Shown: positions 1 to 61,208 of the stretch, piece by piece
Numbering within the stretch: position 1 is the stretch's first letter
How the letters are laid out: each line of letters starts with the position of its first letter
Origin: an uncultured Methanobrevibacter sp.
GTDB lineage: Archaea > Methanobacteriota > Methanobacteria > Methanobacteriales > Methanobacteriaceae
Length of the DNA stretch: 61,208 nt
Direction of reading: 5' to 3'
Assembly: GCA_902789505.1 (NCBI GenBank)
Contig: CADAOO010000002.1
Coordinates: 1-61,208, forward strand
Position numbers and translations under genes: made by a program
The notes under the pieces: model-generated
What the model was told of the DNA's origin: nothing
Seen by the model: only the letters and a program-made list of their open reading frames with translations
Databases searched by the model: none

Positions 1-39
1 AAATTTATCAGATTTAGTGAAGAAGGAGGAAGTAAATAA
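1..39 (+). CDS. C-terminal end of an upstream gene, probably RNA polymerase subunit D (partial)
   Basis: Frame 1 reads twelve codons (ending EEGGSK) to a TAA that shares its last base with the ATG of the next gene. The run GAAGGAGGAAGT inside it doubles as the Shine-Dalgarno of that gene, so the two are translationally coupled. In Methanobacteriales the gene before L18e is usually rpoD. The assignment to rpoD rests only on that gene order; too little sequence is present to identify the protein. Confidence 0.4.
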   Translation, partial: KFIRFSEEGGSK

Positions 40-404
40 TGGTTAAGAAAATTATCAAAACTAATCCTAACCTTATTGAACTTATTAATAAACTTAATAA
101 AAAATCAAAAAGTGAAGACGCAGCTATTTGGAAAGATGTTGCAGATAGACTTTCAAGGTCTAACAGGAGGACTGCTGAAGTAAATTTGTCTGATATTGCA
201 AGACATGCTGAAGCAGGTGAAACTATTTTAGTACCTGGTAAAGTTTTATCAAATGGTGATTTAACAGAAAAAGTAGATGTAGTGGCATTAAAATTCTCAG
301 CTAAAGCACAGGAAAAAATCGAAAGTGCTGGTGGAGAATGCATCTCAATTGATGAGATAATCGAATCTAATCCTAAAGGATCAAACATTAGGATCATTGA
401 ATAA
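39..404 (+). CDS. rpl18e: 50S ribosomal protein L18e
   Basis: A 121-residue basic protein of the archaeal/eukaryotic L18e family, a component of the large ribosomal subunit. The order L18e-L13-S9-rpoN-rpoK that follows is the classical archaeal cluster, and the length is normal. The start overlaps the upstream stop by one base and has a strong GGAGG Shine-Dalgarno at bases 26-30. The next gene starts 13 nt downstream, so it is part of one operon. Confidence 0.95.
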   Translation: MVKKIIKTNPNLIELINKLNKKSKSEDAAIWKDVADRLSRSNRRTAEVNLSDIARHAEAGETILVPGKVLSNGDLTEKVDVVALKFSAKAQEKIESAGGECISIDEIIESNPKGSNIRIIE

Positions 405-417
405 ATAGGGTGTTATT

Positions 418-840
418 ATGATTATTGATGGAGAAGGATGCGTTTTAGGAAGATTAGCTAGTATTACTAGTAAAAATCTTTTAGAAGGCGAAGAAGTAGT
501 AATTATTAATGCTGAAAAAATTATGTTGACTGGAAACAAGGATTGGGCTTATGCTAAATACAAACAAAGAGTTGACAGGGCAAGTATTTCTAACCCTCGT
601 GATTTAGGTCCTAAATATCCTAGAAGACCGGATGATATATTTAGAAGAACTGTAAGAGGAATGTTACCTTTCAAAAAATCAAAAGGTAAAACTGCATACA
701 AAGGATTAAAAGCTTTTGTTGGTGTACCTGCTGAATATGCAGATGCTGAACTCACTTCAGTTCCTGAAGCAGAATATAAGAATATTAAAAAAGGTATTGA
801 GTTAGGTGAAATTTCCAAACTTTTAGGAGCTACCTTTTAG
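418..840 (+). CDS. rplM: 50S ribosomal protein L13
   Basis: A 140-residue protein of the uL13 family, in the large ribosomal subunit. It begins with the family pattern [14 protein letters not shown] and contains the central [17 protein letters not shown] segment that is highly conserved in L13. Length matches archaeal L13. An AGGGTGTTATT Shine-Dalgarno precedes the ATG. It lies between L18e and S9, the standard archaeal order. Confidence 0.96.
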
Positions 841-858
841 ATAATAGGATGTGTGATT

Positions 859-1260
859 ATGGTTAAAGTTATTCATACAAGCGGAAAACGTAAAACAGCT
901 ATCGCAAGAGGTACTGTTCAAGAAGGAACCGGTAAAGTTAGAATTAACAGAATTCCTTTAGAACTTTATTCCCCTGAGCTTGCTCAATTAAAATTACAAG
1001 AACCATTAAAATTAGCCGGCGACTTAGCTAATGAAGTGGATATTAATATCCGTGTTAATGGTGGAGGAGTAATGGGACAAGCAGAAGCTGCACGCATGGT
1101 AATTGCTAAAGGACTCGTCCAATGGTCTCAAGACATGGATTTAAAAGAAAAATTCATCCAATATGACAGAACCATGTTAGTAGGAGATCCAAGACGTTCA
1201 GAACCTAAAAAATATGGTGGTCCTGGAGCAAGAGCACGTAAACAAAAAAGTTACAGATAA
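859..1260 (+). CDS. rpsI: 30S ribosomal protein S9
   Basis: A protein of the uS9 family (133 residues from this start). It opens with [13 protein letters not shown] and ends with the basic tail [11 protein letters not shown] that reaches the decoding centre in known ribosomes. The frame extends upstream to a GTG at 853, but the ATG at 859 sits correctly behind AGGATGTGTGATT and gives the usual N-terminus, so I place the start there. Co-directional with L13 and rpoN. Confidence 0.95.
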
Positions 1261-1305
1261 ATTCTGTACTTTTATATTTTATTAAATTAAAAAAAGATGA
1301 TATAA

Positions 1306-1476
1306 ATGATTCCTATAAGATGCTTAAGTTGCGGAAAACCTGTTTCAGCTTACTTTGATGAATACAACAAAAGAGTGGCTGCAGGTGAAAAGTCAAAAGA
1401 TGTTTTAGATGACTTAGGTTTAAACAGATACTGTTGTAGAAGAATGTTAATTTCCCATGTGGAAACCTGGGAATGA
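1306..1476 (+). CDS. rpoN: DNA-directed RNA polymerase subunit N
   Basis: A 56-residue zinc-binding subunit of archaeal RNA polymerase, homologous to eukaryotic Rpb10; not related to bacterial sigma-54. The sequence starts [14 protein letters not shown] and has the family zinc ligands C6, C9, C43 and C44 (the CC pair lies in [13 protein letters not shown]). The length is typical. It lies between rpsI and rpoK as in other archaea. The Shine-Dalgarno is weak (AAAAAGATGATATAA). Confidence 0.95.
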
Positions 1477-1557
1477 GTTTTTCAGTTAATAGGGATATTT
1501 TTTTAATTAAAAATATAATCTTGGTAAAATATATGCCTAAAAATGGAAGTAATATTC

Positions 1558-1740
1558 ATGGATGTTGAAAAAAAATTAACAAGGTTTGAAAGAGCTAGGA
1601 TTCTCGGAGCTAGGGCAATTCAAATTTCTATGGGAGCCAAACCTTTAGTGGATATTAAGGACTCATTAGATCCAATTGACATAGCTTATGAGGAGCTTAA
1701 AGCTGGAGTTTTACCATTAGATGTAATTAGAGATGAATAA
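1558..1740 (+). CDS. rpoK: DNA-directed RNA polymerase subunit K
   Basis: A small archaeal RNA polymerase subunit (60 residues from this start), homologue of eukaryotic Rpb6 and bacterial omega. The diagnostic motif [20 protein letters not shown] is present near the N-terminus. The frame opens at an ATG at 1543, but GGAAGTAAT at 1544-1552 is a good Shine-Dalgarno for the ATG at 1558, and [11 protein letters not shown] is the expected family start. Archaeal rpoK is commonly this short. Confidence 0.93.
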
Positions 1741-1878
1741 ATAGTTTTTATCTATTTATTCTAATAATTTATTTAAAAAAAATAAAAAATACCAACATAA
1801 CTCTATAAAGAAACTTACTGATTTTTTAAAGAGTATAGATTATATGGTAATAAATTAAAGGGCACTGAGGTGTTTTTT

Positions 1879-3069
1879 TTGACCATTGAAGTGGATGTAC
1901 TTACTTGGAACGGTTCCGGTAGAGCTGCCGCACCAAGCGGAGCAAGTACAGGTTCAAGGGAAGTAGTTTCATTTCCTGATGGTGGTGTAGATAGGGTTGT
2001 AAGTGAAATGGAGGATTTCATTGCTTCTGAACTTATTGGTATGGATGCTCAAGACATATCAACCATTGATGAAGTATTGAAAGAAATCGATGGAACTGAC
2101 AATTTATCTGCTATTGGCGGCAACACTACCGTGGCAATTTCCATGGCAGTAGTTAAAGCAGCAGCTTCCTCTTATAATATGCCATTATACAAGTACATTG
2201 GTGGAAATTTAATAAATGAATTGCCGTTCCCATTAGGAAATATGATGAATGGAGGAGCTCATGCAGGCATTAATGCACCTGATATTCAGGAGTTTTTAGT
2301 TGTCCCTGTAGGAGCAACTAATGTTGGCGACGCTGTTTTTGCTAACGCTTCCGTTCATAAAAAACTAAAGGAATTGATACAAACCAAAGATTCAAATTTC
2401 ACCGGTGGAAAAGGTGATGAAGGAGGATGGATACCTAATATCACTAATGATAATGCTTTAGAAATTCAGGCACAAGCCTGTGAGGAAGTAGGTGATGAAT
2501 TAGGTATTGAAATTAGACCTTCCTTAGATATGGCAGCTTCCGAGTTATGGGATGCTGACAAACAGAAATACGTTTATGCTCAAGACGGTATTGAAAGAGA
2601 TACCGGAGATCAAATTGATTTCGTAAAAGATATCATTGAAACATATAAAATGTTTTATGTGGAAGACCCATTTGACGAATCTGATTTCGATGGATTTTCT
2701 CAATTAACTGCAAAAGTTGGAAATAAATGTCTTATTTGCGGTGATGACTTATTTGTAACAAATAAGGATCTTTTAGCTAAAGGCATTGAAATGAATGCAG
2801 CAAACGCTATTATTATCAAACCTAACCAGATAGGTTCTTTATCTGAAACTTATGCTACTGTAAAATTAGCAAAAGAAAATAATATCGTACCTGTTGTTTC
2901 ACATAGGTCTGGTGAAACCACCGATGAAACTATTGCTCATTTGGCGATAGGTTTCGGTTCTCCAATGATTAAAACTGGAGCTATCGGCGGTGAAAGAATA
3001 GCTAAATTAAATGAGTTAATTCGTATTGAAGAAGAACTTCCAAATCCAAAAATGGGTTCATTTAATTAA
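1879..3069 (+). CDS. eno: Enolase, N-terminally shortened
   Basis: Phosphopyruvate hydratase, interconverting 2-phosphoglycerate and phosphoenolpyruvate. The catalytic apparatus is visible: the mobile loop SGAST, NGGAHAG, GDEGGW, metal ligands in [16 protein letters not shown] and CGDDLFVTN, the catalytic lysine in [14 protein letters not shown], and the C-terminal [16 protein letters not shown]. The first readable family residues are [11 protein letters not shown]. The preceding 20 or so residues (normally containing LDSRGNP) are absent, and none of the upstream frames encodes them. GAGGTG at 1867-1872 places initiation at TTG 1879; GTG 1870 is the alternative. The fold core seems complete, but loss of the first beta strand is unusual. 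Confidence 0.9.
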
Positions 3070-3085
3070 GTTTGGAGAGAATTTC

Positions 3086-3280
3086 ATGGCTAAAGTAACT
3101 ATTGATTATGATAAATGTGATGGTGCGGACTGCGCTGAATGCGCTGACGTTTGCCCAATGGAAGTTTTAGTTCTTAAAGGCGACAAAATTGAAATTGTCG
3201 ATCCTGAAGAATGCAGCTATTGTGAAGTATGTATGGACGTATGTCCTAATGAATGTGTAAAAATTGAAGATGATGATTAA
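3086..3280 (+). CDS. 2[4Fe-4S] ferredoxin
   Basis: A 64-residue low-potential electron carrier with two cysteine clusters: C-x4-C-x2-C-x3-CP near residues 11-24 and C-x2-C-x2-C-x3-CP near residues 43-53. The protein is very acidic, as usual for clostridial-type ferredoxins. The frame extends upstream into enolase, but ATG 3086 preceded by GGAGAG is the sensible start and leaves 16 nt to the enolase stop. The redox partner is not evident; in methanogens such ferredoxins serve hydrogenases and oxidoreductases. Confidence 0.92.
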   Translation: MAKVTIDYDKCDGADCAECADVCPMEVLVLKGDKIEIVDPEECSYCEVCMDVCPNECVKIEDDD

Positions 3281-3296
3281 ATATTGAGGTGTAATT

Positions 3297-3899
3297 ATGG
3301 TAAATGATGAACTTTTAATTGATTTAGATAACTATTTAGCAGCTGGTTTACATATCGGAACCCAACAAAAAACAAGCGACATGGAAAAATACATATTCAG
3401 AGTAAGATCTGACGGTTTATATGTATTGGACATTCAAAAAACTGATGAAAGAATCAGACAAATTGCAAAACTTTTAGCAAAATATGACCCTGAAGATATT
3501 TTAGTAGTGGCAACCAGACAGTATGGTCAGGCTCCTGTTAAAAAATTCGGTGAAATTACCGGTGCAAAAACTATTCCGGGCAGATTCATCCCTGGTACTT
3601 TAACCAACCCGAATTATGCTAAATTCATTGAACCAAAAATTATCGTTGTAACTGACCCAAGGTCTGACGCTCAAGCAATATTAGAATCCAAACAAAACGG
3701 TATTCCTGTTGTTGCATTATGCGATACAGAAAACTTACTCAGTTTTGTTGATATTGCTGTACCTGTAAACAACAAAGGTAGAAAAGCTATTGCTTTAGTT
3801 TACTGGTTACTTGCAAGACAAATCTTAAGGGAAAGAGGAACCATTCCTGAAGATGGTGATTTGGATATTGAAGCTACTGACTTTGAACTTAAATTTTAA
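3297..3899 (+). CDS. rpsB: 30S ribosomal protein S2
   Basis: A 200-residue protein of the archaeal/eukaryotic uS2 family (homologue of eukaryotic SA). Family segments seen are [40 protein letters not shown] and the late [14 protein letters not shown]. The length is typical of archaeal S2, which lacks the bacterial coiled-coil insertion. The Shine-Dalgarno is GAGGTG, and the gene sits between ferredoxin and MEMO as in related methanogens. Confidence 0.96.
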
Positions 3900-3909
3900 G
3901 TGAGTTAAA

Positions 3910-4755
3910 ATGTTAAGAAAACCTGCTGTTGCCGGATCATTTTATCCGCGTAATCCTGATAATCTTAAAAAGCTGATTGAAGATTGCTTTATAGAGTCCG
4001 GAGTTTCTAAAATTCCGGAGTGCGGTGTCTTTGAAGGCAGCGATTATCCTATTCATATTATGGTTCCGCATGCAGGTTATCAATATTCAGGTGCAATAGC
4101 CGCCAAAGGTTATTGCAACATAGTTCAAAATGGGTTTCCTGAAGTTTTTATTATTTTGAGTCCTAATCACACTGGTCTGGGCAGTGAAGTTTCTGTTTTC
4201 AATGAGGGGGAGTGGATTACTCCTTTAGGCAATGTCAATGTCGACGGCGAATTTGCCGATGAGATAATTTCTATTTCAGACATTGCAGAAGCTGATTTTT
4301 CCGCTCATATTTATGAACACAGTATTGAAGTTCAGCTGCCTTTTTTACAATATTTTTCAAATGATTTTAAGATAGTTCCCATAACTATGGGTTCACAAAC
4401 ATTCACTGCTTCTAGCGATTTGGCAAAATCTATTTTTGAGGCAGGGAATAAATTGGGCAAATCTTATTGCGTTATTGCAAGTACGGATTTATCTCATTTC
4501 AATAATCAAGAAAAAGCTAATAAAGTGGATGGATTTGTTTTAGAGGATATTCATGAAATGAATGAATTTAAACTTTTTGAGGAAGTTATTCAGTATAACA
4601 TAACTATGTGTGGTTATGGTCCGGTAATGACAACAATCTCTCTTTCCAAAATGGCGGGAAAGAATAATTGTGAAATACTAGGTTATAGAACTAGTGGGGA
4701 TGTTACCGGAGATTTCAGCTCAGTTGTTGGTTATGCTTCAGGTATTTTTAAATAG
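3910..4755 (+). CDS. MEMO1-family protein (AmmeMemoRadiSam system protein B)
   Basis: A 281-residue protein of the MEMO family, whose fold resembles class III extradiol dioxygenases. Conserved segments are RKPAVAGSFYPR at the N-terminus, VPHAGYQYSG, ILSPNHTG, EHSIEVQLPFLQ and ASTDLSHF, which carry the presumed metal-site histidines. The archaeal function is not established; the family often co-occurs with an AMMECR1 protein and a radical-SAM protein, neither of which is nearby. It starts 10 nt after rpsB and is followed closely by mevalonate kinase. Confidence 0.92.
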   Translation: MLRKPAVAGSFYPRNPDNLKKLIEDCFIESGVSKIPECGVFEGSDYPIHIMVPHAGYQYSGAIAAKGYCNIVQNGFPEVFIILSPNHTGLGSEVSVFNEGEWITPLGNVNVDGEFADEIISISDIAEADFSAHIYEHSIEVQLPFLQYFSNDFKIVPITMGSQTFTASSDLAKSIFEAGNKLGKSYCVIASTDLSHFNNQEKANKVDGFVLEDIHEMNEFKLFEEVIQYNITMCGYGPVMTTISLSKMAGKNNCEILGYRTSGDVTGDFSSVVGYASGIFK

Positions 4756-4764
4756 GGTGTATTT

Positions 4765-5727
4765 ATGATAGCTAAAGCTTCTGCTCCGGCAAAAACTATT
4801 TTATTTGGCGAACATTCTGTAGTTTACAGTGAACCAGCTATTGCAGGAGCAGTTAATAAAAGAGCTTACATTACAGTTAAGGAATCTGATAGCAATTTAT
4901 CAGTTTTTAAAGCTCCGGACATTGGTTTTGAAGCTGAATTGTTAACACGTCATAAGAAATATATATTAACAAAAGGAAAACCCGGTATTATTAGATACAT
5001 TTTAGAATGTCTTTATAGAGCTCACGATCATTCTCCGATTGAGATAACCTTGTCATCAAACGTGCCAATCGGTTCAGGTCTCGGCTCATCTGCTGCAGTC
5101 ACTGTAGCCACCCTTGCAGCATTATACCGATATCACAATATCCGTTTCAATAAGAAATCCATAGCTCATGATGCCCACATGGTTGAACAGGCGGTTCAGG
5201 GAGTCGCAAGTCCGCTCGACACTTTAGTTTCCACATATGGGGGGCTTGTTTATTTGTCCAGAAACAAAAAAGTTGAGCATTTCAATGTTAACTTTAATGT
5301 TCCATTTGTTGTGGGTTATACAACTAAGCACGGCAACACAGGAAAGATGGTGAAGGATGTTAAAAATTTAAAAACCCGTAATCCTAAAATTATTAATCCT
5401 GTCATTACCGCAATGGGAAATTTAACCAATTATGCTAAACAGGCTATTTTAAAACGGGATTTCAATAAAGTCGGTGAATTGATGAACATTAACCATGGAT
5501 TTTTAGATGTTTTAGGTGTTAATACTTTAGAATTATCTCGTATGGTTTATAATGCAAGGGAAGCTGGTGCCATTGGTGCTAAAACCACTGGAGCTGGTGG
5601 CGGAGGCAGTATTATTGCACTTTGTCCGGGAAAAGCGGATCAAGTTGCGGATGCCATTGCCCGTGATGATAATATATTGAAGGTCAGATTCACTCAAAGA
5701 GGAGTTTCTTCAAGGGTTTACAAGTGA
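4765..5727 (+). CDS. mvk: Mevalonate kinase
   Basis: A 320-residue GHMP-family kinase that phosphorylates mevalonate to 5-phosphomevalonate, an early step of isoprenoid synthesis. Visible motifs are the N-terminal APAKTILFGEHSVVY, the phosphate loop PIGSGLGSSAAV, a conserved aspartate in SPLDTLVSTYGG and the C-terminal AKTTGAGGGGSIIAL. Length and motifs match archaeal mevalonate kinases. It lies directly upstream of isopentenyl phosphate kinase and IPP isomerase, so this is a pathway operon. Confidence 0.95.
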   Translation: MIAKASAPAKTILFGEHSVVYSEPAIAGAVNKRAYITVKESDSNLSVFKAPDIGFEAELLTRHKKYILTKGKPGIIRYILECLYRAHDHSPIEITLSSNVPIGSGLGSSAAVTVATLAALYRYHNIRFNKKSIAHDAHMVEQAVQGVASPLDTLVSTYGGLVYLSRNKKVEHFNVNFNVPFVVGYTTKHGNTGKMVKDVKNLKTRNPKIINPVITAMGNLTNYAKQAILKRDFNKVGELMNINHGFLDVLGVNTLELSRMVYNAREAGAIGAKTTGAGGGGSIIALCPGKADQVADAIARDDNILKVRFTQRGVSSRVYK

Positions 5728-5731
5728 TTTT

Positions 5732-6532
5732 ATGATAATTTTAAAGATTGGAGGAAGTATTTTAACTAATAAGGACTCAACAGAAAGTGAAATTGATGCT
5801 GTGAGTCTTAAAAGGATTGCTTCTGAAATCAAATCTTCTCTCGACAATTCATATAAAGAGCTGATTATTGTTCATGGTGCCGGATCTTTTGGTCATCCTC
5901 CGGCTAAAAAGTATAAAATTGGCGAAGCATTTGACAAGTCCGAATATCCTGAAAAGAGAATCGGATTTTGCGAAATTCAAAATGCAGTTAAAAAGTTAAA
6001 CATGCTTATTTGTGAAGCGTTTATTGAAGAAGGATTGCCGGTTGTCGCTATTCCAGCATCCAGTTTCATGACAGCAAATGATAAGAGAATAGTCGAGGGT
6101 AATCTGGATAATTTTAGAAAATATTTGCACAAGGGTTTCATTCCGATTATTTACGGGGATGTTGTATTGGATGACGAGTTGGAATTTTGTGTTATATCAG
6201 GAGATCAGCTCATTCAATATCTGGCAAAAAATCTTAACCCCGATATGGTTGTTTTGGGAACTGATGTTGATGGAGTATACAATAAAAATCCGAAAACACA
6301 TGATGATGCAATATTTTTCGATAAATTTTCTTCTTTAAAAGATTTGGATACTCTGGAAGGAACTACAAATGTTGATGTAACCGGAGGAATGGTTGGGAAA
6401 ATTAAAGAACTTTTATATTTAGCAGATTTAGGGATAGAATCTAAGATAATAAATGCTGAAGTTGAAGATAATATTTTCAAAGTATTGGAAAATGAAGAGG
6501 TAAAAGGAACAGTAATTTCAAGGGGAAATTAG
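5732..6532 (+). CDS. ipk: Isopentenyl phosphate kinase
   Basis: A 266-residue amino-acid-kinase-fold enzyme that converts isopentenyl phosphate to isopentenyl diphosphate in the archaeal modified mevalonate pathway. The N-terminal ILKIGGSILTNK and the VHGAGSFGHP segment with the family catalytic histidine are present, as is the nucleotide-site VLGTDVDGVYNKNP. It starts 4 nt after mevalonate kinase with a GTGATT-type ribosome site. The neighbouring mvk and IPP isomerase genes separate it from acetylglutamate or aspartate kinases of the same fold. Confidence 0.93.
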   Translation: MIILKIGGSILTNKDSTESEIDAVSLKRIASEIKSSLDNSYKELIIVHGAGSFGHPPAKKYKIGEAFDKSEYPEKRIGFCEIQNAVKKLNMLICEAFIEEGLPVVAIPASSFMTANDKRIVEGNLDNFRKYLHKGFIPIIYGDVVLDDELEFCVISGDQLIQYLAKNLNPDMVVLGTDVDGVYNKNPKTHDDAIFFDKFSSLKDLDTLEGTTNVDVTGGMVGKIKELLYLADLGIESKIINAEVEDNIFKVLENEEVKGTVISRGN

Positions 6533-6535
6533 CAT

Positions 6536-7582
6536 ATGATTTCAGATAGAAAGTTAGAGCATTTATTAATTTGTGAAAATTATGATGTGGAGTTTAAAAA
6601 TAAAACTACTGGATTTGAAGATATTGAATTGATCCATAACGTTTTGCCGGAAATTGACAAGAATGACATTGACCTGTCCACTTCAGTTTTTGGTAAAAAA
6701 TTAGACTCTCCTTTATTCATAACAGCAATCACCGGAGGTCATCCTACCGCAAAAAACATTAATAAACAATTAGCTGTTGCTGCTGAAAATAACGGAATTG
6801 CATTAGGTGTAGGATCTCAAAGAGCAGCCTGCGAACATCCGGAATTAATAGATACATATTCCATTGTTCGTGAAAATGCTCCTGATTGTTTGCTTGTAGG
6901 AAATATTGGGGCACCCCAATTAAGTTTGGCTGAAAAAGCTGTTGAAATATTGGATGCAGACATTTTAGCTATTCATCTCAATCCTCTTCAGGAATCCATT
7001 CAGCCTGAAGGCGACTTGGATGCGAGAGGATATCTTGATTTAATTGGTCAAATTACAGAATCAGTGGATATTCCAGTTGTTGCAAAGGAAACCGGTTGTG
7101 GAATATCAGCCGAATCTGCAAGGGCATTGGTTGGCGCTGGTGTAGATTATATTGATATTGAAGGTGCCGGAGGTACCAGTTGGGCCGCTGTTGAAACATA
7201 TCGTGCTGAAGACAGGTATCTTGGTGAAATATTTTGGGATTGGGGAATTCCAACTGCTGTCAGTACAGTTGAAGTTGTAAATGCAGTTGATGTTCCGGTC
7301 ATTTCATCCGGAGGTATCAGAACAGGACTTGAAGCAGCTAAAGCAATTGCTCTTGGAGCCGATGCAGTGGGTATGGCATTACCATTCCTTAAGAATTCCG
7401 CTTCACAGGAACAGTTAAATAAATTTATAGAAAGATTCAATGATTCTCTAAGAATTGCAATGTTTTTGGTTGGCGCCAATAGCATTGATGAATTAAAACA
7501 GTCAAGTTTGGTCATTCGTGGAAAGACAAGAGAATGGCTCACAGAAAGAGGAATTAACACAAAAATTTATTCAAGGAGATAA
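6536..7582 (+). CDS. fni: Isopentenyl-diphosphate delta-isomerase, type 2 (FMN-dependent)
   Basis: A 348-residue TIM-barrel flavoenzyme that interconverts IPP and DMAPP using reduced FMN. It begins [12 protein letters not shown] and has TAITGGHP, the LGVGSQRAA segment, [33 protein letters not shown] and the phosphate-binding SSGGIRTG and [12 protein letters not shown] motifs. The length is typical. It starts 4 nt after ipk and is followed 4 nt later by RNase J, so the genes are probably co-transcribed. Confidence 0.95.
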
Positions 7583-7585
7583 AAC

Positions 7586-8929
7586 ATGAGCGTAGAAGTT
7601 ATCGCTATTGGAGGATACCAGGAAGTCGGGAAAAACATGACTGCCGTCAAGATTGGTGAGGACGTAATCATTTTTGACATGGGTATCCATTTAGACAGAA
7701 TTAGTATGCACGAAGATACTGATATCGATAGGATGCATAGTTTAGATTTAATAGAAAGGGGAGTTATTCCCGATGACACACTAATGAAGGATGTCGACGG
7801 TAAAGTAAAAGGAATAGTATTCTCTCACGGTCACTTAGATCACATCGGTGCTGTAGCCAAATTGGCTCATAGGTATGACGCACCATTAATAGGAACACCA
7901 TATACTGCTGCTTTAATTGAAAAGCAAATTAAAGGGGAACGTAAATTTAAGGTAACTAATGAAATTAAACCGTTAAATCCTGGAAGCAAATTAAAGCTTT
8001 CAAAGGATATTACTTTAGAATTTATTCAATCCACACACAGTATTCCTCAAGCGGTTTTTCCAGTTTTACACACTTCTGAAGGAATTATTGTTTATGCTTT
8101 GGATTTTAAGTTTGACAATCACCAGAAAGTATCTCCACCGCCTGATTATAAGAGATTAAAAGAGTTGGGAAGAAAAGGAGTGCTTGCATTAATTGTCGAA
8201 ACAACCAATGCAAAAAATTATAATGAAGTCAAGACTCATTCGGAAAGAATAGCCAGAAATATTTTGGAAGATGTAATGAGAGGCCCTTTACAGGAAAAGA
8301 CAGGTATGATTGTAACTACATTTTCCTCTCATGTTGAACGTGTACAGGCTATTGCGGATATTGCTAAGAAAAGCCACAGGGAAATATTTTTCCTTGGAAG
8401 GTCTATGGAAAGGTTCTGCGGTATTGCACAGAAGTTGGGTATTTTGAAATTACCAAAGAATGCAAGTATTTACGGATCTCCAAAAGCAGTCAATAAAGCA
8501 TTGATGAAAGCAGATGAGGACAGAGCAAATTATCTGCTTGTAACAACTGGGCACCAAGGGGAACCTGATGCATTGCTTCCTAGAATCGCTAACGGAAGAA
8601 CTCCTTTCAACATCAAAGAAGGGGATAATGTTATTATTTCCGCACCGATTATTCCGAATCCGACCAATGCTGCAAATAGGCATATTATGGAAAGGAGATT
8701 GAAATTAAAAGGCGCTAGAATTTATCCTAATGCTCACGTTTCCGGACACGCTGGAAGGGAAGACCACAGAGAATTTTTGCGTATGCTCAAGCCTCAGCAT
8801 ATTATTCCGGCACACGGAGACTTATCCATGCTTGCGGCATATGCCGAGCTTGCTGAAGAGGAAGGTTACAGAATAGGTTATGATATTCATATTTTAAGGA
8901 ATGCTCAAGCACAAGTTTTTAAAAGTTAA
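7586..8929 (+). CDS. rnj: Ribonuclease J (archaeal 5'-3' exoribonuclease)
   Basis: A 447-residue beta-CASP metallo-beta-lactamase nuclease. The zinc motif HGHLDH follows the N-terminal beta strands (about residues 79-84), the STHSIPQA segment supplies another ligand, and the C-terminal VSGHAGREDHREFL and PAHGD are typical of the beta-CASP RNase J group. Euryarchaeal RNase J degrades RNA 5' to 3'. It sits between two isoprenoid genes, which is a conserved arrangement in related methanogens rather than an obvious functional link. Confidence 0.94.
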   Translation: MSVEVIAIGGYQEVGKNMTAVKIGEDVIIFDMGIHLDRISMHEDTDIDRMHSLDLIERGVIPDDTLMKDVDGKVKGIVFSHGHLDHIGAVAKLAHRYDAPLIGTPYTAALIEKQIKGERKFKVTNEIKPLNPGSKLKLSKDITLEFIQSTHSIPQAVFPVLHTSEGIIVYALDFKFDNHQKVSPPPDYKRLKELGRKGVLALIVETTNAKNYNEVKTHSERIARNILEDVMRGPLQEKTGMIVTTFSSHVERVQAIADIAKKSHREIFFLGRSMERFCGIAQKLGILKLPKNASIYGSPKAVNKALMKADEDRANYLLVTTGHQGEPDALLPRIANGRTPFNIKEGDNVIISAPIIPNPTNAANRHIMERRLKLKGARIYPNAHVSGHAGREDHREFLRMLKPQHIIPAHGDLSMLAAYAELAEEEGYRIGYDIHILRNAQAQVFKS

Positions 8930-8943
8930 AAGAGGGAATTAAA

Positions 8944-9924
8944 ATGAGTGATGTAAAAGAGGTACTTGGAAGTTATTCAACAGACATTACAAAAACAATT
9001 GAAAAAGAATTATCTACTATTACTCCGGATAATCTTGCTGAAGCTTCAGTTTATTTAACTAGGGCTGGGGGTAAGATGCTCAGACCGGCTTTATCATTGA
9101 TTGTCTCTGAGGCTGTTGGTGGAGAACGTGAAAACACTCTAAAATCCGCAGCTGCAATTGAATTGATTCATACATTTTCACTTATTCATGATGATATCAT
9201 GGATCAGGACGATATGAGAAGAGGAATGCCTTCTGTCCATAAAGTTTGGGGTGATGATGTGGCAATTCTTGCAGGAGATACCTTATTTTCAAAAGCTTTT
9301 GAAATTATCATCGGCACTGAAGGAACCAGTTCAGATCAAAATAACAGGGCATTGGCCACTGTTGCAGATGCATGTGTCAAAATCTGTGAAGGTCAGGCAT
9401 CTGATATGGGTTTTGAAGACAGGTTTGATGTATCAGAAGATGAATACATGGAAATGATTTTCAAAAAAACCGGAGCTTTAATTGCTGCAGCTACAAAAGT
9501 CGGAGCTATTATGGGCGGTGCATCAGATGATGTCATTGATGCAATGTATGAATACGGCAGATTAATAGGTCTTGCTTTCCAAATCCAAGATGATTATTTG
9601 GACTTGGCTTCAGATGAGGAAACATTAGGCAAACCAATCGGTTCAGATATCGGCAAAGGTAAAATGACCATCATTGCAATTAAAGGTTTGGCAAGTGACG
9701 ATTCAGGCAGATTGCTAGAAATCTTAAAAGCTGATGGAAATTCTCAAGATGAGATAGATGAAGCGATTCAAATTTTAACAAATTGTGGTGCTATTGAATA
9801 TGCTCGCAATTTAGCTCAAGAATCTGTTAGGAAAGCAAAAGAAGTACTCGAAATATTGGATGATTCTTCATCTAAACAGGTACTTGCTGACATTGCAGAT
9901 TTTGTACTTGAGAGAAGTGCCTAA
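8944..9924 (+). CDS. idsA: Short-chain isoprenyl diphosphate synthase (farnesyl/geranylgeranyl diphosphate synthase)
   Basis: A 326-residue trans-prenyltransferase that condenses IPP with allylic diphosphates to make the C15/C20 precursors of archaeal lipids. Both aspartate-rich motifs are visible: DDIMD in IHDDIMDQDD and DDYLD in QIQDDYLDLA, with GGKMLRP near the N-terminus. It ends the operon of mevalonate-pathway genes. Product length (C15, C20 or both) cannot be read with certainty. Confidence 0.94.
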   Translation: MSDVKEVLGSYSTDITKTIEKELSTITPDNLAEASVYLTRAGGKMLRPALSLIVSEAVGGERENTLKSAAAIELIHTFSLIHDDIMDQDDMRRGMPSVHKVWGDDVAILAGDTLFSKAFEIIIGTEGTSSDQNNRALATVADACVKICEGQASDMGFEDRFDVSEDEYMEMIFKKTGALIAAATKVGAIMGGASDDVIDAMYEYGRLIGLAFQIQDDYLDLASDEETLGKPIGSDIGKGKMTIIAIKGLASDDSGRLLEILKADGNSQDEIDEAIQILTNCGAIEYARNLAQESVRKAKEVLEILDDSSSKQVLADIADFVLERSA

Positions 9925-9975
9925 TTTCTCTCAATTTTAACATTTTTTTTACAATTAATTTTTAAAAAAAATAAA
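9925..9975 (+). terminator. T-rich transcription end after the isoprenoid operon
   Basis: Directly after the idsA stop come several T tracts, including eight consecutive T residues, without a strong hairpin. Archaeal polymerase terminates at such oligo-T runs. The neighbouring gene converges from the other strand, so a stop is expected here. Confidence 0.4.
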
Positions 9976-10022
9976 AAATGAAATTACTGTTTTAAAATAC
10001 GCTGATTTTAAAAAAGAAATTT

Positions 10023-10844
10023 TTAAACTACTTTTCTTAGCAGTACGCTGGTATTGTTGGAGTTTCCAATTGGAAGCAACATTATCTCCTTGTGGAATCC
10101 TCTAAGGATTGTATCGGTTAACGGAGCATAGAGAATAGCTCTCATACCGCTGTATGTTCTCACAAGAACCGGTGTTTTTTCATCAACAATCTCCCAAACG
10201 TTGGCAAATACTCTTTCCTTAGGCTCGGCAAATGCAGCCACCATCAATATGTCAAAATCAATGTCTTTAAGTAGTGTTTCATCTCCAACCAGTATTTCGA
10301 TACCGTCATCCAGACCAAGTTTTTTAATAACTTCTCTTGATAATTCTGCAACGTCCTCCTGAATTTCAATGCCTATGCATTTGCAGCCGAATTTTTCTCT
10401 GAACAGTATTAATGTTAACGGCAATGGCCCGCTTCCTACAAAAACAAAGGTTTTATCTTCATGCCAGTGAGCCAATTTGGATTCATTTGTAAGCAAGCCA
10501 CCATATCTTTCATAGAAATGGAATGTGTCCAAGGTTGCATGAGGATCATCAGAATTGATTATTTCTGTCGCATTATCTGTTTCCAATCTTGCCCCGATAT
10601 ATAAATAGAATTTTCTAATCAGTTTCAGGGCGTTATTCATTTTTTCATCATCTAAAATGTGCTTTGCAGAATCGAAATCTATTGTATCGTCATGTGCGAT
10701 AACTTCTATTTCATCCAACAGTGATGTTATTTCATCCAAGTCAACATTATTCAATGAAGATATGTCGTCCAGCGAATCAACACCATAATTTTCCAACTTG
10801 TTTGCAATTTCCTCAATTTTTGGCCAATATTTCCAGCAGCTCAT
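10023..10844 (-). CDS. Nicotianamine-synthase-like protein
   Basis: A protein of about 273 residues of the nicotianamine synthase family (PF03059 type). Its best-known archaeal member, from Methanothermobacter, makes a nicotianamine-like metal chelator from S-adenosylmethionine and glutamate. Seen here are an N-terminal helical region, FHFYERYGGLLTNE, and the Rossmann-like SAM site VFVGSGPLPLTLILF followed by GIEIQEDVAELS. The frame opens at a GTG (10853), but ATG 10844 has the normal ribosome-site spacing. A long inverted repeat lies just upstream, consistent with metal-dependent control (inference). A staphylopine-type partner gene is not present nearby. Confidence 0.85.
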   Translation of the reverse strand: MSCWKYWPKIEEIANKLENYGVDSLDDISSLNNVDLDEITSLLDEIEVIAHDDTIDFDSAKHILDDEKMNNALKLIRKFYLYIGARLETDNATEIINSDDPHATLDTFHFYERYGGLLTNESKLAHWHEDKTFVFVGSGPLPLTLILFREKFGCKCIGIEIQEDVAELSREVIKKLGLDDGIEILVGDETLLKDIDFDILMVAAFAEPKERVFANVWEIVDEKTPVLVRTYSGMRAILYAPLTDTILRGFHKEIMLLPIGNSNNTSVLLRKVV

Positions 10845-10902
10845 AGTAATCACTATAAGAAGATATTGAAGTACTAGTAAATAAGTCTTTAATTTTTTTC
10901 AA

Positions 10903-10940
10903 TTAAGTATTACTCGGTAGTGCGGGGAAGTAATACTTAA
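10903..10940. promoter_or_regulatory. Candidate operator upstream of the nicotianamine-synthase-like gene
   Basis: A perfect 11-bp inverted repeat, TTAAGTATTAC and GTAATACTTAA, with a 16-nt spacer. It ends about 60 bp upstream of the ATG at 10844, just beyond a weak TATA-like element (about 10878-10886, minus strand). Two half-sites this far apart resemble operators of the nickel regulator NikR, whose known sites also have widely spaced GTATGA or GTGTTAC arms. That link is inference; a stem-loop is the alternative. Confidence 0.5.
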
Positions 10941-11301
10941 AGTGATGTTTTTGAGGATAATTGATGAAATTGTTAATAGCTATTCCTTTTTTTTGAATTA
11001 TTTTTATGGGGGATGATTTAATTTGGAATGATGATTCCGGAAAATTCCCGGAATCATGTTTTGTGAAGTAATTTTTTTGAAATTCCCAATTTTTTAAACT
11101 AACGCTATGAATTTTTTTAAGGAAATGATTGATTTTTTAGGAATTTCCGTGTTTCATGATAATGCTAGCTATTATCGTATTTAATTATCTCATATATCTT
11201 ATTTAACTTTTTTCTTGTATTTTAAATCAATTTTGCAATGTTAGGACAATTTTTTATAATTTTCGTAAATTATTTTAGTAAGGTATATACAAAATATTAA
11301 C
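10941..11301. other. AT-rich intergenic region with inverted repeats
   Basis: No coding frame is convincing here. At 11031-11057 there is a perfect inverted repeat, ATGATTCCGG and CCGGAATCAT, with a 7-nt spacer; its G+C is clearly above the surroundings. At 11158-11176, GATAAT and ATTATC flank GCTAGCT. The segment holds the promoter of the ADP-ribosylglycohydrolase gene (TATA-like TTTATAAT near 11254). I cannot assign a function to the repeats. Confidence 0.4.
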
Positions 11302-12087
11302 ATGAAAGGTATTATTGGTGCAATAAGTGGAGACATAATCGGGTCATCTCGTGAGTTCTATTCTATTAAAACAAAAGATTTTAATTTATTCACTAAAAGA
11401 TCCATATTTACGGATGATACTATTATGACTTTGGCTATTGCAAACTGGTTGATAGAGGATAAAACCTCTAAAAAAGTCTTAATCGATGAATTAAAATACT
11501 GGGGAAATAAATATCCTAATGCCGGCTATGGTAGAATGTTCATGGATTGGTTAAAGCAGGATTCACCACAGCCCTATGAAAGTTGGGCCAATGGTTCTGC
11601 AATGCGTGTTTCACCATGCGCATGGGTTGGGGAGTCTATGGAAGAGGTTCAAAACTTGGCTTATACCTCGGCTGCTGTAACTCACAATCATCCCGAAGGA
11701 ATTAAAGGAGCACTGGCCACTGCCGATGCGATTTATCTGGCGAGAATTGGTGCTAAAAAAGAGGAAATAAAAGACCATATTGAGGTAAGGTATCATTATG
11801 ACTTGGATTTTGAGCTGGATGATATAAGGCCTTTTTATGGCTTTGATGTATCCTGTGCAGGCAGTGTTCCCGAATCAATAGTTTGCTTTTTGGAAGCAGA
11901 TGACTTTGAAGATACAATAAGAAATGCAGTATCCCTTGGCGGTGACAGTGATACAATGGCTGCAATAGCGGGAAGCATTGCATCCGCTTATTGGGATGTT
12001 CCAAATAGAATTGCATTTAAAGCTATTCATCGCCTGGACTATGATTTATTAAGAGTTTTAATAGATTTTGATGAAAAATTTCTATAA
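11302..12087 (+). CDS. ADP-ribosylglycohydrolase family protein
   Basis: A 261-residue protein of the ARH/DraG family, which removes ADP-ribose from proteins or related substrates with two magnesium ions. The metal-binding motifs are clear: GAISGDIIGSSREF at the N-terminus, FTDDTIMTLA, SAAVTHNHPEGIKGA, and GGDSDTMAAIAGSI near the C-terminus. No ADP-ribosyltransferase or nitrogenase gene is adjacent, so the target is unknown. No clear Shine-Dalgarno precedes the ATG. Confidence 0.9.
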   Translation: MKGIIGAISGDIIGSSREFYSIKTKDFNLFTKRSIFTDDTIMTLAIANWLIEDKTSKKVLIDELKYWGNKYPNAGYGRMFMDWLKQDSPQPYESWANGSAMRVSPCAWVGESMEEVQNLAYTSAAVTHNHPEGIKGALATADAIYLARIGAKKEEIKDHIEVRYHYDLDFELDDIRPFYGFDVSCAGSVPESIVCFLEADDFEDTIRNAVSLGGDSDTMAAIAGSIASAYWDVPNRIAFKAIHRLDYDLLRVLIDFDEKFL

Positions 12088-12128
12088 CATATAAATATTA
12101 ATAGTTTTTACAACTAAAATATGTGCAT

Positions 12129-13562
12129 ATGAATTATAATATTAAAAAATATTTTCCATTTGTTCTTTTTGTCGTGTTGATGGTAGTTTTGCATCTTGTG
12201 ATGGGCTTAAATGGAGATGATATCAAATATGCAAAAATCCTTAATAATCAAACTATTATTGAGTATATCAATTTCAGATACTTCAATTGGTCCAGCAGGT
12301 TAATTATAGATACCCTTTTAGCTATTCTGGCCCGTCAAAACATGATTATCTGGAAGATTTTAGATATTATAATTTACACTTCTGGAATTTATTACATTAT
12401 CAAACTGGTGAATAAAAGCTATTCTAAAAAAATTGCATTCTTTGGAATCCTGCTGTTTTTAATGTATCCATTTTATGAAATGGCAAGTGCAGGTTGGATT
12501 TCAACAACCCTCAATTATTCCTGGTGTTTTGCATTGGGAATGATTTCATTCATACCTTTGATTTATGAATCCCAGGGCGAGAAGGTAAACGGATACGTTT
12601 ATATCATTTCATTTTTGGCCCTGCTGTATGCTACAAACCAGGAGCAAAGCGGTGCATTGATATTCGGATTTAACTTGATGTACCTTATAAACTCTTTGAT
12701 CAACAAAAGGGACATCAATAAATTTAATGTGCTTGCAATAGCTGTGTCTGCAGCAGCGCTGATTTTCATATTCACATGCCCTGGAAATTCCATCAGGTTT
12801 GCGCATGAGGTTTCCTACTGGTATCCGGAATTTGCTAATTTCACTATCATTGAAAAGTCATATCTCGGCCTTGTTACAACATTCGGAAATCTAATCGAGC
12901 AAAAGGTAATATTTCCATTGTTCTATATCATTTTAAGTGTTTGCGCACTTATAAAATCAGAAAATAAGTATTTGAAATATTTCTGCTACTTCAATATTTT
13001 CCTGATATTGTTCATAACAATATTCAATGTATTCATTGACATTTCCGTTTTGGAAACTTCCATCAAGTCTCTTGGAAGCGTTCCGGAAGTCATTAAAAAC
13101 TCACAGGCGATGGCAGTTCCGGCAATGTTTAAGCAAGTGGTAAATGCAACTCCATACATTACTGAAACTTTAAAGTTATTTACCTATGAAGGAATTCCTA
13201 AGGTCAACATAAATTCAATCAGCATAGTATTGATTTCCTTGTATTTGTTAATCAGCAGCTGCATAATGCTTGTCAAGGCATTTCCTAAAGATTTATTCCC
13301 TCTTTTCATATTCCTCGGAGGTTTTGCTTCAAGATTTATCATCGGATTTTCTCCGACAGTATTCCCTTCAGGCGCAAGGGTTACAATATTTTTCTTCATT
13401 GCATTAATCACATTGACATTGATGCTCATAAAAAGATTATATGATGAAAACGCATTGTCTGTGAAATGGCAGTTCATTTTGGAAAAATCAATATTGATAA
13501 TTGCAGTTCTGAATTATCTTATCGTTTTTGCAATCACTTTTATTAAATATGGAATTGTTTGA
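12129..13562 (+). CDS. Polytopic membrane protein, DUF6056-like
   Basis: About 477 residues with roughly ten to twelve hydrophobic helices starting at residue 8. Between the first helices lies NGDDIKYAK, followed by FRYFNWSSRLI. This D-x-Y and WSSR arrangement is typical of the DUF6056 group of bacterial and archaeal membrane proteins, which resemble lipid-linked sugar transferases. The function is unknown; a role in surface glycan assembly is inference. A GTG at 12123 lies two codons upstream, but ATG 12129 seems preferable. It converges on the TrmB-family gene. Confidence 0.65.
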   Translation: MNYNIKKYFPFVLFVVLMVVLHLVMGLNGDDIKYAKILNNQTIIEYINFRYFNWSSRLIIDTLLAILARQNMIIWKILDIIIYTSGIYYIIKLVNKSYSKKIAFFGILLFLMYPFYEMASAGWISTTLNYSWCFALGMISFIPLIYESQGEKVNGYVYIISFLALLYATNQEQSGALIFGFNLMYLINSLINKRDINKFNVLAIAVSAAALIFIFTCPGNSIRFAHEVSYWYPEFANFTIIEKSYLGLVTTFGNLIEQKVIFPLFYIILSVCALIKSENKYLKYFCYFNIFLILFITIFNVFIDISVLETSIKSLGSVPEVIKNSQAMAVPAMFKQVVNATPYITETLKLFTYEGIPKVNINSISIVLISLYLLISSCIMLVKAFPKDLFPLFIFLGGFASRFIIGFSPTVFPSGARVTIFFFIALITLTLMLIKRLYDENALSVKWQFILEKSILIIAVLNYLIVFAITFIKYGIV

Positions 13563-13571
13563 ATCAAGTAA

Positions 13572-14360
13572 TTAAGCAATTTTTTTCCTTGATTGCTTTT
13601 GCTTGATTTTTTCCAGCTGATTTTCAAACCGTTCATCATAGTTTCTTGCAACATCCTCGTATTTGTTCCAGATTCCAATGGCGGTTTCGGGGATTACATT
13701 GCGTTTGTCTTCACTGAATTTGGTGTAAGTATGCATCATTTCTTTTGAATCGGAAATCAGAACTTTAACAAAGGGGATGTCCGCTTTTTGGATGTTTATG
13801 TTATTGTCCTTAAACATTTTGATGATATTGATCTCTTTGTTGTTAATGTAACATGTGGGTGATGCTAAGATATTTACTTTCAGGTCTTTTTTGCTTTTAA
13901 ATGCTTTTATAAGCGCTTCTCCTTCACCTTCAAATAAAAAACCAATTCTCATATTGACAGATGTTTTGGCCCGGGCAATGATTTCGGTTTCCTGGTTGAT
14001 GATTTTATCAACACCATATATTCTCCAGATTGGGGCCTGGACCTGACTCATTCCATTTTCGTAGATGTTGGTTAATCTTGTTATTGTATCGTCGATTTCG
14101 GAATTGATTTTTTCTCTTTCACGGTTCAATACCTCGACCGGGGATTTGACATGATATGTCAGGGGCCTTCCGCCCTCCACTTCAATGAAATTTTTTTTAG
14201 TCAGGCTCTTCAGCACATCATATATTTTGCTGTGAGGAATGCCTGATTTTTCGGATACTTCTGAGGCTGTTGATGAGATTAATGAAGTGAGTGTTGTATA
14301 TGCCTGCGCTTCATACATTGTCAATCCAATTCTTTTAAGTACAGATATATTTTCGTCCAT
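13572..14360 (-). CDS. TrmB-family transcriptional regulator
   Basis: A 262-residue DNA-binding protein. Residues 1-75 form the TrmB winged helix (LKRIGLTMYEAQAYTTL, then ASEVSEKSGIPHSKIYDVL), followed by a short coiled coil and a C-terminal effector-like domain of about 140 residues. The family typically represses or activates neighbouring genes in response to small molecules. It is divergent from the hcp-cupin pair across 120 bp that contain a palindrome, so control of hcp is a reasonable inference. The ligand is unknown. Confidence 0.88.
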   Translation of the reverse strand: MDENISVLKRIGLTMYEAQAYTTLTSLISSTASEVSEKSGIPHSKIYDVLKSLTKKNFIEVEGGRPLTYHVKSPVEVLNREREKINSEIDDTITRLTNIYENGMSQVQAPIWRIYGVDKIINQETEIIARAKTSVNMRIGFLFEGEGEALIKAFKSKKDLKVNILASPTCYINNKEINIIKMFKDNNINIQKADIPFVKVLISDSKEMMHTYTKFSEDKRNVIPETAIGIWNKYEDVARNYDERFENQLEKIKQKQSRKKIA

Positions 14361-14480
14361 ATTTTTAGTATCCGGTTCATGTTATATAATTATTACTACT
14401 TTTCACCCTTGAAAAGTTACAAAATATTTATATATCTTTCAATTGTAATATTATAATTAACAAAAAACGAGGTTTTTATT
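14361..14480. promoter_or_regulatory. Divergent promoter region of trmB-type regulator and hcp
   Basis: On the plus strand a TATA-like ATTTATATATC (14426-14436) and GAGGT (14469-14473) serve hcp. On the minus strand TTATATAA (about 14382-14389) lies about 25 bp from the regulator start, predicting a nearly leaderless transcript. A perfect palindrome lies between the two boxes and is listed separately. Confidence 0.6.
14398..14417. promoter_or_regulatory. Candidate operator for hcp / TrmB-family regulator
   Basis: A perfect 8-bp inverted repeat, ACTTTTCA and TGAAAAGT, separated by CCCT. It lies just upstream of the hcp TATA box and between the two divergent promoters, a position suited to a shared operator. 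That the neighbouring TrmB-family protein binds it is inference. Confidence 0.5.
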
Positions 14481-15788
14481 ATGTCAGAAGGATTAGATAT
14501 GTTTTGTTATCAATGTTCCCAGACCGCTAAAGGTACCGGATGTACTGTGAGTGGAGTCTGTGGTAAAAAACCGACCGTAGCAAGATTACAGGATAACTTA
14601 ATCTTTACTATGAAAGGAATCAGTGCATACAACTACAATGCAAATGTTTTAGGAAAATCCAATCCTGAAATTGATGCATTTTTAACTAAAGGATTATACA
14701 CCACATTAACCAATGTTAACTTTGATGTGGATGATTTGGTTGCACTTGCACTTGAAGCAGGAAAAGTCAGTGTTGACGTAATGAGATTGCTTAAAGATGC
14801 ACACATTGAAGCATACGGCGAACCACAACCTGTGGAAGTAAAAGTGGGAGCACAGGAAGGTCCGGCAATTATCGTAACAGGTCACGACTTAAAGGCATTG
14901 GAAGAACTGTTAAAACAGGTGGAAGGAACTGATATCAAAGTTTACACTCACTCCGAAATGTTGCCTGCCCACGGATATCCTGGATTAAACAAATATGAAA
15001 ACTTGGCAGGACAGTTAGGCGGAGCATGGCACGACCAGAGAACGGTCTTTAAAAAATACAATGCAGCAATTGTCGGAACCAGTAACTGTGTATTGCCTGC
15101 ATTGGATGCATACAAGGAAAGAATGTTTACAATGGATGTGGCAAAACTTGAAGGCGTAAAAACTGTTGAGGACTATGACTTTTCTGAAGTAATTGAATGC
15201 GCTAAGTCTCTCGGATCTCTTGAACCTGAAGAGCTGACCACAATCACTACCGGCTGGAGTGCCGGAGCCATTGTTGAACATGCTGATGCAATTAAAAAAT
15301 TGGTTGAAGAAGGTAAAATCAGAAGATTCTTTGTAGTCGGAGGATGTGACAAAGCAGCAAAACACAATGACTACTACAGAGAATTCGTACAGAACTTGCC
15401 TCAAGATACTGTAATATTGACTTTGGCCTGTGGTAAGTATAAATTCAATGATTTGGATTTAGGTGATATTGAAGGCATTCCAAGATTACTGGATGTTGGT
15501 CAATGTAATGATACTATTGTTGCGGTGGATGTGGCTTTAGCGTTATGTGAATTATTTAACATGGAATTAAATGAATTGCCGTTAACTATTGTATTAAGCT
15601 GGATGGAACAGAAAGCTGCCGCAGTGCTTTGGGCATTGCTCTATTTAGGTAAAACTGACATGTGGATTGGACCGGTACTTCCTGCATGGTGTAATGAAGA
15701 CATCCTCAATGTTCTTGTTGGAAACTATAATCTGACTCCAACTTCCGGTGATGCAATAGCAGATATCAAACAGATTATGGGGGAATAG
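14481..15788 (+). CDS. hcp: Hybrid cluster protein (hydroxylamine reductase), short archaeal type
   Basis: A 435-residue Fe-S protein; family members reduce hydroxylamine or nitric oxide and protect against nitrosative stress. The N-terminal cluster ligands are in [20 protein letters not shown] (about residues 9-27). Hybrid-cluster ligands are seen in [29 protein letters not shown] and MEQKAAAVL. It is about 100 residues shorter than enterobacterial Hcp, matching the class III form found in archaea. Start ATG 14481 follows GAGGT; an internal ATG at 14499 is possible. The cupin gene follows after 3 nt. Confidence 0.94.
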
Positions 15789-15791
15789 TCA

Positions 15792-16121
15792 ATGTGTGGG
15801 GATATTAAGGCGAAAGCTTTAAATATACAATCTTTGGTTGATTATCAGGACAATAGTGTTGTTAGTCGTGAAATTATTAAAAAAGAATTGGGTACAGTAA
15901 CATTCTTCGCCTTTGATCAAGGTCAGGGTTTGTCTGAACATTCAGCGCCATTTGATGCAATGGTTCAGGTAATTGACGGTGAAGCAGAAATTACAATTTC
16001 CGGCGTTAAACACACTGTCAAAGCAGGCGAAATCATTATTATGCCCGCCAACGAACCTCATGCATTGCAGGCTAAAAATTGTCCATATAAAATGATTTTA
16101 ACCATGATTAAAAGCGATTAA
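15792..16121 (+). CDS. Cupin-domain protein
   Basis: A 109-residue single-cupin protein. The two cupin motifs are visible: GLSEHSAPFDAMVQVIDGEAEITI and PANEPHALQAK, with histidines and a glutamine/glutamate where metal ligands usually lie. It starts 3 nt after hcp and is almost certainly co-transcribed. Small cupins next to hcp occur in other anaerobes, but the reaction, if any, is unknown. Confidence 0.88.
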   Translation: MCGDIKAKALNIQSLVDYQDNSVVSREIIKKELGTVTFFAFDQGQGLSEHSAPFDAMVQVIDGEAEITISGVKHTVKAGEIIIMPANEPHALQAKNCPYKMILTMIKSD

Positions 16122-16128
16122 TTTCATT

Positions 16129-16950
16129 TTATCTTTTTTCTTTTTTCCACCAGACCATTATCCAGTCTGCCTTATCTTTAACGTTGTAGTATTTTCCTGT
16201 TTTTTCATCTTTAGTGAGAATTCTTTCCAGATATTCCTTCAATAGTGCTTTTTCATCATCTGAATATAAGTCAAGCCTGAATTTCCCATTGTCCATGGCG
16301 TCTTCAATGCTGTCATATTCGCGATAGTTGTTTAGGTCAAATCTCTCAATATTTGCATAAATTCCCATATTGAACAGTATATTAAAGAAATAATTGTAAT
16401 CGGGAAAATCTTCGGTTTTAACGCCCAGTTCTTTATCAAAATCCTTTTCTATTTTTTTATTTTCAGGTCCGAAGATTGTTATAAAAACATACTTGCTGGC
16501 AATTTTGTCAAGTTCCATGAGCACTTCTCTTATTGGAATAATTCCGTTCAGGGACCTTGAACACACAACAACATCAACATCCCCGATTTCATCGTATTTG
16601 ATTTCTTCAATAGGTTTTAAAATGGTTTCTATGTTGTCAATATTATTGTCACTGGCTCTTTTTTCAAGGTATTCCAACATTTTAGGGGATGAATCAAGTC
16701 CAATAACTTTTTTCACCCTTTTTGCTATGGGTATGGTCACGGAACCTTCACCACAGCCAACATCTAAAACGCAGTCGTTTTCATCTAAAATCAGTTTATC
16801 AAATAATGCATCCTGATAGTCATCTTTCCTTGTTCTTTTATAAAAGCCTGGTGCTGCTTTATCCCAATCTTTATTAACTTTATTTTCTAGTCTTTCAGCC
16901 CAGAATTCTTCCCATTTCACATCATTTGGATTTTCGATGTATTGTTTCAT
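16129..16950 (-). CDS. Class I SAM-dependent methyltransferase
   Basis: A protein of about 273 residues with a Rossmann SAM-binding domain. Motif I is VLDVGCGEGSVTIPIA, followed by VIGLDSSPKMLEYL (motif II) and VDVVVCSRSLNGI (motif IV region). The N-terminal segment WEEFWAERLENK with W/F/Y-rich features resembles small-molecule methyltransferases. A GTG at 16956 is in frame and overlaps the stop of the upstream gene, but ATG 16950 sits properly behind AAGGTGTG. The substrate cannot be deduced. Confidence 0.85.
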   Translation of the reverse strand: MKQYIENPNDVKWEEFWAERLENKVNKDWDKAAPGFYKRTRKDDYQDALFDKLILDENDCVLDVGCGEGSVTIPIAKRVKKVIGLDSSPKMLEYLEKRASDNNIDNIETILKPIEEIKYDEIGDVDVVVCSRSLNGIIPIREVLMELDKIASKYVFITIFGPENKKIEKDFDKELGVKTEDFPDYNYFFNILFNMGIYANIERFDLNNYREYDSIEDAMDNGKFRLDLYSDDEKALLKEYLERILTKDEKTGKYYNVKDKADWIMVWWKKEKR

Positions 16951-16952
16951 GT

Positions 16953-17960
16953 TCACACCTTGGTTTTTCCGGACAATACGTTTTGATAGTCCTCATAGTT
17001 TTCCTTTAAAAGTTCGGGAATGTCCAGTTCATAAGGGCATCTGTCAACACATTCATAGCATTCTACACAATCCAGTGTATGATTCATAATTTCCTGAGTT
17101 CTTTCATCCAGATTCGGCTCAGTTGGAAAGCGTCTAATCCATAATGACATTCTTGCACATAGGCTGATGTTTATTTCTTCAGGGCAAGGCATGCAGTATC
17201 CGCAGCCTCTGCAGAAGTTGTCTCCAAGTTCTTTTTTATCCTGTTCAATGGCTGACTTCAGCTCGTCATTTAAAAGGGTATTGCTGTCATAGGACAGGAA
17301 TTCGTCCAGTTCTTCCAGTTTTTGAATTCCCCATATCGGCAGGACATTGCTGAACTGATTTATATATGCAAAACTGGCTTTTGAATTTTTGATTAATCCT
17401 CCGCCCATTGCCTTCATAGCAATGAATCCTATGTCTAAAGATTTGCATTTTTCAATAAGTTTCAGTTCTTCATCTCCGCTTAAATAGGAAAATGGATATT
17501 GCAGTGTTTCATAAAGGCCGCTGTCAAGAGCCTCGTGAGCATGAGTTATTTTATGGGTTGTTATGCCAATGTGTTTAATCAAGCCTTCCTGTTTAGCTTC
17601 CAGCATAGCTTTATATAAATCATCTTCCGCCTTTGGAACAAATGAGATGTTGTGGAACTGATATAAATCAACATAGTCTGTTCTCAGGTTTTTAAGTGAA
17701 GTTTCCAAATCGCTCCAAAACTCCTCTGCGGTTTCCATTCCTGTTTTGGTTGCAATGTAAATGTTTTCGCGGACATCTTCAAATGCTTTTCCGAGCTTTT
17801 CTTCACTGTCTGTATAAAAGCGGGCGGTATCATAAAAATTTATCCCATTGTCATATGCTTTTTTAAGTATTTCTATGGAATCCTTTTCGTTTCTTCTCTG
17901 GATTGGTAAAGCTCCAAATCCGTTTTTATTCACTTCTAAATCTGTTTTTCCAAGTCTCAT
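16953..17960 (-). CDS. Aldo/keto reductase with C-terminal 4Fe-4S binding sites
   Basis: A 335-residue protein with an N-terminal aldo-keto reductase barrel (residues 1-230) and a ferredoxin-like tail. Barrel motifs are FYDTARFYTDSEEKLGKAF, IATKTG, YVDLYQFHNIS and IGFIAMKAMGGG. The tail has CRGCGYCMPCP (about 255) and CVECYECVDRCP (about 298), which can hold two clusters. This architecture is common in anaerobes; natural substrates are unknown. It is followed closely by the methyltransferase and preceded after 1 nt by the TPR gene. Confidence 0.9.
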   Translation of the reverse strand: MRLGKTDLEVNKNGFGALPIQRRNEKDSIEILKKAYDNGINFYDTARFYTDSEEKLGKAFEDVRENIYIATKTGMETAEEFWSDLETSLKNLRTDYVDLYQFHNISFVPKAEDDLYKAMLEAKQEGLIKHIGITTHKITHAHEALDSGLYETLQYPFSYLSGDEELKLIEKCKSLDIGFIAMKAMGGGLIKNSKASFAYINQFSNVLPIWGIQKLEELDEFLSYDSNTLLNDELKSAIEQDKKELGDNFCRGCGYCMPCPEEINISLCARMSLWIRRFPTEPNLDERTQEIMNHTLDCVECYECVDRCPYELDIPELLKENYEDYQNVLSGKTKV

Positions 17961-17961
17961 T

Positions 17962-18966
17962 TTAATAACCGTTCATTTTTAATATCACATATAAAATTAA
18001 AATGACTGCCAATGCAATAATTGCATATCTGGCAGGCAGGAATCTGGTTTGTTTGAATTCTTTATCTTCTATATCTCCCTGTCTCATAATTCTGTCCTTT
18101 TCAAAAGAACATTTTTGATAAATAGCTTCAATATCCTTTGGAAGTCTGCCGTATTCATTCAACATGTTGATTGTTTTATTCAGGTATTGTATGGCTTTTT
18201 GTTCATCGCCAAGATTAACACAACAGAAGGCGGCTTTATAATTGAAATTAGTTTTTAATTCCAAATCATCTTCAATTTTATTCTCGTAGGGAATACATTC
18301 ATTATAAGCTTTCAATGCTTCTTTATAATCCTTAAGCTCATATAATGCATCACCTTTGGCATTGAATGCAATTAAAGTATTTTCTTCTTTGAGTGATTTG
18401 TTTAAATAGATTAATGCCTCTTCATTTTCACCGGTTTTCTGAAGCAGCTGTCCTTTGTATAGGTCGGTTTTTTGTGATGATCCAAATTGATTTTCGTAAT
18501 TTTTAAGACTTCTAAGTGCATCCTGATATCTTTTTGCTTTAATTAAAAGCTCAATTCTCGCCATGATAATTTCTTTTTTAGACAGGCGCGGCTTTTCGAT
18601 ATTTGAGTAGGGTTTATATTTGTTTAAAACATTATCCATAATTTCCAATGATTCATCAATGTTGCCCTTGTTGAATCTGGACATTGCCTTATCGCACAAT
18701 ACGTTAATGGATTTTGGCTGCTTTTCCAGATACTGGTCAAAGTATTTCTCCCCATAATCCCCGTTGTCATGTGTCTTTTCGTAATATTGATAATAAAGTC
18801 CTTTTTCTTCAAGCGCGGGCAAATAGTCATTTTCAATCAACAGGTCCAAAATGGATAGATATGATTCAACATCATCCTTTCCGTGTCTTTTTCTGGCTAA
18901 TTTAACAGCCTCATTTAAATTATCTTCTTCAATATATTGTTTTGCTTGCAGAATGAAATCGCTCAT
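17962..18966 (-). CDS. Tetratricopeptide-repeat protein with C-terminal membrane anchor
   Basis: About 334 residues made mostly of helical TPR-like repeats (for example DALYELKDYKEALKAYNECI and NLGDEQKAIQYLNKTI), then a single hydrophobic helix at the C-terminus (ARYAIIALAVILILYVIL). The tail-anchored layout suggests a protein-interaction scaffold facing the cytoplasm. The frame opens three codons earlier, but ATG 18966 follows AGGTTGAT. First gene of a three-gene minus-strand set with the aldo-keto reductase and methyltransferase. Confidence 0.8.
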   Translation of the reverse strand: MSDFILQAKQYIEEDNLNEAVKLARKRHGKDDVESYLSILDLLIENDYLPALEEKGLYYQYYEKTHDNGDYGEKYFDQYLEKQPKSINVLCDKAMSRFNKGNIDESLEIMDNVLNKYKPYSNIEKPRLSKKEIIMARIELLIKAKRYQDALRSLKNYENQFGSSQKTDLYKGQLLQKTGENEEALIYLNKSLKEENTLIAFNAKGDALYELKDYKEALKAYNECIPYENKIEDDLELKTNFNYKAAFCCVNLGDEQKAIQYLNKTINMLNEYGRLPKDIEAIYQKCSFEKDRIMRQGDIEDKEFKQTRFLPARYAIIALAVILILYVILKMNGY

Positions 18967-19096
18967 TAATATCAACCTAATTTTTTTATCAAGCTCCGAT
19001 TTTTTATAACTACTCTCACTATATTTATATATTTTTAGATAGATAAATAATAGTGCTTATTTTTCATTATTGAATTAATTAAATTGTGATGATTAA

Positions 19097-20767
19097 ATGA
19101 ATGATTTAGAAGAAATTATCTATAAACATGCTTTATTGAACGCAGCAAAACATAAGGGAAGTGCAAATCCCGGTGCTGTAATGGGTTCAATCATGTCAAA
19201 TGAACCAGAACTTAGAAGCAAGGCAAAAGAAATCGGTCCTATGTCCGGTAAAATTGTAGCAAAAGTAAATGCTTTATCTCCTGAAGAACAGGCCAGCGAA
19301 ATGGAAAAATTGGGTATTGAAGTTGAAGATAAAAAACCTAAAGCCAAAGAAACAGGATTGCAAGAGCTTCCGGGAACTCATGAAAATATCGTTTTACGTT
19401 TTGCTCCAAATCCGAGCGGACCTTTGCATATCGGCCACTCTCGAGCAGCTGTCCCAAATGCGGAATATGTAAAAAGACATAACGGCAAATTGATTTTAAG
19501 GATAGAGGATACAGATCCTAAACGGGTTTATGAACCTGCCTATGAAATGATTCCTGAGGATTTGGAATGGCTGGGAATCAAGGCCGATGAGGTAATTTAT
19601 CAGTCCGATAGATTTGAAATTTATTATGATTATGCACGTCAGCTGATTGAAAAAGGCGCAGCCTACATGTGTACCTGTGACGGGGCTACTTTTAAAGAGC
19701 TTAAAGACAACTGTAAAGCTTGCCCGTGCAGGGACAATAGTGTAGAGGAGAATTTGGAATTATGGGATAAATTCGACACTATGCAAGCAGGTGAAGCAGT
19801 ACTCAGGGTAAAAACTGACATTGCCCATAAGAATCCTGCAATCAGGGACTGGGTGGCTATGAGATTAGTTGATGAAACTCACCCTCGTTTAGGTACAAAA
19901 TACAGGATTTATCCTATGATGAATTTCTCTGTAGCTGTGGATGACCATTTGATGGGTTTAACTCATGTTTTGAGAGGAAAAGACCATCTGGCAAATACAG
20001 AAAAGCAAAAATATCTCTATGATCATATGGGATGGGATGTGCCTGAGTATATACACTATGGCAGGCTCAAAATGGAGGATATTGCATTAAGTACCTCTAA
20101 AGCAATGGCAGGAATTGAAGACGGAACCTATTCCGGATGGGATGACCCTAGACTCGGTACTTTAAGGGCTATTGCAAGACGTGGAATTGACCCAAGAACA
20201 ATATATAATTTAATCACTGAAATTGGTGTTAAAATGGCCGATTCAGCCATCAGTTGGAAAAAGATTTACGGTTTAAATCGTAATTTCATCGAGCCGATAG
20301 CCAACAGGTATTTCTTCTGCGAAGAACCGCAGTTGATTGAAGTTGAAGGTTACAGTGATGGAAAAGTGGATATCGAAAGGCCGCTTCATGCAGACCATCT
20401 CGATAGGGGAAACAGAATTTTACCGTTTGACGGAAAAGTGTATCTGGCAAAATCTGACATTAAAGACGGTTTATTCAGGTTGATGGATGCTGTTAATGTT
20501 GAAATCGCCGGTGATGAAATAAGATATCATTCAAACTCATTTGAGGAGGCACGTGAAGTTAAAGCCAGAATCATTCAATGGGTTCCGGCTGAAGACAATG
20601 TTAATGTAAAAATTGTTATGGATGATGCATCAATAAAAGAAGGTCTTGGCGAAAGTGCGCTTAATGATTTGAAAGTTGGGGATATAGTTCAGTTTGAAAG
20701 AGTTGGATTTGCACGTCTTGATGAAGTTAAGGATGATGAATTGGTATTTTATTATGCACATAAATAG
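19097..20767 (+). CDS. gltX: Glutamyl-tRNA synthetase (archaeal type)
   Basis: A 556-residue class I synthetase that charges tRNA-Glu, and in many archaea also tRNA-Gln as the substrate of the GatDE amidotransferase. The archaeal N-terminal extension of about 95 residues is followed by RFAPNPSGPLHIGHSRA (the HIGH motif), LRIEDTDPKR, and ALSTSKAMAGI (the KMSKS equivalent). The C-terminal half is the beta-barrel anticodon domain found in archaeal and eukaryotic enzymes. Cysteines near CTCDGATFKELKDNCKACPC suggest a zinc site. Confidence 0.96.
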   Translation: MNDLEEIIYKHALLNAAKHKGSANPGAVMGSIMSNEPELRSKAKEIGPMSGKIVAKVNALSPEEQASEMEKLGIEVEDKKPKAKETGLQELPGTHENIVLRFAPNPSGPLHIGHSRAAVPNAEYVKRHNGKLILRIEDTDPKRVYEPAYEMIPEDLEWLGIKADEVIYQSDRFEIYYDYARQLIEKGAAYMCTCDGATFKELKDNCKACPCRDNSVEENLELWDKFDTMQAGEAVLRVKTDIAHKNPAIRDWVAMRLVDETHPRLGTKYRIYPMMNFSVAVDDHLMGLTHVLRGKDHLANTEKQKYLYDHMGWDVPEYIHYGRLKMEDIALSTSKAMAGIEDGTYSGWDDPRLGTLRAIARRGIDPRTIYNLITEIGVKMADSAISWKKIYGLNRNFIEPIANRYFFCEEPQLIEVEGYSDGKVDIERPLHADHLDRGNRILPFDGKVYLAKSDIKDGLFRLMDAVNVEIAGDEIRYHSNSFEEAREVKARIIQWVPAEDNVNVKIVMDDASIKEGLGESALNDLKVGDIVQFERVGFARLDEVKDDELVFYYAHK

Positions 20768-20776
20768 GTGATTGCA

Positions 20777-21244
20777 GTGACTATGTTTTCAAATGGATTT
20801 TCAACACTTCAAATGCCTGAAGATTTTGAATCCATTCCAACCAAAGATGAATTCAATGACATGTATCTGGTGAATACTAAAATCCCAATGTCCATTAAAT
20901 TTTCAACTACCCCTACTCTGGTAGGCCTTCCTGCTATAAAGGATGATATTGAAAAAAATATAAAAAATAACGATAAAATCAATTTAATAGCTTCCGATTT
21001 TTTGGCTATAAATGATGATATTTATTATATGATCGTTTCATCTTTTTCTGATGGGGAAAAGGAAGTTCGCCGTAACGAATTTTTATATGTGGAAGACAAT
21101 AACCTGTACATTTTCGAATATACCTACCCTTATGCAGACAGGGAATTGGATGACTTTTATTTAAATGTTATCCGTTCTTTAAAGATTATTGTTCCAAAAT
21201 ACATAGTTGAGAATGGCAGTTACAGGTTAAATAAGAAAGAGTAA
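20777..21244 (+). CDS. Hypothetical protein, PsbP/DUF1795-like
   Basis: About 155 residues. The pattern MFSNGFSTLQMPEDFESIP at the start and late YPYADRELDDFYLNVIRSLKI resemble small PsbP-like proteins, in which an N-terminal strand pair is followed by a mixed sheet and a final DxFxxxIxSLK helix. There is no signal peptide or membrane segment. AGGTGATT at 20765-20772 supports the GTG at 20777; GTG 20768 and ATG 20783 are alternatives. It follows gltX within 10 nt. The function is unknown. Confidence 0.65.
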   Translation: MTMFSNGFSTLQMPEDFESIPTKDEFNDMYLVNTKIPMSIKFSTTPTLVGLPAIKDDIEKNIKNNDKINLIASDFLAINDDIYYMIVSSFSDGEKEVRRNEFLYVEDNNLYIFEYTYPYADRELDDFYLNVIRSLKIIVPKYIVENGSYRLNKKE

Positions 21245-21300
21245 TCTTTTTTATTATTTTTTTTTTTAAAATAGTATAGTTAAAAAGAAAAAATAGAAGT
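21245..21300. terminator. Oligo-T terminator between convergent genes
   Basis: Directly after the hypothetical gene lies CTTTTTTATTATTTTTTTTTTTT, a T tract suited to archaeal termination of the plus-strand unit. The opposing gene ends at 21308. Confidence 0.5.
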
Positions 21301-21307
21301 ATACTTT

Positions 21308-23020
21308 TTAGTATACTTTTTTGACATCAGATGGTTTGATGGTAATGTTCTGTCTTCTGTATTTTACAGAAATGTCATCGCCATTTATTGAATAAACCTG
21401 GCTTGAGTATGTTTCACCTAAATGGTTGAAAATAATTTCATCACCTTTTTTAAGAACAACTTCATTGTTGTTGATTTGGATTTTGATGTTGTCCCTTGAA
21501 GGTTTTTCTTTAATGGATGGAATACTTGATTCAACAGGTTTTTCAGGTGTATCATTAATTATGCTAAACACTTTTTCTGAATTTTTCTGTCTTAATCCGT
21601 CATCAAAGTCTGCTCTGTGATACTCCTCATAAGTTGCTTCAAAATCGCTGTGGGTCTCGTTAATGATCGGTGCGAAATCATCATCATATTCATTTACATT
21701 TCTGATGAAATCTTCTTCAATATGAGGTGCTTCAGGTTCGTCAAGTGTAAGTCTGTCTTTTACATCTTTGAATAGTTTGGATCCTTTAATTGTGTTTGTG
21801 ATTTTAGCAAGGTCTTTTCTGTAATCTAAATCACTATCATATTTGTTATCATTATTGTTTGAATTAATGCCGGCTCCTGATTCATAGCTGCTTTTTGTTT
21901 CATCAACTTTTGTAGGAGTTTTAAGTATTGGTTCTTTAATTTCGTCTTTTGGAGTTTTATTTTCCACATTATCAAGTAAAACATCTGTTATTCCGGCACT
22001 TTCAGAGATGCTTTCAGGTTCTTCTTTTACTTCCTGGGAAGCAGTGGTAATAGCTTCTTCAATATCCTGTGATGTGACAATTGGAGTTTCGCTGTCCTCA
22101 CTTTCGATTTTTTCCTCTACATCAATTTCAGAGCTAATTAAATCATTGACTGTTTCTTCAGGTTCTGATGTTTCGGTGGTTTCGGTTATTATGTTGCTGA
22201 TTGTTTCCTCTTTGGTTTCTTCTTTGGTTTCGGTTATTATGTTGCTGATTGTTTCTTCTTTGGTTTCGGTTATTATGTTGCTGACTGTTTCTTCTTCAGG
22301 TTTTTCTTTAGTTTCATTTATTAATTGGGTGATTGTTTCTTCTTCATTAGCTATAATTTCTTCAATAAGCGCATCATCTGTTTTGTTTTCTTGTTTTTGT
22401 TTGATGCTTTCTTTTAATTCATTTATTTCTTTATCATCCTCAGCATTGCGAGTTTCTTTTTCTCTTTCACTATCTTTTCTTTTGGATTCTTTAATCAATT
22501 CATCAATAGTGAATAAATCTTTTAATTCATGTTTTTCATTGTTATTTTGAGTCATAATATCCATCTGGCTTTGTTTAATTGGTTCTTGAAATTTCTCAAC
22601 AGTATTTCCATAATCAATAAGTACTTGATTTTGAGATTCGTATTTAACATTGTTGTACAAATTGGCATTGTTTTCAACTTCGTAAACGGCAGGTTCCTCA
22701 TAAATGTCATTTAATGGGGCATTGTTTTCAACTTCGTAAACGGCAGGTTCCTCATAAATGTCGTTTAATGGGGCATTGTTTTCAATGTTGTCATAATCAT
22801 ATTTATTAGGTTGGATATGAGCGGATTCGGAATTATCATGATTTCTAGACAAAATATTTTTCCCGGAATTAAGTATGCTGTTGGTTCGTTCAGTATCATT
22901 TAATTTCGGTTCTACACTGTTTGTAAGTTTATCTCCGTTATAATGCTTTTTAACCATTATTGCAGCGGCAATACCAATGATTGCTATAATTATCCAGATT
23001 AAAATTGTAATTCCATTCAT
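21308..23020 (-). CDS. Membrane-anchored acidic repeat protein with C-terminal SH3-like domain
   Basis: A 570-residue protein I cannot assign to a named family. Residues 4-25 form one membrane helix, followed by a basic stop-transfer segment and then about 450 residues of low-complexity sequence rich in E, N, T, I and S. That region includes an 18-residue tandem repeat (NNAPLNDIYEEPAVYEV) and ETKEETISNIIT repeats. The last 65 residues look like a small beta barrel (VVLKKGDEIIFNHLGETYSSQVYSI). The topology suggests a cytoplasmic scaffold tethered to the membrane. The repeats imply rapid length evolution. Confidence 0.7.
   Translation of the reverse strand: MNGITILIWIIIAIIGIAAAIMVKKHYNGDKLTNSVEPKLNDTERTNSILNSGKNILSRNHDNSESAHIQPNKYDYDNIENNAPLNDIYEEPAVYEVENNAPLNDIYEEPAVYEVENNANLYNNVKYESQNQVLIDYGNTVEKFQEPIKQSQMDIMTQNNNEKHELKDLFTIDELIKESKRKDSEREKETRNAEDDKEINELKESIKQKQENKTDDALIEEIIANEEETITQLINETKEKPEEETVSNIITETKEETISNIITETKEETKEETISNIITETTETSEPEETVNDLISSEIDVEEKIESEDSETPIVTSQDIEEAITTASQEVKEEPESISESAGITDVLLDNVENKTPKDEIKEPILKTPTKVDETKSSYESGAGINSNNNDNKYDSDLDYRKDLAKITNTIKGSKLFKDVKDRLTLDEPEAPHIEEDFIRNVNEYDDDFAPIINETHSDFEATYEEYHRADFDDGLRQKNSEKVFSIINDTPEKPVESSIPSIKEKPSRDNIKIQINNNEVVLKKGDEIIFNHLGETYSSQVYSINGDDISVKYRRQNITIKPSDVKKVY
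22181..22300 (-). repeat. Short in-frame repeat encoding ETKEETISNIIT units
   Basis: The 20-nt string TTTCGGTTATTATGTTGCTG begins at 22181, 22229 and 22265 (plus-strand reading), so copies are 48 and 36 nt apart, both multiples of three. The reading frame of the acidic protein is kept. This pattern indicates slippage or unequal recombination. Confidence 0.8.
22664..22771 (-). repeat. 54-nt tandem direct repeat, two copies plus a partial third
   Basis: Two adjacent 54-nt units (22664-22717 and 22718-22771) differ at very few bases and encode 18-residue repeats NNAPLNDIYEEPAVYEV plus one residue. A third copy begins at 22772 and soon diverges. Near identity at the DNA level suggests a recent duplication. 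Confidence 0.85.
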
Positions 23021-23200
23021 ATTTCCAACTTCTAATTTTTTTTAAATTAATAGTATTATATATTTATGTAAAAAAGTTAATTATAAATATTTTCATATTT
23101 TCAATAAGGGGATATTTTTTAAAAAATTTTTGACTAATCATTCATTTTATATATTGCAAAAATAAAATATAAATTAGATTAATATTAATGAGGATTAATT

Positions 23201-24436
23201 ATGGTCGTTAAAATTAATGAGAACTATCTTAAATTGAAAAGCAGTTATCTATTTGTTGAAGTTGCAAGAAGGGAAGCTGAATTTAGTAAGGCAAATCCCG
23301 ACGCGGATATTATTAAAATGGGTATTGGGGATGTAACCAAGCCTTTAGTCCCGGCTGTTGTGGATGCATTCCATAAAGCCGTTGATGAAATGGGTAATGC
23401 AGACACTTTCATGGGATATGGTCCTGAACAAGGTTACGGATTTTTAGCCGATGCAATTATTGAAAATGATTATAATAAATATGGTGTTGATTTGGATGCA
23501 TCTGAAGTATTCATTAGTGACGGCGCAAAATGTGATACAGGTAATATCCAGGAAATCTTCGGTATCGACAATAAGATTGCAGTAACCGATCCGGTTTATA
23601 CAGTATATGTTGACACAAATGTGATGGCAGGAAGAACCGGTGAAATGCAGGATAATGGAATGTATGAAGGATTAACCTACATAAAATGTAATTCAGAAAA
23701 CGGTTTTGTTCCTGAACTTCCGTCAGAACCTGTGGATATTATTTATTTATGTTATCCAAATAATCCGACAGGAACCACTCTCACCCGTGACCAATTAAAA
23801 GTATTTGTTGATTATGCAAAGGAAAATAAAGCTATTATATTATTTGATGCTGCTTATGAAATGTTCATAACAGAAGATGATGTTCCTCACACCATATATG
23901 AAATTGAAGGAGCAAAGGAAGTTGCTATTGAATTTAAGAGTTTTTCAAAAACTGCAGGATTTACCGGAACACGCTGCGCATACACTATCGTTCCTAAAGA
24001 GTTAATCGGATATGACAGTAAAGGAAATGAAGTGGAAATCAATCCATTATGGAACAGAAGACAAACAACTAAATTCAATGGTGCATCTTATCCTGTACAA
24101 AGAGCTGCTGAGGCAACTTATTCTCCTGATGGTCAAAAACAGATTAAAGAAGTTGTTGAATATTATATGGAAAACGCTAAAATTATCAGGGAAAGCTTAA
24201 CAGATTTAGGTCTTGAAGTATATGGTGGAGTAAGCTCACCTTATATCTGGGTTAAAACCCCAAACAATATGGATTCATGGGACTTCTTTGATTTGCTATT
24301 AAATGAGGCTAATGTTGTTGGAACTCCTGGATCCGGATTTGGTCCTAGTGGTGAAGGATATTTAAGACTCACTGCATTCAATACTTTGGAAAATACTAAA
24401 GAAGCAATGGATAGGATTTCAAAATTAGAATTTTAG
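23201..24436 (+). CDS. dapL: LL-diaminopimelate aminotransferase
   Basis: A 411-residue PLP enzyme of fold type I that makes LL-diaminopimelate directly from tetrahydrodipicolinate, the lysine route used by many methanogens. Motifs are [40 protein letters not shown], the PLP lysine in [18 protein letters not shown] and the arginine region YLRLTAFN. Length matches the DapL family. TATA-like TTTTATATATT lies near 23147. Lysine is also a pseudomurein component in these archaea. Confidence 0.95.
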
Positions 24437-24445
24437 GTGTTTATA

Positions 24446-25138
24446 TTGAAAGTAATAGAAAAACCAATAACTATCGAAGAAGATGACTCATTTAAGATGG
24501 TATTGTCAAAATATGGTGCTTTAGCTTTAGACAAACAGGAAAATCTTTCAGAACTGATTGGTGAAACTTCCGGTGAGTTGGATATTGAAAAAGGCATTCT
24601 ATCTTTTGGCGATATAGTTTTTCCAATTCAAATATTAGGATTTTACTCTCAAGACTTAATGCAATGGTCTTGGGCGTGGGATAATGAAGAGATATTCGGG
24701 GAAAATTTAATCAGAGCATCAAAACAAATGAAAACTATTGGGGATGAGTTTGATATACCTGAGTTTACTTCTACAGCAATTCAATCTGATTTCAATGATT
24801 GCCATACATTGGCTATGGTTGCAACTTCAATATTGAATATGGATGCTTATTATGCAGTATCTGAAGATGGTATTGACATTTTTGTGCTTATCAAATCAGA
24901 TTTAATCGAAGAAAACGATTCAGTAGTAAAATTCAGAGACACTTTCTACACTTTCCAAAAGAATTTCAATATTTATCCAAAAATTGCATTTGAAGCCTAC
25001 ACCAAACTCAAAGGATATGGGTTTAAACCTCATGAGGATTTTGCACTTGCTAAAATCGGTGAAAGCCGTGTAATGGCAGGTTTTACCGAAAGGGGAAATA
25101 TTACCCGTATTATTATATTTGGTGATGAAGAAAGGTGA
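24446..25138 (+). CDS. Conserved hypothetical protein, DUF6882-like
   Basis: About 230 residues, no signal or membrane segment. The stretch FYSQDLMQWSWAWDNE is typical of a family of small cytosolic proteins catalogued as DUF6882, with a following STAIQSDFNDCHTLAMVA helix. Initiation is most likely at TTG 24446, placed 6 nt after AGGTGTTT, since no ATG is available at the beginning. It starts 10 nt after dapL and is followed by two more unknown genes, so it probably shares the dapL transcript. The function is unknown. Confidence 0.6.
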   Translation: MKVIEKPITIEEDDSFKMVLSKYGALALDKQENLSELIGETSGELDIEKGILSFGDIVFPIQILGFYSQDLMQWSWAWDNEEIFGENLIRASKQMKTIGDEFDIPEFTSTAIQSDFNDCHTLAMVATSILNMDAYYAVSEDGIDIFVLIKSDLIEENDSVVKFRDTFYTFQKNFNIYPKIAFEAYTKLKGYGFKPHEDFALAKIGESRVMAGFTERGNITRIIIFGDEER

Positions 25139-25142
25139 TTGT

Positions 25143-25727
25143 ATGAATCCGGATTTAGTTGAAGAAATAGAATTCATGTTGGATACACTCACTAAATCTG
25201 GTTTTTTCAACAAAGAGGAAATCCTTGAAATATTGGAGGATGAATTTATTGAGGAGGATATTGACTTTTCTCAATTTAATTTCTCTTTAAATGACTTTGA
25301 CAATGCCAATTTCGCTAAATTGGAAAAAATTTTCAATGACCTTGCGGATGAAAATATTGTAGCTATTCATAACTGCGGTTACGATATTGAAGAGGGAGTT
25401 CAGGACGCATTTGAGTTGTTTGTTCATTTGCAGAATAATGATTTCACACCAGCAGGTTTTTGTTTTTACACTTTTGAAGATATTGAAGAAGCAATATATG
25501 GAAGTAAATTAAAAATCACCTTCGGGGATTTTGAAAACAATGAAGATAAGGCTTTGGAAATTGGTAAAATTATAAACCGCCACCTTAAAGAAGTCGGTTT
25601 TAAAATCAACTGGGATGGTACAATCAACAACCAAATTGAGATTGTTCCGTTTGTTTGGGACAAGTCTTATAATGAAGAAAAGGAATATGAAATTGAAGGG
25701 GCGTATAATAGTTTTGTAAGGTGTTAA
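25143..25727 (+). CDS. Conserved hypothetical protein, DUF6891-like
   Basis: A protein of 194 residues starting MNPDLVEEIEFMLDTL. The region DAFELFVHLQNNDFTPAGFCFYTFEDIEEAI is characteristic of proteins catalogued as DUF6891. The frame opens at 25119 inside the preceding gene, but AAAGGTGATT directly before ATG 25143 fixes the start. Acidic and soluble, function unknown. Second of three unknown genes after dapL. Confidence 0.65.
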   Translation: MNPDLVEEIEFMLDTLTKSGFFNKEEILEILEDEFIEEDIDFSQFNFSLNDFDNANFAKLEKIFNDLADENIVAIHNCGYDIEEGVQDAFELFVHLQNNDFTPAGFCFYTFEDIEEAIYGSKLKITFGDFENNEDKALEIGKIINRHLKEVGFKINWDGTINNQIEIVPFVWDKSYNEEKEYEIEGAYNSFVRC

Positions 25728-25729
25728 AA

Positions 25730-26323
25730 ATGAATGGCAGGTCACTTAAATTAATCCGTGATGTAATTATCAATTCAGGCAAATTGACTTCTATAGAAAT
25801 ATCTCAGGATTCAATATACTTGGAATTTAAGGATGTTGAGCTTGGAGTTCCAAAAGAAACGGAAGACTTTTCACTGACAGTTCGTTTTGCACTCGATTCC
25901 TTTTTCACAGTTTTTTATGACAATATCTGGGATATAGAGTTTTTCTCAAAATACAATTTTAAAAATCAATTTTTAAGTGAAGTTGTTTTATTTGAAGTTG
26001 AAGACATCCGCTTCACCGATTTTGAATATCTTAACACTTTTTTCCATGATTTCAAAAAAGAAAAAACAATTTCTGTTGTAGAAGATTTCAGTATTCACAA
26101 TATCAGAAATGACTTTTTCATGTTAATTAAAACAAAGGAAATAGCTATTGCCGTCGGGGGCAATCAGATGGATTTCTTTACTAACCATGAACGGCTGACT
26201 GATGCATCTTTAAGGGAATTGTCAAACCAGTGGATGCTGTACTTTCTGAAGTATCATCTTAAAAGGAATATCATTAAGGATCCTATGTGTGAAAATCATC
26301 CTTTAGCATATCCTAAAAAATAA
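25730..26323 (+). CDS. Hypothetical protein
   Basis: 197 residues, soluble, mixed alpha/beta by appearance (alternating strands such as SIYLEFKDVELGV and IAIAVGGNQMDFF), with a C-terminal helical segment and a final HPLAYPKK. I recognise no family. The ATG at 25730 lies 2 nt after the preceding stop, with AAGGTG as ribosome site, so it is translationally linked to the two previous genes. It may work with them, as all three share size and lack catalytic signatures. Confidence 0.6.
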   Translation: MNGRSLKLIRDVIINSGKLTSIEISQDSIYLEFKDVELGVPKETEDFSLTVRFALDSFFTVFYDNIWDIEFFSKYNFKNQFLSEVVLFEVEDIRFTDFEYLNTFFHDFKKEKTISVVEDFSIHNIRNDFFMLIKTKEIAIAVGGNQMDFFTNHERLTDASLRELSNQWMLYFLKYHLKRNIIKDPMCENHPLAYPKK

Positions 26324-26438
26324 TAATAACTCTTTTTTTCTTATATCTTTCATTATTTTAATTTTAAAACATTCAATATGCTGTTTTTCAGTAAAACAAT
26401 TAAAATTATTAATCATATATTCAAATAAAAAAAAGAAA

Positions 26439-27056
26439 TTAGAAGAAGGACATCATGAAATTATACATGTCCCTAATTCCGGATACAAATCCGTTATACT
26501 GATTGTTATGAATATTGGCCATATCATCTTCAATACGGTAATCCACTTCTTTTTGGAATGTAGTGTTATTGTAGTCGTGGTCTGTAAAGTAATGAAGCTG
26601 AATTGCATAATTGGTATCCTGAGTATGGAAAACATAGTTAACACCAATATGATTCCATATTGTGTCAGTATCTCTTGAAGGATTTGAGAAGTATTGTTTT
26701 GAAACTGGAATGCCTCCTAAAGTGATATCCTCAGTTTTGAGAACTTTATAACCTCCATTTTCCATAGCCCTAAATTTGGCTTCCGAGATTGACGAAATAT
26801 GATCTTCAGGCCAATCATCCCAATGGTCTATAACTACATACTTATTTGTAATTGCATTGGGGGTTTTTGATTCGTTTGTCATATTCAATTCTTCGGTTGT
26901 ATTCCAAGCTTCCGGAACAACAGTTGCACTGTGGCCGAATTCGATACTTTTATCAGTTTTAAGACTTAAAAAACTATTGATTGCATTGATATTGGTTGCA
27001 ATGAATAATATGATAATAAAGATAAGTACCGCATGAAGTATATCTTTTCGCCTCAT
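26439..27056 (-). CDS. Membrane-anchored extracytoplasmic protein, PsbP-like
   Basis: 205 residues. An N-terminal basic stretch (MRRKD) and a hydrophobic helix (about residues 7-26) give an anchor or signal; the remainder is hydrophilic and carries several N-x-T/S sites, consistent with exposure outside the cell. The GGIPVSKQYFSNPS and DTIWNHIGVNYVFHTQDTNYAIQLHYF segments resemble small PsbP/DUF1795-like folds. It overlaps the glycosyltransferase gene by 4 nt, so it is the last gene of the signalling operon and may act with the glycosyltransferase at the cell surface (inference). Confidence 0.65.
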   Translation of the reverse strand: MRRKDILHAVLIFIIILFIATNINAINSFLSLKTDKSIEFGHSATVVPEAWNTTEELNMTNESKTPNAITNKYVVIDHWDDWPEDHISSISEAKFRAMENGGYKVLKTEDITLGGIPVSKQYFSNPSRDTDTIWNHIGVNYVFHTQDTNYAIQLHYFTDHDYNNTTFQKEVDYRIEDDMANIHNNQYNGFVSGIRDMYNFMMSFF

Positions 27057-28801
27057 TGTTCTTTTCTCCCCTTATGTTCAGTTTTTGCCCATTTTCTTTC
27101 TTTTCTAGTCATCATAGTGTACATTGTCATAAAAAACAATGGAATTAAATGGAAACAGTAAATGTAATATTTTATTAAATCTTTAAGAAAATCGGTTACG
27201 GAAGGTTTGTCTCTTGAAAGAGCAAGGATAATTCCCGGGAAAAATGCAATCATGGATAAGAATCCTACAATAAATGGTGCTTCCATTCTAATGACAGTGA
27301 AATCATGGAAAAAGAACCATGAAATTGCATTTATCAATGTAACAAGAAATCCGAAGAAGATTAATAAATTGAAACTGTAAAATGAAATATGTTCTATAAT
27401 GTTAAACTTACGAGCAACAGATATTTTAGCTCTTAAAATCTGAGGCAGATATACGAATAAAGTTTCAAAGTTACCTATAGCCCATCTTACTCTTTGTCTG
27501 AAAAACGCTCTCCATTCTGTCACTGCTTCCTGATACACTGCACATTCTCCGCAGTAACGTATCTTTCCATTGTTGAGCATTATTTTAATAGCTAAGTTCA
27601 AATCTTCAGTTACCGCAAATCCGTCCCATCTTCCTGATTCTATAATTGATGATTTTTTAACGAATTGCCCATTACCGCCTAAAAATCCTGTACTCCCCAG
27701 ATTATCTTTTGCAGTTAATGTATTCCCAAAACTGGCGAATTCAACATGCTGCATACGGGCTAAATAGTTTTCATTTCTGTTCCACATTTTAACCCTTGAT
27801 TGCACCCCGTCAATATCTCCATTCAGATATTGGACAATGGTATATAGATAATCTGTTTTGATTTGAGTATCCGCATCGAAAACGCCGATTATTTCCCCTT
27901 TGGATAAAGTTAAAGCATCATTCAATACAAATCCTTTACCCTTTCCGGACCTTGGAGGGTGTCTTGTAACTATTTTTAATTGCGGCAAATCCTTTTTCAG
28001 TTCGGCAAGGATTTCTCCGGTGCGGTCTGTTGATCCGTCATTGATAACGATTACTTCAAAATTAGCTTCATCACCGAGGTAGTAATCGGAATTGCATACG
28101 CTTCTAACAGTTGGTTCGATAGTGTATTCCTCGTTGTGTGCCGGAATAAAAACGCTTATAAAAGGAAGCTCATCCTCTTCATATTTAACGACTGGCTTTT
28201 GCTTTTTAGCACTGACAATTGAGTTTAAAAGCATTGCAAATGTTGGAATTAAGAGCACCCATTGAAGCCAGGTTGCATTTCTGCTCAATATAGCTATTAT
28301 AATCAGTGAGACACATAAAACCAAAAGCAAACTTGAATCTGACTTTTCAATCATCAGTTCAATATTCTTTTCCCTGATTTTGTCTTCAGCCAATTTAACA
28401 TTCATTATGTTTTGCTCATGCTTTTTGAGGGCAACTGCCATAGACCTTTGAAGTTCGTCTTTATCCAGTGGTTTTAGCAAATAACCGAAAGGATTGCTCA
28501 TTAGCAGCTTGTCGATTGTTTCGTCAAAAAGAGCACCGACGATGATGATTATCGGCACATTGAAAAGCTCCAAGTCCCCGGTCAAAGAAAGTAAATCCAG
28601 TCCCTCTTCTTCTGTATCTAAAAAAATTAGGTTGGGGGATATTGTATCTATCTTTGAAAAGATATCTGCTGATTCAGATGCTGATCCCCAGTCTTCATAG
28701 TCGTAATCTTCGACATATTCCTTAATTTGGGACAACAAGAAATCATCAGAGCTTATAGTAAATATCTTAGGCTTTCCTTCAATTAACTCTAACTCAGTCA
28801 T
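27053..28801 (-). CDS. Response-regulator receiver fused to membrane family-2 glycosyltransferase
   Basis: A 582-residue fusion. Residues 10-125 form a receiver domain with D19/D20, phospho-acceptor D62 (LIFLDTEEEG) and K110 (GYLLKPLD); the usual Thr/Ser is replaced (IIIIVGA at 85-90). A coiled linker, two membrane helices (158-175, 178-196) and a GT2 catalytic domain follow: FIPAHNEE, INDGSTDRT, DADT (309-312), TED (398-400) and the processive signature QRVRW (436-440). Three more helices (473-498, 508-528, 545-563) end it. The order matches cellulose- or hyaluronan-synthase-like polymerases. The stand-alone receiver gene lies 9 nt upstream. Phosphorylation probably tunes polysaccharide synthesis (inference). 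Confidence 0.85.
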   Translation of the reverse strand: MTELELIEGKPKIFTISSDDFLLSQIKEYVEDYDYEDWGSASESADIFSKIDTISPNLIFLDTEEEGLDLLSLTGDLELFNVPIIIIVGALFDETIDKLLMSNPFGYLLKPLDKDELQRSMAVALKKHEQNIMNVKLAEDKIREKNIELMIEKSDSSLLLVLCVSLIIIAILSRNATWLQWVLLIPTFAMLLNSIVSAKKQKPVVKYEEDELPFISVFIPAHNEEYTIEPTVRSVCNSDYYLGDEANFEVIVINDGSTDRTGEILAELKKDLPQLKIVTRHPPRSGKGKGFVLNDALTLSKGEIIGVFDADTQIKTDYLYTIVQYLNGDIDGVQSRVKMWNRNENYLARMQHVEFASFGNTLTAKDNLGSTGFLGGNGQFVKKSSIIESGRWDGFAVTEDLNLAIKIMLNNGKIRYCGECAVYQEAVTEWRAFFRQRVRWAIGNFETLFVYLPQILRAKISVARKFNIIEHISFYSFNLLIFFGFLVTLINAISWFFFHDFTVIRMEAPFIVGFLSMIAFFPGIILALSRDKPSVTDFLKDLIKYYIYCFHLIPLFFMTMYTMMTRKERKWAKTEHKGRKEQ

Positions 28802-28810
28802 TTAAATCCG

Positions 28811-29221
28811 TTATTGTGTGAATCCGCTTGCATCGTTTAATTTGTCTTCTTCAAGTTTTGCTCTGTTGATTGTTATTTTAAGAGTTTTGTCTAATTTGTT
28901 GATGTCGTATGGTTTTGACACAAATCCGTATGACCCTTTTACGTTTGATTTTTCAAAGGTGTCTGTATCTGTGTTTGCGGTTAAGTATATGATTGGTATT
29001 CTGAATTCGGAGATAACTTCTGCTGCTTCAATACCTTCCATATCTCCTTTTAATTTGATATCCATTAAAACAACATCCGGTACTTTTTCTGCTGCAACAT
29101 CGATAGCATCTTGACCGGTATCAACAGTATCAATAACTTCATAACCTAATTCTTCTAAGCTGTATTTCAAATCCAATGCAGTAATTGCTTCATCTTCAAC
29201 AACTAATATTCTTTCATTCAT
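28811..29221 (-). CDS. Stand-alone response-regulator receiver
   Basis: 136 residues, a single CheY-like domain with all key residues: E9/D10, phospho-acceptor D54 (VVLMDIKLKGDMEGIEAA), T81 (YLTANTD) and K103 (FVSKPYD). There is no DNA-binding domain; the last 20 residues are a short helix. It lies between the sensor kinases and the receiver-glycosyltransferase, so it may act as a phosphate carrier or competing sink in a relay (inference). Confidence 0.93.
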   Translation of the reverse strand: MNERILVVEDEAITALDLKYSLEELGYEVIDTVDTGQDAIDVAAEKVPDVVLMDIKLKGDMEGIEAAEVISEFRIPIIYLTANTDTDTFEKSNVKGSYGFVSKPYDINKLDKTLKITINRAKLEEDKLNDASGFTQ

Positions 29222-29298
29222 GTTATTGCCTCATATATCATTAATTTTATGTGTTTTATAATATTTAATATTTTTATTCATTCGCATTCTCTAAAACG

Positions 29299-31167
29299 TT
29301 ATCCCTCTATAGTGTGCTCCATTGTTATAGGGAATGTCAATTTGTATCCTGTTCCGTTTTCATGTTGGAACAATTCGATATGTCCGTCAAGTTGCTTGGT
29401 GAGATTCTTGATAATTTCACATCCCAGATTTTTAGTGATTTTATCCGGATCATCAATTCCGACACCGTTATCTTGAAGGATTAATTGAGCATTCTCATTG
29501 TCGATTTTATAGATTTTCTTGATAATTTTCTTATTTTGCATTGTTTTATCCGGGAATGCATGTTTAATAGCATTCATGGTTAGCTCATCAATAACAAGCA
29601 ACAATGGTGTAATAACTTCAATTGTTAGGACAAGATCGCCATCAACTTCAGATTCAAATTCGATTCCATCCCTCAGACCAATTAAACCGCGTAATTGGCT
29701 GTCTTGATCTTCGATGTATTCTTTCAGGTTAATGTTTTTGAAATCAGTTGTATTGTAGGTTTTTTCGTGAAGGATAGCAAGAGATGATAATCTGGACTGC
29801 ATATGGTCAATAATTATGTTTGGCTTATTTTTATATGCTCTTTTTTCCAGATTTAAGAAACTGTTCAATACCTGCAGGTTGTTTTTAACCCTGTGGTGAA
29901 CCTCTTTAATCAATACTTTTTGATGCTCGTTAGCTTCCATTAATGCTAACTGTTTGGTTCTCTCTTCAGTAACGTCAGTTAAAAATCCGATACTGTGTGA
30001 TTCGGAACCAAATTCGAACCTTTCAATGTATAATTCAGCCATTTTTTGATGGTTTTCATCTCCATTCACATTGTATGTGAATGTTTCTTCAAGTTCGTTG
30101 ATTTGCCCATCCATTAACCGTATAATGTTGTTGATTACGTCTTCTTCTACGATATTCTGAACAATCGCACGGGAGTGATGATAATCTTCTGGAGATATTC
30201 CGATGAAGTGGTAGAATCCCTGTGAGAATTCATATTGCTTTGGGTTTAAAGGTTCAATCAGCAATGCTAATTTTTTATTGTTTTTAAATCCTTTAAGCAA
30301 GAAATCAACAGGTCTTGTCATTTTTCTGGTTGAGTCTGTACTCACATCTTTTATCAAACCGTAACGACTTAATAACAATCCGTCGTCATCAAATTTGGAG
30401 TAAAGATTCACTTCAAGATATTTTAAAATCCCGTCATCAGTTCTGATTCTGACTACACTTTCGTAGTTGCTTCTTCCGCTATCCAGCTCTTTAAGCATTT
30501 TTTCGAGCAGGGGCTTGTCTTCAGGAATCACCAGGTCAAAAACAATATTGAAATACTCGTCATTTTCTTCTCTTGACCTGTTGATGATATTATAGATACC
30601 CTGTGTCCAGGAGTATCTGTCCTTGATTTTATAGTAACTTCCGGTTTGTGAGAAATATTCGATGAGATTTGCTTTTTCGTCATATTCTTCATCGGAAACA
30701 TGGAGACTGGTTCCTCGATTATCCCTATGGTCTGAAATTAAAATCAGCTTTTCCATGTCATAGATAATTTTCACATTCGAAAATCTGGCTAATTTTTCAT
30801 GGAAGTGATAATAAAATCTCATTTTCTTCATTTTATGAGTTTCATAAACCTCTCTTAGAGGTTCTTTTAAAATATTATAAAATCCTGGTGATGTTTTACT
30901 CAGTAAACGCCCGGCCACATCAGTCTGTTTAATGTGCCCTCTTATAAGTGCACTCAAACCTAATCTGTGAACGATAAAATCTTCACCATTATCAATTGGT
31001 ACAAAGATGTCCAGGTCATTACTAAGTTCGTTTAATGTTTTGTCAAATGGGGTGAACGGTATTTCAAATTCCTGTGGAACGTATTGGAACAATTCACTTT
31101 CTTTAACGTCATAGATATTGACTTCTTCAGTATCTTCTAGTTTCCTAAATGTTTTTTCAATTCTCAT
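29299..31167 (-). CDS. Soluble sensor histidine kinase, PAS and HisKA_2 type (copy 2)
   Basis: About 622 residues without membrane helices. The N-terminal half holds PAS-like sensor regions, of which YFSQTGSYYKIKDRYSWTQG with its later RIRTDDGILKYLEV is a PAS_3-type unit. A second PAS-like segment ends IGFLTDVTEERTKQ. The phosphorylatable histidine is in EVHHRVKNNLQVLNSFL (around residue 424), and ATP-site boxes are VIDELTMNAIKHAFP and LQDNGVGIDD. GGGAGGGTGA before ATG 31167 decides the start, overlapping the upstream kinase by 11 nt. It is a close paralogue of that kinase. Confidence 0.92.
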   Translation of the reverse strand: MRIEKTFRKLEDTEEVNIYDVKESELFQYVPQEFEIPFTPFDKTLNELSNDLDIFVPIDNGEDFIVHRLGLSALIRGHIKQTDVAGRLLSKTSPGFYNILKEPLREVYETHKMKKMRFYYHFHEKLARFSNVKIIYDMEKLILISDHRDNRGTSLHVSDEEYDEKANLIEYFSQTGSYYKIKDRYSWTQGIYNIINRSREENDEYFNIVFDLVIPEDKPLLEKMLKELDSGRSNYESVVRIRTDDGILKYLEVNLYSKFDDDGLLLSRYGLIKDVSTDSTRKMTRPVDFLLKGFKNNKKLALLIEPLNPKQYEFSQGFYHFIGISPEDYHHSRAIVQNIVEEDVINNIIRLMDGQINELEETFTYNVNGDENHQKMAELYIERFEFGSESHSIGFLTDVTEERTKQLALMEANEHQKVLIKEVHHRVKNNLQVLNSFLNLEKRAYKNKPNIIIDHMQSRLSSLAILHEKTYNTTDFKNINLKEYIEDQDSQLRGLIGLRDGIEFESEVDGDLVLTIEVITPLLLVIDELTMNAIKHAFPDKTMQNKKIIKKIYKIDNENAQLILQDNGVGIDDPDKITKNLGCEIIKNLTKQLDGHIELFQHENGTGYKLTFPITMEHTIEG

Positions 31168-33067
31168 CAGATTCACCCTCCCATAATTCACGGTGATATT
31201 CAATTGTATGTTCGAAGTTTACCGGGAATAATATTTTAAATCCGGTTCCAACTTCACAGTCTAAAATTTCAAGTTCTCCATTAATTTGTCTAGTTAAGTT
31301 TTTAATTATTTCCCAGCCTAAGTTATGGTTAACCAGAGATTCTTTATCTTTTAAGCCAATTCCATTATCCCTCAATATTAACTCACATATGTATTCATCA
31401 ACAAAATCAATTTTTTTGGATATTGTCTTATCAGGCATATCAGGGTCTGGAAATGCATGTTTAATCGCATTCATTGTCAATTCGTCAACTATCAGAAGCA
31501 AAGGTATAATAACATCAATGGAAAGATGGATTTCAGGATCAACATCTGAAGTGAAGTTAATGTCTTTTGCCCTGTATAGCGTTTCTAATGTGGAATCCTG
31601 GTCTTTCATATAATCTTCAAGGTTAATGTTGATGAAATCTTCAGTATTATAGGTTTTTTCGTGAAGCAGGGCAAGTGAAGCTAAACGTGTTTGCATGTTG
31701 TCTAAGATACGATTTGGATTGTCTCCATATTCTCTTCTTTCAAGGTTTAAGAAACTGTTCAATACCTGCAGGTTATTTTTAACCCTGTGGTGAACTTCCT
31801 TAATTAGAATATTTTTGGTTGCGTTTGACTCCACCAGTTCTTGCTGTTTCTTACGTGAAAGGGTAATGTCAGTTAAAAATCCTATGCTGTGGTCTTGATT
31901 GCCGTATTTAAAGCGTTCAATGAATAATTCGCATATTTTGCAGTTGTCAATATCTCCATTTACTTTATATGTAAATACAGTATTAAGTTCATTAATTTCA
32001 CCGGCAATTAATTTTTTAATTTCTTTTCTTACATCTTCTTCAATAATATTATTGAGGATTTCTGTATTGTGGATGTATTCATTTTTAGGGATTTCAATCA
32101 TTTTATAAAACCCTTCACTAAATTCGTAGCGTTTACTTAAAGGTTCCACAAGCAATGATAACTTGGAATTGTGATTGAATCCATTTAACATGAAATCAAC
32201 AGGTCTTGTCAGGTGTTTGTGTGAATCAATACTGATGTCCTTAAACAGCCCGTAGTGACTTATCTCTTCACCATTTTCATCAAATTTTGAGTAGAGACAT
32301 GTGTCAAGATATTTAATGTGTCCTCCAGGTGTTTCAATACGAATGATGTTTTCATAGGTATCGGTTTCAGGACTCATGGTTTCTAATAATTCTTCAACTA
32401 ATGGTCTGTCTTCAGGTATCACCAAATCAAAAATAATATTATAATATGCATCGCTAGCTTCTTTTGAACGGTTAATTATATTATAGATGCCGGGTGTCCA
32501 TGTAAATTCATCATGTGTTTTATAATAGCTTCCGGTTTGTGAGAAATATTCAATTAAATTAGCTTTATTTTCATCTTCTTCTTCCTTTTGTTGTTTTTCG
32601 GTTTTAGTGCGTGTTTCTGCTTTTTTCAAATCAGAAATGGCATAAATTTTTCCTTCATCACATAGAACATGAATGTTTGCCAGTGTCACGATCTTATCAC
32701 TAATGTAATAAAACATTCTCAGAGGTTTTGTTTCTCCGGTTTCACAAACTTCTTTAAATATGTCTTTAAAGATATCGTAATAGAATGGAGAAGCTTCGCT
32801 AAATTTCCGCCCCTCAACATCTTCTTCTCTTATATTTAGTCTTTCAAGCAAATTCCAGCCTATTCTTTCGACAAGATAATCGTCACTATCTTCTATAGGA
32901 GAAAAAACATTGATGTCTGAAGGTACATGTTTCATAATATTGCTAAAACGAACTTTATCCAGCTTCTTGACTTGTTTCGCGGGATGAAATACTTCATATT
33001 TGTCAATATTATAAACTCGTATTTCTTCTATTTTTTCCAATTCTCTAAATTGCCTTTCAACATGCAT
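31157..33067 (-). CDS. Soluble sensor histidine kinase, PAS and HisKA_2 type (copy 1)
   Basis: 636 residues, no membrane helices, same architecture as the following kinase: about 170 residues of N-terminal PAS-like region, a charged linker (KAETRTKTEKQQKEEEDENK), a PAS_3-type unit (YFSQTGSYYKTHDEFTWTPG), another PAS-like region, then EVHHRVKNNLQVLNSFLNLE (His near residue 426) and ATPase boxes VDELTMNAIKHAFP and LRDNGIGL. First gene of a five-gene minus-strand operon. It presumably senses an intracellular signal through PAS and phosphorylates the receiver proteins; the signal is unknown. Tandem duplication is evident. Confidence 0.92.
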   Translation of the reverse strand: MHVERQFRELEKIEEIRVYNIDKYEVFHPAKQVKKLDKVRFSNIMKHVPSDINVFSPIEDSDDYLVERIGWNLLERLNIREEDVEGRKFSEASPFYYDIFKDIFKEVCETGETKPLRMFYYISDKIVTLANIHVLCDEGKIYAISDLKKAETRTKTEKQQKEEEDENKANLIEYFSQTGSYYKTHDEFTWTPGIYNIINRSKEASDAYYNIIFDLVIPEDRPLVEELLETMSPETDTYENIIRIETPGGHIKYLDTCLYSKFDENGEEISHYGLFKDISIDSHKHLTRPVDFMLNGFNHNSKLSLLVEPLSKRYEFSEGFYKMIEIPKNEYIHNTEILNNIIEEDVRKEIKKLIAGEINELNTVFTYKVNGDIDNCKICELFIERFKYGNQDHSIGFLTDITLSRKKQQELVESNATKNILIKEVHHRVKNNLQVLNSFLNLERREYGDNPNRILDNMQTRLASLALLHEKTYNTEDFININLEDYMKDQDSTLETLYRAKDINFTSDVDPEIHLSIDVIIPLLLIVDELTMNAIKHAFPDPDMPDKTISKKIDFVDEYICELILRDNGIGLKDKESLVNHNLGWEIIKNLTRQINGELEILDCEVGTGFKILFPVNFEHTIEYHRELWEGESDEN

Positions 33068-33257
33068 GTAAATTACCTTGAGTTTATAATTTATATGGAT
33101 AATATTTTTGTTTAATATGATATTTATAGTATATGAATTATTTTTTCGAAAATTTTCATTTTATATTGGAAAAATTTTTTAATTATGAATAATAAAATAT
33201 TCTTGTTATGGAACTTTTCTTAATGTTCACATTTATGAAATAATTAAGGTGTATTAG
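33068..33257. promoter_or_regulatory. Divergent promoter region, kinase operon and purA
   Basis: 190 bp of AT-rich sequence between divergent genes. TATA-like elements are seen on both strands (for example TTTATAGTATATG near 33122). GAAAATTTTC at 33148-33157 is a simple palindrome. TTAAGGTG precedes the purA ATG. No convincing operator. Confidence 0.45.
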
Positions 33258-34277
33258 ATGACATGTAGTATTTTAGTTGGTGGAGCATGGGGTGATGAAG
33301 GTAAAGGAAAATGTATCACTTACCTTTGTGATACAGATAAACCTGAAATTATTGCCCGTGCAGGAGTAGGGCCAAATGCAGGGCACTCTGTTGAATTCAA
33401 TGGTGAAAAATATGGTTTGAGATTAACCCCGTCAGGTTTTGTACACACTGGCGCTAAACTTATGATTGGTGCGGGAGTTTTAGTAAATCCGGATGTGCTT
33501 TTCAAGGAATTTGAGGACTTAAAAAAATATAATGTAAAGGAAAGAATGTGTGTTGATCCTAGATGTGCGATAATTAACAAGGATCATATGTCAAGAGATA
33601 AGAATTCCGAATATCTGGCTAAAAAAATTGGAAGTACAGGTTCAGGTTGCGGACCTGCAAATTCAGACCGTGTAATGAGAACAATAGATTTGGCCCGTGA
33701 CATTCCGGAACTTGAAGATTATATTACAGATGTTTCACTTGAAGTCAATGAATCCATTGATAATGGGGAAGATGTATTCATTGAAGGCTCTCAGGGTTTT
33801 GCTCTTTCATTATACTATGGATCTTATCCGTTTGTAACCAGTAAAGATACTACTGCATCCACATTTGCTGCCGATGTGGGAGTAGGACCAACTAAAATCG
33901 ATGAAGTTATAAATGTATTCAAATCATATATTTCCCGTGTAGGGGAAGGCCCATTCCCAACTGAAATGGCTCAGGAGGAAGCGGAAAGCAGAGGGCTTGA
34001 GGAATATGGTGTTGTAACCGGAAGACGTAGAAGAATCGGTCATTTTGACATGGAACTTGCAAAAGAGTCATGCAGAATCAATGGTGCAACTCAAATTGCT
34101 TTGACCTGTGTTGATAAATTATTTGATTGTGCCCGTGTGCAAAATTACGATGAGTTATCAGCTGAAACCAAAGCATTTATTGAAGATATTCAAACTGAAA
34201 CCGGTGTGCCGGTGACTATTATTTCAACAGGTCCCGATTTAAAAGACACTATTGACTTAAGAAAAGAGTTATTATAA
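33258..34277 (+). CDS. purA: Adenylosuccinate synthetase (archaeal short form)
   Basis: 339 residues, catalysing the GTP-dependent joining of IMP and aspartate on the way to AMP. The P-loop-like [10 protein letters not shown] starts the protein, followed by [12 protein letters not shown], an [14 protein letters not shown] segment, [17 protein letters not shown] and the late [15 protein letters not shown]. Archaeal PurA proteins of about 340 residues lack about 90-100 residues found in bacterial enzymes, matching this length. It has its own promoter and a T-rich terminator after it. Confidence 0.95.
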
Positions 34278-34315
34278 TTCTTTTTTCTTTTTTTTTAATA
34301 TTAACAACTTTTTTT
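34278..34315 (+). terminator. Oligo-T terminator after purA
   Basis: TTCTTTTTTCTTTTTTTTTAATA immediately follows the purA stop, and a second T tract follows at 34309-34315. No hairpin is seen. The arrangement suits archaeal T-run termination. Confidence 0.5.
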
Positions 34316-34355
34316 TAGAAAATAATTATATATTGAATTTAATTAAATTATAATT

Positions 34356-34790
34356 ATGAAACATATTGAAAGATTATTTTTGATAGCTGTTTTTACCTGT
34401 TTTCTCAGTTGTTCAAGTGTGAATGCACAGGATAGCGGTTTAATTAAACTCATGGTTAATGATGAAGTTTTCGATGTACAATTGGAGAATAATTCTGCAA
34501 CAGATGAATTGATTAAGATTTTGAAAAAAGATAATGTCACTATCAATGCATCCGATTATGGCAATTTTGAAAAGGTGGGTAATTTAGGTTTCACGCTTCC
34601 TACAAATGATGAGAATATTCACACCTCTCCGGGGGATATTGTATTGTATAGAGGTAATCAAATTTCTCTTTTTTATGATTCCCACTCATGGAGTTATACG
34701 AAAATTGGAAAAATACAGAATATCGATTCAAATAAACTAAACGAAGCTTTAGGGCCAGGAAATGTAAAATTAGTTTTCAGTTTGAAGTAA
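34356..34790 (+). CDS. Secreted cyclophilin-like fold protein
   Basis: 144 residues. Residues 1-24 are a signal peptide (KHIERLFLIAVFTCFLSCSSVNAQ); the C18 region loosely resembles a lipobox. The mature part matches the small cyclophilin-like family: KLMVNDEVFDVQLENNSATDELIKIL, DYGNFEKVGNLGFTLP, SPGDIVLYRGNQISLFYD and WSYTKIGKI. Such proteins are widespread in gut bacteria and the signal style looks bacterial, so horizontal transfer is plausible (inference). Peptidyl-prolyl isomerase activity is unproven for this family. Confidence 0.8.
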   Translation: MKHIERLFLIAVFTCFLSCSSVNAQDSGLIKLMVNDEVFDVQLENNSATDELIKILKKDNVTINASDYGNFEKVGNLGFTLPTNDENIHTSPGDIVLYRGNQISLFYDSHSWSYTKIGKIQNIDSNKLNEALGPGNVKLVFSLK

Positions 34791-34823
34791 ATTATATTAT
34801 ATTTGGGTTTTTAATATATTATC

Positions 34824-37286
34824 ATGTACAAAGATATGATAATCATTCGAGGAGCAAGGGTTCACAACTTAAAAAATATTGATGTTGACATTCCGCTTGG
34901 AAAGATTGTAGCCGTTAGCGGTGTTTCAGGCAGCGGCAAATCATCACTTGCATTGGGCGTTCTGTACTCTGAAGGTTCAAGAAGATATCTGGATGCTCTT
35001 TCAACTTACACCCGTCGCAGAATTTCACAGTCCAGTAAAGCGCAGGTTGACTTAATTCGGTATGTTCCGGCTGCTTTAGCGCTTCATCAAAGACCAAACG
35101 TTCCAAATATAAGACCCACATTCGGAACATCAACAGAACTTTTAAACTCCCTTCGATTATTGTATTCAAGATGCGGTAACTATTTTTGTTCAAATGGACA
35201 CATGCAGGAGCCAACATTGAATGTTGCACGTGAACTTCCAATCAAATGCCCTGAATGCGGTGAAGAGTTCTATGGTTTGGGTGCTGAAGAATATGCATTT
35301 AACTCGGATGGGGGATGTCCAACCTGCAGTGGCACGGGACATATCCGTGATGTTGATAGTACTAAACTGGTGTGTGATGAGACTAAAACTCTTGAAGAGG
35401 GTGCAGTTGATGCATGGAACCAATTTGGAATTTCATGGATGTATCATGTGGCGGGAGAACTGGGTGTCAGATTGGATGTGCCGTTTAAGGATTTGAGTGA
35501 TGAGGAAAAAGATATTGTTTATAACGGCCCCAAGGTTAAGAAGTTCATTAACATTCCCTCTAAAAACGGCAAATTGTTTGAACTGAATGCCGAGTATAGA
35601 AATGCCCACAGAGCCATTGAAGAAGCTTTAAAGAATGCCAAAAGCGAAAAAGGATTAACAAAAATCAATAGGTTTTTGACAACCAACATTTGTCCCGACT
35701 GCCATGGAACAAGACTGAATGATAAAGCCCGCCAAACTCTTCTTGGAGGTATTAATCTGGCTGAAGCATGTGAAATGAATCTGAAAGATTTGGTATCATG
35801 GGTCAGGGAAACTGTAAATAATTTGCCGGACAATATCCGTGAAATGGCTGAAGATATTACAGAAGAGTTCATGGACAATGCAAAGATTTTGCTTGATTTG
35901 GGTTTAAGCTATATTTCACTGGACAGGCCTTCAAATACACTGTCAACCGGAGAACTTCAAAGAGTTCAGCTTGCCAAGACATTAAGGAATCACACAACAG
36001 GGGTATTATATGTTTTGGATGAGCCGTCCATAGGCCTCCATCCGAATAATGTTGATGGATTGATTAATGTGATTAAAAGGCTGGTTGATGATGGAAATTC
36101 AATTATTTTAGTCGACCATGACACAAGAATATTGTCTGTTGCGGATTATATGGTTGAATTGGGTCCGGCTGCCGGTGCTGACGGCGGAAATATTATAGCA
36201 AAGGGGTCGTTGGATGAAATCATAAACAATAAATCCTCACAGATTGCACCGTTTTTAACCAATGGCGAGAAAATCATCATAAGGAATAAATCCGGAGATA
36301 TCTTTGAGAACGGATTTATCAGAATCAGCACTCAAAAAATCCATAATGTTAAGAAAATGGATATAAAAATACCAAAAGGCAAATTGACAGTCGTGAGTGG
36401 AGTGTCCGGGAGTGGAAAAACAACACTTCTTTTAGAAGCATTATATCCTGCAGTTAAATCACATATTGATGGTGGCGATTTGCCGGAAGAGGTTGAGGAT
36501 CTTGAATGCACTGATATTAATAAAATTGAGTTGATTGACAGTGTTCCGATAGGTAAAAATGTAAGGAGTACTGTCGGAACATATTCAAAGGTCTTGGATG
36601 ATTTGAGAAGGGAGTTCTCAAAATTGTCCGATGAATATAAAACCGCCGATTTTTCATATAATACCGGAAAATTGCGATGCGGAACATGTAATGGAACTGG
36701 TAATGTAAGTATGGATGTTCAATTCCTTCCTGATGTTGAAATGACATGTCCTGATTGTGGTGGTTCAAGATATAATGAGGAAATTGAAAAGACTAAATTC
36801 AACGGTTTGTCTCTTGCGGATGTTATGGCATTGACCGTTGATGAGGCTTTGGAAGAATTGTTTGAACTTAAAAGGGTTACCGGTAAGTTACAAAAACTAT
36901 CGGATTTGGGATTAGGTTATCTGACTTTGGGGGAAGCTACTCCTAGTCTGTCCGGCGGTGAAGCACAGAGACTTAAACTGGCTTCTGAAATAGGAAAATC
37001 ACAAAAAAATTCAATATTCATATTTGATGAACCGACAATTGGTCTTCATCCCTCAGATGTTAAAGTTTTAATTGATGTATTCGATAATCTGATTGATAAT
37101 GGTGCAACTGTTATTGTAATAGAGCATGATTTGGATTTAATTGCCAATGCTGATTACATAATTGATATGGGGATTGATGATGAATTCAGTGGTGGGGAAA
37201 TATTGGCCAGAGGCAGTCTGGAAGATATAATCAATTCTAAAAACAGTTTGACTGGAAAATATTTGATTGAAAAGGAATTATCATAA
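34824..37286 (+). CDS. UvrA-like ABC ATPase, short (class II) form
   Basis: 820 residues against about 940 for canonical UvrA. Both ATPase halves are intact: Walker A GVSGSGKSSLALG and GVSGSGKTTLLLE, signatures LSTGELQRVQLA and LSGGEAQRLKLA, Walker B YVLDEPSIGLHP and FIFDEPTIGLHP. Zinc-finger cysteines appear in CPECGEEFYG, CPTCSGTG, CPDCHGT, CGTCNGTG and CPDCGGSRYN. The first Walker A is followed directly by family sequence with no room for the usual UvrB-binding domain, as in UvrA2/DrrC-type proteins linked to drug tolerance. No uvrB or uvrC is adjacent. Confidence 0.85.
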   Translation: MYKDMIIIRGARVHNLKNIDVDIPLGKIVAVSGVSGSGKSSLALGVLYSEGSRRYLDALSTYTRRRISQSSKAQVDLIRYVPAALALHQRPNVPNIRPTFGTSTELLNSLRLLYSRCGNYFCSNGHMQEPTLNVARELPIKCPECGEEFYGLGAEEYAFNSDGGCPTCSGTGHIRDVDSTKLVCDETKTLEEGAVDAWNQFGISWMYHVAGELGVRLDVPFKDLSDEEKDIVYNGPKVKKFINIPSKNGKLFELNAEYRNAHRAIEEALKNAKSEKGLTKINRFLTTNICPDCHGTRLNDKARQTLLGGINLAEACEMNLKDLVSWVRETVNNLPDNIREMAEDITEEFMDNAKILLDLGLSYISLDRPSNTLSTGELQRVQLAKTLRNHTTGVLYVLDEPSIGLHPNNVDGLINVIKRLVDDGNSIILVDHDTRILSVADYMVELGPAAGADGGNIIAKGSLDEIINNKSSQIAPFLTNGEKIIIRNKSGDIFENGFIRISTQKIHNVKKMDIKIPKGKLTVVSGVSGSGKTTLLLEALYPAVKSHIDGGDLPEEVEDLECTDINKIELIDSVPIGKNVRSTVGTYSKVLDDLRREFSKLSDEYKTADFSYNTGKLRCGTCNGTGNVSMDVQFLPDVEMTCPDCGGSRYNEEIEKTKFNGLSLADVMALTVDEALEELFELKRVTGKLQKLSDLGLGYLTLGEATPSLSGGEAQRLKLASEIGKSQKNSIFIFDEPTIGLHPSDVKVLIDVFDNLIDNGATVIVIEHDLDLIANADYIIDMGIDDEFSGGEILARGSLEDIINSKNSLTGKYLIEKELS

Positions 37287-37468
37287 TTCTTTTTCGGTTT
37301 TGCTGTTATAATTTGGGGTTAAATTGTTAATATATCTCCTTTTCAATTAGAAGTGCTGCTGAATAATAATGAAAAAATCTTAACATATATATAATTTAAA
37401 AAATATAAAATTATAGGGTTGTTGAATTATGTTCAACAAACATTCATAGTCATTAGGAGTAATCAGAT

Positions 37469-38653
37469 ATGAGATGTGTTGGTACTGTTGTACGTGGTAT
37501 AAGAACACCTATTATTAAAGAAAATGATGATTTGGCAACTATTGTTGTAGATTCATTGATGGCAGCTAAAGAAAGTGAAGGATTTGAATTTAGGGACAAG
37601 GATATCGTTGCAATTACAGAAGCGGTTGTTGGTATTTCAGAAGGAAATTATGTAACTGTGGATGATGTCGCAACTGATGTGCAAAACAAGTTCCCGTCCA
37701 AAAACATTGGGGTAGTAAACCCTATTTTAAGCAGAAACAGATTTTCCATTATCTTGAAAGGTATTGCAAGAGGAATGGACAAAATCACATTATTATCATC
37801 ATTCCCTGCTGATGAAGTGGGAAACGGAATTATGGATGAAAGTGTTTTAGATGAAAGTGAATTTAACCTTGGAAGCGTCATTACTGAAGATGAATATAAG
37901 GAAACTTTCGGTTCATGGATACACCCATTCACAGGAATAAATATGGTTGATTTTTACAGGGAATTAATAGAAAGTGAAGATTGTGAAGTGGAATTTGTCT
38001 TTTCAAACGACATAAAAACAATTTTAGATTATAATACTGATGTTTTAACCTGTGATATACATACCAGAGAAAAAACAACAAAAATACTTAAGGATAACGG
38101 AGCCCATGTGTACGGATTACACCAAATCTTAACTGAACCAATCAACGGCTCAGGTTGCAACCCTGACTACGGATTATTAGGTTCCAACAAAGCAACTGAA
38201 GAAAAACTAAAATTATTCCCTAAAACTGGAGATGCATTGGTCAAAGAAGTACAAAAAAGACTTATTGATCTCACAGGCAAAAAGATAGAAGTAATGGTCT
38301 ATGGTGACGGAGCGTTCAAAGATCCAGTAGGAAAAATCTGGGAACTCGCGGATCCGGTCGTTTCACCGGCACACACAGATGGTCTGGTTGGATATCCGAA
38401 TGAAATCAAATTAAAATATGTTTCTGACAACAAGTTTGCAGACCTTAAAGGTGAAGAACTAAAAGAAGCAATCAAAGAAGAAATCAGACAAAAGGATTCA
38501 AACCTAACCGGACAAATGATTACTGAAGGAACCACACCAAGAGTCCTGACTGATTTAATAGGATCATTATGTGACTTGACCAGCGGTTCTGGAGACAAAG
38601 GAACACCAGTTATTTTCATACAAGGATACTTCGACAATTTAGCAAACGACTAA
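37469..38653 (+). CDS. F420-0:gamma-glutamyl ligase family protein (CofE-like, long form)
   Basis: 394 residues of the PF01996 type. Seen are VRGIRTPIIKENDDLATIV, DKDIVAITEAVVGISEGNYV, a NPILSRNRFSIILKGIARGMDK segment, GCNPDYGLLGSN and MVYGDGAFKDPVGKIWELADPVVSPAHT. True CofE, which adds glutamates to coenzyme F420, is nearer 250 residues; this long version also occurs in bacteria without F420. The substrate may thus be another amide-forming ligation. AGGAGTAAT precedes ATG 37469; a TATA-like ACATATATATAAT lies near 37383. Confidence 0.82.
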   Translation: MRCVGTVVRGIRTPIIKENDDLATIVVDSLMAAKESEGFEFRDKDIVAITEAVVGISEGNYVTVDDVATDVQNKFPSKNIGVVNPILSRNRFSIILKGIARGMDKITLLSSFPADEVGNGIMDESVLDESEFNLGSVITEDEYKETFGSWIHPFTGINMVDFYRELIESEDCEVEFVFSNDIKTILDYNTDVLTCDIHTREKTTKILKDNGAHVYGLHQILTEPINGSGCNPDYGLLGSNKATEEKLKLFPKTGDALVKEVQKRLIDLTGKKIEVMVYGDGAFKDPVGKIWELADPVVSPAHTDGLVGYPNEIKLKYVSDNKFADLKGEELKEAIKEEIRQKDSNLTGQMITEGTTPRVLTDLIGSLCDLTSGSGDKGTPVIFIQGYFDNLAND

Positions 38654-38730
38654 ATTTCGAATCCATTCTTTTTTTTTTAATTTACTCTTCAAAATAATAT
38701 TTATATATCATAAAAAATATAACAATTGTT
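38654..38730 (+). promoter_or_regulatory. fdhD promoter
   Basis: A T tract (TTCTTTTTTTTTT, near 38667) ends the previous unit. TTATATAT at 38701-38708 is a good TATA box centred about 26 bp before the fdhD ATG, which predicts a leaderless fdhD mRNA. No ribosome site is present. The operator-like palindrome at 38719-38732 covers the predicted start of transcription. Confidence 0.6.
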
Positions 38731-38732
38731 AT
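38719..38732. promoter_or_regulatory. TAACAATTGTTA box at the fdhD start
   Basis: ATAACAATTGTTAT is a perfect 14-bp palindrome that overlaps the ATG of fdhD and the predicted transcription start. Related boxes occur at 41514, 41698 and 43297. A repressor bound here would block initiation directly. The protein is unknown. Confidence 0.6.
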
Positions 38733-39561
38733 GGAATTTTTAAGGCAAACTAATGTAATTCAATGGAAGGATGGTCAGTACAAAACCATTAAAGAAAACA
38801 GCGTAGATGATGAATATACCTATTTATTCATAGATTATTTGCCTCCGCGTAAATTTTCAACATATCCATGTGATTTGGAAGATTTTGCAGTCGGCTATTG
38901 TCTCGGTGAGGGGTTAATTAAAGATTATTCGGATATAAAATCAATTAGTTTGGATGGAACAAACGTGCTGGTTTCCACAAATTTAAATCATGACCCTGAA
39001 GAGGATTTGGAACAGGAAGGTATAGTTCAGGAGAGAAAAGGAAACTGCGAACATGCATGTGTCTGCCGACTTTTGGAATATCAGGGAGTAAACTCTGATA
39101 ATGCCGGAGGCATCAGATCAGAGCTAAAAACAATTGAACCTAACACATCAGATTTGAAAATAGATGCGACACAAATCATCAGGGATATTAAACATTTAAC
39201 TGACGAAGCTAAAATCTGGCAGAAAACTGCGGGAGTTCATGTCGCACAGCTCAAATATGGGAACAATATTATCATTCGTGAAGATGTAAGTCGTCATGTG
39301 GCGGTTGATAAGGTAATTGGGGCTGCAGCAAAAGAAGGCTATGATTTCAGCAAATGTTATATATCTTATAGTGGAAGAATGCCTGCAGACATGTTAATAA
39401 AAGTAATAAGGGTTGGAATTCCAATAATTATTTCAAATGCTGCGCCGGCATCATCTGGTATTGACGTGGCGCGTGCGGGTAACATTACTATGGTTGGTTT
39501 TGTAAGGGATAACAGATTCACTATTTTTACAGCGCCTGAACGTATAGATTTAAAAAAATAA
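38731..39561 (+). CDS. fdhD: FdhD-family sulfurtransferase, formate dehydrogenase accessory
   Basis: 276 residues. FdhD passes sulfur from a cysteine desulfurase to the Mo/W cofactor of formate dehydrogenase. The conserved N-terminal YPCDLEDFAVGYCLGEGLI, the cysteine motif GNCEHACVCR (about residues 108-117), WQKTAGVHVA, REDVSRHVAVDKVIGAA and YSGRMPADMLIKV are present. It is predicted to be leaderless and under a palindromic operator. It converges on the ThiF-like gene only 6 nt away. Formate dehydrogenase itself is not in the window. Confidence 0.92.
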   Translation: MEFLRQTNVIQWKDGQYKTIKENSVDDEYTYLFIDYLPPRKFSTYPCDLEDFAVGYCLGEGLIKDYSDIKSISLDGTNVLVSTNLNHDPEEDLEQEGIVQERKGNCEHACVCRLLEYQGVNSDNAGGIRSELKTIEPNTSDLKIDATQIIRDIKHLTDEAKIWQKTAGVHVAQLKYGNNIIIREDVSRHVAVDKVIGAAAKEGYDFSKCYISYSGRMPADMLIKVIRVGIPIIISNAAPASSGIDVARAGNITMVGFVRDNRFTIFTAPERIDLKK

Positions 39562-39567
39562 AAAGGA

Positions 39568-40323
39568 TTAAAGTTCATCTAATGAAAATGAACCTAAATT
39601 GAGTAAATCAAATGTCAATATATTTGGAGCTACGGTAACTTTTCCAACTCCGGTTATAATTTTATAAGCTTCAAAAGCTTCTAAACATCCGATTAGATTT
39701 GGTGTCGGGCCAATAACTGGTGGAACTCCGGATGTTACATTTTTTAAAGCTTCAACTGTTTCATCATCCAGTTCCTTTCCAATTGAAGGTAGGTTAAACA
39801 TCTCTTCATATGTCTTTTCACTGTTTGGCAGGAACACTGTGATTTGACCCATTGTTCCGTGTATTGCTCCGTGGATATAAGCAATTCCTTTTTCTTTTGC
39901 TTTTCTTGATACGATGACTCTGGTTAAGACATTATCAAGTGCATCAATTACAATGTCGGAGTCTCCGATTACTTTGTCAATGTTTGTCTGGTCTACATGT
40001 TCATTAAAGATTGTAGTTTTAACATAAGGATTTATTAGCCTAACTTTTTCGGCTGCAACAGCACTTTTGTCAAGCCCTAAATCAGTTATTGTTGCTAAAG
40101 TTTGTCTGTTTAAGTTGGATAAGTCAAATGCATCTTTATCAACAAGAACAAGTTCGCCAATACCCATTCTTGCAAGCATTTCAATGGTTTCACCACCGAT
40201 TCCACCACAGCCGATGACTGTGATTTTAGCATCTTTAAATCTTTCTTGTTCGCTTCTTGTTACAATACTCATTTGACGGGAAGCTATTTCCCAGTATCCA
40301 TCACCTATGTATCTTGTTGGCAT
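39568..40323 (-). CDS. ThiF/MoeB/HesA-family adenylyltransferase (E1-like)
   Basis: 251 residues. The ATP-binding ITVIGCGGIGGETIEMLARMGIGELVLVD and NLNRQTLA are classical for E1-like enzymes that adenylate the C-terminal glycine of ThiS/MoaD-type sulfur carriers. The paired CxxC zinc motifs of bacterial MoeB are absent. It is 8 nt downstream of the LarE-like gene and encoded opposite fdhD. The ThiS-like protein at 43049 is a natural partner. The product could be thiamine, molybdopterin or another sulfur compound. Confidence 0.9.
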   Translation of the reverse strand: MPTRYIGDGYWEIASRQMSIVTRSEQERFKDAKITVIGCGGIGGETIEMLARMGIGELVLVDKDAFDLSNLNRQTLATITDLGLDKSAVAAEKVRLINPYVKTTIFNEHVDQTNIDKVIGDSDIVIDALDNVLTRVIVSRKAKEKGIAYIHGAIHGTMGQITVFLPNSEKTYEEMFNLPSIGKELDDETVEALKNVTSGVPPVIGPTPNLIGCLEAFEAYKIITGVGKVTVAPNILTFDLLNLGSFSLDEL

Positions 40324-40331
40324 TTTTTCAC

Positions 40332-41339
40332 CTAAATATTTCTTCTTAATTTTGGTAATATTTCCATAAATGTGTCTAGTGCAAGTTCATAACTTTCTAA
40401 GTCATGTCCTTTTATTAGTCCATCTTTGAAGATTGTTATTTTATCTATTTCTATTTTATCTTCATCATCAGAAATTATATTTTCCATTTGTTTTTTGGTA
40501 TTTTCAAGGTTTATTGTGTATGGAAGCTGATATGAAAATGAACCTTTCCAATAGTCAATGGAGATGTATTCATTATCATCAATCTGCGATAAATTTAGAG
40601 CAACTTTTGAATAACCTTGTTTTTTTAATTCATCATTGATTAAATTAAATTTATTGTCACGTAAAATTTCATTAATTTTATCCACTTCAACTATAGCAAT
40701 TTCTCCTGAATCTCTAACTTTTACAATTTCGCAGTCTGTATTAGTTAGAATATAATTTTCCGAGTAGTCAGTTCTTTCAATTTTTTCATGGCTGACCAGT
40801 GTATTAGTCGGGATTCTGGTCGCAAGGCAGGTAGTTGATCTTGAATAGGGAATGTTATTTTTATCCAGATACTCATGAATCTCTTTGGAAGTTAATTTGG
40901 CTTCAATGAATGGAGTTTTAAAATCATTTTTATATGTAATGAGTATCCCTGGTCTGTCGTTAACTAAATCGCTGATGTTATTTCCATCACAGATAAAATC
41001 AAATCCTTTTTTAACTGCCATCTGTTTAATCTGATTATACATTAAGTTTCTGCAGGTGTAACATCTGCTTGGCAAATTTGATAAAAACTCTTCGTCATCA
41101 TAAAAGTTGATGTCGATGATTTCATGGGATATTCCAAAGGACTGTGTCATGGCTTTTGCATGTTCGATGAAACCTTCTGGAAATATATGATTATCAATTG
41201 TAATTGCTAATGTGTCTGATGCAACTTCTGAAGATAAATATGCCATCAAAGTTGAATCTGCACCTCCAGAAAAACCAATAGCCACTTTTTTATCTTCTAA
41301 AATATCTTTTACAATATTAATTTTATCTTCAATAATCAT
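40332..41339 (-). CDS. larE: LarE-like ATP-dependent sulfur transferase
   Basis: 335 residues. The PP-loop AIGFSGGADSTLMAYL starts the ATP-pyrophosphatase domain, CYTCRNLMY and STTCLATRIP carry cysteines typical of LarE, and EKIERTDY follows. LarE inserts sulfur into the nickel-pincer cofactor of lactate racemase; archaeal members with several cysteines may bind a 4Fe-4S cluster that carries sulfur. LarB and LarC are not nearby, so the archaeal target may differ. It is probably cotranscribed with the ThiF-like gene. The 5' leader contains a 12-bp inverted repeat. Confidence 0.85.
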   Translation of the reverse strand: MIIEDKINIVKDILEDKKVAIGFSGGADSTLMAYLSSEVASDTLAITIDNHIFPEGFIEHAKAMTQSFGISHEIIDINFYDDEEFLSNLPSRCYTCRNLMYNQIKQMAVKKGFDFICDGNNISDLVNDRPGILITYKNDFKTPFIEAKLTSKEIHEYLDKNNIPYSRSTTCLATRIPTNTLVSHEKIERTDYSENYILTNTDCEIVKVRDSGEIAIVEVDKINEILRDNKFNLINDELKKQGYSKVALNLSQIDDNEYISIDYWKGSFSYQLPYTINLENTKKQMENIISDDEDKIEIDKITIFKDGLIKGHDLESYELALDTFMEILPKLRRNI

Positions 41340-41370
41340 TATTTCCCACTTAACAGTTATAATCCTTTAA

Positions 41371-41399
41371 AATGAGTTTAATGAATTATTAAACTCATT
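41371..41399 (-). promoter_or_regulatory. Perfect 12-bp inverted repeat in the leader of the LarE-like gene
   Basis: AATGAGTTTAAT and ATTAAACTCATT are separated by GAATT, about 32-60 nt upstream of the ATG at 41339. It may be an operator over the transcription start (AAATATTA near 41419 is a possible minus-strand TATA) or an RNA hairpin. The sequence differs from the TAACAATTGTTA boxes. Confidence 0.55.
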
Positions 41400-41513
41400 A
41401 TGTATTTATGTTTTTTCTAATATTTTAGTTTTGGAGACTAAAAAAACGATTTGGTTTTGTGTTTATGAAAACCTCATTATGGAAAAAGTAAATCCCTTCG
41501 AAAATGTAACTAT

Positions 41514-41527
41514 ATAACAATAGTTAT
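41514..41527. promoter_or_regulatory. TAACAATTGTTA-type box, variant
   Basis: ATAACAATAGTTAT matches the fdhD palindrome at all but one base. It lies in the 380-bp gap between the LarE-like gene and the oxidoreductase gene, 175 bp from the former and about 200 bp from the latter. The rest of the gap is AT-rich without a gene. Confidence 0.5.
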
Positions 41528-41697
41528 TTTTTCCACAAATATATGTGGTGTGATATATTATATAAATGTTTTTATATTTTTTTTGGATGAAATTTGATTA
41601 AGCATTTAATTGAAATGATGGTTTTTAAACATTGTCAATATTTTTATAAAGATTTTTAAATGGTATTATAGAAAGATTTATATTGTCTCAAAATAAT

Positions 41698-41711
41698 ATA
41701 ACAATTGTTAA
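41698..41711. promoter_or_regulatory. TAACAATTGTTA box at the oxidoreductase promoter
   Basis: ATAACAATTGTTAA repeats the exact 12-bp core of the fdhD operator. TTTATATT at 41677-41684 is a TATA-like box, putting the predicted transcription start inside the palindrome, the same layout as at fdhD. Confidence 0.6.
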
Positions 41712-41722
41712 TTTTAGTGGTG

Positions 41723-43039
41723 GTGTTAAATATTTATGATGCAATTGTCATTGGAACCGGTGCCGGAGGGTCAACAGTAGCCAAAGACCTATCTTTAAAT
41801 GGAAGGCATGTTCTAATCTTGGAGAAAGGCAGCAAACAGGATAATGGCAGTTATGTAAATCACATGAAAACTAAAAAGATTCACTTAAAGAATAATCTGA
41901 CTGATGAAGATAAGAAATACTATGAATTTTTGACATTGCCGTTGGAATTGACGAACATTGAAGAAATCGGAGGGACAACAACATCATCAATCGGTAATGC
42001 ATGTTTTTCCTGTAGCGGATGTTACTCAAACTAAATAATGCAACAGTTTGAAGACAAAAACTTGGATATCTTCGAAGAGCTTCTTGAAGCAAGCGGTGAG
42101 CTAAATGTAAGGTATTTCCCAAGAAAACTGTGGGGGCATTCCACGGAGTTGATTGCAAAAGCAAGTCAGGAATTGGGATATATTGTCGAGCCAATGCCCA
42201 AATTCATTAATTTTGAAAAATGCAGGTTATGTGGAAAATGTGTTAACGGATGCCTTTTTGATGCGAAATGGGATGGTACTTATTTTACCGATGAAGCTTT
42301 GGAATATGGAGCAGAATTAATTGAAGACATGAATGTTTTTGAAATTTTACACCTGAACAGTCAGGTTATAGGCGTTGCGGCGTTAAATTCAAATAACGAA
42401 AAGCAAATCTTCAAAGCAAAAAAAGTCATTCTCAGTGCAGGTGCACTCAACACTCCAGTAATATTAAAAAATTCTGGAATCGAAAATGTAGGAAATCAGA
42501 TATTCTTTGATATATTCACAACAATTGGGGGATATCTGCATGATGCAAATTTAAAAAATGAATTGATGATGGGTGTGAAAGCGGAATTCGGCCCATATTT
42601 TTTGTCTCCCCATTATTCCATGCAATTGCTGCCATTAATGGAGAAGAAAGGAATTAAAGCTAGTGATAATGATGTTATAGGATTAATGCTTAAGTTTGCA
42701 GATACCTGCATTGGAACTATTGACAGCAGGGGGCATGTGGAAAAGACACTGACCAAGGTGGATGTTGATTTAATTAAGGAGGGCTATAAAAAGGCGGTTG
42801 ATATTTTATTAAAATTGGGCGTCCCTGCTGAATCTGTTGTTGCAACTTCTCTTAAAGGAGCACATCCCGGTGGAACTGCGGCAGTTGGTGAAGTTGTCGA
42901 TAATAATTTCGAAAGCAGAATAAAGGGATTATATGTTTGCGATGCCAGTGTAATTCCTGAAGCTCCTGGAAGACCGCCAATATTGACAATAGTCGCAATA
43001 GCTAAAAAAGTAGCAAAAATTGTTAATCAAAGTATTTGA
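41723..43039 (+). pseudogene. FAD-dependent GMC-type oxidoreductase interrupted by one in-frame TAA
   Basis: The first piece (to 42034) has the FAD-binding DAIVIGTGAGGSTVAKDL and LILEKGS and ends NACFSCSGCYSN. After TAA at 42032-42034 the same frame continues with ATA ATG CAA CAG and runs to 43039: KCRLCGKCVNGC (possible Fe-S site), a FAD-domain ILSAGALNTPVILK, and the C-terminal GAHPGGTAAVG and GLYVCDASVIPEAPG. Joined, it is about 438 residues, normal for the family. ATG 42038 has no ribosome site and its product would lack the FAD fold. A single nonsense change explains this; a read error is possible. The true start (GTG 41717-41723) is uncertain. Confidence 0.75.
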
Positions 43040-43048
43040 AGTGATGTT

Positions 43049-43252
43049 ATGAGTTTTAATTTAAAATTTAAGGATATTGATGAAATCAGAGAATTGAAGA
43101 GTGATGACTATACAATAAATGACCTGTTAAATGAGTTGGGCTTGTCTTCCCAAACAATAGTCGCAAAGCAGAACGGTGACTTGGTTCATGAAGAGAGCAT
43201 CATAAATGACGGTGATGAAATAAAGTTGGTTCAGATTATCTATGGTGGTTAA
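43049..43252 (+). CDS. ThiS/MoaD-like sulfur carrier protein
   Basis: 67 residues of ubiquitin-like beta-grasp type, ending in the diagnostic Gly-Gly (VQIIYGG) that is adenylated by a ThiF/MoeB-type E1 and thiocarboxylated. The central NDLLNELGLSSQTIVAKQNGDLV and NDGDEIKLV match the ThiS pattern more than MoaD. It starts 9 nt after the interrupted oxidoreductase with GAAGTGATGTT, so it is in the same unit. The ThiF-like gene at 39568 is the likely partner. Confidence 0.88.
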   Translation: MSFNLKFKDIDEIRELKSDDYTINDLLNELGLSSQTIVAKQNGDLVHEESIINDGDEIKLVQIIYGG

Positions 43253-43296
43253 CTTTAAATACTCTTTAATAAAATAGTTTATTAGGGGATTCAATA

Positions 43297-43308
43297 TAAC
43301 AATCGTTA
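43297..43308. promoter_or_regulatory. TAACAATTGTTA-type box upstream of the substrate-binding protein gene
   Basis: TAACAATCGTTA differs from the fdhD core at one base. It lies 12-25 bp upstream of a TATA-rich segment (AATATATTTATATTATATT, 43319-43337) that precedes the binding-protein gene, so the position is upstream of rather than over the promoter. Confidence 0.5.
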
Positions 43309-43388
43309 ATTTTTGTGTTAATATATTTATATTATATTCAAAATATTAATAATTGTAATTAATTTAAATTAATTAGTGGTGAAAATAA

Positions 43389-44360
43389 ATGAATAAAAAA
43401 ATAATTTTAGTTTTAGTGTTGGCACTTGCTGCATTTTTAGTAATGGGTTCAGCCAGTGCGGGCTTCTTAGACTTTTTAGGCGGGGGAGACAACACTGTAA
43501 AAATAGGTTATTTGCCTTCAGATCACGATGCAGCATTGTTTGTTGCAGATGCTCAAGGTAAATTTAAGGAAAAAAACATTACTGCTGAACTTGTACAATT
43601 CAACAACGGCGGAGACTTGATGACTGCTATGGCCAGTGGTGAGGTCGATGTTGGATATGTGGGAATCGCACCGGTATTGTCTTCTGTTTCAAAAGGTGTT
43701 CCTGTAAAGGTTATTTCTGCTGCTCAAACTGAAGGTAGTGGAATTGTCGTAACTAAAGATTCTGGAATTAACTCTGCTGCGGATTTAAAAGGTAAATCTA
43801 TCGCAACTCCTGGAGAAGCTTCAATTCAATATGTATTACTTACATACTACTTAAAACAAAATAATTTATCAACTGATGATTTAAATGTTTCTGCTATGAA
43901 AGTTCCTTCAATGAATGATGCTTTAAAAACCAAACAAATCGACGGTATTGTCACTTTCCAACCTTATGTAAGTATCGCTGCAAATGATACCAATAACGTT
44001 GTTTTAGAGGATTCAGCGAAAATTTTACCAAATCATCCATGCTGTGTAGTTGTTGCATCTGATGACTTTATCAAAAACCATGAAAGCACTGTAAAAGACA
44101 TTATCGAGATTCATAAAAATGCTACTGAATTTATCAATAGAGAATTAAATGCCGGCAATTCCAGTGCATTAGTTAAATTATTGCCTGATGATATTGTATC
44201 AAATTCAGATTTGGAAGCTCATTCTTTAGAAAGTTTCCCATTCATTTCAGGTATTGATAATAATTTCAAAGCAGATGTGGATGCATTCCAAAAACTTGAA
44301 ATAGATGTAGGTATTTTAAACAAAACCGTATCTCACGAAGATTTATTCTGGCAAGCATAG
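43389..44360 (+). CDS. ABC-transporter substrate-binding protein, SsuA/NitT/TauT type
   Basis: 323 residues. Residues 1-24 are a secretory signal (KKIILVLVLALAAFLVMGSASA). The mature protein has the NMT1/SsuA fold: IGYLPSDHDAALFVADAQGKF, GGDLMTAMASGEVDVGYVGIAPVLSS, LKGKSIATPGEAS and a DGIVTFQPY segment. Relatives bind sulfonates, taurine or pyrimidines. No permease or ATPase gene is adjacent, so the rest of the transporter is elsewhere. The sulfur-related neighbours and the shared upstream box favour a sulfur-containing or cofactor ligand (inference). Confidence 0.88.
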   Translation: MNKKIILVLVLALAAFLVMGSASAGFLDFLGGGDNTVKIGYLPSDHDAALFVADAQGKFKEKNITAELVQFNNGGDLMTAMASGEVDVGYVGIAPVLSSVSKGVPVKVISAAQTEGSGIVVTKDSGINSAADLKGKSIATPGEASIQYVLLTYYLKQNNLSTDDLNVSAMKVPSMNDALKTKQIDGIVTFQPYVSIAANDTNNVVLEDSAKILPNHPCCVVVASDDFIKNHESTVKDIIEIHKNATEFINRELNAGNSSALVKLLPDDIVSNSDLEAHSLESFPFISGIDNNFKADVDAFQKLEIDVGILNKTVSHEDLFWQA

Positions 44361-44390
44361 TTAATTAACTATGCTTTTATTTTTAATTTT
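44353..44390 (+). terminator. Hairpin terminator after the binding-protein gene
   Basis: AAGCATAGTTAA followed by TTAACTATGCTT (44353-44376) is a perfect 24-bp palindrome that includes the stop codon TAG. T-rich sequence follows (TTATTTTTAATTTTTTT). It resembles a bacterial intrinsic terminator and ends the plus-strand unit before the convergent DUF447 gene. Confidence 0.65.
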
Positions 44391-45003
44391 TTTCGTATTC
44401 CTCTTTTATAAATTTCATTGCTTCTTTTGACTGTTCATTTCCAATACGCCTAATCATCCGGTTATTTTCAATGACCCTTTCCATATATTCGCTTCTTTTT
44501 TCATCATCAACAATTTTATATCTGGAAAAGTTCACTAAACATTCAATGATGCCCGGCAATGCCCGGTTAAATGCTTTAACACTTTCATCACGTACAACGA
44601 CCTTTTCAATTTTACCTTTAATCATGAATATGCTTTGGTCATTGTCTATTGGGGTATTTTCAGCCTTTTGCTCCTGGATATCAACTACATTAACAATAAG
44701 GTATGATCCAGCATCCTTTAAAATAGCAATATTTTCATCTTCGGTGAAATATTCCTCTGGAAGTTTGTCGATTGTTGATTTTGTAAAAATTAGGGGATCC
44801 TGAGTTATGTTCACCACATATCTTTTAGTCTCTTGGATATTTTTCAGTGTCTTTGAGCCTTCAAATATCCTGCAGCCGATGTTGTCTTCGCCGAAATATT
44901 TCAATCCTATAGCTGCTGAGTTCTTATTTCCTTCACTGTCAATTGTTGTGTATATACATTCATATCTTTCATCAGTTTTTATTCCGATTTTATCCAGATT
45001 CAT
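44383..45003 (-). CDS. DUF447-family protein
   Basis: 206 residues of the DUF447 family, which has a flavin-reductase-like split barrel. The pattern ECIYTTIDSEGNKNSAAIGLKYFGEDNIGCRIFEGSKTLKNI and KRYVVNITQDPLIF is typical, and the C-terminal ECLVNFSRYKI segment is conserved. FMN binding is likely from the fold but the reaction is unknown. It stands alone between convergent genes, with AAGGATAGGATATT before the ATG. Confidence 0.82.
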   Translation of the reverse strand: MNLDKIGIKTDERYECIYTTIDSEGNKNSAAIGLKYFGEDNIGCRIFEGSKTLKNIQETKRYVVNITQDPLIFTKSTIDKLPEEYFTEDENIAILKDAGSYLIVNVVDIQEQKAENTPIDNDQSIFMIKGKIEKVVVRDESVKAFNRALPGIIECLVNFSRYKIVDDEKRSEYMERVIENNRMIRRIGNEQSKEAMKFIKEEYEKN

Positions 45004-45039
45004 AATATCCTATCCTTAGATTAAAAAAAGTGCATACAA

Positions 45040-45094
45040 TTAAGAAAAATAAATAAAAAGAAAAAAAGAGTTAATTTCTCAAATTGGAGAAATT
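45040..45094 (-). terminator. Hairpin plus T-run terminator after the acyl-CoA synthetase gene
   Basis: On the minus strand, AATTTCTC and GAGAAATT (positions 45073-45080 and 45087-45094, loop of 6) form a stem that overlaps the stop codon. It is followed by CTCTTTTTTTCTTTTTATTTA. This hairpin-plus-T pattern suits termination of the synthetase mRNA. Confidence 0.55.
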
Positions 45095-47189
45095 ATAATT
45101 TAATTTTAATGTCCAGAGCGCTTGAACCTTTTTCGTATACGAAAATTGGGTTAATATCAAGTTCTGATATTTCTGGGAAGTCTAAAGTTAATCTGGCTAC
45201 TCTTTTGATAGCTTCTTTAACTTCTTCCACATCACAAGGTGCTTCTCCTCTGTATCCTTCAAGTAATTTGGATACTTTGGTTGATTCGATTTGTTCATCA
45301 ATTTCTTGAGAACTCATTCCTTTTGCGAGGTTAAATGAAACATCTTCGATGAGGTTTACATAGATTCCGCCCATACCAAATGCAATCATAGGTCCGAATT
45401 GTTTGTCTCTAATCATACCGACAATGACTTCTTCACCGGAATCCATCATTTTTTGGACTTCCACACCATCAGGAACAATGTCTGGGTGTGCAGCTTTAGC
45501 ATTTGCAATAATTTCATCATAAGTTGCTTCTGCTTCTTCAACGCTGCTGATTCCAACTTTTACACCGCCGATATCGGATTTGTGTAAGATTTTATCTGAT
45601 GCAATCTTAAGCACAACAGGGAATTCCATATCTTCAGCGAGTTTACCTGCTTCCTCTGCGGAAGTGGATAATTTAATCGGTGCTGCTGAGATTCCGTAAG
45701 CTTCAGCAACTGCATATGCTTCACTACCGAGTAATGTGTCTCTTCCGTCAGCTTTTACCTTATCGAATATTGCCTGGACTGCATCTTTGTCAACATCAGT
45801 GATTTTTTCAATGACGTCATCATATACCCTTGATTCCAGTCTTGCATATCTTGTCATTGCTTCAAGTGCAGTTACTGCAGTTTCAGGGAATACGTATGTT
45901 GGCACTCCATTGTCTCTTAAGGCTTCATTTGCATCTTCAAAGGATGGTCCTCCCATGTTAACGACAATGATCGGTTTGTCAAATTCTTTTCTCTCTTCCA
46001 ATATTGCTTGAGCGATTCCATCAGGGTCTGCTGATGCGGTAGGACAAACCATAATGATTAAACTGTCAACTTCATCCTGACTCAATACGATTTCGAGAGA
46101 TTCTTTGTATCTGCTTACTGGTGCATCACCTAATACATCAATAGGGTTTTTAGCACTTCCTTCTTCAGTAACGCATTCTTTTAATTTTGCTGTGGTTTCT
46201 TCATCAAATTTAACAAGGTTTAAACCAACTTTTTCCATTGCGTCAACTGTAAGTACTCCTCCACCACCTGCATTAGTGATAATCGCTACATTGTCACCTT
46301 TTGGAAGTGGTGCTTTGGAGAATGCTAAACCTAAGTCAAATAATTCAGCCATGGTTTCTACACGCATGATTCCGGATTGTCTGAATGCTGTATCGAATGC
46401 CAGGTCACTTCCTGCAAGTGCTCCTGTGTGTGAAGATGCAGCTTCTGCTCCGGCTGAACTTGAACCGGATTTGAGTACGATAATCGGTTTTTTATGTGCG
46501 GTTTCTCTCATGGTTCTTACAAAGTCGTCATCCTCAGAAATAGATTCGAGATAACATATAATTACAGCTGTCTCATCATCTTCAGCCAAGTATTGTAATA
46601 ATTCAATTTCACTTACTCCGGCTTTGTTACCTAAACTGATTACTTTACTGAATCCAATTCCGGAAGTTACACTCCAGTCGATAATAGCTACCATCATAGC
46701 TCCACTTTGGGAAATAAATGCCATATTTCCTTTTGGCGGCATCATCTGTGAAAATGATCCGTTTAATGGAGTGTGTGAATCAGTAATTCCTAAACTGTTT
46801 GGTCCAATAATGTTTATTCCATATTCTTTACCAAGTGCTGTTAGTTCAGCTTCTAGTTTAGCTCCTTCACCGCCAACTTCTTTAAATCCAGCAGTAATAA
46901 CGACCATGTTTTTAACGCCTTTTTCACCACATTCTTTAACTGCGGTGTTTACAAATGGGGAAGGGATTGTAATGATTACCAAATCAACATCTCCAGGAAT
47001 GTCGGAAATGTTTGCGTAAGCTTTTTTACCTAAAATTTCCCCGCCTTTAGGGTTTACTGGATATATTTCGCCTTCGAATCCATCATTGATAAGGTTGTCC
47101 ACAATGATGTATCCTACTTTTCCAGGTGTATTGGAAGCACCAATAACAGCCACGGATTCAGGTTTAAACATCTTATTGAGATCTATCAT
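45093..47189 (-). CDS. acd: Acetate--CoA ligase (ADP-forming), fused alpha and beta subunits
   Basis: 698 residues. The alpha part (about 1-460) has FKPESVAVIGASNTPGKVGY, IIGPNSLG, FISQSGAM and the phosphohistidine loop AASSHTGALAGSD. The beta part (about 475-698) is an ATP-grasp domain with AEDMEFPVVLKIAS, ILHKSDIGGVKVGI and LDINPIFVYE. The enzyme converts acetyl-CoA, ADP and phosphate to acetate, CoA and ATP, or the reverse. The fused form occurs in several archaea and protists. Acyl specificity cannot be read. A palindrome lies 22 bp upstream of the ATG. Confidence 0.93.
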   Translation of the reverse strand: MIDLNKMFKPESVAVIGASNTPGKVGYIIVDNLINDGFEGEIYPVNPKGGEILGKKAYANISDIPGDVDLVIITIPSPFVNTAVKECGEKGVKNMVVITAGFKEVGGEGAKLEAELTALGKEYGINIIGPNSLGITDSHTPLNGSFSQMMPPKGNMAFISQSGAMMVAIIDWSVTSGIGFSKVISLGNKAGVSEIELLQYLAEDDETAVIICYLESISEDDDFVRTMRETAHKKPIIVLKSGSSSAGAEAASSHTGALAGSDLAFDTAFRQSGIMRVETMAELFDLGLAFSKAPLPKGDNVAIITNAGGGGVLTVDAMEKVGLNLVKFDEETTAKLKECVTEEGSAKNPIDVLGDAPVSRYKESLEIVLSQDEVDSLIIMVCPTASADPDGIAQAILEERKEFDKPIIVVNMGGPSFEDANEALRDNGVPTYVFPETAVTALEAMTRYARLESRVYDDVIEKITDVDKDAVQAIFDKVKADGRDTLLGSEAYAVAEAYGISAAPIKLSTSAEEAGKLAEDMEFPVVLKIASDKILHKSDIGGVKVGISSVEEAEATYDEIIANAKAAHPDIVPDGVEVQKMMDSGEEVIVGMIRDKQFGPMIAFGMGGIYVNLIEDVSFNLAKGMSSQEIDEQIESTKVSKLLEGYRGEAPCDVEEVKEAIKRVARLTLDFPEISELDINPIFVYEKGSSALDIKIKL

Positions 47190-47210
47190 AAGTTTCTCTC
47201 CTTATTTTTG

Positions 47211-47225
47211 TTAACATCATGTTAA
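47211..47225. promoter_or_regulatory. Palindrome in the acyl-CoA synthetase promoter
   Basis: TTAACAT-C-ATGTTAA is a perfect inverted repeat of 7-bp arms, 22 to 36 bp upstream of the start. It resembles the TAACA/TGTTA half-sites at fdhD, but the half-site spacing is 3 rather than 2, so it may belong to another regulator. Confidence 0.4.
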
Positions 47226-47541
47226 TTTATAATGATAAATAATTAACAATTTATTATAATTATAATTAGGCAATATTATTATTTAAATATATTGTTTATT
47301 TGTTAATTTAAGACTGTTTAATTTAATTTTGAATAAATTGTGTATTGGTTATTACCTATTTTCTAAATTTTCAATAGCTTTAGAAACTTTAACATTTTGT
47401 GAAGTTAAGATTTTTTCATTGAAATTATGATTTTCTCTTAAACTTTATAATATAAGATAATTATAATTATATATAAATAATAAATTTTTGATATTATAAT
47501 TTCCTTTAGAAATTATGATATAATGGATTAAGAGGAATAAT
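47226..47541. other. AT-rich divergent intergenic region
   Basis: No gene is evident. It holds promoters for the two divergent units; ATAATTATATATAAATAA near 47464-47481 is the strongest TATA-like stretch for the plus-strand gene. ATAATTTC and GAAATTAT (47496-47516, spacer 5) form an inverted repeat 26 bp before the DUF2121 start. Confidence 0.45.
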
Positions 47542-48462
47542 ATGAGCTTAATTATTGCTTACATTGGAAAGAAAGGATGTGTGATGGCGGCTGATAAAAG
47601 AAAGATTGGTTATTTTGGTGATAAAAAAAATTTGGAGATTTTAGAAAAGGATTTGTATGACGGTATAATTATTGATGATGACGAATTTAAAAAAAGAGCT
47701 GATGAATTAGGTATTTCTGTAAAGATTACTGATGATGCAAGCAAATTAAAGATAGTCGGAAACTGCATAAGAGGGGAAGTAAGTACAAAAGGAACTTTTG
47801 AAACAAGACGTAGGAGAATTTATGGGACTACTAGCGGTTATCAGTTAGTGGAACTTCTGGGTTCTGAGGTTACTTCACGTAATGCCGGTGAAACTGGAAT
47901 TATCATTTTTGGAAATAATTTCGCTAAGAAAATGGCTGAAAATTTAATTTCAAAAAAATTCAAACCCTCTTCAAGTTTAAAATCTAAAGGTGAGGTTTTT
48001 GAAGAAATTATAAAGGAGGTTGCATCCAAGACTCCTACTGTGGGTGATAACTGTGATGTGTTAAGGCAGGATCCTCTTTTCAACGCTTCTCAAGCTCAAA
48101 AACATTTAAACGTAACTATTGATAATGATGTAAAAGTATTGGCCAAGTTCAGACAGACTTTAACCGAACAGTTAGTTCAGCAGAGTATTGAAATTGAAAT
48201 GGCTAATAAAATCATTGATAAGGGGGATATCGGTAAAGTTGTTTCAATTGATGAAAATATGCTTTTTGTCCAGTTAAATGATAAAACACAGGCAATGGAT
48301 GAAAACTGGAAAAAACTAGCCGGTCCGGGTCAGAATGTAATAATGTTTACAGAAAGCGACAACGTAAAACTAGGGGATACAGTCACAATAAAGGATGAGA
48401 ACTTATGCCTTAAGAAGGATGAGTCCTCCCTGAAATGTGATGTAATCCTGTGTTCATTATGA
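47542..48462 (+). CDS. DUF2121-family archaeal protein
   Basis: 306 residues of a family conserved in methanogens (COG4079/DUF2121). It begins SLIIAYIGKKGCVMAADKRKIGYFGD, which resembles the start of proteasome-like Ntn hydrolases although a clear nucleophile Thr is not seen. The middle has TRRRRIYGTTSGYQLVELLGSE, and the C-terminal 80 residues appear to be a small beta domain (GDIGKVVSIDENMLFVQLND). The function is unknown. The MBL-fold gene follows after 13 nt, likely in the same transcript. Confidence 0.78.
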   Translation: MSLIIAYIGKKGCVMAADKRKIGYFGDKKNLEILEKDLYDGIIIDDDEFKKRADELGISVKITDDASKLKIVGNCIRGEVSTKGTFETRRRRIYGTTSGYQLVELLGSEVTSRNAGETGIIIFGNNFAKKMAENLISKKFKPSSSLKSKGEVFEEIIKEVASKTPTVGDNCDVLRQDPLFNASQAQKHLNVTIDNDVKVLAKFRQTLTEQLVQQSIEIEMANKIIDKGDIGKVVSIDENMLFVQLNDKTQAMDENWKKLAGPGQNVIMFTESDNVKLGDTVTIKDENLCLKKDESSLKCDVILCSL

Positions 48463-48475
48463 TTGGGGATTTTAA

Positions 48476-49405
48476 ATGAAATTGACTTTTTTAGGCAGCG
48501 GTGGTGGAAGATTTTCCGCTATCTCTCAAAGAAGAATGACTGGGGGGTTTAGGATTGATAATCTTAATGGAAAGAATTATCATGTTGACCCGGGACCAGG
48601 AGCCCTGATAAGAACTTATCAGTTTGGTTTTGATCCTCGTAATTTAAGCGGTGTCTTTGTTTCCCATGCCCATACTGACCATTATAACGATGCGGAGATT
48701 CTCATTGAGTCCATGACTAAAGGCATGACTAAAAATGCGGGAACCATTTTTGGAAGCACTAGTGTTTTGGATGGTTATGAAAACTGGGGACCGTGCATTT
48801 CTTCATATCACCAGTCCAAATCAAGGAGAATAGTTCTTAAACCCGGCAACATTGAAGAAGTAAACGGAATCAATGTCAAGGGGGCTAAAACAGTACATGG
48901 CGATCCTGCAGGTGTCGGTTTTCAAATTGACTATAACGGATTCAAATTGTCTTATACTTCAGATACAGATTATTTTGATGAATTGCCGGAATATCATAAA
49001 GGAGCAGACATTTTGATTGCAAGTGTCTTGAGGCCTGGCAACAAGTCAATCCATGGGCATATGTGTTCCCGAAATTTCATTGATTTGATTAACGAGGTTA
49101 ATCCTAAAGTTGCCGTAATGACTCATTTGGGACTTAAAATGATTTCTTCAAATCCTGTCACTGAAGCTAAAAAGGTTTCAAAAGAGACTGGTGTGAAGGT
49201 GATTGCTGCATTTGACGGACTGTCATTCAATGTTAACTTTAAAAATCCTAGAAGGTTCAGATTAATATCCCTTAAGGATGTCGAGTCCCAAAACCACAGT
49301 ACCTCTCATTCAATGTACAATAGTGAAAGAAGAAATTCCTATCAAACTGCAATTAAGAATAATGAGTTTGATGAACTAACAATATTGAAGAGGAATAATA
49401 ATTAA
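48476..49405 (+). CDS. Metallo-beta-lactamase-fold hydrolase
   Basis: 309 residues. [14 protein letters not shown] opens the fold, [14 protein letters not shown] carries the HxHxDH zinc motif, [24 protein letters not shown] and MTHLGLKM supply further ligands. The arrangement resembles RNase Z/PhnP-like hydrolases, with an extra C-terminal tail of about 50 residues rich in S, N and R. The substrate is unknown. The last 4 nt overlap the end of aroC on the other strand. Confidence 0.87.
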
Positions 49406-50496
49406 AGTTCAAGGTTGGCCGGATGGATAAATCCTGAGCGGATCATATGGTCTGCAAGAACGATTGCAGTGCTTGATTCAGCCACCACTGTCACTCTTGG
49501 ACAGATGCAGGGGTCATGCCTTCCTTTGATTTCTATTTTTTCATTTTCTTTTTTGTTTAAATTAACAGAATTTTGACATTTGGAAATTGATGGGGTTGGT
49601 TTTATAGCAATTCTTGAAATGATTGGCATTCCATTGCTCATTCCACCAATGATTCCGCCGGAATTATTTGTTTTTGTAGTTATCATGCCATTTTCAATCT
49701 GGTATTCGTCGTTGATTTCTGATGCGGAATGTGTTGCAACATCAAATCCAAGTCCTATTTCAACTCCTTTAACTGCACCGATATTCATTAAAATTCTTGC
49801 AAGGTCGCCGTCCAATCTTTCAAAAACAGGTTCGCCGAGTCCTGCAGGAAGGCCGATAGCTATTGTCTCTACGATTCCACCAATTGAATCTCCTTGGCTT
49901 TTTTTATCTAAAATCAGCTCTTCCATTTCATTTGCAGCTTTTAAGTCTGCGCAACGGACAGGATTTTTCTCAATATTTTCTTTTATAATGTCAAATTCCT
50001 GAGGCTCTGCTTTAATATTTCCTATTTGAGTAACATGGGAGATTATTTCAATACCTTGAGTTTTAAGAAGTTTTTTAGCTATTGCTCCACCAATGACATG
50101 GCCAATAGTAACTCTTCCGCTTCCGCGACCGCCTCCATTGTAGTCATAATTTCCGTATTTACTCATCCATCCGAAATCTCCATGGGACGGGCGTGGAGTG
50201 CTTTTGAACATGGTGTAGTCTTTGGAATGCTGATTTTTATTAAATACTATTCCTGTAATTGGGGTTCCGTCAGTTTTCCCTTCAAAAATTCCGGATAGTA
50301 TTTGAACTTCATCTGATTCTTTTCTGGGTGTTGTTACATTGCTGGTTCCTGGTTTTCTTTTATCCAGTTCTTTTTGAATGTCTTCTGAGCTTAATTCAAG
50401 ATTTGCCGGACATCCGTCAACAACAGCTCCCACAGCTTTTCCGTGGCTTGTACCGAAACTGGTTATTCTAAATTTTTCTCCGATTGAATTTGACAT
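49402..50496 (-). CDS. aroC: Chorismate synthase
   Basis: 364 residues; converts 5-enolpyruvylshikimate-3-phosphate to chorismate using reduced FMN, the branch point of aromatic amino acids. Signatures seen are [21 protein letters not shown], the [14 protein letters not shown] segment, [38 protein letters not shown] and [25 protein letters not shown]. Length is normal for the family. It has its own upstream region and converges on the MBL-fold gene. Confidence 0.96.
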
Positions 50497-50589
50497 TTTA
50501 GGCCTCTTTTTTGTAATTGGTCTAATATTTGTATTTTGGAGTTTTTAAATGTTTAAATTTTTACAAATATTTTTGCATTGTTGGAGAGT

Positions 50590-50775
50590 TCAATTGGCTT
50601 TTACAGTTTCATTTTCAGTATCTAAGGTAAAATCAGCTTTATTTTTAATAATTTCTTCTATGAATTCATTATAATTTTTCAATGCTTCATGACTGTTAGG
50701 TCCCGCTTCTCTTTTTAATTTGCCTATATCATCATCACTGTTAATAAAATCAAATATTTCATCAGTCCTTTTTTT
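50590..50775 (-). pseudogene. Fragment of an unknown protein gene (C-terminal end)
   Basis: A 61-codon open stretch on the minus strand encodes KRTDEIFDFINSDDDIGKL and then KREAGPNSHEALKNYNEFIE, ending TENETVKAN and TGA. Composition is very protein-like (charged amphipathic helices), but there is no start codon in a sensible place and a TAG closes the frame upstream, next to a run of seven A residues. It is probably the end of a decayed gene. No family recognised. Confidence 0.45.
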
Positions 50776-50816
50776 CTAGGGGATGTCCTGTTTACATCTT
50801 CTTTTCTGGATGTTAA

Positions 50817-50918
50817 ACAGGTCAAAATTACCGAAAAGGACATTCTAGTAATGAAATTAAGATTATTAGTGAGCCTCATAGACTTGGGGAAAAACGTGAA
50901 ATGGTTTCAATTTCATAA
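50817..50918 (+). pseudogene. Short coding remnant
   Basis: Thirty-three codons that read QNYRKGHSSNEIKIISEPHR and then LGEKREMVSIS to a stop, without a start codon. The sequence is rich in charged residues and looks like the end of a former protein. Overlapping frames are less protein-like. Low certainty, as the stretch is short. Confidence 0.3.
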
Positions 50919-50929
50919 TCCGAGATGAA

Positions 50930-51130
50930 ATGAGAGTATTACTGTTTATTGATGAAAATGACAAGTATTATCATTTCAACAAAGGAACCTGGAATTATGA
51001 TTTGGAAATGTTTGAAACTGATTTGTTGATAACCTTTGGCCGCAAGGAAATTATTGAAATGGTGAAATCAATGCAAGTGTATGAAATCATCGAATTGTCT
51101 GACATTGTAAAACTGGTGAGATTTCAATAA
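50930..51130 (+). pseudogene. Small hypothetical protein, probably the 3' remnant of a gene
   Basis: 66 codons from ATG 50930: RVLLFIDENDKYYHFNKGTW then a helix and the end VKSMQVYEIIELSDIVKLVRFQ. There is no Shine-Dalgarno. The last 21 residues are closely related to those encoded at 51957-52027, where only the end of a gene remains. This suggests that a longer family existed here in two or more copies. It could still be a short functional gene. Confidence 0.4.
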
Positions 51131-51185
51131 AAATATTTATTAAAATAGAAAATAATATTAGTTATTATACTAAAGGTGATTTTTC

Positions 51186-51491
51186 ATGAATAATAGGATA
51201 GAGATTGCTCGTGAGTTTGCAGAGGCAATTAATTCAGATAAAATAATTAAGATAATTTTATTCGGTTCTGTAGCTCGTGGTGATGATACTGAAGATTCTG
51301 ATATTGATATTCTTATAGTGTCTGATTATCCAGAAGAGATTCAAGAGAAAGTCAATTATGAATCTTTTCAGGTTGTGTTGCATAATCGGGAAATCATTTC
51401 CCCACATATTATGAGCACTTCTAAAATCAATAAAATCAATGATTTCACTTTTATGAGGAATGTTCGGAGGGAAGGAATTGAAATCGGATGA
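51186..51491 (+). CDS. mntA: Minimal nucleotidyltransferase (MNT, MntA-like antitoxin)
   Basis: 101 residues with the polymerase-beta-type core: IILFGSVARGD then DSDIDILIVSD, giving the GS-x10-DxD arrangement. In MNT/HEPN pairs the nucleotidyltransferase modifies (for example AMPylates) its HEPN partner and neutralises it. AAGGTGATTTTTC precedes ATG 51186. The HEPN gene overlaps by 14 nt. Similar genes are common in archaea. Confidence 0.88.
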   Translation: MNNRIEIAREFAEAINSDKIIKIILFGSVARGDDTEDSDIDILIVSDYPEEIQEKVNYESFQVVLHNREIISPHIMSTSKINKINDFTFMRNVRREGIEIG

Positions 51492-51882
51492 AATTTCAAA
51501 AGAAGAAATTCAATCATTAGTGGATATTGCTTTAGATGATTTGGATTCCAGTAAAACATTATGTAAAAGTGGCAATTATCGCAATAGCGTTAGTCTGGCA
51601 TATTATAGTATGTTTTCTATGGCACGTGCATTATTACTAATTAAAGGTTTCACTCCCAAGACCCATAAAGGCCTAATTTCATTATTCGGCCAAGAATATG
51701 TTAAAAGTGAAGGTTTTGATGCTGTTTTGGCTTCAGAATTTTCAGCAACCCAAACTATTCGTGAAAATGCAAGTTATGCTTTTGTGGATGACTTTACTAA
51801 AGAACAAGCAGTTGATAAAATTAATTTAGCGGAACGCTTTATTGAAGAATGTAGAAAGTTTTTAAAAGATTATTTAGAATAA
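51478..51882 (+). CDS. HEPN-domain protein (partner of MNT)
   Basis: About 134 residues, an all-helical HEPN protein: SLVDIALDDLDSSKTLCKSGNYRNSVSLAYYSMFSMARALL, then KTHKGLISLFGQEYV and IRENASYAF. The AYYSMFSMARALL helix and the KTHKG loop mark the subfamily that pairs with MNT. The strict R-x4-6-H RNase motif is not obvious. GGAGGG at 51466-51471 positions the TTG at 51478 as start; ATG 51460 precedes that site and is less likely. Confidence 0.82.
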   Translation: MKSDEISKEEIQSLVDIALDDLDSSKTLCKSGNYRNSVSLAYYSMFSMARALLLIKGFTPKTHKGLISLFGQEYVKSEGFDAVLASEFSATQTIRENASYAFVDDFTKEQAVDKINLAERFIEECRKFLKDYLE

Positions 51883-51886
51883 TAAA

Positions 51887-51905
51887 ATATTGCTACTTGC
51901 AATAT
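51887..51905 (+). terminator. Small hairpin after the HEPN gene
   Basis: ATATTGC and GCAATAT with a 5-nt loop lie directly after the HEPN stop. There is no T run after it, so a terminator role is weak; RNA 3'-end protection is another option. Confidence 0.35.
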
Positions 51906-51956
51906 CTTATGAAAAAAGCAAAAATAGTGCTCATAAATATTTCACTCTATATAATA

Positions 51957-52027
51957 TGGCCAAATCAATGATTGTTCACAAAACCAGGATTCTGTCTGAT
52001 TTGGTGAAATTGGTTAGGTTTCAATGA
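51957..52027 (+). repeat. Relic related to the end of the 50930-51130 frame
   Basis: The stretch encodes AKSMIVHKTRILSDLVKLVRFQ and stop, agreeing with KSMQVYEIIELSDIVKLVRFQ at 51068-51130 at about 14 of 21 positions. DNA is alike at both ends (AAATCAATG and GGTTTCAATGAAAA compared with AGATTTCAATAAAA). The two relics flank the MNT/HEPN pair in the same orientation. The remaining gap 52028-52201 is AT-rich promoter sequence (TTTTATATATT near 52149). Confidence 0.6.
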
Positions 52028-52201
52028 AAAATGGAAAATGTCGTTTGATATAAGAAGATTATTTCAAACAACTTATTATTTGATTTTATCTAATATTTCT
52101 TAAATTCTGCTTTTTAATATTTATCATAAAATAATTTTTAACAGATAATTTTATATATTCTGAAAATCATAATTTAATATGACACTACTTGTGTTAAGAA
52201 T

Positions 52202-52252
52202 ATGAAAATTGCGGAAAAAATGAATGAAAATTGTAAAGGAGATGTAAGATGA
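52202..52252 (+). CDS. Possible leader peptide overlapping vapB
   Basis: Sixteen codons, MKIAEKMNENCKGDVR, whose TGA overlaps the vapB ATG as ATGA. The AAAGGAGATG inside it is the vapB ribosome site. It could couple translation in the toxin-antitoxin operon. No ribosome site precedes its own ATG, so it may be chance. Confidence 0.25.
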   Translation: MKIAEKMNENCKGDVR

Positions 52253-52479
52253 TTATAAGCAACACCAAAATATATAAGAATTTCCAGACATCTATCCCCA
52301 AAGAAGTCCGAGAAGCTTTTGGTGTAGATAAAGATACAATTGTCGAATGGGGTATAGATGAGAACGGAAAACCGGAAGTGAACTTTAGAAAAAAGGTAAG
52401 TGTGGATGACATTATAGGATTGATTAAAACTGATGAGCCAACAAATAGTGTCGAATTAAAAAAGGAGCTTTATAAATAA
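52249..52479 (+). CDS. vapB: AbrB/VapB-like antitoxin
   Basis: 76 residues. The N-terminal SNTKIYKNFQTSIPKEVREAFGVDKDTIVEWGI is the swapped-hairpin AbrB/SpoVT DNA-binding fold, followed by a flexible toxin-binding tail (about 50-76). The stop overlaps the next start by one base, the usual tight coupling of such pairs. It presumably binds its own promoter together with the toxin. GGAGATGTAAG provides the ribosome site. Confidence 0.85.
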   Translation: MIISNTKIYKNFQTSIPKEVREAFGVDKDTIVEWGIDENGKPEVNFRKKVSVDDIIGLIKTDEPTNSVELKKELYK

Positions 52480-52886
52480 TGAGCGAAAAAGTATTTTTAG
52501 ATACATCATTTATCATTGCTTTAGCTTTTGATAATGATGAAAATAATAAAAGAGCAGTTGAATTCAAAAATATTTTGTCTGAAGATTGTTATATTAACAA
52601 CAGTATTGTTAATGAAGTGGTTACGGTCTCAAACAATAAAGGGGATTCTACTAAAGCAGGAATAATGTTTAACTTTTTGGTGGATAATTTTACCATAATT
52701 AATGAGTATAATATTATTAACTATAATGATAAAACAATGTTTAATTTTAATAATCATAATGGTAAACTAAGTTTCACTGATTCTGGGATTATTACAACAA
52801 TGGTTGAGCATGATATTAAGAAATTAGTTACTTTTGATAAGGCTTTTAAAAAAGAAGATCAGATTGAAGTGATTGCTTTTAAATAA
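52479..52886 (+). CDS. vapC: PIN-domain toxin (VapC-like RNase)
   Basis: 135 residues with the acidic residues of PIN nucleases: D in FLDTSFIIALA, E in NNSIVNEVVTVSNN, D in LSFTDSGIITTMVEHD and D in LVTFDKAF. VapC toxins usually cleave tRNA or rRNA. It overlaps vapB by 1 nt. The pattern is complete, so the module seems intact. Confidence 0.88.
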   Translation: MSEKVFLDTSFIIALAFDNDENNKRAVEFKNILSEDCYINNSIVNEVVTVSNNKGDSTKAGIMFNFLVDNFTIINEYNIINYNDKTMFNFNNHNGKLSFTDSGIITTMVEHDIKKLVTFDKAFKKEDQIEVIAFK

Positions 52887-52965
52887 TTCTATTTTTTAAA
52901 AGGGTGTTGATTTTTCACCCTTGTTTTTGTTTTGCTCAAAACTTTCATTTCAAACAATATTTTTT

Positions 52966-53352
52966 TTAATTTTCGGCTAAATACTGATCAATAGGAACAA
53001 CCTTAACAACATTAAGATTCTCATCCCTATAAATAATAGATTCAATTAACTGTTTAAACTGAGGATATTTCTTAATAAATTCAATTTTTTCATCAGTTTC
53101 AATATTAGTTCTATTTTGTTTTTCGGATAATTCTTCACGTCTGCATCTAACACGATACATCTTTTCACGAACATCATCCCTATGATTCAAAAAATCCATT
53201 CTTTCTTTATCATAAAATGGATCATTAACACAAAGAGAAGTCATAATCCCATCAGGAATAACATCTTCAAAAACAATCAATTCATTTCTCAATTCTGGAG
53301 GTAAATTTCTGATTAAATCCCCATTTAATTTTGTAAATTTTATAAGTGCCAT
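52966..53352 (-). CDS. Hypothetical protein
   Basis: About 128 residues starting MALIKFTKLNGDLIRNLPPE, highly charged in the middle (KMYRVRCRREELSEKQNR), ending VVPIDQYLAEN. The frame is open to 53406, but AGGTATT followed by ATG at 53352 fits better. It is soluble, without signal or recognised domain. It is isolated in the accessory patch after VapC, with a T-rich convergent gap between them. Confidence 0.5.
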   Translation of the reverse strand: MALIKFTKLNGDLIRNLPPELRNELIVFEDVIPDGIMTSLCVNDPFYDKERMDFLNHRDDVREKMYRVRCRREELSEKQNRTNIETDEKIEFIKKYPQFKQLIESIIYRDENLNVVKVVPIDQYLAEN

Positions 53353-53485
53353 TTTTTTTTGAATACCTATCTTATATAATTTAATTTTTAAATATTTTAC
53401 TCGCAAACATTTATTCTGAACACTATATAAATTTCCTTTAATCAGTTGTTTGAAACATTTATATTTCTTCTTTTAAAAATGTTGT

Positions 53486-53528
53486 GAGGAGGTGATTTTT
53501 GCATAGCAAATATGATGATGGTTTCCTC
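53486..53528 (+). ncRNA. Candidate structured RNA repeat, unit 1
   Basis: 43 nt from GAGGA to TCCTC. The ends can pair (8 of 9 positions when extended to TTGTGAGGA and TCCTCAAAA), and an inner hairpin TTTGC-ATA-GCAAA lies within. Unit 2, 92 nt downstream, has the same length, the same outer stem and the conserved GRTGATT and GTT flanks. A 13-codon frame from TTG 53499 with a strong GGAGG also exists, but the paired structure explains more. Strand is not certain. Confidence 0.4.
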
Positions 53529-53577
53529 AAAATGTTATGATTTGGCAGGCCATATGACGCTTATTTTTGTGAATTTT

Positions 53578-53620
53578 GAGGAGATGATTCTGATGCTGTA
53601 AAATGGTGTCAGGTTTCCTC
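53578..53620 (+). ncRNA. Candidate structured RNA repeat, unit 2
   Basis: 43 nt from GAGGA to TCCTC, extending to a perfect 9-bp outer stem TTTTGAGGA with TCCTCAAAA. The inner stem CTGATGC with GTGTCAG (two G-U pairs) differs in sequence from unit 1 but occupies a similar place, which looks like compensatory change. CTGATGC is also complementary to GCATCAG at 53666-53672, so an alternative pairing is possible. Confidence 0.4.
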
Positions 53621-53989
53621 AAAAAATTAATTATGTAAATCAGTTCTTAATTTCAATCATATGTAGCATCAGCATAATATTTTTAATTAGGCACGGATAG
53701 GAAAAAGGTTCAAAAATAGAAGGTTATTCTTCCACAATTTCATCAAAATTTTCTTAATTTTTCGATGGCACGTTGTATATTGTTGCGATTTAATGAAATT
53801 AATTTTATTTCCATTAACTTTTTCTTGTCTGTTTAATATTATCCGTTTTTTTTATTATTTTAATTAGTTTTTTATTAACTATCATGTAAGTTTGTGTATT
53901 TGAACACAAGGCATAAATTTAATTAGCTATCACAATATATTTTTTATTATAAAAGGTTATTAGAAAATTAATAAACTACTGTTTTTTTA
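53621..53989. other. AT-rich gap before hemB
   Basis: About 370 bp with no convincing coding frame. It contains GCATCAG (53666-53672), complementary to the inner stem of unit 2. A possible hemB promoter element is TATATTTTTTATTATAAAAG near 53936-53955. Nothing else recognised. Confidence 0.4.
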
Positions 53990-53998
53990 GTGATTACT

Positions 53999-55000
53999 AT
54001 GGAATTTCCCACAATAAGAATGAGAAGATTAAGGAAAAATGCTAAAATAAGAGATATTGTTCGTGAAACTAAACTTCAAAAAGAAGATTTGATTTATCCG
54101 ATTTATTTTAAGGAAGAACTTAAAGGCATGGAAAAGGAAGAAATTTCATCTCTTCCCGGTGAATTCAGATACTCTTTAGATGCGGGTGTTGAATTTGCAA
54201 AGCAGCTTGAAGCTAAAGGATTGAAATCCATAATTGTATTTGGAATACCAAAAGAGGAATCCAAGGATGAAATAGCAACTCCGGATTATTCAGCAACAGG
54301 AATTGTTCAAAAGGCAATCAGAAAACTTAAAAAGGAAACCAATTTGGTTATTATAAGTGATGTATGCCTGTGCCAATACACTTCCCATGGTCATTGCGGC
54401 ATGATTGTTGAAAATGATGATACTGATGATGGAATTGAAATATTGAATGATGAATCACTTCCATACATTGCCAAAGTTGCTCTTTCCCATGCAGAAGCCG
54501 GAGCGGATATTGTAGCGCCTTCAGACATGATGGATGGAAGGGTTGGTGCAATCAGGCAAACTTTGGATGAAAACGGTTATACAAACGTAATGATAATGTC
54601 ATATTCAGCCAAATATGCATCAGCATTTTATGAACCGTTTAGGGTTGCAGCCTGCTCATCACCGCATTTGGGTGACAGAAAATCTTATCAGATGGATCCT
54701 GGCAATGCAGTAGAGGCAATTCGTGAATGTGAACTGGATGTTATTGAAGGGTCTGATTTCCTGATGGTGAAACCGGCACTTCCATATCTTGATATCGTTC
54801 GCATGGTTAAAGATGAGTTCATGCTGCCTCTGGTTGCTTATAATGTAAGTGGGGAATATTCAATGATTATGGCCGCCATTGAAAAGGGATTTTTAACAGA
54901 ACGAGCAATTTTGGAGTCCCTTTTATCCATCAAACGGGCAGGAGCAGACTTAATAATCACAAATTTCGCACCATATTTACTTTTAAATGAGTTGATTTAA
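53999..55000 (+). CDS. hemB: Porphobilinogen synthase (delta-aminolevulinate dehydratase)
   Basis: About 333 residues, condensing two 5-aminolevulinate molecules to porphobilinogen, needed for coenzyme F430, cobamides and siroheme. The zinc site is the cysteine set in [15 protein letters not shown]. Schiff-base lysines lie in [15 protein letters not shown] and [11 protein letters not shown]. The frame opens at GTG 53990, but ATG 53999 follows AGTGATT and yields [11 protein letters not shown], the normal beginning. The CitG-like gene overlaps by 1 nt. Confidence 0.96.
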
Positions 55001-55878
55001 TGAAAGCTAGTGAAATTGCTAAAATCGCACAAATCGCATCAGCGCTCGAGGTAAGCGGATATCCGAAACCGGGAAATGTTCACAGAACTCGTGATTATGA
55101 TGACATGGAATTTGAGGACTTCATAATAAGCGGCATTGTAATCGGGGATACAATCCGTGAGGCATGCACTGATGTTGATGTTGAAAATCCTGAATTGGGA
55201 AAATATATTCTTCAGGCGGTCGGCGAAACCGACAGGTGGATTAAAAACAATACCAATCTGGGAATTGTAATGATGACAACCCCTATTGCTGTTGCTGCAG
55301 CAATCAGTGATTCATTTGATGATATTCGTGAAAACGTTAAATTGCTGATGGCGAACACATCCGTTGATGATGCATGTGACTTATATGATGCAATTAACAT
55401 TGCAGATGCAGGTGGAATGGGAGATCAGGATGAATATGATGTGGCCAGCGACAATGCAAAGCAGGAATTGAGGGATAACAACCAAACAATGTATGATGTA
55501 TTGAAAATTTCAGCTCCATGGGATATGCTGGCTCGTGAGATGACTTCAGACATGCCTGCTGTTTTTGAAATAGGTTATCCGACTTATCATGAACTGAAAG
55601 GGGCAAAATCTCAAAATGATGCATGTGTTTTGACATTTCTGACAATTCTCTCTCAGGTTCCGGACACTCTAATTTCAAGAAAATACGGCTCAGATGAGGC
55701 TTTAAAAATATCTATGATGACTAGGGATTTACTAAACCTGAAAGATGAATCCGATTTTAAAGACAGACTTAAAGAGTTTGACGATTATTTGTTTAAGAAC
55801 AAATATAATCCCGGAACCACTGCAGATTTGACTGCGGCATCAATATTTGTCAGTTATTTAAAATCAAATTTTGAATAA
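55000..55878 (+). CDS. CitG-family triphosphoribosyl-dephospho-CoA synthase homologue
   Basis: 292 residues. Family segments are ASALEVSGYPKPGNVHRTRDYDDM, a TNLGIVMMTTPIAVAA segment, a DAGGMG segment and the late GTTADLTAASIFVSYL. CitG builds the prosthetic-group precursor of citrate lyase, but methanogens lack that enzyme, so the archaeal reaction is probably different. Its stop-start overlap with hemB (TAATG) suggests coordinated expression. Confidence 0.85.
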   Translation: MKASEIAKIAQIASALEVSGYPKPGNVHRTRDYDDMEFEDFIISGIVIGDTIREACTDVDVENPELGKYILQAVGETDRWIKNNTNLGIVMMTTPIAVAAAISDSFDDIRENVKLLMANTSVDDACDLYDAINIADAGGMGDQDEYDVASDNAKQELRDNNQTMYDVLKISAPWDMLAREMTSDMPAVFEIGYPTYHELKGAKSQNDACVLTFLTILSQVPDTLISRKYGSDEALKISMMTRDLLNLKDESDFKDRLKEFDDYLFKNKYNPGTTADLTAASIFVSYLKSNFE

Positions 55879-56012
55879 GTTATATAAGCGATTAATTTAA
55901 AATAATTATTTGACAAAAGGAATTTCTTCAAAAAAATCTGTCGCAATAACTAAGTTGGGAATCGTTGTCAATAAAATAGCTTGTTTGAAATTCAATAATT
56001 TTTGAGTAGTTG

Positions 56013-56342
56013 ATGGATATGGAAATCAGATATAATAAAAATGCAAACAACCCTCCATTAATCGATGATTTGGTTAATGAGTTGTTAAAAGATGATTTTG
56101 TACATTTTAAGATATTATGCGCTAATGAAGTGCATCACTTCCACAAGGAAGATGACAGCATCATTCAGTTTGAACAGACCTATATGAAAGAATCCAAATC
56201 TAACGGAGATAGGTTATATATTGCCTATCCGGATATTTTCAGGGTTAAGCTATATAGGGATATGGCACAGTATCTTGAAGATGAAAAGAAGGCTGACGCT
56301 TTCAATGATGTCGACTGGACTGGTAATAGGATAATATTCTAA
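56013..56342 (+). CDS. Hypothetical protein
   Basis: About 109 residues starting MDMEIRYNKNANNPPL; acidic, soluble, rich in helices, with LANEVHHFHKED-like histidines in the middle (residues 35-47) and a C-terminal YRDMAQYLEDEKKADAF helix. I recognise no family. ATG 56013 or 56019 may be the start; neither has a good ribosome site. It is a single gene between hemB-citG and the minus-strand redox gene. Confidence 0.5.
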   Translation: MDMEIRYNKNANNPPLIDDLVNELLKDDFVHFKILCANEVHHFHKEDDSIIQFEQTYMKESKSNGDRLYIAYPDIFRVKLYRDMAQYLEDEKKADAFNDVDWTGNRIIF

Positions 56343-56433
56343 TTACCATTTTTATTATTTTTCAAGCAGTGTTATTACTCTTTTTTTGCTTGAAAAACGG
56401 ATGTCTGACAAAATTATTTTAAAAAGTAAAACA

Positions 56434-56853
56434 TTATTTTTCATTAATTATTTTTTCTGTAATCTTTGCAGCTGATTCAACCATTTTCGGACATAACTCT
56501 TTAAACAATTTGTTTTCGGTTGCAAACTCTACTCCCTCTTTGGTGGTGATGTCACATCCGAGCAGGTCATTGCAGATGTATGATCCGTTTTCTTTTTTAA
56601 ACTCGTCCAAAAATCTTTCACAGGCTTCATTACTCATGGCTTTGCTTTCACCATATTTCAGGCCCAAAACCATTAATGCGCCGGTGCATGCTCCGCAGAC
56701 TTCTCCTTTTCTCATTCCGCTTCCAAAACAGGCTCCAATTTTCAAAGCCTGATTTTTTTCCAGACCTAATTTTGGAGAAAATGCTGCAAATACTGCCTGT
56801 GAACAAACGTAGCCACTGTTAAATAATTTCACTGCTTCGTTAATTTCGCTCAT
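56434..56853 (-). CDS. C_GCAxxG_C_C family redox protein
   Basis: 139 residues of a small cysteine-rich family. The cysteine series is YVCSQAVFAAFSPKLG, IGACFGSGMRKGEVCGACTGALMVLG, EACERFL, SYICNDLLGCD and ELCPKM. The regular pattern gives the family its name and suggests metal or Fe-S binding in anaerobes. The reaction is unknown; frequent neighbours elsewhere are electron-transfer proteins, but here it stands alone. Confidence 0.9.
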   Translation of the reverse strand: MSEINEAVKLFNSGYVCSQAVFAAFSPKLGLEKNQALKIGACFGSGMRKGEVCGACTGALMVLGLKYGESKAMSNEACERFLDEFKKENGSYICNDLLGCDITTKEGVEFATENKLFKELCPKMVESAAKITEKIINEK

Positions 56854-56971
56854 AATTTATTATTTTTAATTGCCGGTTAATTAAATTAATTATTTGAAAT
56901 TTACATTATATTTATAAATAAATTTGAACATATATTATTATATTATTAATCTATAAATTTGTGGTGTTTAA

Positions 56972-58513
56972 ATGAGTGAGGATATTAAAAAAACCATCAG
57001 TGAATTGCATATTTACGAAAAGAAACTTTTAAAAGAGCTGGAAGCTAATCCAAATGCTACTCCTGAAGAAATAGCCGAAAATGCGGATATGGATATTAAA
57101 TCAGTTATGAGCGCTGCCGGTTCACTTGCTTCAAAAGGCATTATTGAAGTGCATAAGGACACTAAAAAGATATATTCCTTAACTGAGGACGGTGAGGAGT
57201 ATGCCGAAAAAGGACTTCCGGAACGTCGGATATTGGATGTTTTAGCCAATAAAGAGAAGATTCACATGAAAGATTTATCCGATGAAACTGGTGTTGATAA
57301 AAAAGAGGCAAATATTGCAATTGGTTGGTTGCGCCGTAAAAAATGGGCTCAAATCGATAAGGGAATCGTAAATATCACAGATTTTGGAAAGGAATTAACA
57401 TCTAAAATGGATGTTGATGAAGAAGTTTTAAATTATCTTAAAGCAAATGCCGACGGTGTTAGACTTTTCACTGATGATTTGGTGGATGGAGTCAAGATGC
57501 TTGCCGGCAGGAAAAATATTATAGATATTAAAAAAGAAACCTCACATTCTTTTAAACTATTGGATAAGGGTGAAGCTATTTTGGATGAAGGTTTCACCAT
57601 TCAAAAACAGGCTACTCAATTAACACACCAACAACTAAAGGACGGAGAATGGAAAAGCTTACAATACCGTCCATATGATATTAACGCTGAGGCTCCTACA
57701 GTATTTGCAGGCAAAAAGCATCCGTTAAGGGTAATCATTGATGAAATAAGAGAAATCTTTTTAAATATGGGTTTTTCAGAAGACAAAGGAGAATATGTTG
57801 AATCCGCATTCTGGAACTTTGATTCACTTTTCCAGCCGCAGGATCATGCAGCACGTGAAATGCAGGATACGTTTTATCTTAAAAATCCATTGACCTGTGA
57901 TCTGCCGGATATGGATTTGGTAAAATTAACTGCCGAAACTCATGAAACCGGTGCCAATACAGGTTCTATGGGCTGGCAATATGATTGGAGTGAAGACATT
58001 GCTCGTCAAAGTGTTTTAAGAACTCACACTACTGGAATATCCACCAAACACCTGTTTGAACATGAACCGCCAATCAAAATGTTTTCCGTAGGAAGAGTAT
58101 TCAGAAGGGAAACTTTTGATTACAAACACTTGCCTGAGTTCCATCAGGTGGAAGGGCTAGTTTGTGATGAAGGAATAAGTTATCAAAATCTTTTAGGTAC
58201 TTTAAAGGAATTCTATAAAAAATTAGGTTTTGAAGTAAGATTCAGACCTGCCTATTTCCCTTACACTTATTTGTCCACTGAAACCGAAATCTATCTGGAG
58301 GAAAAAGAAAGCTGGATTGAGCTTGGTGGAGCGGGAATGTTCAGGCCTGAAGTATTGAAACCGTTAGGCATCAACCAGCCTGCACTGGCTTTTGGTCTGG
58401 GAATTGAAAGACTTGCAATGATTAGGTATGATGTTGAAGACATTCGTATGCTTTATAAAAGTGACATTAAATGGCTTCGTGAATTGCCTGTTGATAATGG
58501 AGTTAGATTATAA
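56972..58513 (+). CDS. pheS: Phenylalanyl-tRNA synthetase alpha subunit
   Basis: 513 residues. The N-terminal 180 residues are winged-helix domains of the archaeal/eukaryotic type ([21 protein letters not shown] and later repeats). The class II core then shows [19 protein letters not shown] (motif 1 region), [46 protein letters not shown] (motif 2) and [15 protein letters not shown] (motif 3). The beta subunit is not adjacent. It is followed with a 1-nt overlap by exonuclease III. Confidence 0.95.
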
Positions 58514-59286
58514 TGTCAATCAGGCTCGTATCTTGGAATGTGAATGGTATTAGGGCAGTATCTAAAAAGGATGAATTTTGGGATTGGTTTGACAATACTG
58601 ATGCCGATATTATTAACTTTCAGGAAGTGAGGGCCAGTCAGGATAAAATTCCAAAAAAATTAGCTGATGTTGACGGATTTAGCTCATATTTCAATGAAGC
58701 TGAAAAGAAGGGATACAGCGGAGTTGCAACCTACTCCAAAATAGAACCTTCAGAAATTGTCAAAGGTCTGGGCGTTGAAGAGCTTGACAGTGAAGGAAGA
58801 GTTTTGAAAATCGTGTATCCTGACTTCATCTTATTCAATATTTATTTCCCGAACAGCGGCATGGAAGCTAAAAGGCTTGACTTTAAGGTTGCCTTCTGTG
58901 ATGCCTTGCTTAAGCAGTTGGTTGAACTTAAAAATCAGGGTGAAAATATTGTCATTACCGGAGATTATAACATTGCCCACAATCCGATTGATGTTTATAA
59001 TCCCAAAAACTGTGAAGGCAAGTCCGGATATCTGCCTGAAGAGCGCGCATGGTTGGATGAGCTTGAAAAAGCAGGATTTGTTGATACTTTCAGAATGTTT
59101 GATGAAGGAGAAAACAATTTCACCTGGTGGAGTTATAGAACCCGAGCACGTGAAAGAAATGCCGGCTGGCGACTTGATTATTTCTATGTAAATGAGGAAA
59201 TGAAAGACAAAGTAAAATCAGCCGAAATTTTAAATGAGATTTACGGTTCAGACCATTGTCCGGTAACACTGGAACTTGATTTCTAA
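58513..59286 (+). CDS. xth: Exodeoxyribonuclease III (AP endonuclease)
   Basis: 257 residues of the endonuclease/exonuclease/phosphatase family. Motifs are RLVSWNVNGIRA, INFQEVRASQDKI, FNIYFPNSGMEAKRLDFKV, ITGDYNIAH, WWSYRTRARERNAGWRLDYFYV and the final GSDHCPVTLELDF with catalytic D and H. It cleaves at abasic sites for base-excision repair. The translational overlap with pheS suggests one mRNA. Confidence 0.95.
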   Translation: MSIRLVSWNVNGIRAVSKKDEFWDWFDNTDADIINFQEVRASQDKIPKKLADVDGFSSYFNEAEKKGYSGVATYSKIEPSEIVKGLGVEELDSEGRVLKIVYPDFILFNIYFPNSGMEAKRLDFKVAFCDALLKQLVELKNQGENIVITGDYNIAHNPIDVYNPKNCEGKSGYLPEERAWLDELEKAGFVDTFRMFDEGENNFTWWSYRTRARERNAGWRLDYFYVNEEMKDKVKSAEILNEIYGSDHCPVTLELDF

Positions 59287-59306
59287 AAAATAAGTAAATT
59301 TGGTGA

Positions 59307-59999
59307 TTACAATATTGTTTTGATATCACCAATGTTCTGGATAATTGTAATGTCCAATTTTTCTTTTTTAATGTAATCCCTGTCTTCTTCAGTAATGTCT
59401 GAATTTACAAGAATGGCACTTAATCCGGCATTAACTGCACCGAGGGCATCTTCTTTAAATTTATTTCCAACCATAACTGATTTTTCAGGATTACCGTTCA
59501 TTTTTCTAAGTGCAACATCATAAATCAGTTTATCGGGCTTATCTTTACCTACTTCTTCGGATGTTATCACTTCATCAAAAAAGGAATACACGTTCAATCT
59601 GACTAATTTTTCCCATTGCTTTATGGTAATTCCGTTTGAGATTACGGCAAGACGATATCCCTGGCTTTTAAGATAAATCAAAGTTTCGATAGTATCTGCA
59701 AACGGTCTTAAAAGTGCGAATTTAACGTTGTGGTATGTAATCATTCCGAGAGCCACAAGCATCGGGTCTTCATGACCTAATACAACTTGGGTCAATACGT
59801 TAAAGTGTTTGCCATAGTTGGATCCTTTTTCACGAATTATGGTTTTTAAAACACCATATGCTTCATCTTTATCCAAAGGCAAACCGTTATCTACCATTAA
59901 TCCAATAGCCGCTTTTCTTGCAGTTTCAGCAAATGCGGAGGTGTCAAGCAAGGTTCCATCCACATCAAAAAAAACAACACGTTCGTTATTATCCATCAT
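59307..59999 (-). CDS. HAD-superfamily hydrolase
   Basis: 230 residues. HAD motif I is VVFFDVDGTLLDTSAFAE, motif II is LAVISNGIT, and motifs III/IV are GKDKPDKLIYD and VMVGNKFKEDALGAVNAG. The helical cap between I and II makes it a subclass I phosphatase of the archaeal type related to phosphoglycolate phosphatases. The substrate is unknown. It lies 38 nt downstream of the split polymerase gene on the same strand. Confidence 0.88.
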   Translation of the reverse strand: MMDNNERVVFFDVDGTLLDTSAFAETARKAAIGLMVDNGLPLDKDEAYGVLKTIIREKGSNYGKHFNVLTQVVLGHEDPMLVALGMITYHNVKFALLRPFADTIETLIYLKSQGYRLAVISNGITIKQWEKLVRLNVYSFFDEVITSEEVGKDKPDKLIYDVALRKMNGNPEKSVMVGNKFKEDALGAVNAGLSAILVNSDITEEDRDYIKKEKLDITIIQNIGDIKTIL

Positions 60000-60037
60000 A
60001 TAATTCTAATTTATGCAATACTCTTTAATAAATTTTT

Positions 60038-60721
60038 TTAGAAAAAGGCATCAAGACTTTGTTGGACTTCTCCGCGTGCCATGTCTTCAAGGTCCTTTTT
60101 TGAATATCCGAAGGAATACATAATTCTTTCTACAGCAGGGATTAGCTGGTTGTTGATGTAGTATTCCTTGTCGTATTCATATCCTTCACTGTAGTCATAT
60201 GGTACTGCACGCTGGCTGATTGACCCTTTTCCCTTAACGATTATGTACTGCACGATTGTTCCCCGTGTAACCTTAATTCCATGCTCTTCTATTTTTTTTG
60301 CAGCGACAACATGCGGCCCGACCTGTTTGTACTGGTCAAGGGGTTTTGTGATTTGTGTGTGAATAATTAAATCTTTATTGTCAACATCGCCGTTTTTAAT
60401 CTTTTTAAACACTTTTTTAACTTCTTTTATAGCTTTATCGGAATTTCCTTCTTTTAAAATGGCCATTAAAACGGCTTCCTGTGTCTGTTTAACAATCGGT
60501 GCCCAGTCTCTTCTAACCAATTCCAGTCCTTTTGCTATGATTTCCCCGTCTTCAATGACGGCATATCTTTTTTTGCTTACGAAAAATCCCCTTCTGTAAA
60601 AGCCTTCATACTCAAGTTCCATGCTTTCGGGAAGGGTTGAATTGAGATATGTAATAAATTTTTGGGCCTGAGCCTTGATTTCAGCTTCCAGAGCTAATTG
60701 TTCTTCAGTTTCTTCTATCAA
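60038..60721 (-). CDS. polB2: Family B DNA polymerase, small subunit of a split polymerase
   Basis: About 227 residues, equal to only the thumb and C-terminal part of a family B replicative polymerase. The KxY region is [16 protein letters not shown], followed by [16 protein letters not shown] and [15 protein letters not shown] and, near the C-terminus, [20 protein letters not shown]. In Methanothermobacter PolB is encoded as two separate polypeptides with this split. AAAGGTG then TTG at 60721 is the most likely start; GTG 60730 is the alternative. The large subunit gene is not in the window. Confidence 0.92.
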
Positions 60722-60730
60722 TTGGGACAC

Positions 60731-60920
60731 CTTTTCATTGATATACTAATATTTATATAAGGTGTTAATAATATTTTTCCAAATCAATTTTATAATTTGA
60801 TTTTAATATTATTGCCGTCATATCCTTTTATTTTAATAATTAAGTTATAATATTACTTTTCAGATGCTCTTGGGTTTGGATTATATGTTATTAAAGCCAT
60901 ACTATGTGTGAGGTTTTATT
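60731..60920. promoter_or_regulatory. Divergent promoter gap
   Basis: 190 bp of AT-rich sequence between polB2 and the next gene. TATTTATATAAGG (60749-60761) is TATA-like, readable as a minus-strand promoter for polB2. GTGAGG precedes the plus-strand ATG. No repeats noted. Confidence 0.4.
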
Positions 60921-61208
60921 ATGAAAACTGAAAGACTGATATCAAGTTATGATGAGATAAACGATACCTTCGTTGGAAAAATTGATGGGATGAATAGGTA
61001 CTGTGCCGACTATAGCATTTCGGATGGGATATTTTTGGCCATTGACAAGGATAATGTTCCATGTTCTGTATTTGTGGAGGGAGCATCCGATGTGTTCAAT
61101 GTCTCAAAAAGCATGATGGAAAATGCTAACGTTAAGATAGCCATTGATTGTGATAGCCTTTTCCTGTCATTCATAGTGTTCATTGAGGATTTGAAGATAT
61201 GCTCAATT
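60921..61208 (+). CDS. Hypothetical protein, weakly DUF2283-like (cut by window end)
   Basis: 96 codons from ATG 60921 remain open at the edge. The sequence has SYDEINDTFVGKIDG, ISDGIFLAIDKDNVPCSVFV and EGASDVFNVSK, loosely like DUF2283 proteins in which a ligand-like pattern YD-x-D and I-x-D-x-D-x-x-G recur. GTGAGGTTTTATT is its ribosome site. The real length and full identity lie beyond the window. Confidence 0.45.
   Translation, partial: MKTERLISSYDEINDTFVGKIDGMNRYCADYSISDGIFLAIDKDNVPCSVFVEGASDVFNVSKSMMENANVKIAIDCDSLFLSFIVFIEDLKICSI

What the first reader, a model, noticed from the sequence alone, without database searches (positions are those of the whole stretch)
26439..33067. Two-component operon whose output is a membrane glycosyltransferase
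Two paralogous soluble PAS/HisKA_2-type kinases, a free receiver, a receiver fused to a processive GT2 (DADT, TED, QRVRW motifs; five membrane helices) and an anchored extracytoplasmic protein lie in one direction with overlaps or short gaps. The sequence shows the fusion directly. GT2 synthases are normally controlled by cyclic di-GMP or partner proteins; a built-in receiver suggests phosphorylation-controlled polysaccharide synthesis in an archaeon. The output is thus post-translational rather than transcriptional (inference).
Basis: partly seen in the sequence, partly recalled or inferred. Interest (0 to 1): 0.78.

Follow-up and report, generated by a model that had tools for sequence, protein, structure and literature searches.

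The report
Kinase-controlled sugar-polymer synthase with pseudo-receiver
A gut methane-making archaeon carries one gene set in which sensor kinases appear to steer a membrane sugar-polymer enzyme through two linked receiver proteins, and this seems to be the only two-component signalling output its genome has.

Summary
The five-gene operon is real (33067->26439, minus strand): two paralogous soluble PAS/HisKA_2 kinases, a free receiver, a receiver-GT2 membrane synthase fusion, and an anchored protein whose predicted fold resembles PsbP/Mog1. It is syntenic across Methanobrevibacter. The fusion itself is not new: Galperin et al. 2018 list REC-BcsA and REC-REC-BcsA in Methanobacteriaceae.

The fused receiver is a pseudo-receiver. 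In the window it lacks three of five catalytic residues (acidic pair S17-S18, T->V88), as do all 18 operon-type relatives; D62 is kept. The free receiver next door is fully canonical and the best-conserved part compared. It carries the C-terminal tail of the first receiver of REC-REC-GT relatives, so it is probably a split-off REC1. Likely route: kinases -> free receiver D54~P -> docking on the pseudo-receiver -> GT2 control, a PleD-like logic in trans.

New here: the only two receivers found in this genome (84% complete) are these two. In the genus, receivers occur in the 33 genomes with the fusion plus two others, probably contaminant contigs. All four HisKA_2 kinases found are paralogues. 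So this synthase looks like the only two-component output. Product, signal and sign of regulation are unknown; nothing was tested biochemically.

The parts
31157..33067 (-). HK1: soluble histidine kinase, 636 aa (N-terminal domain, PAS_3, HisKA_2, HATPase_c); His in KEVHHRVKNNLQ
   Evidence: Pfam; His, N-box and G1 box intact in alignment; syntenic in relatives
29299..31203 (-). HK2: paralogous soluble histidine kinase; longest frame 634 aa (TTG), probable start ATG at 31167 (11-bp overlap with HK1)
   Evidence: Pfam; 52% identity to HK1; start inferred from alignment with relatives
28811..29221 (-). Free single-domain receiver, 136 aa; canonical E9 D10 D54 T81 K103; C-terminal tail ...DKLNDASGF
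   Evidence: PF00072 2e-21; acidic pair, D and K kept in 29/29 relatives, T/S in 29/29; tail motif in 25/25 long free receivers; 91% mean pairwise identity in 17 genomes
27053..28801 (-). REC-GT2 fusion, 582 aa: pseudo-receiver plus membrane glycosyltransferase
   Evidence: Pfam, AlphaFold2 mean pLDDT 86, Foldseek best matches cellulose and hyaluronan synthases
28427..28774 (-). Pseudo-receiver domain of the fusion (residues 10-125); acidic pair -> S17 S18, T -> V88; D62 and K110 kept
   Evidence: predicted receiver-like fold
27467..28186 (-). GT2 catalytic domain (residues 206-445) with NDGSTD 254, DADT 309, TED 398, QRVRW 436
26439..27056 (-). 205-aa protein: N-terminal membrane helix plus predicted extracytoplasmic domain resembling PsbP/Mog1/LpqN/DcrB
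   Evidence: AlphaFold2 mean pLDDT 78.7, Foldseek E 2e-4 to 1e-3 with TM-scores about 0.4; no Pfam family; adjacent to the fusion in most relatives
33068..33257 (-). Intergenic region divergent from the adenylosuccinate synthetase-like gene; A+T-rich, TATA-like stretches; probable operon promoter (inference)
   Evidence: sequence read; no experiment
29222..29298 (-). 77-bp gap between HK2 and the free receiver with TATA-like A+T stretch and GAGG before the ATG; possible second promoter (inference)
   Evidence: sequence; gap of 44-95 bp kept in most relatives with HK2; two relatives keep the receiver module without adjacent kinases (L053, L054)

Best explanation
A complete, dedicated two-component pathway that acts directly on a membrane polysaccharide synthase. 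Soluble PAS kinases (two here, a third intact paralogue elsewhere, plus a fourth with a broken ATP site) sense a cytoplasmic signal and phosphorylate D54 of the free receiver. The phosphorylated free receiver then binds the degenerate receiver attached to the synthase, in the way the true receiver of PleD acts on its pseudo-receiver, but in trans. Docking is relayed along the continuous helix (residues 114-173) that joins the pseudo-receiver to the first membrane helix and switches sugar-polymer synthesis or export, with the 205-aa protein as the outer-face partner. Shown: gene content, synteny, motif loss and retention, shared REC1 tail, absence of other receivers in the genome held. Inferred: phosphotransfer, docking, direction of control, polymer synthesis, role of the 205-aa protein.
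For: Fused receiver: acidic pair non-acidic and T lost in 19/19 operon-type proteins (window plus 18 relatives); D kept 19/19, K 17/19. In other genera with a single fused receiver D is lost as well. Free receiver: acidic pair, D and K 29/29, T/S 29/29. Constraint differs: free receiver 91% mean pairwise identity, fused receiver 62%, GT domain 81% in the same 17 genomes. Tail motif [KR][LVI][ND]x[ASH]xG: 25/25 long free receivers, 6/11 REC1 of tandem REC-REC-GT, 0/36 GT-attached receivers, 0/8 other free receivers. Long free receivers lie upstream of single-receiver fusions, usually 2-34 bp away, and not beside tandem fusions. Only two receivers in the own genome; in 28 of 33 fusion-bearing genomes of the genus all receivers lie at the fusion loci. 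Both kinases keep His, N-box and G1 box. PleD precedent: PMC12632262.
Against: D62 is invariant in operon-type relatives, so some residual chemistry there cannot be excluded. No interaction was modelled or measured. The receiver tree does not resolve whether free receivers and REC1 form one clade. The number of independent losses is small (at least 2), so degeneration and receiver splitting cannot be tied together statistically. Some tandem fusions keep both receivers canonical (L056-L058), so a pseudo-receiver is not essential to the design. The genome is 84% complete.
Confidence: 0.6

Rival explanations
1. One reading: the kinases phosphorylate D62 of the fused receiver directly and the free receiver is a side branch or phosphate sink.
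For: D62 and K110 are kept in the window, and D62 in 19/19 operon-type proteins; tandem relatives with canonical GT-attached receivers exist, so direct phosphorylation was plausibly the ancestral mode.
Against: Mg2+-binding pair is S17 S18 and the switch Thr is V88, absent in 19/19; neighbouring acidic residues do not hold a fixed position, so a register shift does not rescue it; in other single-fusion genera even D is Ser.
Confidence: 0.12
2. The pseudo-receiver is a constitutive assembly or dimerisation module for the synthase; the free receiver acts elsewhere (for example on the kinases) and the operon link is co-expression only.
For: Pseudo-receivers can act without phosphorylation (PMC12632262); fused receiver diverges fast.
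Against: Free receiver carries the REC1 tail and stays next to the fusion even where the adjacent kinases are gone (L053, L054); no other receiver output was found in the genome.
Confidence: 0.2
3. The GT2 is not a polymer synthase but a membrane glycosyltransferase making a lipid-linked or single-sugar product; control is as in the main model.
For: Best curated family PgaC/IcaA scores 130.7 bits against a cut-off of 422; QxxRW also occurs in some non-processive GT2 enzymes (own knowledge); no export or polymer-modification genes adjacent.
Against: Full D, DxD, TED, QxxRW set and best structural matches BcsA and hyaluronan synthase.
Confidence: 0.2

Closest known systems
REC-BcsA and REC-REC-BcsA fusions of Methanobacteriaceae (MTH_548; Galperin et al. 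2018, PMC5847659)
   Same: Same architecture and family of archaea; the window protein belongs here.
   Different: The passages read give domain architecture and distribution only. Not found there: pseudo-receiver state, free receiver with REC1 tail, kinase neighbourhood, the 205-aa partner, or that this is the only receiver output found in most of these gut genomes.
PleD of Caulobacter (receiver - pseudo-receiver - diguanylate cyclase)
   Same: A true receiver acts on an adjacent pseudo-receiver that carries an enzyme (PMC12632262); relatives L064/L065 have receiver - Asp-less receiver - enzyme in one chain.
   Different: Here the true receiver is a separate protein and the enzyme is a membrane glycosyltransferase; dimerisation not shown.
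BcsA / hyaluronan synthase / PgaC processive GT2 enzymes
   Same: Catalytic motifs, membrane helices flanking the GT domain, predicted fold.
   Different: No PilZ domain found and no GGDEF protein found in this genome; regulated by receivers instead.
HisKA_2 kinases such as PhyK/LOV kinases
   Same: HisKA_2 plus HATPase_c, PAS sensor; closest NCBIfam profile PhyK.
   Different: Far below the PhyK cut-off (98.6 vs 750 bits); soluble; own N-terminal domain; partner is a single-domain receiver, not PhyR.

Membership tests
REC-BcsA fusion of Methanobacteriaceae | PF00072 followed by PF13641 GT2 in one chain | tested here: met
   literature
Canonical receiver (phospho-acceptor) | All five active-site residues (acidic pair, D, T/S, K) - fused receiver | tested here: not met
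   acidic pair and T lost; D and K kept
Canonical receiver (phospho-acceptor) | All five active-site residues - free receiver | tested here: met
   E9 D10 D54 T81 K103; conserved in 29 relatives
Pseudo-receiver (Bourret et al. 2025) | Recognised as receiver but lacks at least one of the five residues | tested here: met
   PF00072 E 2.5e-6; three residues lost; definition
Aspartate-less receiver (ALR) | Phospho-acceptor Asp absent | tested here: not met
   D62 present in window and 18 relatives; absent in other genera
Processive GT2 synthase | D, DxD, TED, QxxRW motifs plus flanking membrane helices | tested here: met
Processive GT2 synthase | Polymer product | not testable with these tools
   needs biochemistry
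PgaC/IcaA poly-GlcNAc synthase | NCBIfam TIGR03937 curated cut-off | tested here: not met
   130.7 vs 422.3 bits
c-di-GMP-regulated BcsA | PilZ domain and c-di-GMP synthesis | tested here: not met
   no PilZ among Pfam matches; no GGDEF in own genome
HisKA_2 histidine kinase | HisKA_2 His, N-box Asn and G1 box of the ATPase | tested here: met
   HK1, HK2 and the C27 paralogue intact; the C35 paralogue has lost N-box Asn and G1
PleD-like receiver/pseudo-receiver switch | Phosphorylated receiver contacts pseudo-receiver and switches the enzyme | not testable with these tools
   inferred
PsbP/Mog1 fold | Structural match of the 205-aa protein | tested here: inconclusive
   Foldseek E 2e-4 to 1e-3 with probability about 1.0, but TM-scores only about 0.4

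The most novel reading that the evidence does not exclude
In Methanobrevibacter and related gut methanogens the two-component repertoire has shrunk to one pathway: several paralogous kinases feed one free receiver, which works by docking onto a pseudo-receiver that gates a membrane polysaccharide synthase. This would be a PleD-type switch split in trans, with no transcriptional output, and the first archaeal pseudo-receiver with an assigned role.
Probability: 0.45. Interest if true: 0.78.

Novelty: new variant of a known kind. Interest (0 to 1): 0.6.

Why it matters
A 2025 review states that 10-15% of archaeal receivers lack the phospho-acceptor Asp and that its authors know of no published study of archaeal pseudo-receiver function (PMC12632262). 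This operon gives a small, self-contained, conserved system with one canonical receiver, one pseudo-receiver and a measurable enzyme, in gut methanogens. If right, it shows how a gut archaeon ties its only two-component pathway directly to cell-surface sugar synthesis rather than to gene expression. It also corrects the residue to test: D54 of the free receiver, not D62 of the fusion.

Tried and rejected
Receiver tree to prove that free receivers are split-off REC1: backbone unresolved and long degenerate branches attract, so the tail motif was used instead (first regex too strict; relaxed one, chosen after seeing the sequences). Independent-pairs test of degeneration against free receiver: only two usable pairs. 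A register shift to rescue the acidic pair (S17-S18-D19-D20): rejected, positions 19-21 are not consistently acidic. Pfam for the 205-aa protein and 23 relatives: nothing consistent. Literature for Methanobrevibacter two-component/glycosyltransferase work: nothing beyond Galperin 2018 in the held library. GT2 relatives without receiver (G104, G105, G137; 27-34% identity) were set aside as not this family. A genome-contig scan for fusions outside the family returned, apart from one contig labelled Bacillales (L101) and a few broadly labelled archaeal MAGs, only Methanobacteriaceae (limited by its two GT motifs).

Full report
OBSERVATION. The window is one contig of a 1.89-Mb, 84%-complete genome whose relatives are named Methanobrevibacter. 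Five minus-strand genes run 33067->26439. HK1 and HK2 are 52% identical soluble kinases with PAS_3, HisKA_2 and HATPase_c. Then come a free receiver, the 582-aa REC-GT2 fusion and a 205-aa protein with one N-terminal hydrophobic helix. Spacing is -11 (from the likely ATG of HK2), 77, 9 and -4 bp. Across relatives the fusion/205-aa pair usually overlaps by 4 bp and the receiver/fusion gap is usually 2-34 bp. The same order lies between the same flanking genes (adenylosuccinate synthetase-like gene; DUF6882/DUF6891 genes) in about two dozen Methanobrevibacter genomes.

THE FUSION IS KNOWN. Galperin et al. 2018 (PMC5847659) list REC-BcsA and REC-REC-BcsA proteins in Methanobacterium, Methanobrevibacter and Methanothermobacter, first noted for MTH_548. 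In the genome set held here, 51 of 139 family genomes match the protein at E <= 1e-20; three of these (G104, G105, G137; 27-34% identity) are other GT2 enzymes.

THE FUSED RECEIVER IS A PSEUDO-RECEIVER. In the published nomenclature the five catalytic residues are the acidic pair, D, T/S and K, and loss of any one makes a pseudo-receiver (PMC12632262). In the window these are S17 S18, D62, V88 and K110. In 19 operon-type proteins (window plus 18 relatives) the acidic pair is never acidic, T is always V or I, D is always present and K is present in 17. In several other genera with a single fused receiver D has become Ser as well (L055, L059, L062, L063). More distant relatives keep a canonical GT-attached receiver (L056-L058, L061, L066-L070). 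The domain still has a receiver-like predicted fold and Pfam E 2.5e-6.

THE FREE RECEIVER IS CANONICAL. E9, D10, D54, T81, K103; across 29 relatives the acidic pair, D and K never vary and T is T or S. Mean pairwise identity among 17 genomes is 91% for the free receiver, 62% for the fused receiver and 81% for the GT domain.

FREE RECEIVER AND REC1. Tandem relatives have REC1-REC2-GT. A C-terminal tail motif after the last receiver helix is present in 25/25 long free receivers and 6/11 REC1 domains, but 0/36 GT-attached receivers and 0/8 other free receivers (the motif was written after looking at the sequences). Long free receivers sit upstream of single-receiver fusions; tandem fusions lack one. 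This gene split/fusion relation is direct comparative evidence that the free receiver and the fusion work together. The receiver tree itself does not resolve the question. On the GT tree the degenerate state needs at least two changes, too few for a statistical link.

THE ONLY TWO-COMPONENT OUTPUT FOUND. A PF00072 scan of the own genome finds two receivers, both in this operon (one further match at E 0.017 is treated as noise). In the same genus 33 genomes carry the fusion and 35 carry any receiver: those 33 plus G069 and G077. Both exceptions have a GGDEF gene on the same contig, so bacterial contamination is likely (inference). In 28 of the 33 every receiver lies at a fusion locus; the exceptions are G050, G055, G060, G061 and G062. 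This holds in single-contig genomes G039 and G037, and in G013 of another genus. Six of the seven receiver-rich genomes of other genera (12-26 receivers) also carry the fusion. The own genome has four HisKA_2 kinases, all of one paralogous family; the one on contig C35 has lost the N-box Asn and the G1 box. No GGDEF was found in the own genome. In G042 (complete) the operon is deleted, leaving the last 44 codons of the fusion and the intact 205-aa gene, with no receiver or HisKA_2 kinase match.

STRUCTURE. AlphaFold2 on the window fusion with 27 relatives: mean pLDDT 86; one continuous helix 114-173 runs from the last receiver helix into the membrane; Foldseek best matches are cellulose synthase and hyaluronan synthase. 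Linker residues K145, L149, E152 and K153 are invariant in 28 sequences. The exact membrane topology is unsettled. The 205-aa protein (mean pLDDT 79) resembles PsbP, Mog1, LpqN and DcrB at modest TM-scores of about 0.4.

MECHANISM. Most likely (0.6): kinases -> D54 of the free receiver -> docking on the pseudo-receiver -> control of GT2 through the helix, by analogy with PleD. Phosphotransfer, docking, sign of control, polymer and the role of the 205-aa protein are inferred. The review says its authors know of no published study of archaeal pseudo-receiver function.

VERDICT. Observation confirmed; interpretation partly supported. The architecture is known; the pseudo-receiver/free-receiver division of labour and the single-output status were not found in the literature held. 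New variant of a known kind.

Noticed in passing
L118:232-2094 (G000:C35): A fourth kinase paralogue has lost the N-box Asn (LTMDSIKYS) and G1 box (KYCRLEN) but keeps the His region: a likely pseudokinase, next to fumarate-hydratase-like and oxidoreductase-like genes.
   Followed up: partly
L122:9259-10009 (G042): Complete genome in which the operon is deleted; only the last 44 codons of the fusion and an intact 205-aa gene remain.
   Followed up: yes
L072:8582-16352 (G037): Complete genome with the fusion split by a frameshift and kinase-like frames broken up: apparent decay of the operon.
   Followed up: partly
L096: The HK1-HK2-free receiver set faces a tandem REC-REC-GT set, without a single-receiver fusion between them.
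   Followed up: no
L060:5007-9197: Fusion with about 800 extra N-terminal residues of repeated SKLDxI-like coiled-coil sequence before the degenerate receiver.
   Followed up: no
window 24437-26323: Three plus-strand ORFs (DUF6882, DUF6891, unknown) convergent with the operon and conserved beside it across Methanobrevibacter.
   Followed up: no
L101: Fusion contig (51% identity) in a metagenome bin labelled Bacillales; most likely a mis-binned Methanobacteriaceae contig.
   Followed up: no
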